In this document: positions 1 through 64,000 of the stretch, one piece after another
Position numbering within the stretch: position 1 is the stretch's first letter
How the letters are laid out: each line of letters opens with the position of its first letter
Source: Rhodovulum adriaticum
GTDB lineage: Bacteria; Pseudomonadota; Alphaproteobacteria; Rhodobacterales; Rhodobacteraceae
Length of the DNA stretch: 64,000 nt
Assembly: GCF_004345735.1 (NCBI RefSeq)
Contig: NZ_SLXL01000006.1
Location: 1-64,000 of the forward strand
Direction of reading: 5' to 3'
Notes under the pieces: model-generated
What the model was told of the DNA's origin: nothing
Database searches by the model: none
Seen by the model: the letters and a program-made list of their open reading frames with translations, nothing else
Program-made: the position numbers and the translations under genes

Positions 1-32
1 TTGCGAAATTCATCCGTCCTGACTGTGCCCAT
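1..32 (-). CDS. IS3-type transposase OrfA, N-terminal end only (runs off the left edge)
   Basis: Only the first ten codons are in the window, reading MGTVRTDEFR on the minus strand. This resembles the beginning of IS3-family OrfA proteins, which often open with a short M-x-T-V-R-x-D-E-F-R run before a helix-turn-helix. A clear Shine-Dalgarno, AAGGAGA, sits just upstream of the ATG (around positions 40-46), so this looks like a real start rather than a chance match. The rest of the element lies outside the window, so completeness cannot be judged. The adjoining DNA is full of other transposase remnants, which fits. Confidence 0.5.
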   Translation of the reverse strand, partial: MGTVRTDEFR

Positions 33-62
33 GGTTCATCTCCTTTGCTGCACATTACGTGA

Positions 63-584
63 TCAAAGGGGCGGCACCAAACCGTGACAGGTCCAGACCG
101 TGCCAGGCAGCCGGATCACCATGCCACCCGCCTCGATCTCGATCCGGTCCCGGCCCCTGTCGGAACTCGGCGTGGGGTCCGGCGCGTCAACGACCAGCGG
201 CACGAACTCCGCCGGTGTCGGCAAGCCCGGCGCATCCACCGGAAGGGCAATCCGTCCCTCCCGGGCCTGCCGCAGCCACGTCATCAGTTGCGACGGCAGC
301 AGCCGATGCCGCCGGGCGGCATCGCCCACACGCGCCCCGGGCGCAAAGCTCTCCATGACAATCTGCGCCTTGACCTCGTCCGGCCAGCTCCGCCGCCCTG
401 TCGGCTCATCCAGAACATCAAACTGCCCGACAAACCCAACCGTCTGACGCTTCTGCTACTTCGTGACCGTCTTGGGGTTGATCCCGAACTCCCGGCTCAG
501 CTCCGAGAGAGAAGCTTGCGATCGCTGTATTGCAGCTCTGACGGCGTGCGTGGTCGTGGCGCTCCCGTGACGAACTTGTCCCAT
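63..584 (-). pseudogene. Hybrid transposase remnant: IS481-type N-terminus joined in frame to IS66 TnpA, with a nonsense codon
   Basis: From the ATG at 584 the frame reads MGQVRHGSATTTHAVRAAIQ and continues through a helix-turn-helix with GINPKTVTK; this matches the start of IS481-type transposases as I remember them. A TAG at 458-456 stands where the family has a tryptophan (KTVTK-W-QKR). The same frame then changes into an IS66 TnpA protein (RRSWPDEVKAQIVMESFAPG, then ARRHRLLPSQLMTWLRQARE). The IS66 similarity stops near the phrase RLPGTV, and the ORF ends at 63 after an unrelated tail. No catalytic DDE domain from either family is present, so this is a dead composite formed by nested insertion or recombination. 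The ATG at 356 begins only the IS66 part. Confidence 0.7.
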
Positions 585-1047
585 AGTGCTTCCTTCTATC
601 CCTGAGAAGGGATCGCACCATCAAACCATTGGATCAAACACCTAGGGACGGGGCGGCCCGAAGCACGTTTCAGGCAAGCTTGGTGCAGCGCGTTTCGGTC
701 AGTTCGCTACAGCGTAACTCTAACAACCGCACTGGAAACGCAAGAACCAAGCAAGGCCTAAGACGGAGCATTGCATATGCCGAAAGCTCAACGTATCGTG
801 GCACACAGTTGTAACACAGCAGGAATGCCCTGAAATTAATCCATAATTATCAATTGCTTAATCTAGGCTTGCACTTGGGTGATTATCCTACCACCCCAGC
901 CAAATCCCACATTAAGTCATTGATATAGAACGGAAATAGCCAGACCTGCACCGGTGCCTGAACCGATGTGTCATACACGGCTGTTGGACTTGCGTTGGAA
1001 AAGCGCCGGGTTCTTGAGGGCATGACATGTGATCGAGGGCACGGACG
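585..1047. other. Gene-free AT-richer stretch between transposon remnants and the copper locus
   Basis: No convincing gene is visible. The stretch around 810-930 is clearly AT-richer than the rest of the window. The segment near 596-640 could contain an old insertion-sequence end, but I cannot match it to a partner inverted repeat. Short ORFs here have no ribosome binding site and no recognisable product. Confidence 0.5.
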
Positions 1048-1098
1048 ATGGCAAAGAAGCGGGCGGAAGAGTTCAAGCAGGGCCTGCTGCGCCTCGTA
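1048..1098 (+). pseudogene. Second OrfA-like transposase scrap
   Basis: A short plus-strand reading frame begins at the ATG at 1048 and reads MAKKRAEEFKQ. This resembles the opening of IS3-type OrfA proteins, which go on with E-A-V-R-L and a helix-turn-helix. Here the frame passes into LLRLVIRPR and then into antisense of copZ, so nothing beyond about fifteen residues is transposase-like. I read it as the truncated end of an element whose loss, or a neighbouring rearrangement, placed copZ next to the insertion-sequence debris. The match is short and could be chance. Confidence 0.3.
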
Positions 1099-1118
1099 AT
1101 CCGCCCGCGCGCCTTAAC

Positions 1119-1325
1119 TCAGCTTTCCGCAAGCAGGGGCTTCACCGCGTAGCCGGCCTGTTCCAGCGCAGCGGAAAGGGCGGCCTCGGACAGCGAGGTT
1201 TCTGCCGAAACGGTGCGGCTGTCGAGGTCGCAATCGATCGCGGCGCCAGGGTCTTGCGCCTTGATGGCTTTCTCGATGGCGGCGGTGCAATGGCCACAGC
1301 TCATGTCGGGGACATTGAATTTCAT
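1119..1325 (-). CDS. copZ: CopZ-like copper chaperone (heavy-metal-associated domain)
   Basis: This 68-residue protein is a single HMA domain. It starts MKFNVPDMSCGHCTAAIEKA, with the metal-binding Cys-x-x-Cys at residues 10 and 13, and ends GYAVKPLLAES; the length is right for a free-standing chaperone. Family members carry Cu(I) in the cytoplasm and hand it to a P-type ATPase or a sensor. The start is fixed by AAAGGAG seven bases before the ATG. It is transcribed divergently from copA, and each gene has its own CueR-like promoter in the gap, so the two should be induced together by copper. Confidence 0.9.
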   Translation of the reverse strand: MKFNVPDMSCGHCTAAIEKAIKAQDPGAAIDCDLDSRTVSAETSLSEAALSAALEQAGYAVKPLLAES

Positions 1326-1360
1326 CGCGGATCTCCTTTTCGCTTTTCAGATAAGAATTG

Positions 1361-1385
1361 CAGCCTCCACCAACTGGAAGGTCAA
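1361..1385 (-). promoter_or_regulatory. CueR-like (MerR-family) copper promoter of copZ
   Basis: Read on the minus strand, a TTGACC -35 box is followed by TTCCA, a short centre and TGGAGG, giving the imperfect dyad ACCTTCCA/TGGAGGCT. The layout matches CueR/HmrR sites, where the regulator binds an over-long 19-base spacer between -35 and -10. The -10 is poor by eye (around CAATTC), as expected of a MerR-type promoter. No cueR gene lies in this window. Confidence 0.6.
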
Positions 1386-1424
1386 CCGCCGGAACGGGCC
1401 TCGCGAAAACCTACGCGGCGCGGC

Positions 1425-1455
1425 TTGACCTTCCAGTAACTGCAACCCCCATCTT
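1425..1455 (+). promoter_or_regulatory. CueR-like (MerR-family) copper promoter of copA
   Basis: TTGACC at 1425-1430 is followed by the half-site TTCCAGTAACTGCAA and, after a 19-base spacer, a CATCTT -10-like hexamer. The half-sites TTCCAG and CTGCAA form a dyad close to the CueR/HmrR pattern ACCTTCCAG-N-CTGGAAGGT. It lies 30-60 bases before the copA start and points at it. Confidence 0.6.
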
Positions 1456-1484
1456 CGAACCATACCGAACCGAAGGAGGCGGAA

Positions 1485-3992
1485 ATGCGCGACCAGGCCC
1501 ATGTCACCCTGTCTGTCGAGGGGATGTCCTGCGCATCCTGCGTGGGGCGCGTGGATCGCGCGCTGGCGGCATTGGACGGTGTCGGCGATGTGTCGGTCAA
1601 CCTTGCCTCGGAAACGGCGCGTTTCGCGGTGGACGGGCCGGAGCGGATCGCGCTGGCCGCCGACAGGCTCGACGATCTCGGGTATCCGGCGCGCCGGGCC
1701 TCGGTCACGCTGAACGTAGAGGCGATGTCTTGCGCGTCTTGCGTCGGGCGGGTGGACCGGGCGCTGTCGGCCGTGCCGGGGGTGCTGGAGGTCAACGTGA
1801 ACCTCGCCTCGGAAACCGCGTCGGTGACCTATCTGGACGGCGCGACCGACCCTGCCGCGCTGGCCGCCGCCGCGACGGCGGCGGGCTATCCCGCCGAAAT
1901 ACCCGACAGCGATGCCCCCGAGGACCGCTCGGCCCGCAAGGATGCCGAGGCGCGCGGTCTTGCCCGGCGCCTGGCGCTGGCCGCCATCCTTGCCCTTCCG
2001 GTCTTCGCGCTGGAGATGGGCAGCCACCTGATCCCGGGCGTCCACGCCCTGATCGCCGACACCATCGGATTGCAGGCCAGCTGGATCGTGCAGTTCGCGC
2101 TGACGACCGCCGTGCTGATCGGTCCGGGGCGGATGTTCTATGCCAAGGGGATTCCGGCGCTGCTGAAGGGGGCGCCCGACATGAACAGCCTGGTCGCCGT
2201 GGGCACAGGCGCCGCCTATGGCTATTCGGTCGTGGCAACCTTCCTGCCCGGGCTTTTGCCGGATGCGGTGCGCGCCGTCTATTTCGAGGCGGCGGCCGTC
2301 ATCGTCGTGCTGATCCTGCTGGGCCGGTTCCTTGAGGCCCGCGCCAAGGGCCGCACCGGGGCCGCGATCCGCAAGCTGATCGGGTTGCAAGCGCGCACCG
2401 CGCGGGTGCTGCGCGATGGTGAGACGGTCGAACTGCCCATCGACCAGATCGTGGCGGGCGACATCCTGATCGTGCGTCCGGGCGAACGCATCGCCACCGA
2501 TGGCGAGGTGACAGAGGGCACCTCGCGCGTCGACGAAAGCATGATCACCGGCGAACCGATGCCGGTGGCCAAGGCGGCGGGCGACCCGGTCACCGGCGGC
2601 ACGGTCAACGGCACCGGCAGTTTCCGGTTCCGCGCGACGCGGGTGGGCGCGGAAACCACGCTGGCCCAGATCATCCGCATGGTCGAAGAGGCGCAGGGCG
2701 CCAAGCTGCCGATCCAGTCGATGGTGGACCGCATCACGCTGTGGTTCGTCCCGGCGGTCATGGGCGTGGCGGCACTCACCTGCCTGTCCTGGTTGGTTTT
2801 CGGCCCCTCGCCCGCGCTGACACTGGCTCTGGTCGCGGGTGTCTCTGTCCTGATCATCGCCTGCCCGTGCGCGATGGGGCTGGCCACGCCGACATCAATC
2901 ATGGTGGGCACCGGGCGGGCGGCCGAGATGGGCGTGCTGTTCCGCAAGGGCGACGCGTTGCAGGCGCTTGGCGCGGTCGATGTCGTGGCGCTGGACAAGA
3001 CCGGAACCGTGACCGAGGGGCAGCCGGAACTGACCGACCTGGAGCCCGCAGACGGGGGGGCGCGTGCAACTGTTCTGGCGCTTGTGGCAGCAGCCGAGGA
3101 AAACTCGGAACATCCCATCGCCCGTGCCATCGTCCGTGCAGCCCATGCGGAAGGTGTGGCGCACGAGAGGGCAGAAAGCTTCGAGTCGATCACGGGTCAG
3201 GGCGTTCGCGCACGAGTGGCGGGCCATGACGTGCTGATCGGCTCTGACCGGCTGATGCAGCGCCAGGGCATTGACCTGGCGATGCTGGCCGACGCCGAGG
3301 CGGATATCGCCCGCCGCGGGCGGACCGCGCTTTTCGCGGCCATCGACGGGCGCATCGCGGCGGTGATCGGCGTGGCCGACCCGGTAAAGCCGTTCAGTGC
3401 CGCGGCCATCGCCGCGCTGCACGAGCTGGGGCACAAGGTCGCGATGATCACCGGGGACAAGCGCGAGACCGCCGAGGCCATCGCGCGCGAAACCGGCATT
3501 GACCATGTGGTTGCCGGGGTGCTGCCCGATGGCAAGGTGGCAGCACTGGACGACCTGCGAGCGCAAGGTCGCGTGGCCTTTGTCGGCGATGGCATCAACG
3601 ACGCCCCGGCGCTTGCGCACGCCGATGTGGGCATCGCCATCGGCACCGGAACCGATGTGGCCATCGAATCCGCCGATGTGGTGCTGATGTCGGGCGACTT
3701 GCGCGGCGTGGTCAACGCGGTCGAGGTCTCGCGCCGCACGATGCGCAACATCCGGCAAAACCTGTTCTGGGCCTTCGGCTACAACACGGCGCTGATCCCG
3801 GTGGCGGCGGGTGTGCTGTACCCCGCACTCGGTGTGCTGCTCTCGCCGATCCTCGCGGCCGGGGCGATGGCGCTGTCGTCGGTCTTCGTGCTGACGAACG
3901 CCCTGCGCCTGCGTCGGATAGCGCCCCTGATGCACGAGGGGCACGCCGGACGCCGCATGCAAAGCCCCGCAATCCCTGCGCCCGCGGAATGA
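1485..3992 (+). CDS. copA: Cu(+)-exporting P1B-type ATPase
   Basis: The 835-residue product is an inner-membrane pump that uses ATP to move Cu(I) out of the cytoplasm. Two N-terminal HMA domains carry GMSCASC (Cys16, Cys19) and AMSCASC (Cys83, Cys86). The membrane core has the copper-coordinating CPC at 460-462, the phosphorylated Asp504 in DKTGT, the TGEP actuator loop and the HP motif (SEHPIARA) of the nucleotide-binding domain. Length and order are normal for CopA. A strong AAGGAGG precedes the ATG. The divergent copZ supplies the matching chaperone. The Cu(I) assignment, rather than silver or another monovalent ion, comes from the CPC motif and the CueR-like promoter. Confidence 0.95.
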
Positions 3993-4305
3993 AAGGATAA
4001 GCCCTGTGACAAATCAGGGATACATGCCGGCCTATCCCGCCGAACTGCACGAACCAGGCCGTGCCCAAGGCGACCCGGGTCAGGGTTGGGCAGCAGATGT
4101 CGGGTTCAGCCCTTGTTGCCCCCTCTTGCCAGTGGCGGCCCGTGTATGACGCATGTATACGGTCTGGGCGTATCCGTTGTGGTGAACGCGCCCGCACTTC
4201 CGATATGTGCACATCGTCTCAGGTCGGGTGGCAAGAGTTGAACAGCCACACGGAATAGTCAACAAAACCAACTACGAAATGCGCACGTAATCGAATGCCA
4301 AGCAT
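3993..4305. other. Gene-free interval between copA and the diguanylate cyclase gene
   Basis: About 310 bases without a supportable gene. Short ORFs on both strands lack ribosome binding sites and recognisable products. I see no strong terminator hairpin after copA and no clear promoter for the downstream gene. Confidence 0.5.
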
Positions 4306-6030
4306 GTGCTACACTGCGGAGCGTTATCGCCGAACCTCATCATGACCGGTCAAATAGATTTGTTCGCATTCCTCCAACCCGGCGGTCTCAACTGCCTTCT
4401 AGAGGTGCCGCCCGATGGCCCGGTCGCCCTGGTGGCGATGAACCTTCTTATCCTGGTCGCGTTCACGCATTGGGTCAGCAAACAACCTGATTTCGTTGGG
4501 AAAGCCCAGTTCCGGCTGACGAATATCGGCTTGGCGTGGTGGCTGCTGACGGCCGGGCTCGAATTGCAGTCGACCACTGCGTCCTGCAAGACCCTCTTTG
4601 CCATGGCGGCCTGGCCGGGCATCATGTTGATCTCGGTTTCGTGGCTGGCGTTCATCAGCTCCTTTGCGCTGCGCGCCGATCAGAATCACCTAAGGCGCGA
4701 TCTCGTCGTGATCGCGTGTTTCGTTCTGATCGGAACGGTGGCGGCCTGGACCAACCCGCTTCACGGGCTGTTTTACACCGACGAGGTCCGACTGGTCGAA
4801 ACGGCCGGGCGCCTTTCGGCGCAGTTCGAACACGGCCCGCTGTTCTACCTTGCGGTCTTCATGAACTACTGTGCCGTCCTGGCCGCCTTCCTGATCGTGC
4901 TGCTCGTCATGCGCCGGACCTCGAAGGTTTACAGGCGGTATTTCGCGTTCTTCCTGTTGATCACGGTGATCCCGATCCTGGCCAACGCGGCCTATACCCT
5001 TTTCGACTTCACGGTTTTCGGCTTCGATCCGACGCCCTTCGTCTTTACCTTCGTCCTGCTGGGGCTGGGCCTGCTGATCTTCAACAAGGGCTTTTTCGAT
5101 ATCGTCGCCGTGGGACGCGAGGTGCTGTACTACCGCATGGCAAACCCCGTCTTCGTGGTGAACCGGATGGGGATCATCACCGGGCTGAACACGGCCGCAA
5201 AGGGGGTCGTGCACGCGGAAAACAAGGTGGGCCAACACCTGAGCAGCATCCCGGCATTCCAAGACTTCCAGGGGGTCTTCACCATGGCCTCTATCGAGGC
5301 CATGCCGGAACGGTTGCAGATCGGGGAACAGTTTTTCGATGTCGATGTGTTCCCGATCGGTCTGCCCGTGGGCGACACTGACGAACTGATCGGCGCGACC
5401 GTCCTGCTAACCGATGTCACGGATCTGTATTCGCGGGGTCGCGCGCTGGCCAGCGCGGTCGATGTGATGAATAACACGCTGAACCAGAACCGCAGGCAGC
5501 TTGAAGAGATTCAGACCCTGCGCGAAGAAGCCGAGCGTCTGGCGGATCGTGACTGGCTGACCGGCCTGCTGAACCGCAGACGACTGGACGAGAGTTTCAA
5601 GCAACTTGCCGAAGAACGCGACGACAACAAGATCGTCGTGCTCTGCGTGCTCGACCTCGATCATTTCAAGTCGATCAATGACCGTTTCGGCCATGTTGTC
5701 GGCGACAGGGTCCTGAAGGGGTTCGCGCAGATGATGGAAAGCATCTTGCCCGAGGATGCCATCTGCTTTCGCGTGGGTGGCGAGGAATTCGTAGTGCTTC
5801 ATCGCGCCGCCACGGTGGCAGAGGTCGTCCAGGACCTGAACCGCTTGCGCGAGGCGCTGGACAAAGATCCCCTGATGCGCCGCACCGATGTCCCGCCGGT
5901 CACGTTTTCCGGCGGAGTGGCGTCCTTCCCTGCGGATGGCGAAACGCTCGACGCGCTTTACGCCAAGGCGGACGAACACCTGTACACGGCAAAAGAAAAA
6001 GGCCGGAACCGTATCGTGCAGGAAGGCTAG
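4306..6030 (+). CDS. Membrane-anchored diguanylate cyclase (7TM N-terminus, PAS-like, GGDEF)
   Basis: The protein (574 residues from this ATG; about 562 from the internal ATG at 4342) makes c-di-GMP from two GTP. Residues 35-250 hold about seven hydrophobic segments resembling the histidine-kinase N-terminal 7TM region. A PAS-like stretch follows (HVENKVGQ-like region, about 270-370), then a short coiled coil (RRQLEEIQTLREEAERLADR) and a GGDEF domain from about 415. The active-site loop is FRVGGEEFVVL near residue 491, so catalysis should be intact. The inhibitory RxxD site normally found just before it is replaced by LPED, suggesting no product inhibition. No convincing ribosome binding site decides between the two starts. 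It stands alone with no co-directional neighbour. Confidence 0.85.
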   Translation: MLHCGALSPNLIMTGQIDLFAFLQPGGLNCLLEVPPDGPVALVAMNLLILVAFTHWVSKQPDFVGKAQFRLTNIGLAWWLLTAGLELQSTTASCKTLFAMAAWPGIMLISVSWLAFISSFALRADQNHLRRDLVVIACFVLIGTVAAWTNPLHGLFYTDEVRLVETAGRLSAQFEHGPLFYLAVFMNYCAVLAAFLIVLLVMRRTSKVYRRYFAFFLLITVIPILANAAYTLFDFTVFGFDPTPFVFTFVLLGLGLLIFNKGFFDIVAVGREVLYYRMANPVFVVNRMGIITGLNTAAKGVVHAENKVGQHLSSIPAFQDFQGVFTMASIEAMPERLQIGEQFFDVDVFPIGLPVGDTDELIGATVLLTDVTDLYSRGRALASAVDVMNNTLNQNRRQLEEIQTLREEAERLADRDWLTGLLNRRRLDESFKQLAEERDDNKIVVLCVLDLDHFKSINDRFGHVVGDRVLKGFAQMMESILPEDAICFRVGGEEFVVLHRAATVAEVVQDLNRLREALDKDPLMRRTDVPPVTFSGGVASFPADGETLDALYAKADEHLYTAKEKGRNRIVQEG

Positions 6031-6101
6031 GCGCGGGGTATCCCCAATTCGATCATGGCCCGCCAGGGCGCTGGCAGCTACCGCACGCGGGCCATCACGC
6101 G

Positions 6102-8960
6102 TCAGGAGACGTCCGCATCGTCGTCGTCGGCCCCGATGTCCACCTGCAGATCGTCCAGTTCCGTGCCTTGAACGATAAGCCGGTGATCCTCGCCGAAGTT
6201 CAGCACGACGTTGCCTTGCCATTCGCTGGCGGCGCGGCTGAGCAGGTCATCCAGCGACTCGCCATCTTGCAGCAGGGCTGATTCCAACAGCACTCGATCC
6301 TCGGCCGCGTTGTAGTCGCGCACCACGTCGATCCCCGCGTCGGCACCGTAGATGAAGACGTCATTGCCCGTCCCGCCGGTCAGGAAGTCGTTGCCCGCAC
6401 CACCGTTCAGGATGTCGTCGCCCGCATTGCCAGACAGCCGGTCATCGCCCGCGTCGCCCATCAGCACGTCGGCGCCCCCCCAGCCCTCCAGGGTATCATC
6501 GTCCGCGCCGCCGTAGATCACATCGTCACCGCCGCCACCGACAAGGGAATCCTGCCCCGCGTCGCCGAACAGCTGGTCGTTATGCGCGCCGCCCCTCAGG
6601 GCATCGTCACCGCCGCCGCCATGCAGCTGGTCAGCGCCCTTGTTGCCATAAAGAGCGTCGTTCCCCTCACCACCCGAGAGAACGTCATCCCCTGCCCAGC
6701 CGGAAATCGCGTCATCGGCGTCCGTCCCGGCCAGGATATCGTCGCCGTCGCTGGGCCCGGTTGCCACCTGCGCCTGCGGTTCAGGCGTTGCCTCTTCCTC
6801 TTGTTCAGAGGAGGACGAAGAGGCGGCGACGCCGGAGCCGTCGAACGCGGCCCAGAAGCTTGACGAGGCGGCCCACATATCGGGGGCGACCGCAGAGGAG
6901 GCCTCGACCGGCTCGGCAGGCGCTTCCTCGACAACCTCGGTCTCGCTGCTTTCGTTGGTATCGTTCGAAACACCGCCACTTTGGACAGGCGCGGTGCTGT
7001 CGGCTTCGTCGGCGTCATCTTCGCTGTCAGCCAATTCAACCCGCAGGTCGTCCAGGTTGGCATTCTTGACAATCAGCCGGTTGGCGTCGTCGAAACGCAT
7101 GACGACATTGCCTTCCCATTCCCCGGCAACGCGCGCCAGCAGGTCGTCCAGCGTTTCGCCGGGCTGCAACAGGTCGGACCCGAGGCGAATGCTGTCTTCG
7201 GCGGGGTTGTAATCGCGCACCACGTCGATGCCCGCATCGCCCCCATAGATGAAGATGTCATCGCCCGACCCGCCGGTCAGGAAATCGTCGCCCAGACCAC
7301 CGTCGAGGGTGTCGTTACCGGCATTGCCCGACAGGTTGTCGTCACCGGCATTCCCCATGAGCGTGTCATCACCGGCCCAGCCGGAAATCTCATCGTTCCC
7401 CTCCGTCCCCAGCAGGGTATCGGCGCCGCTGGTCGGTTTCGCCATGATCTCGGGTTCAACGGGCTCTACCGGGGCGATCCCATATTCCGCGGCCACCGCA
7501 GCCAGATCAGCATCGCTGACCGACAGCCTGATTTCCGCGACCTCGTATTGTTTATCGAAGGTCAGACCCAGGGCACCGTCCGCGACTTGCGGGGTAACGG
7601 TTCGGATGACCGCCTCTTCATGCAGTTCTTCGGCCGCGGTGCCTGCATATTGCGCGTCGTCGGCGGGCAACTCGGAACTGAGAATGCGCAGCGAGGTGAC
7701 CTCGGCATCCTCGAACACGCTGAAATCCAGGGTCGTGCTCAGCACGTCCGCGTCATTGGCGCCCAGATAGACGATCAACTCGTCCGAGGTCTGGTAGGCG
7801 TGCATGATGAAGGTGTCGTCGCGGCTGGCAGGGGTATACGAGCCCAAAAGCTCTGCCCCGATCAGCGTTTCGGACATCATCTGAACCATCGCACCGGCTG
7901 GTGAAGTCTCGATCACGCCGCCTTGGTCGTTGATGAAATGGTTCAGGTTGTCGACATCGACCCCCCACAGGGCCGCCGCGTCCACACCGATAGAGGTGAA
8001 ACCGCTGAACAGTTCCAGCGCGGTCGAGGCACCGGCCAACCCGTAGTCGTAATAGTCCAGGTCCAGACCATCGGCGGACATGCCGGACCCGCCGACCGTC
8101 CAGGCGGACAGGTACAGTTCGGGATCGGCGGTGCCCCCGGCGTCCTCGATGGCGGCGCTCCAGGCCGCCAGGTAATCTTCGGTGCTTTCGAAGATCGTTT
8201 CGCCCTCGTCCTCGGGATCCTCGCCGGTTTCAACGCGGGTCAGGTTTTGCAGCCCGATCGGCAAGGAGTGCACGACAAGCGTATCGACCGCCGCCAGCGC
8301 ATCCTGGGAAAACGCATCGCGGATCGCGACATCGTCGCTGTGGTTGTATCCCATCTGAACCGCGATGTTGATGTCGTGCCCCTGGGGGTTCAGTTCGGGA
8401 TCGTTCAGAACCCCTGCGGCCGTTTCCACCAACGCGTTGGCCACCTGGCCGTACAGGCCCGGATCGTCCGCGAAGATGTCGAAATTCTTGTATTCGTTAC
8501 CGATTTCGATCGTGAAATCCTCGGGCAGCGTCCCGTATTCCCCGGCCAGCAGATCGGTGAGGAAGGTTTCCAGATCGGCCTGCCCGGTTTCGATGTCATC
8601 CGCATAGCGCACAGTCGGAATAATCATCGAGAAGCTTTGCCCGTTCTCGGTCACCGAGGACAACATGTCCGACAGATCGGGGCGGTCGCGATCCGGGTCT
8701 TCGTTATACAGCTTGGTGCCGTCGAAGATTCCGGGAACATCCAGCCCGTAGACATCTTCCTGTGCCTCGGACAGCGTCCCACCCGGCCAGCGGACATGCG
8801 TCACGCCCAGGGTTTCGGACTGTTCCTCGAAGCCCGAGAAATTCTGAAAACCCGTCTGGATTGCGCCGAACATGTCGGCGCTGACGGTTTGCACCTGCTG
8901 CTCCGTCTCGGCGGTCGGCTGCAAGGTTATGGTCGTGCCATTCGCGTCATAGACAAACAT
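6102..8960 (-). CDS. Secreted RTX protein with a glycoside-hydrolase-like N-terminal domain
   Basis: This acidic 952-residue protein has no N-terminal signal peptide and ends in calcium-binding RTX nonapeptides, as expected for type I secretion. Residues 1-490 look like a TIM-barrel glycosidase: VRWPGGT near 57, and IEIGNE with a candidate acid/base Glu156. The second expected acid, usually in a SEW motif, appears as LYLSAWTVGG with Ala286. Two RTX blocks follow (about 510-575 and 745-890). Each is followed by a nearly identical unit beginning GIDVVRDYN and containing LDDLL and GNVV, so the C-terminal half arose by duplication; a Ser/Glu-rich linker separates the copies. The start has AGGGAG upstream. 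No HlyB/HlyD/TolC-type exporter genes are nearby. The substrate is unknown. Confidence 0.75.
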   Translation of the reverse strand: MFVYDANGTTITLQPTAETEQQVQTVSADMFGAIQTGFQNFSGFEEQSETLGVTHVRWPGGTLSEAQEDVYGLDVPGIFDGTKLYNEDPDRDRPDLSDMLSSVTENGQSFSMIIPTVRYADDIETGQADLETFLTDLLAGEYGTLPEDFTIEIGNEYKNFDIFADDPGLYGQVANALVETAAGVLNDPELNPQGHDINIAVQMGYNHSDDVAIRDAFSQDALAAVDTLVVHSLPIGLQNLTRVETGEDPEDEGETIFESTEDYLAAWSAAIEDAGGTADPELYLSAWTVGGSGMSADGLDLDYYDYGLAGASTALELFSGFTSIGVDAAALWGVDVDNLNHFINDQGGVIETSPAGAMVQMMSETLIGAELLGSYTPASRDDTFIMHAYQTSDELIVYLGANDADVLSTTLDFSVFEDAEVTSLRILSSELPADDAQYAGTAAEELHEEAVIRTVTPQVADGALGLTFDKQYEVAEIRLSVSDADLAAVAAEYGIAPVEPVEPEIMAKPTSGADTLLGTEGNDEISGWAGDDTLMGNAGDDNLSGNAGNDTLDGGLGDDFLTGGSGDDIFIYGGDAGIDVVRDYNPAEDSIRLGSDLLQPGETLDDLLARVAGEWEGNVVMRFDDANRLIVKNANLDDLRVELADSEDDADEADSTAPVQSGGVSNDTNESSETEVVEEAPAEPVEASSAVAPDMWAASSSFWAAFDGSGVAASSSSSEQEEEATPEPQAQVATGPSDGDDILAGTDADDAISGWAGDDVLSGGEGNDALYGNKGADQLHGGGGDDALRGGAHNDQLFGDAGQDSLVGGGGDDVIYGGADDDTLEGWGGADVLMGDAGDDRLSGNAGDDILNGGAGNDFLTGGTGNDVFIYGADAGIDVVRDYNAAEDRVLLESALLQDGESLDDLLSRAASEWQGNVVLNFGEDHRLIVQGTELDDLQVDIGADDDDADVS

Positions 8961-8982
8961 GGTGCAGCTCCCTAATGCAAAA

Positions 8983-9002
8983 CGCCGCCACCCGGGGCGG
9001 CG
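8983..9002 (-). terminator. Probable terminator for the 9079-9720 gene
   Basis: CGCCGCC and GGCGGCG form a seven-pair stem with a six-base loop, followed on the minus strand by GTTTTGC. It lies between the stop of the upstream minus-strand gene and the RTX gene's ribosome binding site. The T-run is short, so efficiency is uncertain. Confidence 0.45.
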
Positions 9003-9078
9003 GCGAATGCGGCCTTTCGGTCATTTGGGCGGCAGTCCGTGCCCCTGACGCGGACTGCCCTTGCCTCGTTCTGGCGGC

Positions 9079-9720
9079 TCAAGCCTTTTCGTGCATCACC
9101 ACGTTGGCTTGGGCCATCTGCGGCGCCTGCATGGCAGAGGCGGCGGCCCCGAAATTGGCCTGCCTGGGTTGCATCTGACCACCAGCCCCGATGGGAACAC
9201 CTTGTTCGATGCTCTTGCGGGCCACTTGCCGCACCAGCGAGTCAGCGATTTTCGTCGCTGCCAGACCGGCCGCCTTGTCGTCCGGGTATTCCGTCGTATC
9301 GATATAGTACACTTTTTTATGCACATCGTATACGCCGGCCCAGAACTTCTTGTAGCCGTGGACCATGCGCCGCCCGCCGGGGGGAACCCAACCGGGCATC
9401 AGCGCCATGGTGATCTCGTCGATCCGGGCTTGTTCGTCTTCGCGTTCCGCCTCGGCGTGTTCATCGGCCGCCGTGGAACGGCCATCGGACGGGCAATTCC
9501 AGGCGACGATCGGCTCGTAACCAACCTTCACACCGACCAGGTCCAACTCGAACCGCGGCGGGAAGAGGTTATCCTGTTCCAGGAACATCGAGCAGTTCGG
9601 CGCCTCGTAGTAATGCGCGACCGACATGGGCAATCTGCTGAACGGCGCGTGGATCATGTCATAACCCTCGGCGTCCCAGCCTATCACGTTGCTTTCGATT
9701 TTGATCAACTGCGTTGTCAT
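9079..9720 (-). CDS. Hypothetical protein of unrecognised family
   Basis: The predicted protein has 213 residues starting MTTQLIKIESNVIGWDAEGY; I recognise no family. It is hydrophilic, with no signal peptide or membrane segment. The middle is charged (DEHAEAEREDEQARIDEI), the core is aromatic-rich (MVHGYKKFWAGVYDVHKKVYYID), and the tail is a low-complexity Gln/Ala/Met stretch ending VVMHEKA. The open frame extends to 9903, but the internal ATG at 9720 has AAGGA at proper spacing and the extension resembles untranslated sequence, so I chose 9720. It lies between the kinase gene at 9964 and the RTX gene, with hairpins on both sides, so it may be its own transcript. Confidence 0.65.
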   Translation of the reverse strand: MTTQLIKIESNVIGWDAEGYDMIHAPFSRLPMSVAHYYEAPNCSMFLEQDNLFPPRFELDLVGVKVGYEPIVAWNCPSDGRSTAADEHAEAEREDEQARIDEITMALMPGWVPPGGRRMVHGYKKFWAGVYDVHKKVYYIDTTEYPDDKAAGLAATKIADSLVRQVARKSIEQGVPIGAGGQMQPRQANFGAAASAMQAPQMAQANVVMHEKA

Positions 9721-9939
9721 GGCTCTGATCCTTGCCGGGGGGTCCAGCGACCCGTTTCCCTTCTGATGAGCCAACTCTACCCAAGAGAGTATCGGTGCGT
9801 TTGGCACCTCCTTGAGGGTTTGTCGAAGGAACTTGCCGGTGTTGTCTGGAACGTGTGGGGTTCGTCGCGGGCGGCAAAAAACCGGCGGCTGACAACTTTC
9901 CACAAAAAACCGGCAACATTTCGCGTCCCGGTCACACCA

Positions 9940-9960
9940 AAGGCCCCCTTGCCGGGCCTT
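9940..9960 (-). terminator. Probable terminator after the PAS histidine kinase gene
   Basis: AAGGCCC and GGGCCTT form a perfect seven-pair stem with a seven-base loop immediately after the kinase stop codon (minus strand). The T-rich tail is weak (TTTGGTGT). Confidence 0.45.
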
Positions 9961-9963
9961 CTT

Positions 9964-12114
9964 TCACGGACTGGCCGCAGAATCCCCGGACAAAGGCGCA
10001 TCCGCACCCCGTTGAACCGCCGCGGATTGAACCTCGGGGCGGTATCCCAGCACGACTGTCGTGCCCTGCCCCTGCTGCGACGCCAAGGCCATCCGCCCCC
10101 CGGATTGCCGCGTGAACCCTTGCACGACACTCAGGCCCAGCCCCCTTCCGGCTTGCCTGTGCGTCGAGAAGAAGGGTTCGGTCGCGGCCCCAAGAACCGC
10201 GTCGTCCATGCCCGGCCCGTTGTCCTTCAGCTCGACGATCACCCAGGGGCCCTGCCCCAACGGGTTCTCGGCCCCGTTTTCTGCCACGTTGCGGGTGCTG
10301 ATGTGCAATTCGCCCTTGCCTTCCAGGGCGTAGGCCGCGTTTGCGCACAGCTCTTGCAGCGCGCTTTCCAGACGCGCGTTATCCAGGAAAACCGGCCACA
10401 GACCTTCGGCCAGGTCGTAGACCAGCGCAACATCGGCCCCCAGCATCCGCCGAAAAACCGGGCGCATCTTTCGCAGGATCGCGTTCAGATCCAGCTTTTC
10501 GGCATGCAGCGATTGAGAGGCCGCAAAGCTCTGCAAATGGTCCGTCAGATCGGCGGCGCGGCTTGCGGCCTCAAGGATCCGGCGGGAATTGCGTTCCACA
10601 AAGGCGGTGGGAACGAAGCCGTCGCTCATGTCCTCGGCCTGGCCGATGATGACGGTCAAGAGCGTGTTCAACTCGTGTACCAGCCCACTGGTCACATCCA
10701 CGATCGCGTTTCGCCGCTCTGCCTCGGTCAGCTGTTCGCTGATCTTCTGCCAATCGACCACGGCATCGACCTGCCGCAAAGCGGCGGCAAAGACTTCGCG
10801 CTCGCTCAACAGGAAATCGCCTGGGGGCCGCAGGCTGTCGGCGCCGACCTCTTCTGCCCTGGGGGGCACTTCGCGATAGCCCAGTTCCATATAGCCGCTG
10901 GTGACCAGGGGGGTCCGCAGCGGCGCGCGCAGCTTCAGGCTGGGGGGGGTCCAGCCTGCGCTGTCATACGCCTTGCCCTCGACAACGATGCGGGCCACGC
11001 CCAGCTTTGGGTGGTTCAGCGCATCGACCAGGAATTGCGGAATGCCGCTCAACAGCTCTTCGCGCCCCAGGTCGCGGCGGGCGCAATGCGCCAACAGGCG
11101 TGACACCGCCTCGATCTGGCGCACGCGCAGCTTCAACCGTTTTTCGGTGATCTTGATCTTGGTGATGTCGCGGACCGCGCCGATCAGCCTGCTGCAATCG
11201 TCAAGGAAGACACCCTTGTTCTCGATCCAGCGCACTTGGCCATCGGGCTGGACGATCCGGTACTCGATCGAAAATTCCCAGGCGGGGGTCGCGTGCAGGG
11301 CGCGGCGAACGACCTCGCGGTCGCGCGGGTGGACGTTTGTGAAAAGCGGTGAAAAGCTCTCGGTATCCGCTGTCGACGCCCTGCCCCAGATCCGCTGGGC
11401 CCCGGGGCTGAAATAGGTGCAAACCCACCGCGCATCGCCCTTCAGCGTGCAGGTATAAAAGACATCCTCGATCGTTTCGGCGATTTCACGAAAGCGCTTT
11501 TCGCTCTCTTCCAGGGCGGCTGTGGCGCGAACCTGCTCTGTTTCGTCGATGCACAGCACCAGCACATGGCCCGCGTCGCATTGTTCTTGCGCAATCTGGA
11601 CGAACTGGACCCGGGCCGGGATCGGTTCGCCCTGTTCGCGATGCAGGAACACCCGCGTCAACAGGGCCTCTCCATTGCGTGCGGCGTCAGCCAGGGCGCT
11701 CGCCAGCAGATCCTCGTCCGATCGGTTGGCGCCGATACGGCGCAAAGGGAACGCGGCAACCCCCGATGGCCGCAGGTGCCCGAACGCGGTGCGGGCGATG
11801 TTGTTTTGCTGAACGAGGCTGCCGCTGGCCGCATCGACCAGGAACGCGGCCTGCGGCAGGGTTTCGAACAGCGCCTCGAACCGATGGCGCGCCAGGTCAT
11901 GGCGCAGCGCGGTATCCCGCAGTTCCTCTGCCTGGAGTTCCAGCTCCGTCTGGTGAACCAGCAGTTCCTGGGTCAGTTCGCTGATCGTGATGTTGTCGTT
12001 TTCCAACAGCGCCGTGGCATGTTCGAACTTCCCCTGCCGCAGGGCGCTGAGTGCCTGTGCGCGAATGCCTGCGTCACGTTGGTTGCTGTTCACCTTCTGC
12101 TCTGGCTCGCTCAT
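9964..12114 (-). CDS. Soluble PAS-domain sensor histidine kinase
   Basis: This 716-residue kinase has no membrane segment. After a helical N-terminus (ITISELTQELLVHQTELELQ, about 40-60) come two PAS domains (roughly 75-200 and 205-340), the second with a PAC-like end. The phosphoacceptor helix is GLVHELNTLLTVIIGQAEDM. The ATPase domain shows NAAYALEG (N box), DNGPGMD and GRGLGLSVVQGFTRQSGGR, all intact. It starts inside the stop codon of the CheB-CheR fusion (ATGA overlap at 12111-12114) after GGAGGTGATG, so the two are translationally coupled and should act together. The partner response regulator is not encoded next to it. Confidence 0.88.
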   Translation of the reverse strand: MSEPEQKVNSNQRDAGIRAQALSALRQGKFEHATALLENDNITISELTQELLVHQTELELQAEELRDTALRHDLARHRFEALFETLPQAAFLVDAASGSLVQQNNIARTAFGHLRPSGVAAFPLRRIGANRSDEDLLASALADAARNGEALLTRVFLHREQGEPIPARVQFVQIAQEQCDAGHVLVLCIDETEQVRATAALEESEKRFREIAETIEDVFYTCTLKGDARWVCTYFSPGAQRIWGRASTADTESFSPLFTNVHPRDREVVRRALHATPAWEFSIEYRIVQPDGQVRWIENKGVFLDDCSRLIGAVRDITKIKITEKRLKLRVRQIEAVSRLLAHCARRDLGREELLSGIPQFLVDALNHPKLGVARIVVEGKAYDSAGWTPPSLKLRAPLRTPLVTSGYMELGYREVPPRAEEVGADSLRPPGDFLLSEREVFAAALRQVDAVVDWQKISEQLTEAERRNAIVDVTSGLVHELNTLLTVIIGQAEDMSDGFVPTAFVERNSRRILEAASRAADLTDHLQSFAASQSLHAEKLDLNAILRKMRPVFRRMLGADVALVYDLAEGLWPVFLDNARLESALQELCANAAYALEGKGELHISTRNVAENGAENPLGQGPWVIVELKDNGPGMDDAVLGAATEPFFSTHRQAGRGLGLSVVQGFTRQSGGRMALASQQGQGTTVVLGYRPEVQSAAVQRGADAPLSGDSAASP

Positions 12115-15056
12115 TCATCACCTCCGGCCAGCTCTTCTGCCCGCAAAGGGTCGATCCAATGGGTCAGATCGACATGCGCAACCACAGCGCCCCCCTCTGG
12201 CAGGGCTGCGGCGTTCAACACGAACCAACGCTCCACGGTTGGCGAATGGCAGGGGTAGAGCATGGAAAACGACTGCCGCCGACCGCTCAGCACCTCCTCC
12301 AGCCCATGCAGGGCACGGCGGCTGCTGATGTCATCTTCGGCGCAGCGCTGACACTCGGCCAGGTAATTGCTGCCCACGCCGCAGGCGCGGCCGCCGCCGT
12401 TTTCGTTTCGAAAAAAGGTCCATGCACGGTTGACCGCCGTCAGCCTGCCCTCTTGGTCGATCACAGCCAGATTGCCGGGCGTGGCGTCAATGATCGATTG
12501 CAGACGCTGCGCATCGCGCACGCTGGAAACATCCACGCAGGAAATCACGATGCGCGTATGTTCCAGGCTGCGGCTGCTGTAAGGCTGGATCGTCACCAGC
12601 CAGCTACCGCCGGTGTCGTCGTTGACGGTCCGCTGATAGCTTTGCTGGTTCTGGTGCGCCTCTTCTGTCCGTTCAAGGAGGTCCGTGAAATCAAGCCGCT
12701 GCGTGATGTCCGAAAGCGGGCGGCCGACATCGCCTTCGCGCAGGTTGAACAGATCAAGCGACTGCGGGGTAAAGCGCGTGATATTCAACTCGCCATCCAG
12801 GAAAACCAGCGGAATGCGCGCCGCGCGGGTCAGCCCCTCCAGATCGGCGTTGAGTTCATTCAACTCTGCGATCCGCGCCTGGTATTCCACGTTGACCGTG
12901 TGCAGTTCCTCGTTCACGGATTGCAGTTCTTCGTTGGTGCTCTGCAACTCTTCGTTGGAGGCCATCAACTCTTCGTTCGTGGCCTGCAACTCTTCGTTCA
13001 CGGTCCCGAAGTCCTGGATCGTCTCTTGCAGGTTGGTGCGCGTCATTTCCAGTTCGCGCTCAAGCTCGGCCGCCTGCCATGTGCTCATCTGCGCCAGGGC
13101 ACCGCTGTCCAGCGGCTCTTCGCGATGGGCGGCGGCGGGCGGTTCGAACACCACCAACAGCAAGGGATCGTGGAGATCCTCGTTGTCCAACGGCGTGACG
13201 GACAGCTTGACGAATTCCTCGGCTCCGCCGTCCTGGGCAATTCCGATCGGCGCCGAGCGCTGAACGCTCTTCTCGCGGGAGGCGCTGTGCAAGAGCGTCG
13301 AAAGAACAGGGGACAGCGCGGGCGGAACCAGTTGCAGAACGTCCAGCGTCGCGGTCCCCATGGGCAGGCGGACAAGGTGTTCGGTATTTCCGAAGGTGTG
13401 CAGAACGTTGCGGTTCATGTCCACCAGCACCGATGGCGGCGCATAGGCATCGACCAGTGCCTTCTTCGCGGCATTGGCACCGGCGCTTGCCTTGCTATGC
13501 CATTTCGCCGTGCGATAGCCGGGGGCCGGCCGGTCGCGGGCGGTCCGCCCCAGCAAATCCATCGCGGTCAGACGCACGGGATCGCCCTGCAACCTGAACA
13601 GCTTGTTCCGGGCATCCAGCGTGGCAAAGTTGTCGGCCGTTTCGTCCAGCGACTCGCTACTGCCCAGGAACAGGACACCGCCATCCTTCAGACTGTAGGA
13701 GAGGCGACGCAGGATACGGTTCTGCGCCTCCGGCCGCATGTAGATCAGCAGATTGCGGCAGGTAATCAGATCCATCTGCGTGAACGGCGCGTCGTTCAGC
13801 ACGTCGTGGCGCGAGAACACGATACTGTTGCGCAGTTTGGGAAGGACGCGCCAACTGCCGTCTTCCATCCTCTCGAACCAGCGCTCGCGCAGGTCCTGGT
13901 CAAGCTCGGACAGCTTGCCGGGATCGTATCTGCCTGCCGATGCGGCCGCCACATAATCCGGTTCGACATCCGTGGCGAACATCTTCAGCGGACAGCGCTG
14001 TCCGGCGGCCTGCATTGCCTCGTGCAGCAGGATGGCCAGCGAATAGGCCTCTTCGCCGGTGGCGCAGGCCGTTACCCACACGCGAAGCGGGGTGTCCGCA
14101 TCTTCAGCCGCGCGCCTGGAAACAAGCCGCTTGATGACCTTTTCGTTCAGCGCCTCGAAGGCGTCGGAATCCCGGAAAAAGCTTGTGACCGGGATCAGCA
14201 GTTCATGGCGCAGTTTTTTGACTTCACCGGCATGAGAAGACAGATACTTGGCATAGTCTTCCACGGTTTCGCAGCTGGTTGCGTTCATCCGGCGCAAGAC
14301 GCGGCGCACGATGGTGCCCGGCTTGTAATTTTCAAAGGCGATCGGGATGATCCCGTGCAGCAGCCGCACGATCTTGGCGCCCAGTTCGACCTCATCCGCG
14401 GGCAAGGGCGTGTTGTCGGGGGCGCGTTGCGGTTGCGCCCCGCTTTGCCCGATCGACATCACCTCTTTGGCGATATCTTCGGGTGGCAGGATATGGTCGA
14501 TCACACCGGCCATGATGACGTTGCGCGGCATACCGTCGAAACGCGCGGTATCGGGATCCTGCGCCATGATCCACGCCCCCGCAGCGGCCAGCTTGCGCGA
14601 CCCCAAGGCCCCGTCCGACCCGGTCCCCGACAGGATGATCCCCACGGCGCGTGGACCGACATGGGTTGCAAGGCTTTCAAAGAATGTGTCGATCGGCAGC
14701 GTGATCCCGGTTGCCGGGCGCGGAACCAGACACAGCTCGCCCGACTTGATGGTCATCACCGCCCCCGGCGGGATCACGTAAACCTTTCCACCGACAAGTT
14801 TTTCGCCATTGCTGGCCACGCGCACCTGCATTTCCGTGTGCCGGGCCAGCAACGTGTCCATCATCGTCTTGTGCTCTGGCGCAAGGTGCTGAATCACCAC
14901 GAACGCGGCATCGGGCATCGGCGAGATGGCAGAGAAGAAACGATCCAACGCGTCCAGCCCACCAGCCGACGCGCCCAAGGCCACGATCAGGCCCGGTGTG
15001 GTGTGCGGTTGATCCCGCTGCGGTTTCTCCGCGTCAATGGAGGTGCGCTCAGACAT
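12111..15056 (-). CDS. CheB-CheR fusion with coiled coil and PAS domain
   Basis: The 981-residue product joins a protein-glutamate methylesterase (CheB) domain (about 20-210; LGASAGGLDALDRFF and VVIQHLAPEHK with the catalytic Ser and His) to a CheR methyltransferase domain (about 215-480; FFRDSDAFEAL, WVTACATGEEAYSLAILLHE, DLITCRNLLIYM). A run of NEELQ/NEELM heptads (about 665-720) forms the signalling helix, followed by PAS. CheB lacks the usual N-terminal receiver. Proteins of this architecture are usually stress or light sensors paired with a kinase, not chemotaxis enzymes, and no chemotaxis genes are in the window. The frame opens at 15143, but the ATG at 15056 matches the family better and lies just after a TATAAT box (about 15073-15078, minus strand). 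Confidence 0.9.
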   Translation of the reverse strand: MSERTSIDAEKPQRDQPHTTPGLIVALGASAGGLDALDRFFSAISPMPDAAFVVIQHLAPEHKTMMDTLLARHTEMQVRVASNGEKLVGGKVYVIPPGAVMTIKSGELCLVPRPATGITLPIDTFFESLATHVGPRAVGIILSGTGSDGALGSRKLAAAGAWIMAQDPDTARFDGMPRNVIMAGVIDHILPPEDIAKEVMSIGQSGAQPQRAPDNTPLPADEVELGAKIVRLLHGIIPIAFENYKPGTIVRRVLRRMNATSCETVEDYAKYLSSHAGEVKKLRHELLIPVTSFFRDSDAFEALNEKVIKRLVSRRAAEDADTPLRVWVTACATGEEAYSLAILLHEAMQAAGQRCPLKMFATDVEPDYVAAASAGRYDPGKLSELDQDLRERWFERMEDGSWRVLPKLRNSIVFSRHDVLNDAPFTQMDLITCRNLLIYMRPEAQNRILRRLSYSLKDGGVLFLGSSESLDETADNFATLDARNKLFRLQGDPVRLTAMDLLGRTARDRPAPGYRTAKWHSKASAGANAAKKALVDAYAPPSVLVDMNRNVLHTFGNTEHLVRLPMGTATLDVLQLVPPALSPVLSTLLHSASREKSVQRSAPIGIAQDGGAEEFVKLSVTPLDNEDLHDPLLLVVFEPPAAAHREEPLDSGALAQMSTWQAAELERELEMTRTNLQETIQDFGTVNEELQATNEELMASNEELQSTNEELQSVNEELHTVNVEYQARIAELNELNADLEGLTRAARIPLVFLDGELNITRFTPQSLDLFNLREGDVGRPLSDITQRLDFTDLLERTEEAHQNQQSYQRTVNDDTGGSWLVTIQPYSSRSLEHTRIVISCVDVSSVRDAQRLQSIIDATPGNLAVIDQEGRLTAVNRAWTFFRNENGGGRACGVGSNYLAECQRCAEDDISSRRALHGLEEVLSGRRQSFSMLYPCHSPTVERWFVLNAAALPEGGAVVAHVDLTHWIDPLRAEELAGGDE

Positions 15057-15216
15057 GCGTCTACCTAGAGCCATTATATAGAACGGAATACCACTGGGAC
15101 GGGCAAGTAAAGGTGCCTTTTCGACACGTGCAAGAAGTCGCACATGTCAGCACATCTGGCCCCCGACCGCGCCGATTGCGCGGCCATCAGCAGGACCAAC
15201 CGGCACCACTGGCCTG

Positions 15217-17382
15217 TCAAGAGCGCGCTCCTGTCCCCGGCTCGGCCAGCACCTCTGCCAGCAACTGGACAAGCTGCCGCCGCCTGTAGGGCTTCGGAAG
15301 GAACCGGACGCCGTGCGCCAGGCGCCCCTCCTGTACGACCGTGTCGGTGGTGTAGCCAGAGGTGAGAACGATCTTGAGATCGGGCAAAAGCTCGCGCGCC
15401 TTGTCCCCCAGTTCCCGGCCGTTCATCGGACCGGGCATGATGACATCGCTGAACAGCAGATCGACATGGGTGTCGCCCCGCAGGATTTGCAGCGCCTCGG
15501 TGGCGTTTGAGGCGGTCACCACGTTGTAGCCGGATTTCTCAAGGAATTCCGTCACGCTCTCGCGCAAGAGGATGTCATCCTCGGCGACGAGGATGGTTTC
15601 GCCATCTCCGGATGCCCCGGCATGGTTGCTTTCGCATGCCCCTGCCTTGGCCGTATCGACATGCGCGCCCTCCCCTGCGCATGGCAGGCACAGACGCACG
15701 GTCGTCCCTTCGCCCGGACGCGAATAGATGCGGCTGAACCCGCCCGATTGCAGGGTAAAGCCATAGACCATCGCCAACCCCATTCCGCTGCCGCCGCCCG
15801 TCTCTTTCGTTGTAAAGAACGGTTCGAACGCCCGCTGCACCACCTCGGGGGACATCCCGACGCCCGTATCGGATACGTCGATCACCGCATACTCGCCTGC
15901 GGCCACGCCGGGATCCTTGCGCGAGTCGCCCTCGGTGTACCAAACCTTGCGGGCCTCGATCATCAGCCGCCCGCCCTTGGGCATCGCGGATTGCGCGTTG
16001 ACGACCAGGTTCATCAGCGCGGCCTCCAACTGGCCGGGATCGACATTGATCACCGAGGCGGGATCGGCGACATGGGTTCGGATCTCGACATCCTCGGTCG
16101 TGGCATCCTTAAGCAGCGGTTCGATGTCCGCGATCAAATCTCCGATCCGGGTGGGTTTCGGGGCAAGCGGCTGCCGCCTGGCAAAGGCCAGAAGGCGCGT
16201 TGTCATATCTGCGCCGCGATCCGCCGCGGTCAGGATCTTGGCGGCCCTTTCCCGCGCACCGGACGGAACGGCGGGATCGTCTTCCAGCAATTCGGCATTG
16301 CCGACGATGATGGTCAACAGGTTCCTGAAGTCATGCGCGATGCCGCCGGTCAGCATCCCGGTCATCTCCAGCCGGTCGCGCTGACGTTCGCGGCGCTGGC
16401 GTTCGACCCGGTCGGTCACGTCATCGACAGCGACGAAAACCCCCGAAACCGCGACATCTTGGGGAAGCGTCCTGATTTCCAGCGTGCGCTGCTGACCGCC
16501 CCGTTCGATGGGATAGGTCTTGGTCGCTTGATCGGCCTCATCCTCGCGCAGGGCCAGGGCCAGCACCTCGGCCTCTTCCTCGCGCGTCAGGGCAAGCCAT
16601 TCGTCATAGGCCCTGTTGTGGCGGATCTCGCGCGTTTCCGGGTTCAAGTGAAGCAAGGGCAACGGGACGTTGCCAAAGAACGTGGCGGACTTCTGCTCTT
16701 CCTTCTTGACCCGCTCAACCAGATTGGCGGTGTGCCTGGCGATACGGTTGAGGTCGTCGATCAGGAACGGCTTTTGCGAACGAATATCCTCAACGGCCTC
16801 AAGGTCCATCATGGCAAGCCGTCGCATTGGCCGAACGATCAACACGAACAATGCAAGGTTGACCGCTACAAACAGCCCGAATTGCCCCAAAAACAGACCT
16901 TGGGTCAGCCGCGCATCCACCCTGTCCTGTTCCTGGCGGGCTTCGATCATTTCGCCCAGCAGCAGGCTCAGCGCGGATATCGTCTCGAATGTGTGGACCG
17001 ACACCTGCCGCGCAACAAGTTCGCGTTGGCCGTCGGACATGGTGTCGTCGCGCCGTTCGAATTCGGAAAGCGACCGTATCAACCGCGTCAGACGCCGGTC
17101 GGCGGTCACGGCGTATTTCGAAGCAGCGGATGCGCTCTGCAACTGCTCATGGACGAACTCGGCCCGGCGGCGGGCCAGCGAAACCGGCTCTGTCGAGAGA
17201 TTGGGATCGGATGTCACGACAACGCTGATGGCGAACATGTCCGACAGCATCCGCTCGACGACGACAACATCGGCAAACGCGTCCAAGCGCGAGCTTTCCA
17301 GATGGCGCTGCAACGCCGTGGACCCCAACAGAAAGACCGTCGTAAGGAACAGGATGAACAGGGCAGCACGAACAAGGGTCAT
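15217..17382 (-). CDS. Membrane hybrid sensor histidine kinase with C-terminal receiver
   Basis: This 721-residue protein has one membrane helix at 5-22, an extracytoplasmic region of about 120 residues, and a second helix near 145-168 (FGLFVAVNLALFVLIV). A PAS-like domain (about 225-330) precedes GGIAHDFRNLLTIIVGNAEL, the phosphoacceptor segment. The ATPase domain has NAQSAMPKGGR, DTGVGMS and GSGMGLAMVYGF. A receiver occupies about 595-715 with the phospho-Asp in LLFSDVIMPG and Lys in FLPKPYR. GGAGA precedes the ATG. The two upstream genes encode periplasmic binding proteins in the same direction, which suggests these present ligand to the sensor region. No Hpt domain is visible, so transfer to a DNA-binding regulator would need a separate phosphotransfer protein. 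Confidence 0.88.
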   Translation of the reverse strand: MTLVRAALFILFLTTVFLLGSTALQRHLESSRLDAFADVVVVERMLSDMFAISVVVTSDPNLSTEPVSLARRRAEFVHEQLQSASAASKYAVTADRRLTRLIRSLSEFERRDDTMSDGQRELVARQVSVHTFETISALSLLLGEMIEARQEQDRVDARLTQGLFLGQFGLFVAVNLALFVLIVRPMRRLAMMDLEAVEDIRSQKPFLIDDLNRIARHTANLVERVKKEEQKSATFFGNVPLPLLHLNPETREIRHNRAYDEWLALTREEEAEVLALALREDEADQATKTYPIERGGQQRTLEIRTLPQDVAVSGVFVAVDDVTDRVERQRRERQRDRLEMTGMLTGGIAHDFRNLLTIIVGNAELLEDDPAVPSGARERAAKILTAADRGADMTTRLLAFARRQPLAPKPTRIGDLIADIEPLLKDATTEDVEIRTHVADPASVINVDPGQLEAALMNLVVNAQSAMPKGGRLMIEARKVWYTEGDSRKDPGVAAGEYAVIDVSDTGVGMSPEVVQRAFEPFFTTKETGGGSGMGLAMVYGFTLQSGGFSRIYSRPGEGTTVRLCLPCAGEGAHVDTAKAGACESNHAGASGDGETILVAEDDILLRESVTEFLEKSGYNVVTASNATEALQILRGDTHVDLLFSDVIMPGPMNGRELGDKARELLPDLKIVLTSGYTTDTVVQEGRLAHGVRFLPKPYRRRQLVQLLAEVLAEPGTGARS

Positions 17383-17403
17383 TCGTGGTTCTCCGGCAAC
17401 CGA

Positions 17404-18471
17404 TCAGGGACTAAAATACTGTCCATCCCTTTCGACCTCTCGCAATATGTAACTTGCCCGAAACGTACCCGGGCGAATGACACAGTCCGAAAGACCGTTC
17501 TTGTCACACCACCAGCGGGCGATGGGCTGGTACAGATAGGGCGGGAAGGTTTCCACCTGCAGCGCGTAGGAACTGTGCAGAAAGGTCCGCCTGACCGCCG
17601 CCTCTGACACGCCCTGATTGCTTGCGACAAGGGCAATCACATCCTCGGGGCGGGCGAAGTACAAGTCCTCGGCAGCCAGGAGCCCCGCAAGATAGGCCCG
17701 GATCTGCGCGCGGTGCTGTTTCAGATATCGGTTCTGCGAAACCAGCAGCATTGCCCCGGTGAACGTATCGCCCGATGGTAGGATGTGGAACCGTTCGGGG
17801 TCGGACGCAACGATCTGATCCAGGAACGGCGTCCACACCAGGGCCGTCGCGATGCGGCCGTCCCGCAGGGCGGCCTCCATTTCCGCGGGCTCAACGGGAA
17901 CAAACGACAAGTCGCTATCGTCCAGGTTCCGGCCCTGCAGGATAAGGCTCAGCAATAGCTCTGTTACGGTGCCGGGTGGCGTACCGACGGGCCGCGAAAC
18001 GATGTCCGCGTGGGTTTCGATCCCCTGTTCCCTGTCGGCAACGATGATGTTCAGGCCGGCGACGTAGGACAGGCGCGCCACGACGACCATTTGTTCATCC
18101 TCGGGCACCGCGTCGCGCTGCTGTTGCAGGGCGGTCTTTATGTACGTCAGGATCGGCACGGTTGCCAGTTCGGCCCGCCCCTCGTCAAGGGCGGTAACAC
18201 CCTCCTGCCCGTGTATCGTTTCCATGACAATCGGCTGCGGCCAGTCGCCCTCGTACAGGTTCAGCGTGTTGGCGACGATGTTGTGTATATCCCCGGTGTA
18301 TCGGGCCACCGCAATGTGCAGCGGTTTCTCTGGATGGGGGCTGCCCACGGGATCGGCCTGCGCCATCCCTACAGCCAGACCAACGCAGGCCACAGCGGTC
18401 AGAACAGCACGTTTCGCCCCCGTCCAACGCCCTCTGCATAACAGAGCGGCGAAGCTGCGTGCGAGCCACAT
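17404..18471 (-). CDS. NMT1/THI5-like periplasmic substrate-binding protein, orphan
   Basis: A 355-residue secreted protein with a long but typical signal peptide (hydrophobic core AVLTAVACVGLAVGMAQA, about 22-39). The mature part has the pattern of the NMT1/SsuA-like type II binding-protein fold: PLHIAVARYTGD at the start, ALDEGRAELATVPIL in the first lobe, and DGRIATALVWTPFLDQI in the second, where the family commonly has D-G-x-x-D-A. AGGGAGG precedes the ATG by eight bases. There is no ABC permease or ATPase gene nearby. Its stop lies 21 bases before the hybrid kinase start and another binding-protein gene lies upstream, so a sensory accessory role is more likely than uptake. The ligand is unknown. 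Confidence 0.72.
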   Translation of the reverse strand: MWLARSFAALLCRGRWTGAKRAVLTAVACVGLAVGMAQADPVGSPHPEKPLHIAVARYTGDIHNIVANTLNLYEGDWPQPIVMETIHGQEGVTALDEGRAELATVPILTYIKTALQQQRDAVPEDEQMVVVARLSYVAGLNIIVADREQGIETHADIVSRPVGTPPGTVTELLLSLILQGRNLDDSDLSFVPVEPAEMEAALRDGRIATALVWTPFLDQIVASDPERFHILPSGDTFTGAMLLVSQNRYLKQHRAQIRAYLAGLLAAEDLYFARPEDVIALVASNQGVSEAAVRRTFLHSSYALQVETFPPYLYQPIARWWCDKNGLSDCVIRPGTFRASYILREVERDGQYFSP

Positions 18472-18697
18472 TCACAATCCCTCCCTACGGGAGCCTTGAA
18501 CGCCTATACGGCCTCAAGGCACGCCGTGCTTTGCTTGCACTGGCGCGAATGCGACCTCCCCCCCACGGAGATCAAAAAAGGTAAGCCAAACTGTACCATG
18601 ATCCCCCGCCCCCCGGAAGGGAGTAAGTCGGCATGCTTCAGTTTGCCCTTTCTGCACGGCCCCTTACGTATCGGGCAGGCCCGCGAAAGCGTGTTGT

Positions 18698-19735
18698 CTA
18701 TGGCGTCGCCGAGCGGAACCTGACCGTCCCCATCGGCAAGACCTGTCTCACAAGGTCCGGCTCGACGAACTGCACCCATTGCACCTTGCCGCAGCCCGGC
18801 AGGGCCTCGCGCTGGCACAACCAGGCCTCGGCGGCCTGCAGGGCGATCAGGATCGTCGGCGATAGCGAGAGATTGAAATCGAAGTTGTCGTAAACCGCGG
18901 ATGCGCTGTCAGGCAGCAGGTCGAATTCATCCTCGATCATGCCAAGTGCCTGCACGGGGTCTGCGTAGTAACGCGTTTCAGCCTTTTCCAGAGCAGTCAG
19001 ATAGGCGACAAGCGCCTCTCGCCGGGCCTCCAGAACCGACCGCCGCGTCATCAGAAACCAGCTTACCTCGGCATCGCCCGCGCCCTCGGCCCGCTGGAAC
19101 CCCAGCGTTTCGTCCTGCAACCAGGCCGAGGTGATCGGTTCCCAGGTCAGCACCGCATCGACCCGCCCATCGGACAGGGCGAACCGGGCCTCGGAAATAT
19201 CCATATCCACAAAAACAAGCGTCTCGGGGTTCAGGTCTGTCGTGGCAGCCATTTGGGCGACCAGATATTCGGTTGCCACCCCCAAGGTTCGCGCAACGCG
19301 CGCGCCCTCCAGATCGGCAAGCGTCTTGATCCCGTCCGACTGCCGCACCAAGAGCGCATGAACCGAGAAGGAATTGAAATTGGTCGCCAGGATGACCGGC
19401 AGATCCCCCGTCCCGTCGCCATGTGTGCGCAGGACATGGCGGACAAACCAGAGCGGGCCAGAGGACACGACATCGACCTCTTCGGCATGCAGCGCGTCAA
19501 GCACGCCGCGAACATCCGGGTAGCTGACGAAGGCCGGTGTATTATCGTAAAGATCGGCTTTCGTCGCCACGGCGCGCTGCATGTCGCCGATGACCGGAAC
19601 GCTCGCCACACGCAGCGGCACGTCCTGATATTCTTCGGAATTCAGCGGGAATGCGATAACAATTACCAGCGCGAAAAACGAAAAGACGCCCGCCGCGCGT
19701 AAAACTCGTCTGTTCATCTTATCAAAAAAAACCAT
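18698..19735 (-). CDS. Second NMT1/THI5-like periplasmic binding protein, orphan
   Basis: A 345-residue protein with an N-terminal hydrophobic segment (VLRAAGVFSFFALVIVIAF, about 11-29) that could be a signal peptide or membrane anchor. The mature part is a binding-protein fold: PLRVASVPVIGD, then VDVVSSGPLWFVRHVL, and a textbook SDGRVDAVLTWEPITSAWL. It resembles the neighbouring 17404-18471 product in domain order and in the Cys-containing C-terminus near W-x-C, so they are probably diverged duplicates. No transporter partners are present. The start could be the ATG at 19717, since neither has a strong ribosome binding site. The response-regulator gene at 20022 diverges from it. Confidence 0.7.
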   Translation of the reverse strand: MVFFDKMNRRVLRAAGVFSFFALVIVIAFPLNSEEYQDVPLRVASVPVIGDMQRAVATKADLYDNTPAFVSYPDVRGVLDALHAEEVDVVSSGPLWFVRHVLRTHGDGTGDLPVILATNFNSFSVHALLVRQSDGIKTLADLEGARVARTLGVATEYLVAQMAATTDLNPETLVFVDMDISEARFALSDGRVDAVLTWEPITSAWLQDETLGFQRAEGAGDAEVSWFLMTRRSVLEARREALVAYLTALEKAETRYYADPVQALGMIEDEFDLLPDSASAVYDNFDFNLSLSPTILIALQAAEAWLCQREALPGCGKVQWVQFVEPDLVRQVLPMGTVRFRSATP

Positions 19736-20021
19736 GACTGCTTACACTCAAAAACTACCACGGTCCGCTGAATCCCGCAGCGCGATTCCGTTTAGAAGGT
19801 ATCCAGTCACTTCACCGGAACGGGTGCGTAAGACAACCTGCCTTTTGGTATAGGTGCCTCTCCGGCACTCAACGTAAGCGAATACTGCAAGAGGGTTTCC
19901 AGAAACGGCGCCTTTGGTCTGGACAGCGTTTCCCGTATTCAGCATCCTCGGGCATCATGCATCTAAAACTGCCACCGACCGCACGGACCGGAACCGCAAG
20001 CGACGATTGGGTGATAAAGCA

Positions 20022-20801
20022 ATGGCCGCGCTGAACGCAGCTGCAACGGAACGCACGATCCTGGTTCTCGACGACCAGCCGGAAATCACTGAAATGGTTG
20101 CGGAAGCGCTGACCCTGGACGGGCATCACGTCGTCCAGGTTCACAGGGTCGCGGACCTGAACACGGCGCTCGAAACGCATTCCGTGGACCTTTTCATCCT
20201 CGATTTGCTGCTGCCCGATGGGAACGGATTGCAGGTCGCAAAGGCGATTCGATCCGACTCCAAGGTGGGGATCATCATGCTGACCGGGCAGTCCGCAGAA
20301 CTGGACCAGGTGGTCGGGTTAGAGGTGGGCGCAGACGACTACGTGGCCAAGCCGTTTCGCATCCGTGAGTTGCGCGCGCGGGTCGGTGCGGTACTACGTC
20401 GCACAGAGGGTTACAGCTACACGACCGCGGCCAACCCCGCCCCAGCCCGGCCCGCGGCCCCGGTCAAACCCACACCCGCAGCCGCAGCCGACGAATGCCT
20501 TTACGTCGGGACGGCCACGCTGAACCTGGCGGCGCGCAGCTTCAAGACCGCCGATGGCCGCAAGATCGTGCTGACGACCTCGGAATTCGATGTCCTGGCA
20601 ACGCTTGCGGGCAACGCGAACCACGTCATGTCGCGCGAGCAGATCATGAATCACGTGAAGGGGCAGGATTGGGCCAGCTATGATCGCGTGATCGACGGAA
20701 TCATCAGCCGGCTTCGCGCCCATCTGGGCGAAGCCGGCCTTGATCCTCAGCTGATCCAGACGGTGCGTGGTGTCGGCTACCTTCTGTCAGACGAAAGCTG
20801 A
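20022..20801 (+). CDS. OmpR/TorR-type response regulator
   Basis: A 259-residue transcription regulator. The receiver (about 10-130) has the acidic pair Asp17-Asp18, the phospho-Asp61 in LFILDLLLPDGNG, Thr in MLTGQS and Lys in YVAKPFR, so it should be phosphorylatable. A Pro/Ala-rich linker of about 30 residues leads to a winged helix (about 165-258) with TTSEFDVLATLA, SREQIMNHVKG and the closing TVRGVGYLL. The frame is open from 19914, but the ATG at 20022 places the receiver at the N-terminus as usual. It is divergent from the binding-protein/hybrid-kinase genes, making it their most likely output, though the hybrid kinase would need an Hpt step. Confidence 0.85.
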   Translation: MAALNAAATERTILVLDDQPEITEMVAEALTLDGHHVVQVHRVADLNTALETHSVDLFILDLLLPDGNGLQVAKAIRSDSKVGIIMLTGQSAELDQVVGLEVGADDYVAKPFRIRELRARVGAVLRRTEGYSYTTAANPAPARPAAPVKPTPAAAADECLYVGTATLNLAARSFKTADGRKIVLTTSEFDVLATLAGNANHVMSREQIMNHVKGQDWASYDRVIDGIISRLRAHLGEAGLDPQLIQTVRGVGYLLSDES

Positions 20802-20812
20802 CCGGAACGGTT

Positions 20813-21535
20813 TCACGCCGCGTTTTTCCCCGGCGATACCAACCTGAGATAGGACATCAGCCTGGCCAGACGCGTATGCAGACGCTGGGTCGCGTGCTCG
20901 TCGGTTTCGTCCGGCAGCACGACGTAGGGTTCGCCATCCTCCCAGTCGGCGGGCGTTCCCAACTCCAGGCGATCGGCCGCGATAAGGGCGTCGAAGACGC
21001 GCAAGACCTCATCCGTCTTGCGACCGATGTTCATTGGGTAATCGAACATCATGCGCAAGCGCAGCGTCGGATCGATGAAGAAGGACCGGCGGATCGGTCG
21101 TTCAGACGACTCCTTGCGGTGATACATGCCAAAGCGTTTCGAGAGGCTCAGCTCGGGATCCGCCACCAGCGGAAAGCTGAAATGCGTACCGAAGGTGGAT
21201 TCCATCTCCTGCATCCAGCGCCACTGATCCTCGGCCGTGTCCGCCGACAGCGCCAACACCTTGATGCCCCGGCGATCAAATTCGGCCTGATGCTTGGCCA
21301 GGCTGACCATTTCCGTCGTGCAGATCGGCGTAAAAGCCGCCGGATGCGAACAGAAATAAACCCAGCTTCCGCGGCTCCACTCATGGAACTGCAATGGCCC
21401 GAACGTTGCCTGCGCGGAAAAATCGGGGACGATGTCGCCGATTTCAGGATGCCATTCACTCGGTTTCATCGGACGTTTCCTGGCCGTAACACCCTTTTTC
21501 CTTTCGGACGCAGAAATGACGACTCGCGTGTTCAT
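20813..21535 (-). CDS. Peroxiredoxin of the AhpC/TSA superfamily, Prx6-like
   Basis: A thiol peroxidase of 240 residues from this start. The core begins IGDIVPDFSAQATFGPLQFH, and the peroxidatic Cys is in AFTPICTTEM, with the conserved Pro and Thr before it. SADTAEDQWRWM and the Arg-containing SSERPIRRSFFIDP segment fit the Prx6/1-Cys group. An additional Cys lies eight residues before the catalytic one (YFCSHPAAF), where relatives usually have FSHP. The start at 21535 has an excellent GGAGG; an alternative ATG at 21469 (218 residues, AGGAAA upstream) removes a basic leader. It is convergent with the response regulator gene, with eleven bases between the stops. Confidence 0.85.
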   Translation of the reverse strand: MNTRVVISASERKKGVTARKRPMKPSEWHPEIGDIVPDFSAQATFGPLQFHEWSRGSWVYFCSHPAAFTPICTTEMVSLAKHQAEFDRRGIKVLALSADTAEDQWRWMQEMESTFGTHFSFPLVADPELSLSKRFGMYHRKESSERPIRRSFFIDPTLRLRMMFDYPMNIGRKTDEVLRVFDALIAADRLELGTPADWEDGEPYVVLPDETDEHATQRLHTRLARLMSYLRLVSPGKNAA

Positions 21536-21788
21536 TGACCTGCCCTCCATGTGCCGACTCTTTCCATCGCCAAGGATCGACCCCGTTGAAGGCAGAAATA
21601 TGGTGAAGTTTAGTAGTTCGTGCCCAAACTGTGCCATAAGGTTCCCCGGGCATCCGAACTGGGGTCAGGCCGAATTTCGCCCGGTTCCTCCATTTTCCTG
21701 CCATCGGTCAGCGTTCTCATTGCGCCAAGACAAACCGCGACCCAGTGGCCCTGTACGCCCCTCAGGGAACGAAAGAGAGGAGAGGACC

Positions 21789-22517
21789 ATGAAACACATG
21801 ACCGGGTTCGTTGCGCCCGCGCGCGTCGAGGCACCAGAACTTTATACGGTCTGGGAACTGCCCGTCGCGAACGAGGGCATGCCGCCCATCCGGGTCGAAA
21901 TCCGCCGCGTTACGGACGAGGAAACCGGCGTCCGGCGCTATCAGGCGCGGTCCCGGCATCCGCTAACGCATGGCCTGACATGGGTCGATCACGATCTTGG
22001 GCGGCTGGAACAAACCGTCCGGGAAGACCTGGCGCAGCTGTGCAGCGAAGAGCACAGACAGGAATGGGCGCCGGCCATCGCCGTTCGCACACGCAGCCTC
22101 AGCCGTCTTTCGAACGGTGTCGAGCATATCGGGTTCGACCTGGCGATCTCCCCGCTGCGGGTCGCGCAATCCACCCAGGGGCGGAAAGGGTGCACGCATA
22201 TAACGAAGTCGGGGGAAAAGGTTTCGGTCTTCGCCGAGAAGAACGCGCAATACGCCCTTGCGGACGAAACGGCGGCAACCACGCGGCGCAGGCCGGATTC
22301 CACCGCCGGGCGCTCGGCCATCCTGCTGGATGCGGACGACCCCACGATTGAGGCCTTGCAGGGTCTGGCAGGCACCCTTCACCTGTTCGCGCAGCAACTC
22401 AGCGCGCAACTGTCGCCGGGACCGGACGGAACGCGCGAGGTTCCCAGCCCGCAGGCCCTGGTGGAAACCATGCGCCGCGCCGCCGAGATGATGGAGAGCA
22501 GGACCAGCCCGGGCTGA
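21789..22517 (+). CDS. Hypothetical protein of unrecognised family
   Basis: A 242-residue soluble protein beginning MKHMTGFVAPARVEAPELYT; I do not recognise a family. There is no signal peptide or membrane segment. The first 140 residues look folded (VWELPVANEGMPPIRVEIRR, then DHDLGRLEQTVREDLAQL); the last 100 are Ala/Thr/Ser-rich and end in a predicted amphipathic helix (LVETMRRAAEMMESR). The frame is open from 21432, but a strong purine-rich ribosome binding site (GAGAGGAGAGGACC) fixes the start at 21789. It is divergent from the peroxiredoxin and followed by a hairpin and the atypical response regulator gene. Confidence 0.65.
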   Translation: MKHMTGFVAPARVEAPELYTVWELPVANEGMPPIRVEIRRVTDEETGVRRYQARSRHPLTHGLTWVDHDLGRLEQTVREDLAQLCSEEHRQEWAPAIAVRTRSLSRLSNGVEHIGFDLAISPLRVAQSTQGRKGCTHITKSGEKVSVFAEKNAQYALADETAATTRRRPDSTAGRSAILLDADDPTIEALQGLAGTLHLFAQQLSAQLSPGPDGTREVPSPQALVETMRRAAEMMESRTSPG

Positions 22518-22580
22518 CAGCAGCCCCGCGAACGACCGTCAGGATCTTCCGGCAGGATTTCGCCAAAGTGGTGGCAAGGT

Positions 22581-22602
22581 GCGTCGAACGGGTGTTCGAC
22601 GC
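22581..22602 (+). terminator. Hairpin after the 21789-22517 gene
   Basis: GCGTCGAAC and GTTCGACGC form a perfect nine-pair stem with a four-base loop, followed by CCCTTTGG. It sits 64 bases after the stop codon. The lack of a real T-run makes an intrinsic terminator plausible but not certain. Confidence 0.4.
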
Positions 22603-22743
22603 CCTTTGGAAACGACGGCAAGAAAACGGCAAGATTTCGCACACGAGCCGAACATCCGGCCCACAATCATCCCCTAAGATTCAAGGTATCGCCCGATGAG
22701 CCGAGTTTCATTGGACGTCAACTTCAGATGAATGGGGGCTCAG

Positions 22744-23511
22744 ATGTTGAATATTACCTTGATCGCCAGCGACCTTCAGGCGCTTTCCCATATCCGGACG
22801 AAACTGGAGGGGGCGAACGCCGAGGTGCGTGGCTACACGAACAACGCCAGCGTGCTGTCTGCGCTGAGGAACAACAAAACCGATGTCGTGGCCGTTCTGC
22901 TGCAGCCGAGCGAGATCCTGGAATCCGAATGGTATTCCAAGGTCAAATCCGGTTCGCAGGCGCCGGTTGTCATGATCGGCGACGGTGATGACGAGTTGCA
23001 GGAAGTGATCGCGCTGCGCATGGGCGCAGACGATTTCGTGTCTGAAACGGCGTCCTCCCGGATCCTGTTCGAACGGCTGCGGCATGCCGCGACCATGTCC
23101 CGCGAACACCGACTGCCGGAAACGGTCGAACCGGCCGGCCGCACCGAGGTTCGCGGCGACTTGGAAATCTCGTTCAGCGACTGGCTGGTGCGTTGGCGCG
23201 GCAAAGCGGTTTCGCTGACCGCGCGCGAATTGCGGGTGCTTTATGCGCTGGCACGGATCCCGGGCCATGTGAAAAGCCGCGAACAGATCATGGACGAGGC
23301 CTACGGCCACGAACCCTTTGCCGATGACCGGACGGTCGACAGCCATATCAAGCGCATTCGCCAGAAACTGCGCACCGTCGATCCGAACTTCGATTGCATC
23401 GAGGCCGTCTACGGCGTCGGGTACAAGTACCATCAGGAAGATGCGTGCCACCCTTCGATTACGCACGGCAGCTCGCTGAATGACACGACACACCAGCGCC
23501 GCCTCGTGTAA
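22744..23511 (+). CDS. ChvI-like winged-helix regulator with a degenerate receiver
   Basis: A 255-residue OmpR-family regulator. The DNA-binding half (about 135-235) is close to ChvI: SREQIMDEAYG, DDRTVDSHIKRIRQKLR, and the ending EAVYGVGYKY. The receiver half keeps the fold (ALRMGADDFV) but has lost the chemistry. The acidic pocket near residue 8 reads ASD, the phospho-Asp position (residue 52) is Leu in VVAVLLQPSE, and the conserved Lys is replaced (VSETAS). It should therefore act without phosphorylation. I chose the ATG at 22744 because the ChvI-like N-terminus aligns exactly there. The C-terminal tail beyond KYHQED is extra. No kinase gene is adjacent. Confidence 0.8.
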   Translation: MLNITLIASDLQALSHIRTKLEGANAEVRGYTNNASVLSALRNNKTDVVAVLLQPSEILESEWYSKVKSGSQAPVVMIGDGDDELQEVIALRMGADDFVSETASSRILFERLRHAATMSREHRLPETVEPAGRTEVRGDLEISFSDWLVRWRGKAVSLTARELRVLYALARIPGHVKSREQIMDEAYGHEPFADDRTVDSHIKRIRQKLRTVDPNFDCIEAVYGVGYKYHQEDACHPSITHGSSLNDTTHQRRLV

Positions 23512-23542
23512 ACGGACATGGCCGTGCAATTGACGCGCTGCC

Positions 23543-23577
23543 CGCGCCCCTGATCGCAACAGGCGATCGGGGGCGCG
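23543..23577 (+). terminator. Hairpin between convergent regulator and cellulose genes
   Basis: A fourteen-pair stem with one G-T pair (CGCGCCCCTGATCG with CGATCGGGGGCGCG) and a seven-base loop, followed by GTTGTTT. It lies between two convergent genes and could end transcription from both sides. Confidence 0.5.
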
Positions 23578-23654
23578 GTTGTTTCAGCGGCGCGCTGACG
23601 CGGCGCCCACACCCCCTGCCGGGCTGCGACCTGGCAAGATCGGGTCGATGGCCG

Positions 23655-25088
23655 TCAACGCACCGCGCGCAGGGCGTTGCGGGTTTCCGGTGTCACCAGT
23701 TCATTGTTGAGGCGCAGGAAAATCTCGCGGGCCTTCGCCCTCTTGCCCGAATTCAGATACGCATAGCCCTTCAGCAGCGCCAGGTCGCGCCGGATTTTCC
23801 CGGTAAGATCCTCCAGCGCATCGAAATAGCCGATCGCGCTGCGGAAATCCCCGCGCTGATAGGCACGCACCCCGCGTTGATCCAGGATCCCGCTCTCGAC
23901 CTGAATACGCTGATCGCGGGTCAGCTCGGTCCGCGCGGCCAGGGCCGCCGCGTTTTCGGTCATCTGCATGTCGAGATAGGCCAGCATCATGCCGAAGCGC
24001 GCATCGCGCCGCATGGTGTTGTTCGCCGGCCGCTTCTCGGCCCGGCTGAACGCGTCCAGCGCCTCCATCGGGCGCTTGGCATTGTAGGCACACCATCCAC
24101 GCTCAAAAAGCAGCGCCGACGAAGAGGCGCCAGAGGTCGCGGCCAGGCAGCCCCGCCAGTTCCCGACCTGCGCAAGCGCACGAACCCGCGACATCCCGGC
24201 CCCGCCCTGCACCATGGGTTGCGATTGGGCAGGGGCGGCGACCGCAGGGCGGGCTTGCGCATCCTTGTCTGGACGGGCGCGCGGCCGGATCTGATCGGGC
24301 CCGGCTTGCGCCGCGGTGACGGTCACCGCACCGGCGAAAGCGCTGCGCGCGGACCAGCGCGGCTCCAGCCCGCGCCCGGCACGCAGGCGATCTTCCAGCC
24401 GCTGCAGGGCCTCGGTCTGGGTGGGGGCTTGCGCAATCGCAAGCATCGTCAGATCGCCCAACTGTTCGGGCGATGCGAGTGCATCCGCCTTTTCCATTGT
24501 GGCCGTCACCTGATCCAGGGCCGTGCACTTGGCCAGCACCCCCTTGTAGATCGACAGCGCCCGGTCCGCCTCTCCGGTTGCCTGATACGCGTCTGCCAGG
24601 CGCCAGGCATTGTTGATGCGCTGACAGGTCAGCAGGTCCGGTGTGATCCTGGCAATCGCGATCGCATCCGAAAGGCGGTCCTCGGAAAACGCGGCGTCCA
24701 ACTCGCGCTGCGCTTCGGCCAGTTCCAACAGGCGCATCATGTCCGGTTCCGGAAACCAGTCGCGATCCTGCGCTTGCCTTTGGGCGATCAACCGGCGCGC
24801 CGCGTCCAGTTCGCCCGTCGCGATCATCCGGTAGATTTCATCCTCGGTCTGTGCCCGTTCGCGATCCTGCGCAGCGATGTCTTCGGGCGGCGCCCAGCCG
24901 GGGAATTCCCTCTGCAGCCTGCGCAACTCCAGTTCGGCGGCCGCCTCTTGCCCCTGGGCCTGGTAGAACCGCAAGGCACGCAGGTCGTCGTCGCTTGGAA
25001 CCGCCACGTTTTCCTGTGCGACCGCAGGCAGCGCGACCGCAAGCAGCGCAGCAAGAATGGTTGTCCTCGGGATCAAAGCGGCACACAT
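23655..25088 (-). CDS. TPR-repeat protein at the end of the cellulose operon
   Basis: A 477-residue exported protein: signal peptide [20 protein letters not shown], cleaved near AVAQE, then alpha-helical repeats with TPR spacing (LADAYQATGEADRALSIYKG, RGVRAYQRGDFRSAIGYFDA, GYAYLNSGKRAKAREIFLRL), split by a Pro/Ala/Gln-rich linker near 280-320. It occupies the bcsC position, but the C-terminal outer-membrane barrel of BcsC is missing (BcsC is over 1100 residues). It may serve as the periplasmic TPR scaffold, with a barrel encoded elsewhere. The start overlaps the bcsZ stop by 16 bases, showing translational coupling. The frame extends to 25205, but that would put a non-signal leader before the hydrophobic segment. 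Confidence 0.75.
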   Translation of the reverse strand: MCAALIPRTTILAALLAVALPAVAQENVAVPSDDDLRALRFYQAQGQEAAAELELRRLQREFPGWAPPEDIAAQDRERAQTEDEIYRMIATGELDAARRLIAQRQAQDRDWFPEPDMMRLLELAEAQRELDAAFSEDRLSDAIAIARITPDLLTCQRINNAWRLADAYQATGEADRALSIYKGVLAKCTALDQVTATMEKADALASPEQLGDLTMLAIAQAPTQTEALQRLEDRLRAGRGLEPRWSARSAFAGAVTVTAAQAGPDQIRPRARPDKDAQARPAVAAPAQSQPMVQGGAGMSRVRALAQVGNWRGCLAATSGASSSALLFERGWCAYNAKRPMEALDAFSRAEKRPANNTMRRDARFGMMLAYLDMQMTENAAALAARTELTRDQRIQVESGILDQRGVRAYQRGDFRSAIGYFDALEDLTGKIRRDLALLKGYAYLNSGKRAKAREIFLRLNNELVTPETRNALRAVR

Positions 25089-26128
25089 CGCGGAAGCGCC
25101 TCCATCTGGGCCAGCATTGCAAAAAGATGCAGCGTGGCGGGGTAATACGGCTGAGAGGTCGAAAAGGGCGGGATGGCAGCCCCCCAATCGGCCGTGCCGC
25201 TGCACTCCAGCAGGGCGGAAATCGCACGGTAGCCGGGATCGTGGCTCGATTGCAGGCGTGCGCCCCCTGCCGCGGCAAAGACCGTCCCGCGCCCATCCGT
25301 TCCCGCGTGCAGCGCGCGGGCCTGCCGTGCCGCCGGGTGATCGGCAAGCGACGACCAGATCAGGAACAGCGGCACCCGCAACGCTTCGTATCCGACCTTG
25401 TGTTCGAACTCACGCGGGGGGGTGACACCGCGGGTGCTGACATCCACCCAATCGGGGACTGGCCCGTTGCGGGCGATTTCGGCCATCAGGGAAAGGCTGT
25501 CCGTCGCAGCCTGGGCAAGGCGTGCATTGCCCGTTGCAGCCGCCAGTTCGCGCATCGCAAGCGGCATCACATAAGAGGCGTTAAAGACGACGCGACCCGG
25601 GCCGGAAAACCCCTTTTCCGCGGGCAGAAGAAGCAATTGACCGGGGCGATCCGGCCGTTCGGCACAACATGTGCCGACCAGATCCTCGACAATCCGCGCG
25701 GCCCTGTGCGCCAAGGCGCCATCGTCGAAACGACGCGATGCGCGCAACAAGGCCCAAGCGTAGAACAGATCGCCGTCGCTGGCATTGTTGATGTCCGGAA
25801 CATGCACCCTCTGGTTCGGCAGCCACCGCCAGGCAAGCAGCGCATCGTCGCGAATTGCCAGGTTGCGCTGCGTCCAGCCGTCGATGGCATCGAAGCGGAC
25901 ACGATCCCCCATACTGGCCGCAAGCAAAAGGCCGTAGCCCTGGCTTTCGGAATGGCTTGCCCCCAGTTGCAGCGTGTCCACGACCCGCCCGGAATATTCG
26001 ATGTATTGCTGCGCCCAGGCACGCCAGGCGGGCATCAGCGCCGGGGTAGAGGCGTGCGCGACCGATTGCCCGGCGAAGAGACCACCGGCCAGTGCGGCCA
26101 TGCCGTGCAGGGCTTCCCTCCTGTTCAT
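25073..26128 (-). CDS. bcsZ: Glycoside hydrolase family 8 endoglucanase of the cellulose operon
   Basis: This 351-residue secreted endo-beta-1,4-glucanase trims nascent cellulose in the periplasm. A twin-arginine-like N-terminus (MNRREALHGMAALAGGLFAG) precedes the mature enzyme. GH8 landmarks are present: the acid Glu in SHSESQGYGLLLA and the Asp in NNASDGDLFYAWALL, plus RFDAIDGW and ASYVMP. Length is normal for BcsZ. It begins at the ATG overlapping the bcsB stop (TGATG), with GGAGGG upstream; a TTG one codon earlier is an unlikely start. Confidence 0.9.
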   Translation of the reverse strand: MNRREALHGMAALAGGLFAGQSVAHASTPALMPAWRAWAQQYIEYSGRVVDTLQLGASHSESQGYGLLLAASMGDRVRFDAIDGWTQRNLAIRDDALLAWRWLPNQRVHVPDINNASDGDLFYAWALLRASRRFDDGALAHRAARIVEDLVGTCCAERPDRPGQLLLLPAEKGFSGPGRVVFNASYVMPLAMRELAAATGNARLAQAATDSLSLMAEIARNGPVPDWVDVSTRGVTPPREFEHKVGYEALRVPLFLIWSSLADHPAARQARALHAGTDGRGTVFAAAGGARLQSSHDPGYRAISALLECSGTADWGAAIPPFSTSQPYYPATLHLFAMLAQMEALPRCVPL

Positions 26129-28323
26129 CAATCCCTCCGCGTCATGAGCAATATCAGGATCGCCACACTGGCCGACAACAAGGTCAGGCCCAGAAAGATG
26201 GCAACAAATCGCAGCGGCCGATGTGTCGCGTAGTTGCCCAGAACGGGGCGGATCGTTTCAAACCGCATGGGTTCAAGCAGCATCAGCGGCCGATCCGGGT
26301 TTTCCCATCCCTGCCATTCGCCCTCGGGCGTCAGCAGGGCAATCTGCCCCCGCGCCGCGCTGGCCCCTTGCAGGACATGGCTCAGCGCCACGGCGGCGCG
26401 CACGGGTTCCAGGGACGGCCGCATCAGGAACAGGATCTTGTCTGGGTCCGCAGGATCCGGTTGCAGGATCACAGCTTCTGCGCTTTTCCCCTGCAACCAG
26501 GCCGCGGCCGTCGGCGCATCCAGACCGGCCAACCCGGCCAGCTGCGCCCTGACCCGGTCGAGCGCGCCCGAAACGTCGGGCAGGCGGATCCATTGAACAT
26601 CACGCGGGGTCGGTTGGGCCGGCGCGCCCTCTTGCCCGGCCGCCTCGCCCTGCGCGCGGCCCAGCAAGGCCTGCTCCAACAGCGGCGCGGCCTCCGACAG
26701 CGGAGAACCAAGCAAAAGTTCGATATCGGCAACCGTTCCGATCATCAGGCGTGCGGGGGGGCTGTCCTGCGGCTGTTGGGCAAAAGCCCCCTTGATCAGC
26801 GGCGACAGCGCCGCCGGCAGCAACCGTTCACCGCTTTCAGACAGCTGAACGTCGTCGGGGCCGATATTCGCAAAGGCCGAGGCGATACTGGGCAACAGCA
26901 TCCTGGGCGATTCCGGCACGTTCAACACCGTCGTAGCGGCGATCTGCGCAAAGGGGCCCTCGTGCTCGGGGCAGGCGCTATCGGGCCGGCTGCTGGGAAT
27001 GATCGTTTCGAACGCGATCCTGTTTTCGCCAGGTCGCAGCAGCCGGGCCTCGAACTTGACCGGCAGGGTCGGCAGCGCGGACCCGTCGCCCCGGTCCAGC
27101 GGCAGCAGGCGAACGGCCTGGTCATTGACCTTGACCACCAAAAGCGCCCCCTGGGGCACATCGGGCGCAAAAGAATAGTCCAGGTCGATACGCGCCTTTT
27201 GCGAGGCAAGCAGCAGCCAGTCTTCGGGCAGGCGGAACGGCACCGCCCGCAGCGCGTAGCGGCCCGACAGATCAATCCCGTCCCAGCCAAGTGCACCAAG
27301 CGCCGCCGGCTGCCCGGGGACAACGGCGGGCGAATGGCTGGCCGTGGGGGACACGCTGCCCGTGTCGAATTCTGCCAGCAGGTCAGCGGACGTGGCGCCG
27401 CGATCCAGCAGCAGGACAACCGCGCCGTCACCGCCCCGCACGAATTGCGGCCCCTGGCGGGCCGGTGCGGTCTCGGGCAGGATCACGATCCGGGCAAGTT
27501 CGGGCTGCTCGGCGATCCGCCAATAGCTTTGCGCATCGAAAACCGGGGGCAATCCCCCCAGGAAACGGACAATCTGACCGAAGACATCGGAAAGCGGTCG
27601 CAGGCTTTCGGGGCCGCCCTCCTGGCTGCTTACGGTCACGCTGCGGCCCAGTGCGGCCTGGGCGGCCAGCGCGGCCAGAAACCCCTCGGACGAGGTGGGG
27701 AACCCGGACGAAGGGAGGACGACACCGCTGCGGCGGATGTCAACCTCGCTCCACAGCGCGAAGGTCGCCTCGGGGCCGCAGAACACACGATGCGTGTGAA
27801 CCGCATGCACGGTCACGATGTTCTGCCCCGCGACCAGCAGGCCGGCTGGCAATTCGATCTCTTCCGCCGCGAAACTGTCGAAACTGTCCGCGGAAATGCG
27901 CGCGATGTCGGTTCCGTTCAGGGACACCTGAATGAACGACCGCTCCGGCAGGGCATCGATACCCGTCCGATACAGCAGCCTGAACAGCGCCGGTTGCCGT
28001 GTCGCCTCTTCCGGCACCAGCAAGGAAAAGCGGATCACATCCTCTTCGCCCCGCAGCCGGGCCACGCCATCGACCGCGGCGTTCATCTGCAACGGCCTGA
28101 GGGGCGCCAGCAATTCAGCCGTTGCCGGCGCGGCCTCGGGCACCGACGGCACGTCATGGCCGCGCTGCGCGGGCAGGACGGGCAGCACCTGGCTGCCGCT
28201 GTCCGGCGCAGGCGTGATCGGCTCCAGCTCGATCACCTGCGCCACCGCGATGCTACAGACCGGCAGAACCGCCAGCAGCGCGACCACAAGCACGCGGATC
28301 TGGAAAGCCAGGCGCCGGATCAT
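26128..28323 (-). CDS. bcsB: Cellulose synthase regulatory subunit BcsB
   Basis: This 731-residue periplasmic subunit is tethered to the inner membrane and guides the glucan chain from BcsA. It has an N-terminal hydrophobic segment (VLVVALLAVLPVCSIAVAQV), then a long beta-rich region with two carbohydrate-binding-type halves (for example FSLLVPEEATRQPALFRLLY and NIVTVHAVHTHRVFCGPEA), and ends in a membrane helix (FVAIFLGLTLLSASVAILIL) with the basic tail TRRD. Size and ends fit alphaproteobacterial BcsB. It overlaps bcsA (ATGA) and bcsZ (TGATG), so BcsA, BcsB and BcsZ should be made in step. Confidence 0.9.
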   Translation of the reverse strand: MIRRLAFQIRVLVVALLAVLPVCSIAVAQVIELEPITPAPDSGSQVLPVLPAQRGHDVPSVPEAAPATAELLAPLRPLQMNAAVDGVARLRGEEDVIRFSLLVPEEATRQPALFRLLYRTGIDALPERSFIQVSLNGTDIARISADSFDSFAAEEIELPAGLLVAGQNIVTVHAVHTHRVFCGPEATFALWSEVDIRRSGVVLPSSGFPTSSEGFLAALAAQAALGRSVTVSSQEGGPESLRPLSDVFGQIVRFLGGLPPVFDAQSYWRIAEQPELARIVILPETAPARQGPQFVRGGDGAVVLLLDRGATSADLLAEFDTGSVSPTASHSPAVVPGQPAALGALGWDGIDLSGRYALRAVPFRLPEDWLLLASQKARIDLDYSFAPDVPQGALLVVKVNDQAVRLLPLDRGDGSALPTLPVKFEARLLRPGENRIAFETIIPSSRPDSACPEHEGPFAQIAATTVLNVPESPRMLLPSIASAFANIGPDDVQLSESGERLLPAALSPLIKGAFAQQPQDSPPARLMIGTVADIELLLGSPLSEAAPLLEQALLGRAQGEAAGQEGAPAQPTPRDVQWIRLPDVSGALDRVRAQLAGLAGLDAPTAAAWLQGKSAEAVILQPDPADPDKILFLMRPSLEPVRAAVALSHVLQGASAARGQIALLTPEGEWQGWENPDRPLMLLEPMRFETIRPVLGNYATHRPLRFVAIFLGLTLLSASVAILILLMTRRD

Positions 28324-30713
28324 CTTCGCTTCTCCGCGATGAAATCCAGCCCGTCTAGCGTGTCGGGATCCCGGTCGCGCGCGGGCGAGGCACTGGAGCT
28401 GAAATCCGCCCCGAAGGCCAGCAGATGCACGGGCGCCTCGTGGACGCGCCCGCTCAGACGTTCACGGCGCAATCTTGCGGGTTCGCGGGCCAGATCCACG
28501 ATCGTGCGCGGGATACCCGTGATGCAGAGGCCCAGGAAATACGCCATTCCGCGCAGGAAACCGCGGGGTTGCTTTTCGTCTCGCCGCATCCTGCGCCAGT
28601 TTTCGCTGTCTCCGAAGATCAGATAGGCGACGGCCTCGCGCGTGGACAGCGGCTGATCGGGCACCAGGCGGACACCCAGCACCGCGTCCGGTCCGCTGGA
28701 AAACGCGGCCTGCACCTCGGCCTCGACGAAGGTTTCCAGATGCTGGGCCTCGGGAAAACGGGGGCGGAAACAGATGCGCGCGCCCTGCGTCATCGCGGCA
28801 AGATCCTGTTGCGCCGGAGAGCCGGCAGGCGGTCGCTTGATCTCCAGCCTGACCCCGCTGGTCGAGGCATCGGTGATCGTCGCCGCCAGAACGGGCGCGC
28901 TGTCCGACGGATCCAGCCGTCCGCCCAGGCGCACCACCGCCTGCTTGGCCATGTTCACGCGGGGCGCCCCCCGGCGCTGCTGCTTCTCCGAGACCGCGCG
29001 CAACGAAATCCCGACGAGAAGGAAATTGAAGATCCCCCACCCGCCGACAACCATCAGCACCTCTCGGTCGCCGGGAAAGGCAAACCACCGGGCGATGAAC
29101 GCGACCACACCGGCCGCCATCAACAGGAACAGGTAGAACAGCGGTCGGAAGATCGGCGAAATATAATCCGTGTCGAGGGTTTCGTCCTTGGCCGTGACCT
29201 TGAAGGTCGCCGCGCGCGGGCGCAGCAGGGTCTGGATGATGGACATCACCAGATATGGCGTTTGGGCAACCTCATAGACCTCGGACAGCATGGGCCATCG
29301 AACCCTGGAATACAGGGCATTCTGCACCAGGTAGCTGGTCAGAAGATAGGTGATCGCAAACGCCAGCACCTCTTGGTAGGTCGCGACGAAGATTTCCAGC
29401 CCGAAGAACAGGTAGATCAGCGGGATCAGCAGGAACGACAAGCGGATCACCGGGAACAGCCAGAAACTCATCGAGTTGAGGTAACAAAACCGCTGAAACA
29501 GGGTGAGACCGGGGCGGAAGATCGGGTTCTTGAGCAGCAGCATCTGCAGCATCCCGGTCGCCCAGCGGCCGCGCTGCAGGATGAAGCTGGCGAAGGTTTC
29601 GGGCTGAAGCCCGGCGATCATCGCATGGTCTAGATACAGGCTTTCCCACCCGCGCGCATGGATATCCAGCGCTGTCTCGGCGTCCTCGGTGATCGTTTCA
29701 CCCGAAAAGCCGCCAGCCTCGTCCAATGCCTCGCGGCGCAGAACGGCCGCAGAACCGCAGAAGAACGCACCGCCCCAGCGGTCCAGGCCACGGTGGATGA
29801 CGCTGTAGAACATCTCGTTCTCGGGCGGGCATTTCTCATGGAAGCCCAGATTCCGTTCGATGGGATCCTTGTTGATGAAGAAATGCGGGGTCTGCACCAG
29901 AAACAGTCGGGGGTTCTGAACGAAGTAGCCCACGGTGCGGGCCAGGAAATCGCGGCTGGGCACGTGGTCGGCATCGAAGACGACAACCAGGTCGCCGTCC
30001 AGTTTTTCCAGCGCGGCGCTCATGTTGCCGGCCTTGGCATGCTCGTTCCGGGCGCGGGTGGAATAGACGACACCAAGATCGGCGCACAGTTTCTGCAGGT
30101 CCGCCCGCCTCTGGCGCGATGCCTTGGCCAGTTCCAGGTCGGCATGATTGCAGCGCTGGTCGGTCCCGCCATCATCGCACAGGACCACGGTCAGCTTGTC
30201 CTGCGGGTAGATGATGTGCTTCGCCGCCGACAGTGTCGCGCTCAGCATCTCGGTGGGTTCGTTATAGGATGGGACAAGCACATCCACGGTGGGTAGATCG
30301 TCCTCGGCCACGCGCGGGGGCAAGCCACGGCGGCACGGGTCAGCCGTGATCAGGCTGTTCAGGAAAAAAACCGCAATTGCATAGGTTTCCACCCCGAACA
30401 GGACAAGGGCCGCAGCCAACGAAAAGGGATCTTCGGGCCCCGGCAGGGTTTCGGCCAGGCGCCAGACCCAGTAGCGCAGCACCACGACGCTGGCCACGGC
30501 CAACAGGGCGACGCGTGGCACCAGCTTGTCGGCAAAGGGCTTCAGCCCCCAGATCAGCGCGACCGCGACAATCCCCAGCAGCGCCTGAACGTTGGTCGAT
30601 GTCGGGGTGGTGGCCAGCACCGCGATCGGCACGAAAATGACGATCCACAGCCCAAAGAGTGCGGCAACGCCCGGCTTGGTCGAGGCTCTTTCCCAGCGTT
30701 TTGTCACCATCAT
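28320..30713 (-). CDS. bcsA: Cellulose synthase catalytic subunit with PilZ domain
   Basis: The 797-residue inner-membrane enzyme polymerises UDP-glucose to beta-1,4-glucan and translocates it. The GT2 catalytic motifs are complete: DDGGTDQRC, the DAD of VFDADHVPS, TEDAETAL and QRGRWATGM. Membrane segments flank this region on both sides. The cytosolic C-terminus carries a PilZ domain with RRGAPR (RxxxR) and DASTSG (DxSxxG), the c-di-GMP binding residues, so the enzyme should be activated by c-di-GMP. It begins at ATGATG overlapping the bcsN stop. The GGDEF enzyme at 4.3 kb and the EAL enzyme at 31.5 kb are candidate controllers. Confidence 0.95.
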   Translation of the reverse strand: MMVTKRWERASTKPGVAALFGLWIVIFVPIAVLATTPTSTNVQALLGIVAVALIWGLKPFADKLVPRVALLAVASVVVLRYWVWRLAETLPGPEDPFSLAAALVLFGVETYAIAVFFLNSLITADPCRRGLPPRVAEDDLPTVDVLVPSYNEPTEMLSATLSAAKHIIYPQDKLTVVLCDDGGTDQRCNHADLELAKASRQRRADLQKLCADLGVVYSTRARNEHAKAGNMSAALEKLDGDLVVVFDADHVPSRDFLARTVGYFVQNPRLFLVQTPHFFINKDPIERNLGFHEKCPPENEMFYSVIHRGLDRWGGAFFCGSAAVLRREALDEAGGFSGETITEDAETALDIHARGWESLYLDHAMIAGLQPETFASFILQRGRWATGMLQMLLLKNPIFRPGLTLFQRFCYLNSMSFWLFPVIRLSFLLIPLIYLFFGLEIFVATYQEVLAFAITYLLTSYLVQNALYSRVRWPMLSEVYEVAQTPYLVMSIIQTLLRPRAATFKVTAKDETLDTDYISPIFRPLFYLFLLMAAGVVAFIARWFAFPGDREVLMVVGGWGIFNFLLVGISLRAVSEKQQRRGAPRVNMAKQAVVRLGGRLDPSDSAPVLAATITDASTSGVRLEIKRPPAGSPAQQDLAAMTQGARICFRPRFPEAQHLETFVEAEVQAAFSSGPDAVLGVRLVPDQPLSTREAVAYLIFGDSENWRRMRRDEKQPRGFLRGMAYFLGLCITGIPRTIVDLAREPARLRRERLSGRVHEAPVHLLAFGADFSSSASPARDRDPDTLDGLDFIAEKRR

Positions 30714-31393
30714 GGCATCGGTGCAGCAAGGGGTGAAAGATTACGCGGCCCGGCGCCCCGTGCCCCGCTGGCCGGCGGGAAGGCGATTGCCGCGTCCATG
30801 ATCGGGGCAAGCGCGGCATCGAAGCTGCCGCCGCTGCAATTCCGCATCAACACGTCCATAACGTCGGCTCCGTACGTCAGAACTCTTGCTGTGTCGTCCA
30901 GACGGCGAACAGCGAGAACGCAGAATGTTCCTGCCCCGTCCGTCCATTCGGCCCAGGTGACCGCCCCGATACTATCGTTCAGGCTGTTCACCAGCTTGGC
31001 GTCCACCCGGTCAAAGGGCGGCGGACGCCCGCCCGCATGTGCAATCAGATCATCCTGCGCAAGCCGCGGCGCCACCCCGTATCTCGGCAGATCGACGGTG
31101 CGCAGGAAAATGAAGTTGTCCCCGCGCAGAGAGGTTCGGTTCCGCAACAGGATACGTTGCTCGCGCACGCGGGTCGTGGCACGCTCGACCAACAACCGTG
31201 CATCCTTGGCATATACCCAGGACTCTGACAGCGGGCGTTGAACGTAGGGCACATGCGCAAGCGAACCGCTTGCGGCCACGGTCCCGCCATTTTCGGCGGG
31301 TAGGTTGCATGCCGAAACGCTTGCACAAAGTGCCGCAAGGCACGCCAAAACCACATGCCTGCCGATGGAATTGGAGAAAAGCCTGTCCCTCAT
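30710..31393 (-). CDS. bcsN: BcsN-like cellulose biosynthesis lipoprotein
   Basis: A 227-residue protein with a lipoprotein signal: hydrophobic HVVLACLAALCASVSAC, with the lipobox Cys at about 29. The mature part includes VPYVQRPLSESWVYAKDARL, RNRTSLRGDNFIFLRTVDLP and a Pro/Ala-rich tail. This fits the BcsN proteins found at the head of alphaproteobacterial cellulose operons, whose exact role is not settled. Being first in a tightly overlapping operon with bcsA, it should be driven by the promoter in the 31394-31537 gap. I am fairly sure of the family by context and size, less so from motifs alone. Confidence 0.72.
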   Translation of the reverse strand: MRDRLFSNSIGRHVVLACLAALCASVSACNLPAENGGTVAASGSLAHVPYVQRPLSESWVYAKDARLLVERATTRVREQRILLRNRTSLRGDNFIFLRTVDLPRYGVAPRLAQDDLIAHAGGRPPPFDRVDAKLVNSLNDSIGAVTWAEWTDGAGTFCVLAVRRLDDTARVLTYGADVMDVLMRNCSGGSFDAALAPIMDAAIAFPPASGARGAGPRNLSPLAAPMP

Positions 31394-31435
31394 AATTCGG
31401 ATCTTCGCTCTTGCCTGCCTTGCCTGACGCCACGT

Positions 31436-31503
31436 CCGTTATCGCATATTTTTCCGTTAATCATTTACTTGCATACGATAACGGCGGAAAAGTGACGTAT
31501 AGT
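31436..31503. promoter_or_regulatory. Divergent promoter region with inverted repeats between bcsN and the EAL gene
   Basis: An AT-rich gap separates the cellulose operon from the divergent EAL gene. Perfect nine-base arms CCGTTATCG (31436-31444) and CGATAACGG (31476-31484) flank a nested TTTTCCG/CGGAAAA pair (around 31451-31490). A TATAGT -10-like hexamer lies near 31499, pointing to the EAL gene. The symmetric arms suggest an operator for a dimeric regulator controlling both directions. Confidence 0.45.
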
Positions 31504-31537
31504 ATCAGCTTACGGCCCAAAGCTTAGACGAGAAACC

Positions 31538-32716
31538 ATGAATTCTACAAACTCCCTCGACTGTGCTATTGGCACCATACAGGCCGCAATCGACGCCAGC
31601 CCCCTGGCCGGCCCGATCGATGCGCTGTTGCTGATCTCCATTCCCGCGCAGCCCGCCTCCCTTGGGATGGTTCAAGGAGAGTTGGCCCGGCATTTCCCCC
31701 GGGGAGAGGCCTTGTTTCCAATCGGCGACGATCTTTTTGCAATCCTCTGTCGCCAGCTTCCCAGCCCCCGCGCCGCCAAGCTTGTGGCGCGCGACGTGAA
31801 CGCCGATATCGAACGGGGGCTCAGCGCCGCGGACGAAAAACCGACCGCCAGCCCCAGCATCGGCGTCTCCCTTTCCCCGAACGATGGCGTCACGGCCAAG
31901 GCATTGCTGACCGCAGCGCAGCAGGCGCTGGATTATGCGCAGGACATGGGCGGCGGCCTGGTCAAGTTCGCCCCGACGCTCGACGCGATCTCCAGGCAGC
32001 ATGACCGGCTGCTATCCGATCTTCACGCAGCCGCGGCACGCGATGAGCTGACGGTTCACTTTCAGCCGGTGCAACGGCTGGACACCGGCCAGGTAGAGTT
32101 TCAAGAAGCGTTGCTTCGATGGCGCCGCCCCAACGCGGCAACGCCCGACACCGCAACGTTCGTGCGTCTGGCCGAAAAGAACCTCGCAAGCGACAGGCTT
32201 CATCGCTTCGTGGTGCAGGCCATACGGGACATCCAGGCCCGTCACGGCGCGGATCTTGCGCCGATCTCGCTCAACCTGTCACCGGAACAGGTCGCGACGG
32301 ATTCCGCCGTCGACGGATTGCTTGCTGCTTTCGATACGCGGGAAAGACGTGCGTCCATCGTCCTGGAGGTCACCGAGCACACCAGGTTTCGCGACATGCG
32401 CCAGTTCGAGCGGCTGGAAGAGTTGCGCGCCAACGGCTTTCGCCTTGCCATCGACGACTTTGGAAAGAACTTCGCCAACATGGACTACCTGGCCCGTATT
32501 CCGGCGGACTACCTCAAGATCGATGCCGAATTCCTACGGCATTGCGGAAGCGCCCGCTGGGACACGATCTTTCGCAGCATGATCGATCTGGCGCATGCAT
32601 TGGACATGCAAGTTGTCGCCGAGGGGGTCGAAACCCAGGGCCAGCTGGACTTCCTGCACAAGACCGGATGCGACCTGGCGCAGGGGTACCTTTTGGGCAA
32701 GCCCGGGCCGCTATAA
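31538..32716 (+). CDS. c-di-GMP phosphodiesterase: EAL domain with degenerate GGDEF-like N-terminus
   Basis: The 392-residue soluble protein should hydrolyse c-di-GMP to pGpG. Residues 1-150 resemble a GGDEF fold that has lost the signature (FPIGDDLFAIL where the active loop would be), so cyclase activity is not expected. The EAL domain (about 160-392) keeps its catalytic set: EALLRW at 190, SLNLSPEQ, LEVTEH, the metal-binding pair in AIDDFG, YLKID and AEGVET. It starts at the ATG at 31538 and is divergent from bcsNABZ, so it is well placed to lower c-di-GMP near the cellulose synthase or to respond to the same regulator. Confidence 0.88.
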   Translation: MNSTNSLDCAIGTIQAAIDASPLAGPIDALLLISIPAQPASLGMVQGELARHFPRGEALFPIGDDLFAILCRQLPSPRAAKLVARDVNADIERGLSAADEKPTASPSIGVSLSPNDGVTAKALLTAAQQALDYAQDMGGGLVKFAPTLDAISRQHDRLLSDLHAAAARDELTVHFQPVQRLDTGQVEFQEALLRWRRPNAATPDTATFVRLAEKNLASDRLHRFVVQAIRDIQARHGADLAPISLNLSPEQVATDSAVDGLLAAFDTRERRASIVLEVTEHTRFRDMRQFERLEELRANGFRLAIDDFGKNFANMDYLARIPADYLKIDAEFLRHCGSARWDTIFRSMIDLAHALDMQVVAEGVETQGQLDFLHKTGCDLAQGYLLGKPGPL

Positions 32717-32752
32717 GACGCGCACTTGCCCATGGCGCCCCGGTGGGACGCC

Positions 32753-33877
32753 CTAGCGACTGGTCGAAACAGAGCGCCGGAACAGCGCAAGGCTTGCGGC
32801 CAGGAACACCCAGCCCAGCCCCGCGACGGTCAGGAATTGCGGCCAGACGATTTCAAACCCGGCGCCGCGAAACACCACCGCCTGGGCGAATGCCATGTAG
32901 TGGCGCGAGGGCAGGAACCAGGTGAAGGGCTGGATCGCGGCGGGCTGGCTCTCGATCGGGGTCATGCCGCCTGACAGCATCATCATCGGGATGATCGTCA
33001 TCATGATCAGCAGGGAAAACTGCGCCATGGTCCGTGCGACGGTGCCCAGAAAGATGCCTATGGCCGCCGCGGCGAACAGGTACACGGTGGTCCCCGCGAT
33101 CAGCAGCAGGTGCGAGCCTGCGACCGGCACCTGCATCAGCCCCTCGACCACGATCAGCACCGACAGCGTGAAGGCGACCAGGATGATCAATCCGTTCGCC
33201 CAGACCTTGGCCAGCGCAATCTCGACCGCGCGCAGCGGCATGACCAGCAGGTGTTCGATCGTGCCGTGCTCGCGCTCGCGCAACAGCGCTGCGCCGGTCA
33301 GGATGATGGTCAGCATCGACAGCTGGTCCAGCAGCGACACGATGGCGGCGAACCAGCTTTGGGTGCCGTTGGGGTTGAAGGCGCGGCGATTGACCAGCAC
33401 CACCGGATACTCGGTTTCCACATCCGCCCGCGCGGCGTAGCGGTTCACCTCGGCCAGCGCGATGCTTTGGATATAGCCTGCACCCAGGCTGGCCTGGGAC
33501 ACGGCGGTCGCGTCGATGTCGATCTGCAAGGCGGGCTGACGGCCGGCGCGCACGTCCTCTTCGAACCCCGGCGGGATCGACAGGACGAACATGAACCGGT
33601 CCTGTTCCATCGCCCGGTCGACCTCGCGCGCCGCGATCTGTTCCGGGGTCTGGAAATAGGGCGGCATCAACGCACTGCGGATGCTGCGCGACAGGGTCGA
33701 GTCGTCCTCGTCAACCACCCCGACAGAGGCATTATGCACGGTCTCGGACACGGCGTTGGCCTGCGAGTAGATGGCAAAGCTGAAGGAATAGACGATCAGC
33801 GCAACCAGCAGCATGTCGCTAAAGACGCTGCGCAATTCCTTGATGCCCAACCAGAATATGTTCAGCAGGCTTTGCAT
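32753..33877 (-). CDS. ABC-2 type permease, YhhJ-like
   Basis: A 374-residue inner-membrane protein with one N-terminal helix (MLLVALIVYSFSFAIYSQAN), a large extracytoplasmic loop of about 150 residues, and five or so helices at the C-terminal end (LTIILTGAALLREREHGTIE, LSGGMTPIESQ). This is the ABC-2 membrane family, as in E. coli YhhJ. Its start abuts the stop of the RbbA-like gene, so it forms the second membrane half of that exporter. Substrates of such systems are poorly known; drugs or membrane-active compounds are likely. It is convergent with the EAL gene. Confidence 0.82.
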   Translation of the reverse strand: MQSLLNIFWLGIKELRSVFSDMLLVALIVYSFSFAIYSQANAVSETVHNASVGVVDEDDSTLSRSIRSALMPPYFQTPEQIAAREVDRAMEQDRFMFVLSIPPGFEEDVRAGRQPALQIDIDATAVSQASLGAGYIQSIALAEVNRYAARADVETEYPVVLVNRRAFNPNGTQSWFAAIVSLLDQLSMLTIILTGAALLREREHGTIEHLLVMPLRAVEIALAKVWANGLIILVAFTLSVLIVVEGLMQVPVAGSHLLLIAGTTVYLFAAAAIGIFLGTVARTMAQFSLLIMMTIIPMMMLSGGMTPIESQPAAIQPFTWFLPSRHYMAFAQAVVFRGAGFEIVWPQFLTVAGLGWVFLAASLALFRRSVSTSR

Positions 33878-36622
33878 CTACTTCTCCTGCTTTTTCAGGA
33901 ACAGCGCGGCGACGGCGACGAAGACGGGGCTGAACCAGGCCAGCGCGATCAGGTCGCGGGTCAGGTCGCGAAACTCCAGCCCCTTGGTGAAGGCGCCGAC
34001 GCTGAGATGCATGTAATAGGTCGCGGGCCAGACCTGTCCGATGAAGCGGCCGCCGCCCTCTAGCGTGGAAACCGGCTGCAACATCCCCGAGAACTGTTGC
34101 GTGGGCAGCATCGCCAGGATCGTGGTGGCAAAGACCGCAGCAACCTGCGTGCGGGTCATGGACGAGATCATCAGGCCGAACCCGCTGGCCGCCACCGCAT
34201 AAAGGACCGCGCCCAGCGACAGGGCCAGCAGGCTGCCCTTCAGCGGGACACCCATCACCACGACCACCAGGAATGTCAGCAGTATGAAATTCACGAAGCC
34301 GATGGCGATATAGGGCAACTGCTTGCCCACCAGGAATTCCAGACGGTTGGTCGGCGTAACGTAGAAATTGGTAATCGTGCCGATTTCCTTTTCGCGCGCC
34401 ATGCTGACCGCCATCAGCACCGCCGGAAAGAACAGCAACAGCATCGCAGGGGCCTTGGGGCCGATGGCATAGATGCTCTCGAAACTGGGATTGAAGCGAT
34501 AGCGCGGCTCGACGGTAGCGGCCTGCTGGGCTTCTGGGTCGATGCCCGCGCCGCGGGCAAGATCGGCCAGATAGCTGTAATGCGCGCCCGCCACGTAGCC
34601 CTCGATCGTGCCCGCGCGGATGGTGTTCGCCCCGTCGATCCAGGCCGAAACGCCGGGCGTGTTGCCCTTCAGCAGATCGCGGCCGAACCCCGGGGGTATC
34701 TCGATCGCCAGGGTGATGTCGCCCGCGCGCAGGCGCCGCTCCATCTCTGCCACGCTGCCCAGGGGTTCGGTTTCCAGAAAATAACGCGACCCTTCGAAAT
34801 TGCGCAGGTAGGCCCGGCTTTGCGGCGTCTGGTCCAGGTCCAGCGCGGCATAGCGCATGTCCTCGACATCCAGCGAAACGCCATAGGCAATCACCAGCAG
34901 CAGGATCGAACTGCCGAGAAAGGCAAAGGCCAGCCGCACCGGGTCGCGCATGACCTCCATGAACTCGCGCATGCTGTAGGCCAGCAGTCGGCCGGGGCTG
35001 AAACGCGACAGGGGTTTGCCCCCGGCCGCCCCCGGTGGGGTATCGGCCAGAGCCTTGCGGTCCGGCGCGGCATCGCCGTCTGTTCCGACAGCGTCCTCGA
35101 TATAGGAAATGAACGCCTCTTCCAGCGTCGCCGCCCCCTTGGCGGCAACCAGCGCGTCGGGCGCGTCATAGACCAGCACCTGCCCCGCATGCATCAGCGA
35201 GATGCGATCGCAGCGCAGCGCCTCGTTCATGAAATGGGTGGAAATGAAGATCGTCACCCGGTCGCGGCGCGACAGTTCGACCAACAGTTCCCAAAATTCG
35301 TCCCGCGCCACTGGATCGACGCCCGAGGTCGGTTCGTCCAGGATCAGCATATCCGGTTCGTGCAACACCGCCACGGCCAGCGACAGGCGCTGTCGGATGC
35401 CCAGCGGCAGGGCGCCTGCGCGCGCATCGGCCTGGTCGGTCAGGCCGAACCGGATCAGCAATTCCGAAATCCGGGACGCGGTCCTTTCCGGCGACAGGTG
35501 GAACAGGCGCGCGTGCAATTTCAGGTTCTGCATGACCGTCAACTCGCCATAAAGCGAGAAAGCCTGACTCATGAAGCCCACGCGCTTGCGTGTCGCCAGA
35601 TCGTCCGCATCGACGGGGTGGCCGAACAGGAACGCCTCCCCCTCGGTGGCCTCCAGCAGCCCGGTCAGCATCTTCATCGTGGTGGTCTTGCCGCAGCCGT
35701 TGGAGCCGAGAAAGCCGAATATCTCGCCCCGCTGGATTTCAAAACTGACATGATCGACCGCGGTGAAATCGCCAAAACGCCGGGTCAGGCCCCGTGCCAC
35801 GATGGCAGGGCCGTCGTCGCCATCCTGCGGGCGGGGCGGAATGGTCAGTTCGCCCCCGCTGCCGCGCCGATCCTCGGGCAACAGCCGGACGAAGGCGGCC
35901 TCCAGGTTATCGCTGACGGTCCTGGCCTTCAGGTCGGCCGGGGTGCCGGTGTCCAGCACCCGGCCCCCATCCATCGCCACCAGCCAGTCAAAGCGCTCGG
36001 CCTCGTCCATATAAGCGGTGGAGACCAGAACGCTCATCCCCGGCCGCTCGGCGCGGATCGCGTCGATCAGTTGCCAGAACTGACGGCGCGACAACGGATC
36101 GACGCCGGTGGTGGGTTCATCCAGGATCAACAGGTCGGGGTCATGGATCAGCGCGCAGCACAGGCCCAGTTTCTGCTTCATCCCGCCCGACAGCTTGCCC
36201 GCCGGGCGGTTCAGAAAGGCATCCAGCGCCGTCGCCTGGGTCAGCCGCGCGATGCGCGCCGCCCGTTCCGCCCTGCCCTGTCCGAACAACCGGCCGAAGA
36301 AATCCAGATTCTCGCGCACGCTGAGATCGGTATAAAGGTTCTTGCCCAGCCCCTGGGGCATGTAGGCGATGCGCGGCCCGACCGCAGTGCGGTGGCGGGC
36401 GTCGGCCATGTCGCCACCCAGAACGGTCAAGCTGCCGGTCTGCAGCTTGCGCGCCCCCGAAACCAGCGCCAGCAGGGTGGATTTGCCCACGCCATCCGGG
36501 CCCAGCACGCCCACCATGCGGCCCGCCGGAATGTCCAGGGTGACGGCGTCAAGCGCCCGCACATCGCCGTAGCCGTGCGAGAGGCCCACAGCCCGGGCGA
36601 TCGGTTCGGGGGTATCGGACAT
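33878..36622 (-). CDS. RbbA-like fusion of two ABC ATPases and an ABC-2 permease
   Basis: This 914-residue protein has two ATP-binding cassettes followed by a membrane domain. Cassette 1 (about 5-240) has GPDGVGKST, LSGGMKQKLG and LLILDEPTTGVDP. Cassette 2 (about 270-500) has GSNGCGKTT, a signature changed to LPLGIRQRL, and MLILDEPTSGVDP. The C-terminal third (about 560-914) is an ABC-2 permease with a long loop and closing helices. This matches E. coli RbbA (YhiH) in length and order. The gene sits between a HlyD-type adaptor and a second ABC-2 permease, the same arrangement as yhiI-rbbA-yhhJ. Export is the likely function; the ribosome link claimed for E. coli RbbA cannot be judged here. 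Confidence 0.85.
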   Translation of the reverse strand: MSDTPEPIARAVGLSHGYGDVRALDAVTLDIPAGRMVGVLGPDGVGKSTLLALVSGARKLQTGSLTVLGGDMADARHRTAVGPRIAYMPQGLGKNLYTDLSVRENLDFFGRLFGQGRAERAARIARLTQATALDAFLNRPAGKLSGGMKQKLGLCCALIHDPDLLILDEPTTGVDPLSRRQFWQLIDAIRAERPGMSVLVSTAYMDEAERFDWLVAMDGGRVLDTGTPADLKARTVSDNLEAAFVRLLPEDRRGSGGELTIPPRPQDGDDGPAIVARGLTRRFGDFTAVDHVSFEIQRGEIFGFLGSNGCGKTTTMKMLTGLLEATEGEAFLFGHPVDADDLATRKRVGFMSQAFSLYGELTVMQNLKLHARLFHLSPERTASRISELLIRFGLTDQADARAGALPLGIRQRLSLAVAVLHEPDMLILDEPTSGVDPVARDEFWELLVELSRRDRVTIFISTHFMNEALRCDRISLMHAGQVLVYDAPDALVAAKGAATLEEAFISYIEDAVGTDGDAAPDRKALADTPPGAAGGKPLSRFSPGRLLAYSMREFMEVMRDPVRLAFAFLGSSILLLVIAYGVSLDVEDMRYAALDLDQTPQSRAYLRNFEGSRYFLETEPLGSVAEMERRLRAGDITLAIEIPPGFGRDLLKGNTPGVSAWIDGANTIRAGTIEGYVAGAHYSYLADLARGAGIDPEAQQAATVEPRYRFNPSFESIYAIGPKAPAMLLLFFPAVLMAVSMAREKEIGTITNFYVTPTNRLEFLVGKQLPYIAIGFVNFILLTFLVVVVMGVPLKGSLLALSLGAVLYAVAASGFGLMISSMTRTQVAAVFATTILAMLPTQQFSGMLQPVSTLEGGGRFIGQVWPATYYMHLSVGAFTKGLEFRDLTRDLIALAWFSPVFVAVAALFLKKQEK

Positions 36623-36640
36623 ATCGCTTTCCTGCGCCGA

Positions 36641-37633
36641 TCAGTTCAACGCCTGGGGCGGCAGGGCCTGCAACGCGTCGGGCCAGTCGGGCTGCGTTTC
36701 GCCAGCCAGCCGCACATAGCCTACGCCGCGAATGCCGGTCTTTACCTGCTCGACATAGTCCATGACCAGCGCTTGCGGGATGCGCAGCTTGACCCGGAAC
36801 ATCAGCTTGTCGCGCTCTTCGCGTGTCTCGACCTCTTTCGGGGTGAACTGGGATTCCGGTGAAACGAAGCTGACCGTCGCCGGAATGGCGATGTCGTCCA
36901 GAATATCCAGAACCACGCGGGCCTCGGTGCCGATGCCGACCCGGTGCGCCTGTGACGAGGGCAGGAAAATCTCCATGTAGACATCGGACAGATCGACCAA
37001 CGTCAGCACCTTGCCGCCGCTGCCCAGCACCTCGCCCGGTTCGGCCAGCTGGTACAGCACCCGCCCCACCGCAGGCGCGTTCAGCACCGCATCGTCGATC
37101 GTGCTCTGCACCTCTTGCGCGGCAGCGCGGGCCGCGTCTACCGCACGCTCGGCAGAGATCTGATTGGCCTCGGCGGCGGCCAGGTTGGCGCGGGCAACGG
37201 CGGTCGCGCTCAGGCGCGTATCGTAGACCTCGGCGCTGGTGTGGCCCTGATCCACCAGGCTTTCGGCCCGGGCCAGTTCCTTTTCGGCAAGGATCAGCCG
37301 TGCCCTGGCCTCTTCGACCTGGGCCTTGGCCGCGGCGACCTGGCTTTCGGCGCTGGCGATATCGGCCTGGGCACGCATCAGTTGCGCGTTCAGTTGCGCG
37401 GTATCGATGCGGGCCAGTTCCTGGCCGGGCTGGACCAGATCACCCTCGGCGACAAAGACCTCGGACAGGCGCCCGGCGATCTTGGTGGCGACATCGACCT
37501 GCGCGGCCTCGATCCGCCCATTGCCCGAGGCCAGGCCGTCGGGCAGGTCGCTGCCCCCGCCGGAGAGTGTGACCAGACCGGCCCCCGCCGCCAGGACAAC
37601 CAACACCAGCGCCAGAATCGTCTTTTTCCGCAT
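36641..37633 (-). CDS. HlyD-family adaptor of the ABC exporter, YhiI/YbhG-like
   Basis: The 330-residue periplasmic adaptor is anchored by one N-terminal helix (ILALVLVVLAAGAGLVTL). It has the usual order: beta region IAGRLSEVFVAEGDLVQPGQ, a long alpha-helical hairpin (about 75-190, with AKAQVEEARARLILAEKELA), a lipoyl-like half (APAVGRVLYQLAEPGEVL) and a beta barrel. It should connect the RbbA/YhhJ-type pump to an outer-membrane channel, which is not encoded here. The ATG at 37633 has GGAG just upstream; the open frame also allows 37645. It is the first gene of its operon and diverges from the tetR gene. Confidence 0.85.
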   Translation of the reverse strand: MRKKTILALVLVVLAAGAGLVTLSGGGSDLPDGLASGNGRIEAAQVDVATKIAGRLSEVFVAEGDLVQPGQELARIDTAQLNAQLMRAQADIASAESQVAAAKAQVEEARARLILAEKELARAESLVDQGHTSAEVYDTRLSATAVARANLAAAEANQISAERAVDAARAAAQEVQSTIDDAVLNAPAVGRVLYQLAEPGEVLGSGGKVLTLVDLSDVYMEIFLPSSQAHRVGIGTEARVVLDILDDIAIPATVSFVSPESQFTPKEVETREERDKLMFRVKLRIPQALVMDYVEQVKTGIRGVGYVRLAGETQPDWPDALQALPPQALN

Positions 37634-37774
37634 GTCGCGCTCCATTCCATCCGTTCCGCCCGGGTCCGGGCCGCCCCACCTTCATCGCAGCGCCATGCTG
37701 CAGCCGCAAGAAACCCACCCCTGCACATCAGCGAAACCCGCCATGCGACAGCGGGGCATCCGCGTCAGGGCGGC

Positions 37775-37813
37775 TTGACTCGCTCGCCCGATAGCTATAC
37801 CGACCGGACGGTA
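37775..37813 (+). promoter_or_regulatory. Promoter and TetR-type operator of the tetR-RND operon
   Basis: TTGACT at 37775-37780 is a good -35. A weak -10 (TATACC) overlaps TACCGACCGGACGGTA at 37798-37813, whose arms TACCG and CGGTA are a perfect inverted repeat with a near-symmetric centre. It lies about 20 bases before the tetR start, as expected for autorepression. It could also affect the divergent adaptor gene, whose start is 165 bases away. Confidence 0.6.
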
Positions 37814-37831
37814 AAGTAAATGAGGCAATCC

Positions 37832-38404
37832 ATGGCGCCCCTCCCCGAACGAAACGCACGCAGCCGGATTCTGGACGCCGCCGAGGCGGTGGCCCTGCGC
37901 GAGGGCGCGCGCCACCTGACGCTGGATGCCGCCGCGCGCGAGGCCGGGCTCAGCAAGGGGGGTGTGCTGTATCATTTTCCATCGAAACAGGCGCTGCTAG
38001 ACGGCATGCTGCAACGGTTCATCGACATGGTGCGGGCAGAGATCGACGGCCATCTCGACCGCTTTCGCGGCCAGGCGAACCCGACCCTGCGCGCGTTGAA
38101 CGCGACGATGCGCGCCCGGCTACAGGGCCCCGACCAGTTACGCATCGCCCTGACCGCCGCCCATGCCGAACACCCCACCGAGAACGCCAAGCTGCGCGAG
38201 GTGTTTGCCCGGGAATGGGAAACGGTGGCGGCCGAAACCACCGACCCCGCCGGGGCGCTGACCATCTGGTGCGCCATAGAGGGGTTGCAGTTCTTTACCT
38301 TGTTCGACATCTGCCCGGTGCCGCCGGCCGAGCGTCTGGTTATCGCCGACCGGATCGACGCGCTGATCGATGCCCTGCCCGGCGTGGACGGAGGTTCCGC
38401 ATGA
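37832..38404 (+). CDS. TetR-family transcriptional repressor
   Basis: A 190-residue regulator. The N-terminal helix-turn-helix is typical: RILDAAEAVALREGARHLTL, then AAREAGLSKGGVLYHFPSKQ and LLDGMLQRF. The C-terminal ligand domain is helical and variable (TIWCAIEGLQFFTLFDI), near the TetR_C_6 type. The ATG at 37832 has GAGG eight bases upstream; a second ATG at 37820 has none. Its stop overlaps the start of the first adaptor gene (ATGA), so it heads the RND operon and most likely represses it and itself through the palindrome at 37798-37813. Confidence 0.88.
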   Translation: MAPLPERNARSRILDAAEAVALREGARHLTLDAAAREAGLSKGGVLYHFPSKQALLDGMLQRFIDMVRAEIDGHLDRFRGQANPTLRALNATMRARLQGPDQLRIALTAAHAEHPTENAKLREVFAREWETVAAETTDPAGALTIWCAIEGLQFFTLFDICPVPPAERLVIADRIDALIDALPGVDGGSA

Positions 38405-39447
38405 TCCGCCTGATCCCGATACTGCTATGCCTTGCGCTGCCCGCATGGGCTGCCCCGCCGCTGAGCGTTGAAATCGTCACGGTCGAGCGGCAGACAGAGC
38501 CGCGCGAATTCTCGCTGACCGGGGAAATCGTGGCACGCGACGCGGTCGACATGGCCTTTTCCACGGGTGGTCGGCTGGCCGCGGTGCCGGTGCAGGCCGG
38601 GGACCGCATCGCGGCGGGCACGGTGCTGGCGCGGCTTGAGGCCGTCCAGCAGGAACAGGCGCTGCGCGCGGCACAGGCCGCACTGGCCAGCGCCCAGGCC
38701 GATTTCCGCCAGGCGAAAGAGGATTTCGAGCGGCAGGAACGGCTGCTGGAACGCGGTGCCACCACCCGGATCGCCCGGGATAACGCCGAGGATGCGCTGA
38801 ACATCGCGCAAGGCAGCCTCGCCCAGGCCCAGGCCGAACTGGACCTGGCGCGCAAGGCCGTCGCCGACACGGTGCTGACAGCCACGGACGCGGCCACCGT
38901 GGTCGAGCGGCTGGGCGAACCGGGCGAAGTGATCGGCGCCGCGCAGCCCGTGATCCGGCTGGCGGTGGGCGACGCGCTGGATGCCCTGTTCGACGTGCCC
39001 GAGGCGATGCTGGTGTCCAACGCGCCCCCGTCGAAAGTTCATTTGAAACTGATCGACCACCCCGACCGGGCCTTTACCGGCGCGGTGCGCGAAATCTCGC
39101 CCCTGGTCGATACCGCGCGGGGAACGGTTGCCGTCACGGTCTCGGTTCTGGACCCGCCGGATGTGGCCGGGTTCGGCGATGCGGTGGTGGGCACGGTCCG
39201 CTTTCCCGGCGACGCGCAGATCGTGCTGCCCCACAGCGCCATCACGGCCACCGAAACCGGCCCCGCCGTCTGGGTCGTGGACCCCGATACGATGGCGGTA
39301 TCGCTGACCCCGATCACCGTCGCGCGGTTCGAAACCGGACGTATCGTGCTGGACAACGGGCTGGACCCGGGGACGCAGGTTGTCGCGCGGGGCGCGCATC
39401 TGCTGTTTCCGGGCCGTATCGTGCAGCCGGCGGAGGCACCCCGATGA
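38401..39447 (+). CDS. RND efflux periplasmic adaptor, first copy
   Basis: A 348-residue membrane-fusion protein with a signal peptide (MIRLIPILLCLALPAWA). It shows the adaptor layout: EFSLTGEIVARDAVDMAFST, a helical hairpin (about 85-155, rich in Ala and Gln), lipoyl-like DAATVVERLGEPGEVIGAAQ and a barrel with LPHSAITATETGPAVWVVD. No lipobox is seen. It starts inside the tetR stop and overlaps the next adaptor by four bases. It is homologous in layout to the following gene, so the pump has two different adaptors. Confidence 0.88.
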   Translation: MIRLIPILLCLALPAWAAPPLSVEIVTVERQTEPREFSLTGEIVARDAVDMAFSTGGRLAAVPVQAGDRIAAGTVLARLEAVQQEQALRAAQAALASAQADFRQAKEDFERQERLLERGATTRIARDNAEDALNIAQGSLAQAQAELDLARKAVADTVLTATDAATVVERLGEPGEVIGAAQPVIRLAVGDALDALFDVPEAMLVSNAPPSKVHLKLIDHPDRAFTGAVREISPLVDTARGTVAVTVSVLDPPDVAGFGDAVVGTVRFPGDAQIVLPHSAITATETGPAVWVVDPDTMAVSLTPITVARFETGRIVLDNGLDPGTQVVARGAHLLFPGRIVQPAEAPR

Positions 39448-40496
39448 AACATCTGCTGTATATCCTGCTGCTGGCTGCGGCGCCCGCCTGGGCGAACACC
39501 GACGCCCCGGCGCCGCGCCCCGTCGTGTCCGAGGTGGTCGACCTGCGGCGCGGCGATGCGACCGGCTATGTCGGCACCGTGACCGCGCGTATCGAAGCCG
39601 ATCTTGGCTTTCCCCTGCTGGGCACGATCGCCACCCGCCCGGTGGACCAGGGCGATCTGGTCGCCGCTGGCGACATGCTGGCCCGGCTGGACCCCGAGGA
39701 CATGGAGGCCGACCTGCGCGCCGCAGAGGCCGGGATCATCGTTGCCGAGGCACAGTTGCGTTCCGCCCGCGATGCCCGCGACCGCGCGCAGGCGCTGGTC
39801 GCCCGCGACGTGGACAGCGAAAGCCGGCTGGAGGATGCCGAACGCACGTTGGCCGGGGCAGAGGCGCAGATGGAACAGGCCCGCGCCGCATTGGCCCAGG
39901 CCCGCGACCGGCTGAAGGACACCACCCTGACCGCGCCCCATGAGGGCGTCATCACCGAGGTCTATGCCGAACCAGGCGCGACCATCTCGGCGGGCGAACC
40001 CGTCTTGCATCTGGCCGCGACCGACCGGCTGGAGGTCGAGATTGACGTGACCGAACGCGATCTTGCCCGACTCAGCCCCGGCACGCCCTTCGAGGTGTCC
40101 CTGATCGCCCAACCCGACCTGACCGCGCGCGCCACCCTGGACCGCATTGATCCCGAGGCCGACCGCAGCACCCGCACCCGGCGGGTTCACCTGGCGCTGG
40201 ACACCCCGCCCGGCGGCTTTCGCCTGGGCGCCCTTGTCGGTGTCCGCCCGGCCCGCGACGCGGCCTCGGGTGTCAGCCTGCCCTATACGGCGGTCCTGTC
40301 GCCCGACAGCGCGCCCGCGGTCTGGGTGGTGGATCGTGAAACCGATACGGTCGCGCGCCGCGCGGTGACACTGGGCGCGCGGCTGGGGGCACAGGTGCAG
40401 ATCACCGGCGGCCTGGCCCCCGGTGAGGAAGTCGTGCTGAAAGGTATTCATTCACTCAAGGACGGGCAGCGCGTCGGCCCGCAGGTGCAGCCATGA
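39444..40496 (+). CDS. RND efflux periplasmic adaptor, second copy
   Basis: A 350-residue membrane-fusion protein with a signal peptide (MKHLLYILLLAAAPAWA). Its parts are TGYVGTVTARIEADLGFPLL, a helical hairpin (about 80-155), TLTAPHEGVITEVYAEPGAT and a barrel ending LPYTAVLSPDSAPAVWVVD. It overlaps the first adaptor and the pump by four bases each. Having two adaptors with one pump recalls Pseudomonas TriABC, where both are needed; that comparison is mine and rests on gene order and size. Confidence 0.88.
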   Translation: MKHLLYILLLAAAPAWANTDAPAPRPVVSEVVDLRRGDATGYVGTVTARIEADLGFPLLGTIATRPVDQGDLVAAGDMLARLDPEDMEADLRAAEAGIIVAEAQLRSARDARDRAQALVARDVDSESRLEDAERTLAGAEAQMEQARAALAQARDRLKDTTLTAPHEGVITEVYAEPGATISAGEPVLHLAATDRLEVEIDVTERDLARLSPGTPFEVSLIAQPDLTARATLDRIDPEADRSTRTRRVHLALDTPPGGFRLGALVGVRPARDAASGVSLPYTAVLSPDSAPAVWVVDRETDTVARRAVTLGARLGAQVQITGGLAPGEEVVLKGIHSLKDGQRVGPQVQP

Positions 40497-43400
40497 GCCG
40501 TTTCAACCTGTCCGACTGGGCGCTCCGGCACCGGTCCTTTGTCTGGTTCCTGATGATCGTGTCGCTAATCGCGGGCGCGCTGGCCTATCTGGACCTCGGC
40601 CGCGAAGAAGACCCCAGCTTTTCCATCAAGACGATGATCGTCTCCGCCGCCCTGCCCGGCGCCGACGTGGAACAGACGCTGGAACAGGTCACCGACCGGA
40701 TCGAGAAAAAGCTGGCCGAACTGCCGGAAATAGATTTCACCCGATCCATCACACGGCCGGGCGAGTCGATCGTCTATGTCGAGCTGCGCGACAACACCGA
40801 CCCCGATCAACTGCCGCGCATCTGGCAGGATGTGCGCAACATGATGTCCGACATTCGCGGGGATTTCCCGCAGGAATTTGCGGGCTTCACCTTCAACGAT
40901 GATTTCGGCGACGTGTTCGGCAACATCTATGCCTTTACCGCCGACGGGTTCACCCCGCGCGAGCTGCGCGATACCGCCGAAGAGGTCCGCCGCCTGGTGC
41001 AACGGCTGGAGGATGCCGGCAAGGTCGACCTGTTCGGCACCCGGGACGAAGCGATCTATCTGGAATTCGACACCGACCGGCTGGCGGCCCTGGGCCTGAA
41101 CCAGCAGCAGGTGCAGGCCACCCTGGCCGCGCAAAACGCCATCCTGCCCTCGGGCGAGATCCAGGCCGGCCCCGAACGGGTGCTGGTCCGCGTGGGTGGC
41201 GCCTTTACCGGGACGGGCAGCCTGCAACAGATCAACCTGCGCGTCGGCGACCGGTTCTTCCGGCTCAGCGACCTGGCTGAAATCCGCCGCGCCTATGTCG
41301 ACCCGCCGACCAGCATCTTCCGTTACAACGCGCAAGAGGCCGTGGGCATGGCCATCGGCATGCGCCAGGGCGCCAACATCCTGGAGTTCGGTGAAGAGCT
41401 GGCCGCACTGATGGAGCGAGTGCAAGCCGACCTGCCCGTGGGGCTGGAAATCCATCAGGTCGCCGACCAGCCCTACGCGGTAGAGGATGCCGTCGGCCAT
41501 TTCATCAAGGCCCTGGTCGAGGCGATCTTGATCGTGCTGGCCGTCAGCTTCGTCAGCCTTGGTCTGCGCGCGGGGATGGTGGTCACGCTGGCGGTCCCGC
41601 TGGTGCTGGCGATCACGTTCCTGGTGATGCACCTCTACGGGATCACGCTGCAACGCATCTCTCTGGGGGCGCTTATCATCTCGCTGGGGCTGTTGGTCGA
41701 TGACGCGATGATCGCCATCGAAACCATGATCTCGCGGCTGGAACGGGGCGACGACCTGCCCAAGGCGGCATCGTTTGCCTGGACCTCTATCGCCTTTCCG
41801 ATGCTGTCGGGCACCCTGGTCACGGTGGCGGGGTTCATTCCCATCGGGTTCAACAGTTCGGCGGCGGGGGAATTCACCTTTTCGCTGTTCGTGGTGATCG
41901 CGGTGTCGCTGACCGTGTCCTGGATCGTCGCGGTGCTGTTCACGCCCCTGATCGGGGTCACGCTGCTGCCCAAGCGGATGAAGCCCCATGACGAGGCCGG
42001 CGGCCTGCCGCGCCGGGCCTTTCGCATCGTCCTGCGGGCCGCGATGCGGGCGCGCTGGCTGACCATCGCGGTGACGCTGGCGGTGTTCGCCACCTCGATC
42101 TGGGGGATGCGCTTCGTCGAACAGCAGTTCTTCCCCAATTCGGACCGGCCGGAACTGATCGTGGACATCGCCATGCCGCGCAATGCCTCTATCCAGGCGA
42201 CGCGGGCCGAGATGGACCGGCTGGAGGCGCACCTGCAAGACCATGAAAACGTGCTGTTCTGGTCCTCTTACGTGGGCCGTGGCGCGCCGCGCTTTATCCT
42301 GTCCTATGACATCACGACACCGGGGCCGAATGTCGGGCAAATCGTGATCCAGACGCCCTCGGTCCAGGCGCGCGACGCCCTGCGGCGCGAGCTGGAGGCA
42401 CTGGTACACACCGAATTCCCCGGCGTGGACGCCTATGTGAAACTGCTGGAAATCGGCCCGCCCGTGGGCCGGCCCGTGCAATACCGCCTGTCCGGGCCCG
42501 ACATCGACCGCCTGCCCGAGCTGGGCCGCCAACTGGCCGCCGTGGTCGCAACCGATCCCCGGCTGGACTATATGGTGCTGAACTGGAACGAGCCCGCCCG
42601 CGTGATCCGCGTGAACCTGTTGCAGGACAAGGCGCGGCAGTTGGGCGTCACCTCCAGTGACATCGCCACCGCGCTGGACCAGATCTATGACGGCGCGCAG
42701 GTCACCGAACTGCGCGATGCGGACTACCTGATCGACATCCTTGCCCGTGGCGACGCCGAGGCGCGGCAGTCCGTCGAAAAGCTGGAAAACCTGCAGATCG
42801 GCACCGCCTCTGGCGTCACGATCCCGCTGCGCGCGGTGGCAACCTTCGATTACGGCACCGAGCAGCCCGAGGTGCACCAGCGCGACCGCATGCCCACCAT
42901 CACGGTAGAGGCCGCCGTGGTCACCGACGACCAACCCGCGACGGTGGTGGCTGCGCTGGCCGACGACATCGACGCCTTTGCCCGGCAGTTGCCGCCCGGA
43001 TATTCGGTGGACCTGGGCGGCGCGGTCGAGGAAAGCGCCGCCAGCCAAGGCCCCATCGCGGCGGTGGTGCCGATCATGCTGCTGGTGATGCTGACGCTGA
43101 TCATGATCCAGATGCAGGGGTTCCGGCTGTCCTTTGTGGTGCTGTGCGCCGCGCCCCTGGGCCTGATCGGGGTGGTGGCCGCGCTGGTGCCCTCGGGGGC
43201 GCCGCTGGGATTTGTCGCGATCCTGGGCGTGCTGGCGCTGGCCGGCATCCTGATCCGCAATTCCATCATCCTGGTCAGCGAGATCGAGGTGCTGCGCAAC
43301 CGCGGCGTCGCCGCGTGGGAGGCCGTCTATCAGGCCAGCGACAGCCGCGCCCGGCCGATCCTGCTGACGGCGGCGGCGGCCAGCCTGGCGCTGATCCCGA

Positions 43401-43537
43401 TATCACGGCAAATCTTCTGGGGGCCGATGGCCTATGCGATGATGGGCGGCATCATCGCGGGCACGCTGATTACCCTGCTGTTCGTGCCCGCGCTGTATCT
43501 GGCCGTATTCCGGGTCAAGGCGCCGGAGAGGACGTGA
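40493..43537 (+). CDS. RND-superfamily efflux pump
   Basis: The 1014-residue inner-membrane proton-driven exporter has the duplicated RND plan: a membrane helix at 10-30, a large periplasmic domain, six helices near 335-500 (with GLLVDDAMIAIE, holding the proton-relay Asp pair, and TLVTVAGFIPIGF), then the second half ending with LGVLALAGILIRNSIILVSE and GTLITLLFVPALYLAVF. It lacks the longer AcrB-type C-terminal extension and is close in size to TriC. Substrates cannot be read from sequence. No outer-membrane factor follows; one from elsewhere must be used. Confidence 0.9.
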   Translation: MSRFNLSDWALRHRSFVWFLMIVSLIAGALAYLDLGREEDPSFSIKTMIVSAALPGADVEQTLEQVTDRIEKKLAELPEIDFTRSITRPGESIVYVELRDNTDPDQLPRIWQDVRNMMSDIRGDFPQEFAGFTFNDDFGDVFGNIYAFTADGFTPRELRDTAEEVRRLVQRLEDAGKVDLFGTRDEAIYLEFDTDRLAALGLNQQQVQATLAAQNAILPSGEIQAGPERVLVRVGGAFTGTGSLQQINLRVGDRFFRLSDLAEIRRAYVDPPTSIFRYNAQEAVGMAIGMRQGANILEFGEELAALMERVQADLPVGLEIHQVADQPYAVEDAVGHFIKALVEAILIVLAVSFVSLGLRAGMVVTLAVPLVLAITFLVMHLYGITLQRISLGALIISLGLLVDDAMIAIETMISRLERGDDLPKAASFAWTSIAFPMLSGTLVTVAGFIPIGFNSSAAGEFTFSLFVVIAVSLTVSWIVAVLFTPLIGVTLLPKRMKPHDEAGGLPRRAFRIVLRAAMRARWLTIAVTLAVFATSIWGMRFVEQQFFPNSDRPELIVDIAMPRNASIQATRAEMDRLEAHLQDHENVLFWSSYVGRGAPRFILSYDITTPGPNVGQIVIQTPSVQARDALRRELEALVHTEFPGVDAYVKLLEIGPPVGRPVQYRLSGPDIDRLPELGRQLAAVVATDPRLDYMVLNWNEPARVIRVNLLQDKARQLGVTSSDIATALDQIYDGAQVTELRDADYLIDILARGDAEARQSVEKLENLQIGTASGVTIPLRAVATFDYGTEQPEVHQRDRMPTITVEAAVVTDDQPATVVAALADDIDAFARQLPPGYSVDLGGAVEESAASQGPIAAVVPIMLLVMLTLIMIQMQGFRLSFVVLCAAPLGLIGVVAALVPSGAPLGFVAILGVLALAGILIRNSIILVSEIEVLRNRGVAAWEAVYQASDSRARPILLTAAAASLALIPISRQIFWGPMAYAMMGGIIAGTLITLLFVPALYLAVFRVKAPERT

Positions 43538-43601
43538 TCGCGCCAAGAAAGCTGCCCCAGCGGGCGGCCGGGACGGGGGCGTGTGAGGGAGGAAGAGCGG
43601 T

Positions 43602-43635
43602 TAGCGGAGTGGTGGGTTGGCACCCACCCTACGGG
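43602..43635. repeat. REP-like palindrome after the RND operon
   Basis: GTGGGTTGGCACCCACCCTACGGGTGC contains the stem GTGGGT/ACCCAC with a short loop, plus further GGGT/ACCC repeats. Elements of the type GTGGGTTnGCACCCACCCTAC occur scattered between genes in Rhodobacteraceae genomes, as I remember; only one copy is visible here. It could also end transcription after the pump gene. Confidence 0.45.
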
Positions 43636-43642
43636 TGCTTGG

Positions 43643-44281
43643 TCAAGATAGGCAGATCTTCTCAAGAACGGAAAATGCTGCAATCCCAGATGCGGCAACA
43701 GGAAAAGAAAGATACCAGAAAAAAACAACAAACCGGGAAGTCCATTTCATTTTTGAAAAACCCGGGCCGATCAAGTCAAAGATCTCACCTGATCGCACTA
43801 ATTCCCGGTCTATTTTTCCAATCGTTGACGAGATTTCTCTTAAATTTTCCTCCAGCTGCGATTTTTTATTTGACGATGTATTATCGCAGTGCAGAAGATG
43901 CGTGGATGCTTCTTCATATGCCGCCTGGAGTTTCTGAGTGATGTCGTTCAACCTTTCGACAACATGCTCATTATCGGCAGGGCTGCTCATTCCCATCAAT
44001 GTTCCCCTTGGCACAACACGCTGACCAAACCATTTTGAATAACTCACATAGTCAGCCCACCAATGCACGACATGCGAAACCAATAGAACAAGCAAAACAA
44101 CAAGCGAGACTATGAAAAAATCCTTCTCGGTCAATCCTTTGATTCCGACACCCAGAACATTCGCCGTGTCAACAGTCAGATTGAATCGCGTTACGACGAT
44201 GAGTGCCCCAGAAAACAGGAGAAGGTTGCGAGAGGAGGCGCTCGTATAGCGTGAAATTGCCTCCTCTCCATAAATCCTCAT
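43643..44281 (-). CDS. Membrane protein of unrecognised family, coupled to thyX
   Basis: A 212-residue protein I cannot assign. It has two N-terminal hydrophobic segments (LLLFSGALIVVTRF near 20-33 and FFIVSLVVLLVLLVSHVVHW near 55-74), a long cytosolic or periplasmic coiled coil (NDITQKLQAAYEEA, then QLEENLREISSTIGKIDREL) and a C-terminal helix (FVVFFWYLSFPVAASGIAAF). GGAGGG precedes the ATG, and the start is two bases after the thyX stop, so it is expressed with thyX. Its DNA is visibly richer in A and T, and its codons differ from all neighbours, which points to recent acquisition. It could be a host-defence membrane effector, but nothing in the sequence proves that. Confidence 0.7.
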   Translation of the reverse strand: MRIYGEEAISRYTSASSRNLLLFSGALIVVTRFNLTVDTANVLGVGIKGLTEKDFFIVSLVVLLVLLVSHVVHWWADYVSYSKWFGQRVVPRGTLMGMSSPADNEHVVERLNDITQKLQAAYEEASTHLLHCDNTSSNKKSQLEENLREISSTIGKIDRELVRSGEIFDLIGPGFSKMKWTSRFVVFFWYLSFPVAASGIAAFSVLEKICLS

Positions 44282-44283
44282 AA

Positions 44284-45192
44284 TTACCCTCCCAAAACTC
44301 CCTCAAACTCCCGCCATTCCCCCTTGGACATGCCAGAGTTTTCCTGCGTCACCTCTTCGCCCTTCAGCATGCGACGGATACAATCCAGGGCGGTCGCTGA
44401 CAGATTGACACCCCCCATCCGGTAATCCTCGAACGCCTTGAACGCCGCCGGCACCCAGTCGGCCACGATCTCGCAGATGGTTTCGGCGTAGACGCGGATT
44501 TCGTACTGGGCGTGCACGTCCGCGCGCAGCCGCAGGAAGTGGAAGAGGTTGTGCAGATCAACCTTCCAGTACCATTGGGTGTAGATATTGGCGGGCAGGT
44601 TCATGCGGGCCAGTTCGCGGGCCAGACCCTTTTGCCCCTCGGTGGACAGCATCGCCTCGTAATGGTCATAGGCGCGCATGGCATCCGATTTCAGCATTTC
44701 CAGCACGCGCGCGGCCTCTTCGCCCTCCAGCAGCTCGCCCCGGCCCTGATTGTTGACGGTGGATTGCGCGGCCAGCGCGTCGGGCGCGGGGATGTAGAAT
44801 TCGCGGTCCAGGATCGAATAGCGGGCCGAGTATTCGTTCACGTTAGCGGTGCGGTGGCGGATCCACTGGCGCGCGACGAAGACGGGCAGTTTGACGTGCA
44901 GCTTGATCTCGCACATCTCGAACGGGGTAGAGTGCCAGTGCCGCATCAGGTAGCGGATCAACCCCTCGTCGTTGCTGACCGATTTGGTGCCCTTGCCATA
45001 GCTGACGCGGGCCGCCTGGCAGATGGCGGCATCGTCGCCCATGTAGTCGATCACCCGGACGAAACCGTGATCCAGCACCGGGTGGGCGGTATACAGCCGC
45101 TCTTCCATCCCGGGCGAGGTGACGCGACGGGTGGGCGTGGTCTGGGCACGTTGGGCGGTGATCTCTGCGGCTTGGTCGGGGGAAAGCGGCAT
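44284..45192 (-). CDS. thyX: FAD-dependent thymidylate synthase
   Basis: A 302-residue enzyme that makes dTMP from dUMP using methylenetetrahydrofolate, NADPH and FAD. The ThyX signature [15 protein letters not shown] is complete, with substrate-binding motifs such as [28 protein letters not shown] and NLFHFLRLR. It is longer than the shortest ThyX proteins, as usual in alphaproteobacteria. AGGAG precedes the ATG at 45192; the open frame continues to 45462 but that part is non-family sequence. The next gene is coupled to its stop. Confidence 0.93.
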
Positions 45193-45413
45193 TCGGGCGC
45201 TCCTGTCGGATGAATACGAGTCACCCGCACTATATCTATGCGCCCGCGCGCGTGGAACACCCAGATACTGTGAAATCCGGCCGCATCCGCCAAACGACCC
45301 AGCTGCAACGGTCGCGCCGAAGTTGTTCGCGCGTCGCGAAAGAAATTGACTTTCCGGCGCTTTTTCCGGACCCTGACCGAAATAGCCACAAAAACACATG
45401 ATCGAGCAGGTCC

Positions 45414-46472
45414 ATGGCGCATAATCGAATTCTGCTGGCAGCACTGCTGGCGGTAGCCGCATGTTCTGGCGGCGACGGAACCAATCCGATCAACAACTCT
45501 GGCGGCGTCGAGGACGGGTCCGACACCGGGAATGAGGGCGGGATCACCTCGGTCGACGAGATGCCCCCCGGCACCCCCCTGCCCAAGCCGAACCGGGCCA
45601 TCGTCCGGCGCGAGCCAGAGGACGACACCAACGGCTTTGCCACCGGGTTCGCCTACAATTCCGACACGGACGAGTTCACCGTGGACAACCTGGCCTTCGA
45701 CGGGGACAACACCTATTCCCGCGACGACGTGGTCGGCACCCTGTCCACCGGCGCGACGCGCTATGCCCTGTATGAGGGCGACAGCGAGGTCAGCGACCCG
45801 GTAACGGGCGACCCCATCGGCCAGTTCAACTACCGGGCGCTTTACGGCGTGTCCCACAACCAGATGGAAGACGGCCGCCCGACCACGGAATTCGCGATCG
45901 TGCGCACCGGGTCTTACGTCGGCTACGGCTATGGCGGCTTCATCTACCAGCGCAACGGCAGCGTCACCTTGCCCGAAACCGGGCAGGCCAATTTCAACGG
46001 GGAATATGCCGGCCTGCGCGATTTCGAGGGCAAGGGCGGGCTGGAATACGTCATCGGCGACATGTCGGTTTCCATCGACTTCGAGGATTTCAACACCGGC
46101 TCGGGCGTGGCGGGCTATGTCGAGAACCGGCGCATCTTCGACCAGGACGGCAACGACCTGACGGTCGAGTATATCAACGCCTTCCAGACCCAATACGAGG
46201 GCACCTACGAGGCCCTGCAGGTGCTGCGCTTCGTGATCTCGGACGGGGTGGCCGACGCCAATGGCGAGATCATCGGCCAGGTGGACAGCAACATCCTGAC
46301 CGGGGCGGGCGAGATACAGCAGGTGGAATCCGGCACCTACTACGCGATTGTTTCGGGCGAGCCCGCGAACGAAATTGTCGGCGTGCTGACGGTGGAATCA
46401 AGCCACCCCGCAATCGAAGGCGTCACAGTGCGTGAAACCGGCGGCTTCATCCTGCACCGCCCGGCGCCCTGA
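45414..46472 (+). CDS. TbpB-like surface lipoprotein, predicted Slam client
   Basis: A 352-residue lipoprotein with signal [17 protein letters not shown], lipobox Cys17, and a flexible Gly/Asn/Asp-rich linker (about 18-45). The C-terminal half has the alternating pattern of the eight-stranded TbpB-type barrel: [58 protein letters not shown] and GYVENRRIF. Proteins with this barrel are carried to the cell surface by Slam proteins, and the next gene, three bases on, encodes a Slam-like protein. The ligand cannot be told; iron or haem sources are common in the family. The barrel assignment is by pattern recognition. Confidence 0.72.
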
Positions 46473-46475
46473 TCC

Positions 46476-47855
46476 ATGCGCCGTGCGGGGGCCATGCGGC
46501 ATCTTGCAGGGGCCGGGGCGCTAGCCACCGGCCTGATGGCTGGAATCGCTGGCTGGGCCGGCGAAAAGGTCACGCTGACACCGGCTGAAATGCACGCGGC
46601 CACGGCCCACGCATTGACCGTCGGGGACCACCAGATGGCGCTGCGCCTGGCCGAGGCCCTGCTGGTGCGCGATCCCCAGGACGGGCAGGCCCTTGCCGCG
46701 CGGGCGCGGGCGCTGCGCAATCTTGGCCGCCCGGATGAGGCCCGCGCCGCAGCGCGAACGGCCTGGGCGCAGGCGGATACCGATGCGGAACGCTATGCGG
46801 CGGCCCTGCTGACGGCACAGGCGCTGTCGTCGATGGGGCGGCATACCTCGGCACAGTTCTGGTTGCGCCGCGCGGGGCAGAACGCCCCCACACCCGCGGC
46901 GCGCGCCCGCGCCGCCCGCGATTTCCGATATGTCCGCAGCCGCAACCCGTGGTCGGCGCATCTGGGGTTCGGGGTCACGCCGTCCTCTAACGTCAATGGC
47001 GGGTCCAGCGCCGACCGCATCAACATCGGCGGCCTGCCCTTCGTGCTGTCGCCCTCGGCGCGCGCCCTGTCGGGCACCGAGATAACCGGCGAGGCGGAAT
47101 TGCGCTATCGCCTGCGCCCCAGCGAGACACTGCAACTGCATGTCGAGGGCCACATGGAGGCGCGCGCCTACCGGCTGTCGGACGGGGCACGCGCCCGCGC
47201 GCCGGGGCTGCAAAACGGCGATCTGGCCTGGCAGGCCGCAGAGGTGGCGGTTGGCGGGTACTGGGCCGCGTCCCCGGGCGCGGGGCCCTTCGGCGCCGAG
47301 CTGACCTTCGGCAAGAGCTATTACGGCGGCGATCCGCTGGCCGACTACGCACGGCTGGACCTGTCCAAACGCTTTGCGCTGGCGCCCGGCACGATCCTGC
47401 GCCTGTCCGGCGCGCTGGAGGAACAGTGGCGCCACGATGCGACGATCAACGACGCGACCGTGACCGGCGGCACGGCCGAGATCATCCGGCGGCGCGAAAA
47501 CGGCGACATGGTCAACCTGTCACTGGAACTCAGCGACACGACCAGCGACAGCGCCACAATCGCCCATGAGGCGGCAGCGTTCGGCGTGGATTATCAGCTT
47601 GCCAAACCAGTCCTGGGCGCAAGGCTGAGCCTGAGCGCCGCGTATGAGCACCGCGATTACGATCGGGGCCTGTTCGGCGCCGCCCCCCGTACCGACGACC
47701 GCATCAGTTTGGGCGCGTCGGTCTTCCTGCCGGAGGTGTCCTATTACGGCTTTGCCCCGGAAGTCGGCCTGCAGGCACAGCGCGTCAATTCCAACCAGCC
47801 GCTTTACCGCAGCGAGGAGCTGGGTCTTACGCTTGGGTTCCGCTCGACCTTCTGA
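46476..47855 (+). CDS. Slam-like outer-membrane protein (TPR plus DUF560 barrel)
   Basis: A 459-residue exported protein. After a signal-like segment (LAGAGALATGLMAGIAGWAG) come two or three TPR-like repeats (about 35-150: ALTVGDHQMALRLAEALLVR, ARALRNLGRPDEARAAARTA). Then comes a beta-barrel of the DUF560 type, opening SRNPWSAHLGFGVTPSSNVN and closing SEELGLTLGFRSTF with the terminal Phe that outer-membrane proteins use for BAM insertion. Slam proteins move surface lipoproteins through the outer membrane. It begins three bases after the TbpB-like lipoprotein stop, an arrangement known for Slam and client pairs. The length is about that of Slam1. Confidence 0.75.
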   Translation: MRRAGAMRHLAGAGALATGLMAGIAGWAGEKVTLTPAEMHAATAHALTVGDHQMALRLAEALLVRDPQDGQALAARARALRNLGRPDEARAAARTAWAQADTDAERYAAALLTAQALSSMGRHTSAQFWLRRAGQNAPTPAARARAARDFRYVRSRNPWSAHLGFGVTPSSNVNGGSSADRINIGGLPFVLSPSARALSGTEITGEAELRYRLRPSETLQLHVEGHMEARAYRLSDGARARAPGLQNGDLAWQAAEVAVGGYWAASPGAGPFGAELTFGKSYYGGDPLADYARLDLSKRFALAPGTILRLSGALEEQWRHDATINDATVTGGTAEIIRRRENGDMVNLSLELSDTTSDSATIAHEAAAFGVDYQLAKPVLGARLSLSAAYEHRDYDRGLFGAAPRTDDRISLGASVFLPEVSYYGFAPEVGLQAQRVNSNQPLYRSEELGLTLGFRSTF

Positions 47856-47914
47856 ACGCGCGCCCCTCGCCATCGCGCACGTGCGCATTAGGTGAAAGGG
47901 AAAGGAGGGTGACC

Positions 47915-48343
47915 ATGCAAATCCGCTATCTGCACACCATGGTCCGCGTCGCGGATCTGGAAAAATCCATTGCCTTTTACGAACTGCTGGGCCTGAAGGA
48001 AACGCGCCGGACCGAGAGCGACAAGGGCCGTTTTACGCTGGTTTTCATGGCGCCCGAGGGGCAGGAAGAATGCCCGGTAGAACTGACCTGGAACTGGGAC
48101 GGGGATGACGGCCTGCCCTCGGACAGCCGACATTTCGGCCACCTGGCCTATGCGGTGGAAAACATCTATGACCTCTGCGCTCATCTGATGCGCAACGGCG
48201 TGACCATCAACCGCCCGCCGCGTGACGGGCGCATGGCCTTCGTGCGCAGCCCCGACAACATTTCCGTCGAATTGCTGCAAATGGGCGATCCCCTGCCCCC
48301 GGCCGAGCCCTGGGCCAGCATGGGCAATACCGGGCATTGGTAA
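47915..48343 (+). CDS. gloA: Glyoxalase I-like VOC-family protein
   Basis: A 142-residue metalloprotein of the vicinal-oxygen-chelate fold. MQIRYLHTMVRVADLEKSIA and FYELLGLKETRR form the first module, and DSRHFGHLAYAVENIYDLCA with NISVELLQMGDPLP the second. The metal ligands of lactoylglutathione lyase are at the expected spots (His7 in YLHTM, Glu in VELTWN, His in FGHLAY, Glu in VELLQ). It should detoxify methylglyoxal with glutathione. AAAGGAGG before the ATG at 47915 is an excellent ribosome binding site. Confidence 0.88.
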   Translation: MQIRYLHTMVRVADLEKSIAFYELLGLKETRRTESDKGRFTLVFMAPEGQEECPVELTWNWDGDDGLPSDSRHFGHLAYAVENIYDLCAHLMRNGVTINRPPRDGRMAFVRSPDNISVELLQMGDPLPPAEPWASMGNTGHW

Positions 48344-48351
48344 GCGGCCCC

Positions 48352-49074
48352 ATGCGCCGCCTTGCCGCCCTCGCCCCCCTTGCCGCCGGCCTGATTGCGC
48401 TAGCCACACAGGCCCAAGCGGCCTGTCGGCTGGCCCTGGTCGTGGCGCTGGACATCTCCTCTTCGGTCAACGCGGAAGAGGACAGGCTGCAACGCGCCGG
48501 GCTGGCGGCAGCCCTGACCGCGCCAGAGGTGCAACAGGAAATCCTGTCGGTGCCCGGCGCCCCGGTGGCCCTGGCCGTCTATGAATGGAGCGGCCGATAC
48601 CAGCAGGACATGGTGCTGGACTGGCGCCTGCTGGACAGCCCTGCCGCCATCGCCGGCGCCGCGGCGGACATCGCCAACTCGCGCCGTCGCTACGCGGAGT
48701 TTCCGACAGCGATGGGCTTTGGCATCGGTTATGCGGCGGGCGTGTTCCAGCGCGCCCCGCCCTGCCTGTTTCAAACGCTGGATATCTCGGGCGACGGGAT
48801 CAACAACGACGGCTTCGGTCCCGACCTGGCCTACCGCAACTTTCCGCTGGCCGGGATCACGGTGAACGGGCTGGCCATCGGCGGCGCAACAGAGGATGAC
48901 GCCCAGGTCTTTCGCTTTTACCGGGAACAGGTGATCCGCGGCCCCGGCGCCTTTGTCGAAACCGCCCGGGATTTCACCGATTTCGAACGGGCCATGCGCC
49001 GCAAGCTGACGCGAGAGATGGCCGCGCGCGTCTATGGCGGGCTGGCCCGCCCCCCGCGCGAACGCGAGGGCTGA
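48352..49074 (+). CDS. DUF1194 (von Willebrand A-like) exported protein
   Basis: A 240-residue secreted protein: signal peptide RRLAALAPLAAGLIALATQA cleaved near AQA, then LALVVALDISSSVNAEEDRL, in which DISSS is a MIDAS-type metal site (DxSxS) of VWA domains. Later TLDISGDGINNDG and GLAIGGATED follow the fold. DUF1194 proteins are common in Rhodobacterales and have no settled function; metal-dependent binding is the likely role. Its start is nine bases after the glyoxalase stop, so they may be cotranscribed. It is convergent with carB. Confidence 0.8.
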   Translation: MRRLAALAPLAAGLIALATQAQAACRLALVVALDISSSVNAEEDRLQRAGLAAALTAPEVQQEILSVPGAPVALAVYEWSGRYQQDMVLDWRLLDSPAAIAGAAADIANSRRRYAEFPTAMGFGIGYAAGVFQRAPPCLFQTLDISGDGINNDGFGPDLAYRNFPLAGITVNGLAIGGATEDDAQVFRFYREQVIRGPGAFVETARDFTDFERAMRRKLTREMAARVYGGLARPPREREG

Positions 49075-49081
49075 GCCGGCC

Positions 49082-52000
49082 TCAGTCCTGCAATCGCCGC
49101 ACCTGCAATTCCCCCGCCTCTCGCGACTTCATGGCCAGCGCGGCCGCATGGCTGGCGGCGGCGGTGGTGAAATAGGGGATGCGATCCATCAGCGCGACCG
49201 TCCGCATCGAGCGCGAGTCGGACACCGCTTGCTTGCCCTCGGTGGTGTTCATCACCAGATGCACCAGCCCGTCCTTCATCACGTCGACGATGGTGCGCCC
49301 GCCCTCATAGGCCTTGTTCACCGTCTGCGCCTCGATCCCGTTTTCGGCCAGGAATTTTGCCGTGCCGCGCGTGGCGAGAATGTCAAAGCCCAGCCCGATC
49401 AGGATTTGCGCGGTTTCCACCAGTTGCGGGGTTTTGTCCGCGTCCTTGATCGAGAAGAAGACCGTCCCCTCATGCGGCAGATCGCTGCCCGCACCCATCT
49501 GCGCCTTCAGGAAGGCACGGGGGAAGCTGTGGTCAAAGCCCATCACCTCGCCGGTGGAGCGCATTTCAGGCCCCAGCAACGTATCGACGCCGGGGAAGCG
49601 GGCAAAGGGCAGCACCGCCTCTTTCACCGCGAACCCCTCGATCTGCGGATCGACAAGGTCGAACGCGGCCAGTTTTTCACCCGCCATGACACGCGCGGCG
49701 ATCGAGGCGATGGGCGAATTCACCGCCTTGGCAACGAAGGGCACGGTGCGCGAGGCGCGCGGGTTCACCTCGATCAGGTAAACCTCGCCGTCCTTGACCG
49801 CGAATTGCACGTTCATCAGACCGACGACGCCCAGCTCCAGCGCCAGCGCGCGGGTCTGGGTCTTCAGCTCATCGATGATGTCGGCGGGCAGCGAATAGGG
49901 CGGCAGCGAACAGGCGCTGTCGCCGGAATGCACGCCCGCCTCCTCGATATGCTGCATGATACCGGCGACATGCACATCGGTGCCATCGCACAGCGCGTCA
50001 ACGTCGATTTCCGTGGCGCCCGACAGGTAGCTGTCCAGCAGGACGGGCGACTTGCCCGACACGACCACCGCCTCGGAAATGTAGCGTTCCAGATGTGCGG
50101 TATCGCGCACGATTTCCATCGCGCGGCCACCCAGCACGTAAGAGGGGCGGATAACCAGCGGATAGCCGATTTCCTCGGCCGCCTGCATCGCGGCGGCATC
50201 CGAGGCGGCAATCGCGTTCTTGGGCTGTTTCAGGTCCAGCTTGTGCACCAGCGCCTGGAACCGCTCGCGGTCCTCGGCCAGGTCGATGGCATCGGGCGAG
50301 GTGCCCAGGATCGGGATGCCCTCGGCCTCTAGGTCGTTGGCCAGTTTCAGCGGCGTCTGACCGCCGAACTGCACGATGACGCCGTGCAGGGTGCCGCGGG
50401 ACTGTTCGACCCGCAGGATTTCCATCACATGTTCAAAGGTCAGCGGTTCGAAATACAGCCGGTCCGAGGTGTCATAGTCGGTCGACACGGTCTCGGGGTT
50501 GCAGTTGATCATCACCGTTTCATAGCCCGCATCGGTTAGCGCGAAACAGGCGTGACAGCAGCAATAATCGAACTCGATCCCCTGCCCGATCCGGTTCGGA
50601 CCGCCGCCCAGGATCACCACCTTCTTGCGGTCGCTGGCGCGCGCCTCGCATTCCACGTCGCCCATCACGGGGGTTTCGTAGGTGGAATACATGTACGGCG
50701 TCTGGGCCTCGAACTCGGCCGCGCAGGTATCGATCCGCTTGAAAACCGCGGTGACGCCCAGGTTTTGGCGCGCGCGCCGCACCTGTGCCTCGTCCCGGCC
50801 GGTCAGGTTGGCCAGTCGGGCATCGGTAAAGCCCAGCATCTTCAACTCGCGCAGGCCGTCCTCGGTCATCGGCAGGCCGGATTTGCGCACCTCTTCCTCG
50901 GCCTCGACGATTTCGCGGATGCGGGCCAGGAACCAGGGATCGAACTGGGTAACGGCCTGAATGTCGTCATCGGTCAGCCCGTGGCGCATCGCCTGGGCGA
51001 TGATCCGCAGGCGGTCGGGGGTCTGTTTCGACAGCGCGGCAACGATCTGGGCGTGGTCGGGGGCGCCCTCGATGGCAATTTCGTCAAACCCGGTCAGGCC
51101 GGTTTCCATCGAGGCCAGCGCCTTTTGCAGGGATTCATGGATCGTGCGGCCGATAGCCATCGCCTCGCCCACGGATTTCATCGCGGTGGTCAGTTCCGGC
51201 TTGGCGCCCGGGAACTTTTCAAAGGCAAAGCGCGGGATTTTGGTCACGACATAATCGATGGTGGGCTCAAAGCTGGCCGGCGTGACCTTGGTGATGTCGT
51301 TGTCCAGCTCGTCCAGCGTATATCCCACGGCCAGTTTTGCGGCGATCTTGGCGATGGGGAAGCCCGTCGCCTTGGACGCCAGCGCCGAGGAGCGCGAGAC
51401 CCGCGGGTTCATCTCGATCACGACCATGCGGCCGTCCTCGGGGTTGACCGCCCATTGCACGTTGGAGCCGCCGGTTTCGACCCCGATCTCGCGCAGCACG
51501 GCAATACTGCCGTTGCGCATGATCTGGTATTCCTTGTCGGTCAGCGTCAGCGCAGGCGCCACGGTGATGGAATCGCCGGTGTGTACGCCCATCGGGTCCA
51601 CGTTCTCGATCGAACAGACGATGATCGCGTTGTCCGCCTTGTCGCGGACAACCTCCATCTCGTATTCCTTCCAGCCCAGCAGGCTTTCGTCGATCAGGAT
51701 CTGGTTGACCGGAGAGGCATCGAGCCCGGTCTTGCAATAATGCTCGAACTCTTCACGGTTATAGGCAACGCCGCCGCCGGTGCCGCCCAGGGTAAAGGCC
51801 GGGCGGATGATCGCGGGCAGGCCCACATGTTCCAGTGCGGCCATGCACTCTTCCATGTTGTTGGCGATGGTGGCCTTGGGGTTTTCCAGCCCGATCCGGT
51901 CCATCGCCTCGCGGAACAGCTTGCGGTCCTCAGCCATCTCGATGGCGGCGCGGTTGGCGCCGATCAGTTCCACGCCGTATTTGTGCAGCACCCCCATGTC

Positions 52001-52309
52001 CGCCAGTTTCAGCGAGGTGTTCAGCCCCGTTTGCCCGCCCATGGTGGGCAGCAGCGCGTCGGGGCGCTCCTTCTCGATGATCTTGGCGACGATCTCGGGG
52101 GTGATCGGCTCGATATAAGTGGCATCGGCCAGCCCCGGATCGGTCATGATCGTGGCGGGGTTGGAGTTCACCAGGATCACCCGGTACCCCTCTTCGCGCA
52201 GGGCCTTGCACGCCTGGGCGCCGGAATAGTCGAATTCGCAGGCTTGCCCGATGACGATGGGCCCCGCGCCGATGATCATGATGGACTTGATATCGGTTCT
52301 TTTCGGCAT
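49082..52309 (-). CDS. carB: Carbamoyl-phosphate synthase large chain
   Basis: This 1075-residue subunit makes carbamoyl phosphate from bicarbonate, ammonia and two ATP for arginine and pyrimidine synthesis. The duplicated ATP-grasp halves are clear: the opening [20 protein letters not shown] and the internal [20 protein letters not shown], with EVNPRASRT and EMNPRVSRS at the matching places. The C-terminal allosteric domain ([20 protein letters not shown]) and the ending [17 protein letters not shown] fit full-length CarB. The partner carA is not adjacent. Confidence 0.96.
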
Positions 52310-52484
52310 GGCCCGTCCCCCGGATTGGCAAATTGATGGGGGTTATAGACAAGCAAGTTGCAGGCGCAAGACCTAGTGAAACACACCGGGCCAGCGGGGG
52401 CGCAAAGCTGGCCGATCTTCGCCGCACGACTAGGTGAAACTGGGTACGGCAGGGGCCGATAGCGCCAACGACATGGGGCACCAA

Positions 52485-53159
52485 ATGCAGGCGAAGGAAT
52501 TTCAGGGCGAGATCCGACCGACATCCGCGCTGCGGCTGTGGGGCGAATTCCTGGCCTTCTACCTGATCACGCCGCTGGCGATGGCCTTTGTCCTGCCACC
52601 CGACGCGCTGTTTCCGGGGCTTTTTGCCCTGACGGCGCTTGGTCTTGTGCTCTTGCACCTTACGCCCGGTTTCGACTGGGCCGAACTGGGACGGGGGACG
52701 CGGCGGATTGCATGGCGCCCCGTCGCGCTGTTCACCGTCGCGACGCTGACGGTGGCCACCTGCGCGGTGCTGGTCACTGCGCCGGGGGCGTTTCTGGTGC
52801 TGCCGCGCGAACAGCCGATTCTGTGGCTGGCAATCCTGCTGCTTTACCCGCCGCTGTCGGCCCTGCCGCAAGAGATCGTGTTCCGTCCGCTGTTCTTCCG
52901 GCGCTATGGCAGGCTGTTGCCGGGGCGGCCCTGGGCGCTGGTGCTGAACGCGGCGCTGTTTTCGCTGGCCCACCTGTTCTACTGGAACGGCCTTGTCGCC
53001 GCGATGACCTTCTGCGGCGGGCTGGCCTTTGCGTGGGCCTATGATTCCAGGGGAAATTTCCCAATGGCCGTGGTTCTGCATGCCCTTGCCGGCTGGATCG
53101 TTTTCACGCTGGGGCTTGGGATGTTCTTCTATTCGGGCAATATCCAGCGCCCGTTCTGA
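52485..53159 (+). CDS. CPBP-family (CAAX-protease-like) membrane protein
   Basis: A polytopic protein of about 224 residues with six or so hydrophobic segments. The abortive-infection/CPBP landmarks are partly present: PQEIVFRPLFFRRYG, where the family usually has E-E-x-x-x-R (here Gln-Glu), then SLAHLFYWN, and VVLHALAGWI. The His residues of motifs 2 and 3 remain, but the first Glu is Gln, so protease activity is doubtful. The start is uncertain: ATGs at 52434, 52473 and 52485 are possible and none has a strong ribosome binding site. It diverges from carB, and its stop is about 40 bases before the bchE operators. Confidence 0.7.
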   Translation: MQAKEFQGEIRPTSALRLWGEFLAFYLITPLAMAFVLPPDALFPGLFALTALGLVLLHLTPGFDWAELGRGTRRIAWRPVALFTVATLTVATCAVLVTAPGAFLVLPREQPILWLAILLLYPPLSALPQEIVFRPLFFRRYGRLLPGRPWALVLNAALFSLAHLFYWNGLVAAMTFCGGLAFAWAYDSRGNFPMAVVLHALAGWIVFTLGLGMFFYSGNIQRPF

Positions 53160-53197
53160 CCCCCGGCGCGTCAGCCGCAAAACAACCTGACACCGAT

Positions 53198-53252
53198 TTG
53201 ACATGTGTCAATTCTGATTGACAGACGATGTGCCATGTTCGCCGACGAAACA
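53198..53252 (+). promoter_or_regulatory. Overlapping FNR-type and PpsR/CrtJ-type operators before bchE
   Basis: TTGAC-ATGT-GTCAA at 53198-53211 is a perfect FNR/CRP-type palindrome with the N4 spacing used by FnrL. TGT-N12-ACA at 53206-53223 is an exact match to the PpsR/CrtJ pattern, and TGT-N11-ACA at 53236-53252 is a second, imperfect one. The first two overlap by six bases. This suggests anaerobic activation by FnrL and aerobic repression by PpsR at one site. Confidence 0.72.
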
Positions 53253-53266
53253 CGGGGAGTCGATCC

Positions 53267-54922
53267 ATGCGAATTTGCTTCATCCATCCCAACTACCGCT
53301 CTGGCGGGGCCGAGATTGCCGGCACCTGGCCGCCGGCTTGGGTTGCCTACCTGACCGGCGCGCTGCGCCAGGCCGGCTATGAGGACATCACCTTCATCGA
53401 CGCGATGACGGACAACCTGTCCGAGGACGATCTGCGCAAGCAGCTCAAGGCGCTGCAACCCGATGTCGTGGCCTCGACCTCGATCACGCCGTCGATCTAC
53501 GCCGCCGAACGCCTGCTGGAGATCGCCAAGGAAGAGGTGCCGAACGCGGTGCGCGTCCTGGGCGGCATCCACGCCACCTTTATGTTCAAGCAGGTGCTGA
53601 GCGAGGCCCCCTGGGTCGACGTGATCTGCCGCGGCGAAGGCGAAGAGATCATCGTCGAGCTGATGGACGCGATCCGCGACGGCAAATGGCCGGAAAACCG
53701 CCGCGACATCAAGGGCCTGGCCTTCCTGGATGGCGATGAAATCGTCGCCACCGCTGCCGCGCCCACCATCCGCGACATCGACAAGATCAAGCCCGACTGG
53801 GACATCCTTGAGTGGAAGAAGTATATCTACGAGCCGCTCAACTGCCGGGTCGCCATCCCCAACATGGCCCGCGGCTGTCCCTTCACCTGCTCGTTCTGCT
53901 CGCAGTGGAAATTCTGGCGCGACTACCGCATCCGCGACCCCAAGCTGGTGGTCGACGAGATCGAGGAACTGGTCGAGAAGCACGATGTCGGCTTCTTCAT
54001 CCTTGCGGACGAGGAACCGACCATCAACCGCAAGAAGTTCATCGCCTTCTGTCAGGAACTGATCGACCGCGACCTGCCGAAAAAGGTCAAATGGGGTATC
54101 AACACCCGCGTGACCGACATCCTGCGCGACGAAGAGTTGCTACCCTTCTATCGCAAGGCGGGGCTTGTCCACATCAGTCTGGGCACCGAGGCCGCGGCGC
54201 AGCTGAAGCTGGACCAGTTCAACAAGGAAACCCGCGTCGACGACAACAAGCGCGCGATCCAGCTGCTGCGCGACGCCGATATCCTGACCGAGGCGCAGTT
54301 CATCGTGGGTCTGGACAACGAAACCCCCGAAACGCTGGAAGAAACCTTCCAGCTGTGCTGGGACTGGCAGCCTGACCTGGCAAACTGGGCCATGTACACG
54401 CCCTGGCCGTTCACGCCGCTCTTCGAAGAGCTGCACAACAAGGTCGAGGTGTTCGACTACAGCCGCTACAACTTCGTGAACCCGATCATGAAGCCCGAGG
54501 CGATGGACCGCGCCGAGTTGCTGGACCGCGTAATGCACAACTATCGCCGGTTCTACATGCGCAAGGCGTTCTTCCACTACCCCTGGCGCGGCACCGGGTT
54601 CCGCCGCCGGTATCTGCTGGGCTGCCTCAAGGCGTTCCTCAAGGCCGGTGTCGGCCGGACCTTCTACGATCTGGGCAAGAACAACTACTGGGGCCCGCAG
54701 TCCAAGGACAAGGTCAAGTTCGACTTCGACATGGACCGCAAACCCGCTCAGGCCGTGATCGAGGACTGGGAATCCGCAGCCGACCGCGCCGCACAGGCCA
54801 AGGCCAAGCGGCAGTCGAAGGACAACAGCTTCAAGATGCCGCCTGAAGAGGCCGCTGGCAAACAGGCGGCCGCCGCAGCGCGCGTCTGCGGCGGGGGCGA
54901 CCAACAGATGGAAGACGCCTGA
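53267..54922 (+). CDS. bchE: Anaerobic Mg-protoporphyrin IX monomethyl ester cyclase
   Basis: The 551-residue radical SAM enzyme forms the fifth ring of bacteriochlorophyll without oxygen. The N-terminal half is a cobalamin-binding region ([50 protein letters not shown]). The radical SAM cluster site is [20 protein letters not shown] (Cys204, Cys208, Cys211). Long stretches such as [17 protein letters not shown] and [16 protein letters not shown] agree closely with Rhodobacter BchE as I remember it. The C-terminus has an extra charged tail. GGGGAG precedes the ATG. bchJ starts in its stop codon. It lies apart from any other pigment gene in the window. Confidence 0.93.
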
Positions 54923-55518
54923 TGAAAGACACCCAATCCGGCCAGTCGGGCCGGATCGGACCGAATGCCGTTCTCCAGCTTCTCCCTGTGCTGGAGGCGG
55001 CAGGTGGGGCTGCGCTGCGCGACGAGCTGTTGCAGGCGGCGGGATTGAACGAACCCCCGTCGGACACCGGCCTTATGGACGAGGGACCGGCCGCCGCCAT
55101 GCACCGCGCACTGCGCGCCCGCCTACCCGGCCGCGCGCCCGACCTTTTGCGAGAGGCGGGTGCGCGGACCGGGGACTATATCCTGGCCCACCGCATCCCC
55201 GGCCCGGCGCAAAAGGTGCTGAAACTGCTGCCCCCCGCCCTGGCCGCGCCCGTGCTGGCCAAGGCGATCGAAAAGAACAGTTGGACCTTTGCCGGGTCCG
55301 GTGAATTCCGCGTCATCTCTACCCGCCCGCTGGTGTTCGAGTTGACAGACAACCCCCTGATCCGGGGCGAAAGCGCACCGCACCCGATTTGCGGCTGGCA
55401 CGAGGCAGTGTTCGACACGCTGTTCCAGACGCTGGTGGACAAGCGGTTGCGCACCCGCGAAACCAAATGCACGGCCAGCGGCAGTGGCGTCTGCCGGTTC
55501 GAGATCACGCGCGACTGA
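54922..55518 (+). CDS. bchJ: BchJ, V4R-domain bacteriochlorophyll biosynthesis protein
   Basis: A 198-residue protein of the 4-vinyl-reductase (V4R) family. The opening IGPNAVLQLLPVLEAAGG and the closing TKCTASGSGVCRFEITRD are BchJ-like; the Cys residues and GWHEAVFDTLFQTLV fit the domain. BchJ was first named a divinyl reductase; later work suggests a helper or substrate-carrier role in the pathway. It overlaps the bchE stop by one base (TGATG), so the two are translated together. The stop is six bases from the convergent cfa stop. Confidence 0.9.
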   Translation: MKDTQSGQSGRIGPNAVLQLLPVLEAAGGAALRDELLQAAGLNEPPSDTGLMDEGPAAAMHRALRARLPGRAPDLLREAGARTGDYILAHRIPGPAQKVLKLLPPALAAPVLAKAIEKNSWTFAGSGEFRVISTRPLVFELTDNPLIRGESAPHPICGWHEAVFDTLFQTLVDKRLRTRETKCTASGSGVCRFEITRD

Positions 55519-55524
55519 TCCCGT

Positions 55525-56751
55525 CTATTGCGCGGCGACCGGTCCGGTGGCCGATAGCCGGGCGATGTAGTCGCGGGTCAGCGGCACCGCATCGGCCCGC
55601 CGCGCAAGCTGCACCTGAAAAACGCCCTGCCGGTCCACCTCGAACGTGGCCTGGCAGGCGGTCAGGTAATACCGCCACATGCGGATGAACCGTTCGTCAT
55701 GGGTGGCGCGTACCGCGTCCAGCTCCGCCTCGAACCGTTTCAGCCATTCGGCCAGGGTGCGCGCATAATGCAGTCGCCAGACCTCCAGGTCGGTCAGCCA
55801 CAGCCCGGACCGTTCGACCGGCCCCGCCACCTCGGCCAGCGAGGGCACGTAGCCCCCCGGAAAGATGTAGCGCGTCAGCCAGCCCGAGGGGCGGTGAGGC
55901 CGATCCACCCGCCCGATGGTATGGATCAGCGCCACGCCGTCAGGCGTCAGCAGGTCGCGCAGCTTGCCGAAATAGGTCTGATATTGCGGCAGGCCGACAT
56001 GCTCGAACATGCCGATGCTGACGATCCGGTCATACGGGCCGGTCAGCTTGCGGTAATCCATCAGCCGCAGGTCCACCCGGTCCGACAGCCCGGCCTGGGC
56101 CACACGCGCGCGGCCCAGTTCCAACTGGTTGGCCGACAGCGTTACGGCCGTAACCCGCACCCCGTAATCGCGCGCCAGCGTGATCGCCATGCCGCCCCAG
56201 CCGCAGCCGATATCCAGAACATGCATATCCGGCTGCAACAGCAGCTTGGCCGCGATATGGGCCTTTTTCGCGGCCTGCGCCTGTTCCAGGGTCATGTCGG
56301 GCCGCGCAAAATAGGCGCAGCTATACTGCATGTCCGTATCCAGAAAGCGGCGATAAAGATCGTTGGACAGGTCGTAGTGATGGGCGACGTTCATGCGCGC
56401 CTTGCCCGGCGTGTTGCGCTGCACCCAGTCGCGCAGGGCAAAGCGTATCACGTCTGCCCCCCGCGCCCAGGCCGGCAAACCGCCCGCCTGCCGGTTGCGC
56501 AGCACCAGCGTCAGGAAATCGTGCAGCCGGTCGCCCCCGATGGTCAGGCGCCCATCCATATAGCCCTCGCCCAGGGCCATCTCTGGATCGCGCACCAATG
56601 CGCGCAGCAACGCCGTGTCGCGCAGGTGCAGGCACAGGGGGTCTGACGCGTCCCGACCGTAGCGCCGCATCGTGCCGTCGGGAAACGTGACCTCCAGGCA
56701 GCCCACCCGCACGAAACGGGCCAGCATCGCGTGAACCAGTCCCTGCCACAT
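55525..56751 (-). CDS. cfa: Cyclopropane-fatty-acyl-phospholipid synthase family protein
   Basis: A 408-residue SAM-dependent methyltransferase that adds methylene across double bonds of membrane lipids. The SAM site is [20 protein letters not shown], preceded by [18 protein letters not shown] and MQYSCAYF, and followed by [11 protein letters not shown] and [11 protein letters not shown], all typical of CFA synthases. The N-terminal domain is present. It is convergent with bchJ and divergent from aspS. Related alphaproteobacterial enzymes can do other lipid methylations, so the exact product is not certain. Confidence 0.88.
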
Positions 56752-56917
56752 CGCAAACCCCGCGTGGATTGCCGTGTTGCCTGACCTCGATCGCGTGACA
56801 TCCTATCCCAGAATCGGGATTCTCTCAAATCCGCCGCGCCCCCCTCCCTTGACACCGGGGGCCATCAAGGGTGTATCGGCGCGGACCGGACCCACCCAAG
56901 CGCCAGAGGATCGCCCG

Positions 56918-58696
56918 ATGCATGCCTACCGCAGCCACACCTGCGCCGATCTGAACAAATCCCATGTCGGTGACACCGTCCGCCTGTCGGGCTGGGTCCA
57001 CCGCGTGCGCGACCATGGCGGCATCCTGTTCATCGACCTGCGCGACCATTACGGTATGACGCAGGTTCTGGCCGACCCCGACAGCCCCGCCTTTGCCGAG
57101 GTTGAAAAGGTGCGTTCGGAATGGTGCATCCGCATCGACGGCGAGGTGAAGGCCCGCGATGAAAGCCTGATCAACCCCAAGCTGCCCACCGGCGAGATCG
57201 AGGTTTTCATTCGCGAGATCGAGGTTCTGGGCGCGGCCGAGGAACTGCCTCTGATGGTCTTCGGCGACCAGGAATACCCCGAGGAAACCCGCCTGCGCTA
57301 TCGCTACCTGGACCTGCGCCGCGAGGTGATGCAGGACAACATGAAACTGCGTTCCGACGTGGTGGCCAGCATCCGCCGGCGCATGTGGGACAAGGGGTTC
57401 CGCGAATACCAGACGCCGATCATCACCGCCTCCAGCCCCGAGGGCGCGCGCGATTTTCTGGTGCCCTCGCGCCTGCATCCGGGCCGGTTCTATGCGCTGC
57501 CGCAGGCGCCGCAGATCTTCAAGCAGCTTATCATGGTGTCGGGCTTTGACCGCTACTTCCAGATCGCGCCCTGTTTCCGCGACGAAGACCCCCGCGCCGA
57601 CCGCAGCCCCACCGATTTCTACCAGCTCGACATGGAGATGAGCTTTGCCGAGCAGCAGGACGTGTTCGACACGATCCAGCCGGTGATTGAGGGTGTGTTC
57701 GAGGAATTCGGCGGCGGCCACACGGTGGACAAACACTGGCCGCAGATCAAATACGCCGACGCGATGAAATGGTATGGCACCGACAAGCCCGACCTGCGCA
57801 ACCCGATCAAGATGCAGGACGTATCCGACCATTTCCGCGGCAGCGGTTTCGCGATCTTTGCCAAGCTGCTGGAACAGGACGGCACCGAAATCCGCGCCAT
57901 CCCCGCGCCCGGCGGCGGCTCGCGCAAGTTCTGCGACCGGATGAACAGCTACGCCCAGAAAGAGGGCCTGCCGGGGATGGGCTACATTTTCTGGCGCGAG
58001 GGCGAAAACGGGGTCGAGGCCGCCGGGCCGCTGGCGAAAAACATCGGCCCCGAACGGACCGAGGCGATCCGCCAGCAACTGGGGCTGGGCAAGGGCGACG
58101 CCGCCTTCTTCCTCGGCGGCAAACCCGCCGCGTTCGAGGCCGTGGCAGGCCGCGCCCGCAATGTCATCGGCGAAGAACTGAACCTCACCGACAAAACACG
58201 CTTTGCCTTCTGCTGGATCGTCGATTTCCCGATGTACGAACGCGACGAGGAAACCGGCGAGATCGACTTCAGCCATAACCCGTTCTCCATGCCCCAGGGC
58301 GGCATGGACGCGCTGGAGGGCGACCCGCTGCAGGTGCTGGGCTGGCAATACGACCTGGCGTGCAACGGCTATGAACTGATCTCGGGCGCGATCCGGAACC
58401 ACCGGCTGGACACGATGTTCAAGGCGTTCAGCCTGGCGGGCTATACCGAGGAGGAGGTGCGCAATCGCTTCCCCAGCCTGGTCAACGCCTTCCGCTTTGG
58501 CGCGCCGCCCCACGGCGGCTGTGCGGCGGGGATCGACCGGATCGTGATGCTGCTGGCCGACCAGCAGAACATCCGCGAGGTCATCATGTTCCCGATGAAC
58601 CAGCGTGCCGAGGATCTGATGATGGGCGCCCCCACCCTGCCCACGAACGAGCAGCTGCGCGAACTGCGCCTGCGCGTGATCCCCGAAGAGGACTAA
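56918..58696 (+). CDS. aspS: Aspartyl-tRNA synthetase
   Basis: This 592-residue class II synthetase charges tRNA with aspartate. The N-terminal anticodon-binding OB fold ([40 protein letters not shown]) is followed by motif 2 ([20 protein letters not shown]), the bacterial GAD insertion and motif 3 ([20 protein letters not shown]). The family as a whole can be Asp- or Asx-charging, and the length suits either. The ATG at 56918 begins the conserved N-terminus; the open frame extends to 56774 without family sequence. Confidence 0.95.
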
Positions 58697-58730
58697 GGGG
58701 TCGGGCACCCCGCGCCCACCCATTCCGCAC

Positions 58731-58756
58731 AAAAAAAGGCGGCCACAAGGGCCGCC
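58731..58756 (-). terminator. Rho-independent terminator of the 58793-59122 gene
   Basis: GGCGGCC and GGCCGCC pair fully around a five-base loop and are followed, on the minus strand, by seven T residues. It lies just after the small membrane-protein stop and also between it and the convergent aspS. Confidence 0.8.
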
Positions 58757-58792
58757 GAATTGTGCATCTTGAACTGAAAGAGGACGCGCGCC

Positions 58793-59122
58793 TTAGCGTC
58801 GGCGCATGCGCGGTTCGTCGGCGCGCACCGGGATCGGGGCCAGCGCCTCGGCCATGCGGGGCGCGACATAGGGGCGGCGGCGCCCGTGGTCGTCATCGTC
58901 GTCGCGGCCCATCGACATCACCGCGATGCCGAACTGCACGCCGGAAAAGACGATCCCGTTGAACATGAACAACAGCACGCCCGCCAACCAGCCCGACGGA
59001 CTGTGCGACACAAGGTGCCACAGGTTGGCCACGTTGAACGCGAACAGCAGCCCAACGAAAAGCGCGGACAGCGCAAAGCCGATCAGAGACTGACGGATGT
59101 AAAGGCGGACGAGTTTGGGCAT
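58793..59122 (-). CDS. Small two-helix membrane protein
   Basis: A 109-residue protein with two membrane segments (LIGFALSALFVGLLFAFNVA near 10-30 and WLAGVLLFMFNGIVFSGVQF near 42-62), then an acidic run (GRDDDDDHGRRR) and a basic Pro-rich tail ending RMRRR. I recognise no named family; similar small proteins are widespread in Rhodobacterales. The start at 59122 has AGAGGGAG upstream; the longer frame to 59230 adds non-family sequence. It has its own terminator. Confidence 0.75.
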   Translation of the reverse strand: MPKLVRLYIRQSLIGFALSALFVGLLFAFNVANLWHLVSHSPSGWLAGVLLFMFNGIVFSGVQFGIAVMSMGRDDDDDHGRRRPYVAPRMAEALAPIPVRADEPRMRRR

Positions 59123-59268
59123 CGGACAACTCCCTCTGGTCTGACTATTAGGTAGGCATCCTTGGAAGAATTCCAAGGGAAAACTGCGCCGATACTGACG
59201 GCTCTGGCCCCGGGGCGGGTTATCCGGCACTCTCGCGACGAATTTGACCCCTTGCCGGACCTTGCCCC

Positions 59269-59976
59269 ATGCTGCGCCTGCACGTCTTTGCCCCCGCCCT
59301 GGGCACCATCAGCCCCAGCCCGTTTTCCGTCAAATCGCTGTTGTTGCTGGAAATGAGCGGCCTGCCCCATGACCGCGTGGCGGGTAATCCGCGCAAGGCC
59401 CCGCTGGGCAAGCTGCCTGTGCTGGAGGATGACGGCCAGCTCATTCCCGATTCGCAGGCCATTCAACGCCACATCGCGGCCCATCACGGCTATGACCCGG
59501 ACGCTGACCTGACCCCAGACCAGCACGCCCAGGCGCTGATGCTGCGAATCACGCTGGAGGAATACCTTTACTGGGTGCTGGTGCGCACGCGCTGGATCGA
59601 CAACCCGGATGCGACGCGCGCGGCGTTTTTCGGGGGTGTGCCCGCCCCCCTGCGGCGCCCGATCTTTGCCATGGTCCGGCGCCAGATCGCGCAGGCGCTG
59701 CATGGCCAAGGGCTGGGCCGCCACGCCCCGGCGGAGTTGCGCACCATCACCGAAGAGGCACTGGATGCCGTCTGCACGGTGCTGGGGGACGGGCCCTTTG
59801 TCTTTGGCGCGCGGCCCTCGGGCGTGGATACCTGCCTGTTCGGGTTCCTGGAAAACGTCCTGGTCCCGCCGCTGGACACGCTGCTGAAGCAGGCCGTGCA
59901 GGCACGCGCGCCGCTGGTCGCCTATCACCAGCGCCTGCGCGCCGGGATCGCGGCCCCGCTGGTGCCTTCGGGCTAG
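59269..59976 (+). CDS. GST-fold protein, failed-axon-connections/metaxin-like
   Basis: A 235-residue cytosolic protein with a thioredoxin-like N-terminal domain (MLRLHVFAPALGTISPSPFS, APLGKLPVLEDDGQLIPDSQ with the cis-Pro before VLED, and IQRHIAAHHGYDPDADLT) and an all-alpha C-terminal domain (GDGPFVFGARPSGVDTCLFG). The TPDQHAQALMLRITLEEYLY stretch and the lack of a clear catalytic Ser/Cys suit the Fax-like GST subgroup. Substrate is unknown. Its stop overlaps the convergent nusB stop by four bases. Confidence 0.82.
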   Translation: MLRLHVFAPALGTISPSPFSVKSLLLLEMSGLPHDRVAGNPRKAPLGKLPVLEDDGQLIPDSQAIQRHIAAHHGYDPDADLTPDQHAQALMLRITLEEYLYWVLVRTRWIDNPDATRAAFFGGVPAPLRRPIFAMVRRQIAQALHGQGLGRHAPAELRTITEEALDAVCTVLGDGPFVFGARPSGVDTCLFGFLENVLVPPLDTLLKQAVQARAPLVAYHQRLRAGIAAPLVPSG

Positions 59977-60446
59977 AACGCCTCGGGCTTTGCCTCGCGC
60001 GCCATGTGGTCCAGCACGGCGTTAACGAATTTCGGCTCTCGCCCCTCGGGGAAGAACGCCTTGGCCACGTCCACGTATTCGGTGATGATGACCTTGGGCG
60101 GCGCATCGCCGCCGATCAGTTCGGCCCCGGCGGCCCGGAACAGCGCGCGCAGGGTCGGATCGATCCGGGCGATGGGCCATTTGGCGACCAGCGCGCGGTC
60201 GGTCATCTGGTCGATCTTGGCCTGCCGGTTCACGGCGGTGTCCAGCGTGGTGCGGAACAGGGTCACATCGCCCTCGGCCAGCGCATCGCCCTCGTCATAC
60301 CCAACGCCAAAGCGCCAATCCTCGAACTCGCGCTGGACGGTTTCCACGGTCTGGCCCGACTGTTCCATCTGGAACAGCGCCTGCACCGCATAAAGCCGCG
60401 CGGCGGCACGCATCTGCCGCTTGTCCTGTTTTCCGGGGGTGCTCAT
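59973..60446 (-). CDS. nusB: Transcription antitermination protein NusB
   Basis: A 157-residue RNA-binding protein that, with NusE (S10), supports rRNA antitermination. The N-terminus RAAARLYAVQALFQMEQSGQ and the closing APPKVIITEYVDVAKAFFPE, FVNAVLDHMAR are standard NusB. It is the last gene of the riboflavin operon and overlaps ribH by four bases; this order is common in alphaproteobacteria. Confidence 0.93.
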   Translation of the reverse strand: MSTPGKQDKRQMRAAARLYAVQALFQMEQSGQTVETVQREFEDWRFGVGYDEGDALAEGDVTLFRTTLDTAVNRQAKIDQMTDRALVAKWPIARIDPTLRALFRAAGAELIGGDAPPKVIITEYVDVAKAFFPEGREPKFVNAVLDHMAREAKPEAF

Positions 60447-60982
60447 GCGCGGTCCGTACCTTCGGCGATCTGGATCGTGCCCGCGGGCCGGAAGCCCACG
60501 CCGCGGGTTTCACCGCCCCAGCGGCGGGCCAGGGCGATCAGGTGCAGCGCCGCCGCAGCGGCCCCGCCCCCCTTGTCCATGTCGGCGGGATCGGCGCGGC
60601 AAACGGCCTGTTCGTGGTTTTCCACGGTCAGGATGCCGTTGCCGATCAGCGCGCCCTGCAACCCCAGCAACGTCAGCCCGCGCGAGCTGTCGTTGCAGAC
60701 GGTTTCGTAATGGGTGGTCTCGCCCCGGATCACGCAACCAAGCGCGACAAAGCCGTCATAGTTCGACATCCGATGCGCCAGCCCGATGGCGGTGGGCAGT
60801 TCCAGCGCGCCGGGCACCTCGATCAGGTCATGGGTGACGCCAGCGGCCTCAAGTTTGGCCTGGGCGCCCGCGATCAGCATGTCGGCGATGTCGCGGTAGA
60901 AGGGCGCCACCGCGATCAGCAGCTTCACCGGCTTGTCGAATTCCGGCAGCGCGAGGATATGATGGGGGTCCTGGTCGGCCAT
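60443..60982 (-). CDS. ribH: 6,7-dimethyl-8-ribityllumazine synthase
   Basis: A 179-residue enzyme that condenses the ribityl-pyrimidinedione with dihydroxybutanone phosphate, the last-but-one step to riboflavin. Signature parts are VAPFYRDIADMLIAGAQAKL, VPGALELPTAIGLA, GCVIRGETTHYETVCNDSSR and GNGILTVENHEQA, with the catalytic His in THYE. It starts three bases after the ribB stop. Confidence 0.94.
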   Translation of the reverse strand: MADQDPHHILALPEFDKPVKLLIAVAPFYRDIADMLIAGAQAKLEAAGVTHDLIEVPGALELPTAIGLAHRMSNYDGFVALGCVIRGETTHYETVCNDSSRGLTLLGLQGALIGNGILTVENHEQAVCRADPADMDKGGGAAAAALHLIALARRWGGETRGVGFRPAGTIQIAEGTDRA

Positions 60983-60985
60983 GGT

Positions 60986-62086
60986 TCAGCCCTTTCCGTC
61001 GATCTTGCGGGTGCCCTCGATGGACAGCCCGTAGGCCTCCAGGCCCACGACCTTGGGCAGGGGCGAATTGGTAAGCAGCACCAGCTTGTGCAGGCCCAGG
61101 GCGGCCAGGATCTGTGCGCCCAGCCCGTATTGCCGCAGCGTCTGGGGCGAGGCGGCGCCATCCTGGACCAGCTTCATCGTGGTGTCGCGCAGCAGGACCA
61201 CCGCGCCGCGCCCTTCCTGGGCGATGATTTCCATCGCACGGGCCAGTTCGCCCGGTGCATGCGGGCCAAGGCCCAGCACATCCTGCAGCGGGTCCAGCGC
61301 GTGCATCCGCACCAGAACCGGCTCGGGCGTGGAAATGTCGCCCTTGGTCAGCACGACATGTTCCGCCCCCTGGGTTTCATCGGTGTAGACCCGCATCAGC
61401 CAGTCACCGCCAAAGGCCGAGGTCACAGGCTTGACAGCTGCCTCGTTCACCAGGTTGTCGTGGCGGCGGCGATACCCGATCAGGTCGGAAATCGTGCCGA
61501 TCTTCAGCCCGTGCCGCTGGGCAAAGGCCACAAGGTCGGGCAGCCGCGCCATGGTGCCGTCCTCGTTCATGATCTCGCAGATCACGCCCGAGGGGTTCAG
61601 CCCCGCCAGACGCGCAACATCGACCGCAGCCTCGGTATGGCCGGCACGCACCAGCACGCCGCCATCGCGGGCGCGCAGCGGGAAGATGTGGCCCGGCGTG
61701 GCGATGTCAGACGGCCCCTTGCCGCTGTCGATGGCCACGGCCACGGTGCGTGCCCGGTCATGGGCGGAAATGCCCGTGGTCACGCCCTCGCGCGCCTCGA
61801 TTGAAATCGTAAAGGCGGTTTCGTGGCGGCTGGAATTCTGCGACGCCATCAGCGGCAGCCCCAGGGCATCCACCCGTTCGCCGGGCAGGGACAGACAGAT
61901 CAGCCCGCGCCCGTAGGTCGCCATGAAATTGATCGCCTCGGGGGTGGCCATCTGGGCGGGGATCACCAGGTCGCCCTCGTTTTCCCGGTCCTCGTGATCG
62001 ACAAGGATGAACATGCGCCCGTTGCGGGCGTCCTCGATGATCTCCTCGATCGAGGAAATGGCGTCCTTGAAGTCGTTTTCGCTCAT
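60986..62086 (-). CDS. ribB: DHBP synthase fused to a degenerate GTP-cyclohydrolase-II-like domain
   Basis: A 366-residue RibBA-type protein. The first 205 residues are a complete dihydroxybutanone-phosphate synthase (DHEDRENEGDLVIPAQMATP, SAHDRARTVAVAIDSGKGPS, RAGHTEAAVDVARLAGL). The second half has the GCHII fold (VLLRDTTMKLVQDG, LRQYGLGAQILAALGLHKLV) but lacks the zinc-binding Cys set: where GCHII proteins have H-S-E-C-L-T-G-D and C-D-C-G there is MHALDPLQDVLGLGPHAP, without a single Cys. So it should supply only the four-carbon unit. It overlaps ribE by four bases. Confidence 0.9.
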   Translation of the reverse strand: MSENDFKDAISSIEEIIEDARNGRMFILVDHEDRENEGDLVIPAQMATPEAINFMATYGRGLICLSLPGERVDALGLPLMASQNSSRHETAFTISIEAREGVTTGISAHDRARTVAVAIDSGKGPSDIATPGHIFPLRARDGGVLVRAGHTEAAVDVARLAGLNPSGVICEIMNEDGTMARLPDLVAFAQRHGLKIGTISDLIGYRRRHDNLVNEAAVKPVTSAFGGDWLMRVYTDETQGAEHVVLTKGDISTPEPVLVRMHALDPLQDVLGLGPHAPGELARAMEIIAQEGRGAVVLLRDTTMKLVQDGAASPQTLRQYGLGAQILAALGLHKLVLLTNSPLPKVVGLEAYGLSIEGTRKIDGKG

Positions 62087-62688
62087 GCCGCGTTCCAGTC
62101 CTGCAGGCGCGCGACATAGCGGGCCAGCGTGTCGATCTCAAGGTTGACCTTGTCGCCGACGGCCACGCCGCCAAAGGTCGTGGCCTCTTTGGTGTGGGGG
62201 ATGAAGTTGACGCCGAAAGAGGGGCCCTCGACCTCGTTCACGGTCAGCGACACGCCGTTCAGCGCGACGGACCCCTTGGGCGCGATGAACTTGGCCAGCG
62301 CGTCCGGCGCGCAAAAGGTGATGCGCGTGCTGTCGCCCTCTTCGCGCATGGCGGTGATTTCTGCCACGCCGTCGACATGGCCCGACACGATATGGCCGCC
62401 CAGCTCGTCCCCGACCTTCAGGGCGCGTTCCAGATTGATTCGCGTGCCCTCGACCCAGGTGCCCAGCTTGGTCGCCGACACCGTTTCGCCCGAGATGGAA
62501 ACCTCGAACCAGGCGCCATCGGCATCGGTTCCGCGGTCGACCACGGTCAGGCAGACTCCGTCGCAGGCGATGGAGGCGCCGATATCGATGCTGTCGGCGG
62601 GATAACCGCAGCCGATGCGTGCGGTCAGGTCACCGCGCTGCGTCAGGGCACGGATCGTTCCGATATCGGTGATGATGCCGGTAAACAT
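62083..62688 (-). CDS. ribE: Riboflavin synthase, alpha chain
   Basis: A 201-residue enzyme that dismutates two lumazines to riboflavin. Two similar barrels are visible: MFTGIITDIGTIRALTQRGD with SIACDGVCLTVVDRG, and GHIVSGHVDGVAEITAMREE with VALNGVSLTVNEVEG, the classic duplicated pattern. It is the first gene of the ribE-ribB-ribH-nusB run visible here; ribD is not in the window. I see no FMN riboswitch in the 180-base gap before it. Confidence 0.94.
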   Translation of the reverse strand: MFTGIITDIGTIRALTQRGDLTARIGCGYPADSIDIGASIACDGVCLTVVDRGTDADGAWFEVSISGETVSATKLGTWVEGTRINLERALKVGDELGGHIVSGHVDGVAEITAMREEGDSTRITFCAPDALAKFIAPKGSVALNGVSLTVNEVEGPSFGVNFIPHTKEATTFGGVAVGDKVNLEIDTLARYVARLQDWNAA

Positions 62689-62869
62689 GGGCCGGTCTCC
62701 TTGGGCTTTGTCGCGCTTGACCTAGCCCCTGAGGCCCCCGAGAGCAAGCCGCAGACATGCCACAAAGCGGCCCTGACGCCCGCCACCTTGCTGTGGCAAA
62801 ACCGCCGCGTGCCCTGTGCCAGTGCGCAAGGGGCATTGCCTGCAAAAAGGATGGGCGCTTGATAAACGG

Positions 62870-64000
62870 ATGAAACAGGTCACGGGTGAAAACCGGCGTT
62901 TTCTTTTCCTTCAGGGACCGCACGGCCCGTTCTTCGACCGGCTGGCCGGCGGGGTGCGCGCCGCCGGCGCCCAGGCCTGGCGCGTGGCCTTCAACCGCGG
63001 GGACGAGGTGTTCTGGTCCGACGCGGACCGCCTGATCCGCGCCACCTGCCCGCCCGCCGACTGGCCCGCCCTCTGCGCGGATCTGTTGGCGGAAAAGCAC
63101 ATCACCGACATTGCGCTCTACGGCGACACCCGCCCCTGCCACGAAGCCGCCATCGCCGCGGCGCGGGCGGCGGGCATCACCGTTCACATCTTCGAAGAGG
63201 GCTACTTGCGGCCCTACTGGATCACCTATGAACGCGATGGCGCCAACGGGCATTCGCGCCTGATGGACATGTCCATCGCCGAGATGCGCGCCCGGCTGCG
63301 GGGCGAACCCGCCCCACCGATCGAGGCCCCGGCCCATTGGGGCGACATGCGCCAGCACGTCTTTTACGGCGCGCTGTATCACTGGTTCGTCCTGGCGATG
63401 AACCGCCGCTACCCGCATTTCCAACCGCATCGCGGACTGCCCGTCCGGCGCGAGTTCGCCCTTTATCTGCAACGGCTTGGCCTGTTACCCCTGCATGCGG
63501 CCCAACGGTTCGCCGCCACGCGCGCGGTGCGGGCGGGCGGCTTTCCCTACCATCTGGTGCTGCTGCAACTGGCCCATGATGCCAGTTTCCAGCGCCATGG
63601 CCCGTTCGACACGATGGACGCCTTCCTGGCGCTCTGCGTGGAAAGCTTCGCCCTTGGCGCCCCGGCCCATCACCACCTGGTGTTCAAGGCCCACCCGCTG
63701 GAGGACGGGCGCAGCCCGCAGCGCGGGGCGATTTCCCGGCTGGCCCGGCGTCACGGGGTTGCGGGCCGGGTGCACTATGTGCGCGGCGGCAAACTGGCGC
63801 TGTTGCTGGACGGGGCGACCAGCGCGGTCACGGTGAATTCCACCGCCGGCCAGCAAGCGCTGTGGCGCGGGCTGCCGCTGGCCGCCCTTGGAACCGCCAT
63901 CTATGGCAAGCCGGGGCTGGTATCCGGCCAACCGCTGGCAGAGTTCTTTGCCGCGCCGCGCCCGCCGGATGCCGAGGCCTACGCCGTCTTTCGCCGGTTC
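62870..64000 (+). CDS. KpsS-like capsular polysaccharide protein (partial, runs off the right edge)
   Basis: 377 codons are visible with no stop. The product opens MKQVTGENRRFLFLQGPHGP and has the capsule-synthesis (Capsule_synth) features DIALYGDTRPCHEAAIAAAR, ITVHIFEEGYLRPYWITYER, HHHLVFKAHPLEDGRSPQRG and TVNSTAGQQALWRGLPLAAL. KpsS and KpsC are Kdo transferases that start capsule chains on a lipid; the length so far suits KpsS (about 390-420), so only a small part should be missing. No strong ribosome binding site precedes the ATG. It is divergent from ribE. Confidence 0.82.
   Translation, partial: MKQVTGENRRFLFLQGPHGPFFDRLAGGVRAAGAQAWRVAFNRGDEVFWSDADRLIRATCPPADWPALCADLLAEKHITDIALYGDTRPCHEAAIAAARAAGITVHIFEEGYLRPYWITYERDGANGHSRLMDMSIAEMRARLRGEPAPPIEAPAHWGDMRQHVFYGALYHWFVLAMNRRYPHFQPHRGLPVRREFALYLQRLGLLPLHAAQRFAATRAVRAGGFPYHLVLLQLAHDASFQRHGPFDTMDAFLALCVESFALGAPAHHHLVFKAHPLEDGRSPQRGAISRLARRHGVAGRVHYVRGGKLALLLDGATSAVTVNSTAGQQALWRGLPLAALGTAIYGKPGLVSGQPLAEFFAAPRPPDAEAYAVFRRF

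Follow-up and report, generated by a model that had tools for sequence, protein, structure and literature searches.

A candidate one-client type 11 secretion (Slam) pair in Rhodovulum adriaticum and its family

Described Slam systems and the Rhodovulum locus

TbpB proper is built of two lobes, each composed of a handle and a barrel, and NHBA is a neisserial surface lipoprotein. TbpB is described as a client of Slam, the outer-membrane protein (OMP) of type 11 secretion systems (T11SS), in the papers on Slam (PMC5449769, PMC12282271). Slam homologues were reported from free-living proteobacteria in 2017, with an adjacent lipobox gene in 185 cases out of 353 (PMC5449769), and environmental bacteria were placed in some DUF560 subclusters in 2021 (PMC8406197). 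The most closely related system is the ‘cluster 3’ syntenic locus depicted by Grossman et al. in 2025 (their Fig. 8) for 11 Rhodobacteraceae/Roseobacteraceae strains, which consists of thyX, a cargo gene, the T11SS OMP, a glyoxalase and DUF1194 (PMC12282271). For cluster 3 as a whole, the same paper lists a TbpBBD domain in only 8 of 145 loci and 31 putative cargo ORFs, and suggests that the cargo is seldom adjacent, falls below threshold or was lost; it also raises DUF1194 as a possible T11SS cargo and reports TonB/haem co-occurrence as missing from this cluster. Among the literature matches listed, no further publication was found on this locus, and none on Slam surface lipoproteins in Rhodobacter.

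The window, i.e. the whole stretch of 64,000 nucleotides analysed here, matches this locus of aquatic alphaproteobacteria gene for gene. From the taxonomic family and the identical gene neighbourhood, we infer that its pair belongs to T11SS cluster 3, even though the word Rhodovulum is absent from the main text of the cluster 3 paper. The relevant features are as follows.

44284..45192, minus strand: thyX, flavin-dependent thymidylate synthase (PF02511), divergent flanking gene and syntenic-locus marker
45414..46472, plus strand: cargo lipoprotein, 352 aa, predicted T11SS client (lipobox, family homologues, model, Foldseek)
45414..45464, plus strand: predicted signal peptide and lipobox, residues 1-17, LAVAAC, lipid-bearing Cys17 (alignments, by eye and regular expression)
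45465..45560, plus strand: predicted disordered tether, residues 18-49, with post-Cys motif TNPI, family consensus NPF (pLDDT, motif counts)
45561..45884, plus strand: predicted N-terminal beta effector/pedestal domain, residues 50-157 (model, alignment)
45885..46460, plus strand: predicted C-terminal TbpB-type beta-barrel, about residues 158-349, with a helix (250-261) in one loop (DSSP, Foldseek)
46473..46475, plus strand: spacer between cargo stop and Slam ATG (sequence)
46476..47855, plus strand: Slam / T11SS outer-membrane protein, 459 aa (PF04575, model)
46581..46943, plus strand: predicted periplasmic TPR domain, residues 36-156, alpha-helical repeats (Pfam TPR, model helices)
46950..47846, plus strand: predicted 14-stranded barrel, residues 159-457 (DSSP of model, Pfam)
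47909..48343, plus strand: glyoxalase/VOC protein (PF00903), flanking gene and syntenic-locus marker
48337..49074, plus strand: DUF1194 protein (PF06707), flanking gene, two genes downstream of Slam

An earlier note on this DNA, made from the sequence alone, had proposed a Slam system with its own TbpB-like lipoprotein, the second gene lying three bases beyond the first, in a phototrophic, free-living bacterium. The compact pair is indeed present, the Slam ATG standing three bases after the end of the cargo ORF, and phototrophy is borne out by two matches to Photo_RC (photosynthetic reaction centre) in the genome. It is not the first of its kind: Slam relatives of free-living bacteria had been described in 2017 (PMC5449769), and this locus in marine Rhodobacteraceae/Roseobacteraceae in 2025 (PMC12282271). 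Since the locus itself is already published, its novelty as a system is low. A gap of -32 to +18 bases separates the two genes in 76 of 77 cargo-seeded relatives (seeds being the best 80 of 209 loci), a count in which small gaps are favoured because the Slam start was set at the codon nearest the cargo stop.

The neighbours of the pair are an RND transporter, a 212-aa ORF, thyX (for a start at 45192, genus homologues align from its residue 1 or 3), the glyoxalase, DUF1194 and carB. As the note had stated, no TonB-dependent receptor adjoins the pair among the neighbours scanned, from 40.5 to 52.3 kb. The receptor-barrel model PF00593 has one match genome-wide (E<=1e-5), on another contig (G000:C3:206089-206988), which gives the impression of being few for a 3.3-Mb proteobacterium. 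The Slam of the locus is the sole SlipAM match found in the 3.35-Mb genome. Scans for promoter and terminator consensus sequences found none.

On the 3' side of thyX, gene content differs across several Rhodovulum genomes (L185, L186, L187, L189-L191), with an AIPR/AbiU-like abortive-infection gene in L187 (PADLOC E 1e-46) and, through a weak match, an AAA/STAND-like ATPase in L189; the 212-aa ORF found there in the window (43643-44281, minus strand) has no Pfam or PADLOC family match. This side of thyX is possibly a small site of variable content that houses defence genes.

Predicted structure of the two proteins

The Slam protein matches PF04575 (SlipAM, the old DUF560) over residues 324-459 with 29 bits, above the cut-off of 22, and its TPR part yields several Pfam matches, TPR_14 reaching 25.2 bits against a cut-off of 23.5. 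Its C-terminal residue is Phe459, and a terminal Phe is found in all 64 Slam ORFs of syntenic relatives among the matches listed. The predicted model (67-row alignment, pLDDT 93.6) displays a signal helix, helices from 36 to 156 and 14 strands of at least 11 residues by DSSP, a count identical to that of the Slam1 barrel (PMC5449769). The predicted arrangement of TPR domain and 14-stranded barrel is that of Neisseria Slam1 and Slam2, whose clients, TbpB and HpuA, likewise carry a TbpB-type barrel.

The lipid-bearing Cys17 of the cargo is invariant in alignments A1 (61 rows) and A4 (68 rows), window included, and a lipobox start was detected in 72 of 80 cargo ORFs by regular expression rather than by SignalP. 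The AlphaFold2 model computed from the 68-row alignment has a mean pLDDT of 87.6; the predicted tether falls below 50 at residues 18-47, and the effector domain remains at 83 or more in every ten-residue block from 51 to 160. In the barrel, DSSP assigns seven strands of at least 11 residues between 191 and 348, and two shorter ones ahead of them (158-165 and 174-180). The barrel is likely eight-stranded, its strand number being read from DSSP alone and not from coordinates. When this model was compared with PDB, the five Foldseek hits at E<=0.001 were four TbpB chains and the C-terminal domain of NHBA, with modest TM-scores (0.25-0.38 by query length) and an rmsd of 7 to 16 A. The NHBA domain (6cuj, E 5.9e-4) is likewise a single C-terminal TbpB-like barrel, but shares 14% identity with the cargo, and its solved chain comprises just the barrel (152 residues).

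To sequence comparison, the cargo barrel is close to undetectable. Searches of Pfam, NCBIfam and PDB with the cargo returned nothing above threshold: in Pfam, FHBP_C was the only match, at 13.1 bits for a cut-off of 28.1, and TbpB_B_D was not reached. Among the 68 members of A4, FHBP_C was matched by 26 and TbpB_B_D by one at E<=0.1. The similarity is accordingly too low for the Pfam barrel models, in contrast to the Neisseria clients, and we assign the cargo a predicted TbpB-type fold while claiming no sequence membership of the TbpB_B_D or FHBP_C families. Of the checks proposed in the earlier note, structure prediction placed a C-terminal barrel in both proteins and supports the TbpB-type lipoprotein, whereas the profile search succeeded for DUF560 and stayed below cut-off for the TbpB barrel.

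The model contains one lobe and one barrel and thereby lacks the two-lobe architecture of TbpB proper; it differs from the Neisseria Slam1/TbpB and Slam2/HpuA clients in this respect and in having no TonB partner, TbpB proper being flanked by its TonB-dependent partner TbpA. The cargoes of cluster 3 are 282-375 aa long with a C-terminal barrel, several of them with a helix in a barrel loop (PMC12282271), and the protein studied here is likewise so built. In A4, 107 columns are conserved in at least 80% of the rows, and His, Cys and Met are represented among them by just Met1 and the lipid Cys17; this alignment shows no conserved pattern of haem or metal ligands, the best His column reaching 65%. 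Mean pairwise identity in A4 is 0.51 for the effector (residues 50-150), 0.53 for the barrel and 0.32 for the tether. An effector as conserved as the barrel seems unlike an antigen under diversifying pressure.

A short motif closely following the lipid Cys (NPF, NPL, NPI, NPV or QPF) was counted in 50 of the 65 lipobox members of A4, the TNPI of the window included, and in none of 18 further lipobox ORFs in these loci; with a looser pattern, the numbers are 48 of 63 cargoes versus 6 of 52 other lipobox ORFs. As the motif was spotted before being counted, against small backgrounds and with a regular expression as the lipobox test, the NPF-like motif is put forward as a possible mark of the cargoes, and as a lead only. 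It lies within 45462-45500 in the window and occurs in most cargoes of syntenic type; the non-syntenic clients of L016, L026 and L042 start with a Gly-rich stretch.

Pairing of Slam and cargo across the family

The family sample comprised 394 genomes drawn by the tool, which were searched genome-wide with cargo alignment A1 and Slam alignment A2, four or five candidates being scored in most genomes. Class boundaries were of our own choice (E<=1e-50 for Slam, E<=1e-10 for the cargo). Two groups were dropped ahead of the count: 8 genomes whose cargo matches did not reach 1e-10, and 80 whose matches to the Slam alignment fell between 1e-50 and 1e-3, a range that takes in other Slams and, probably, TPR proteins. 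Both genes were detected in 185 genomes, almost all of different genera, Slam only in 9, the cargo only in 5 and neither in 195 (phi 0.93), so that a cargo homologue exists in 190 of the 394. Two other settings gave 180/14/4/196 and 182/7/8/197 for the same four classes. This co-occurrence is more than chance.

The exceptions were then read individually. Of the five cargo-only genomes, four display a weaker match to Slam; the remaining one has a completeness of 77%. Six of the nine Slam-only genomes were read (the others being G079, G160 and G229): a contig end cuts into G180, G217 is a genuine case with Slam adjoining thyX, and no family lipoprotein stands directly upstream in L081, L103, L121 and L146; in L121, a divergent ORF for a lipoprotein is present that, judged by eye, seems unrelated. 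The syntenic, cargo-less L103 (G067) also contains a Slam-like barrel ORF of 348 aa (4338-5384), apparently without the TPR part; this system is possibly losing its function.

At the level of loci, 147 stretches were taken around the PF04575 matches listed in the 394 genomes, 146 of them with a Slam ORF; G078 (internal stop), G245:C1016 (fragment) and the window itself were left out, and stretches of about 10 kb served for the 30 best PF04575 matches. A neighbourhood was termed syntenic when it contained at least two of thyX, glyoxalase and DUF1194, as did 64 of the 146 loci among the matches listed. With the window uncounted, 60 of these 64 Slam-seeded loci (again among the matches listed) have a cargo homologue immediately upstream and in the same orientation; the distance lies between -60 and +500 bases in 50 of them, and 10 show a longer apparent overlap, of 62-166 bases and in one case 1030. 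We think that these overlaps come from taking the longest start. The four syntenic loci without cargo, among the matches listed, are L095, L103, L139 and L146. In L139 (G060), a 941-aa frame considered as a fused cargo-Slam protein was rejected, as its extra length runs antisense through thyX; an exported-looking ORF (1-964, minus strand) lies there on the 3' side of thyX. For the 82 non-syntenic loci among the matches listed, a cargo homologue, in some cases weak, is found upstream in 22, elsewhere in 6 and not at all in 54.

A second set, L200-L279, consists of cargo-seeded loci (best 80 of 209) and was therefore kept out of the co-occurrence claim. In 58 of these loci, cargo and Slam tree distances are correlated (r 0.63), and the partial r after regression on thyX and glyoxalase distances is still 0.58, a value reached in 0 of 2000 permutations. 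This set also bears on Pseudooceanicola marinus LMG 23705, which was named as the sole strain of the 11 without cargo in the locus (PMC12282271), whereas the record of this strain (L230) contains a full cargo ORF at 5983-7029, between thyX and Slam, with an E-value of 8.6e-90 to the cargo profile, a lipobox and the NPF motif. Our guess is that this discrepancy stems from a missed gene call, another assembly or a threshold.

Within the genus, Slam was found in 3 of 16 genomes, that of the window included, and the cargo in the same three. Among the 13 genomes lacking the pair, 11 show thyX adjoining the glyoxalase with neither gene in between, and 2 have no glyoxalase within the 1.5 kb fetched. 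This pattern indicates that the pair comes and goes as one, whereas the flanking genes mostly stay. Horizontal arrival was examined through composition and phylogeny: GC3 is 0.85 and 0.83 for the pair, similar to the 0.83-0.87 of the RND gene, thyX and carB. Trees of 60 loci group the three members of the genus into one thyX clade (support 0.55); the corresponding clade also takes in two Actibacterium loci in the Slam tree (0.998) and one in the cargo tree (0.06). On GC3 and trees, loss and exchange cannot be told apart.

Altogether, the family counts suggest that the Slam channel and its lipoprotein nearly always come as a pair. As far as the counted systems are cluster 3, they speak against the published scarcity of cluster 3 cargo: cargo is rare in that paper (PMC12282271) and near-obligate here.

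Rival readings, proposed transport and client role

The two genes very probably constitute a one-client type 11 secretion (Slam) unit, on the computed grounds of PF04575 and TPR matches, predicted folds, adjacency, near-obligate co-occurrence and joint absence. The reading of the earlier note, a Slam with its own TbpB-like lipoprotein, is accordingly the best one and gains support. Other origins for these observations have to be weighed against it. It seems highly improbable that the second gene encodes the TPR-porin of an exopolysaccharide exporter (BcsC/PelB/PgaA-like) rather than a Slam. In favour of the porin, Foldseek places two TPR-barrel exporters, BcsC and PelB, as the first PDB neighbours of the model, ahead of other barrels; as no Slam is named among the 50 PDB hits listed, structure comparison alone cannot decide between Slam and TPR-porin. 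The profiles are more telling, PF04575 being above its cut-off whereas the weak PgaA match reaches 12.7 bits for a cut-off of 366.65; besides, no polysaccharide synthase was detected among the six neighbours scanned, and the other gene of the pair encodes a lipoprotein of predicted TbpB-type fold. A Slam that mainly secretes the downstream DUF1194 (vWA-like, MIDAS) protein, the barrel lipoprotein being incidental, is improbable as well. This idea draws on the 145 published neighbourhoods of cluster 3, 102 of which contain DUF1194 (PMC12282271), on the position of DUF1194 two genes downstream of Slam in the window and on its adjoining the glyoxalase in all three Slam-bearing genus genomes; yet DUF1194 is kept beside the glyoxalase in 6 of the 13 Slam-less ones (within the 1.5 kb fetched), and its published models have a Rossmann-like fold and no barrel (PMC12282271). 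Across the family, DUF1194 is present in 296 of 394 genomes, 157 with both DUF1194 and Slam, 37 with Slam only, 139 with DUF1194 only and 61 with neither; the association is positive but weak (phi 0.13, p 0.01), i.e. close to independence, in a genome-level test that counts paralogues and leaves room for a locus-specific link. As far as the counted systems are cluster 3, these numbers weaken the case for DUF1194 as cargo.

A further possibility accepts the lipoprotein as the client but makes it a co-receptor for the uptake of iron, haem or another metal, like TbpB or HpuA. Iron uptake is common among verified T11SS cargo (PMC12282271), and the predicted barrel of the cargo is TbpB-like. This alternative is nevertheless unlikely, given an alignment whose conserved His, Cys and Met columns are confined to the start residue and the lipid Cys, a single-lobed model, a pair with no adjoining TonB receptor in a genome with one PF00593 match, and the lack of TonB/haem co-occurrence reported for cluster 3 (PMC12282271). 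The suggestion that the client may not be an iron receptor, already made in the earlier note, is thus strengthened. Since conserved His/Met ligands, a second lobe and an adjacent TonB receptor are all missing, binding or adhesion is favoured over metal uptake, and we infer, less firmly than for the secretion unit itself, that the client would be a TonB-independent binding or adhesive surface protein rather than a haem, iron or transferrin receptor.

For the one-client Slam unit, a route can be proposed in which every step is taken over from work on Neisseria and from general knowledge. The lipoprotein would leave the cytoplasm through Sec, receive its lipid on Cys17 and travel along the Lol route, and would be kept unfolded in the periplasm, a role held by Skp in the Neisseria model (PMC9090332). 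The adjacent Slam would then recognize it, most likely through the C-terminal barrel of the client and the TPR domain, and the client would reach the outer leaflet by way of the 14-stranded barrel, as proposed from Neisseria (PMC9090332). By this analogy, the Slam channel most likely puts the lipoprotein on the cell surface, where the conserved beta effector domain would stand off the membrane on its disordered tether.

For cluster 3 at large, we lean slightly towards a T11SS with one translocon and one client, the latter being single-lobed, free of metal ligands, NPF-marked and without TonB receptor, and the pair being gained or lost between thyX and the glyoxalase. The published scarcity of cargo and the link to DUF1194 would then be artefacts, of barrel models that miss the clients and of shared synteny, respectively.

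In the sampled family, the co-occurrence counts point to a single client for almost all such systems, and the question thereby narrows to a two-gene display test in a harmless free-living bacterium. This pair also points to surface lipoproteins whose role may be other than host iron piracy.
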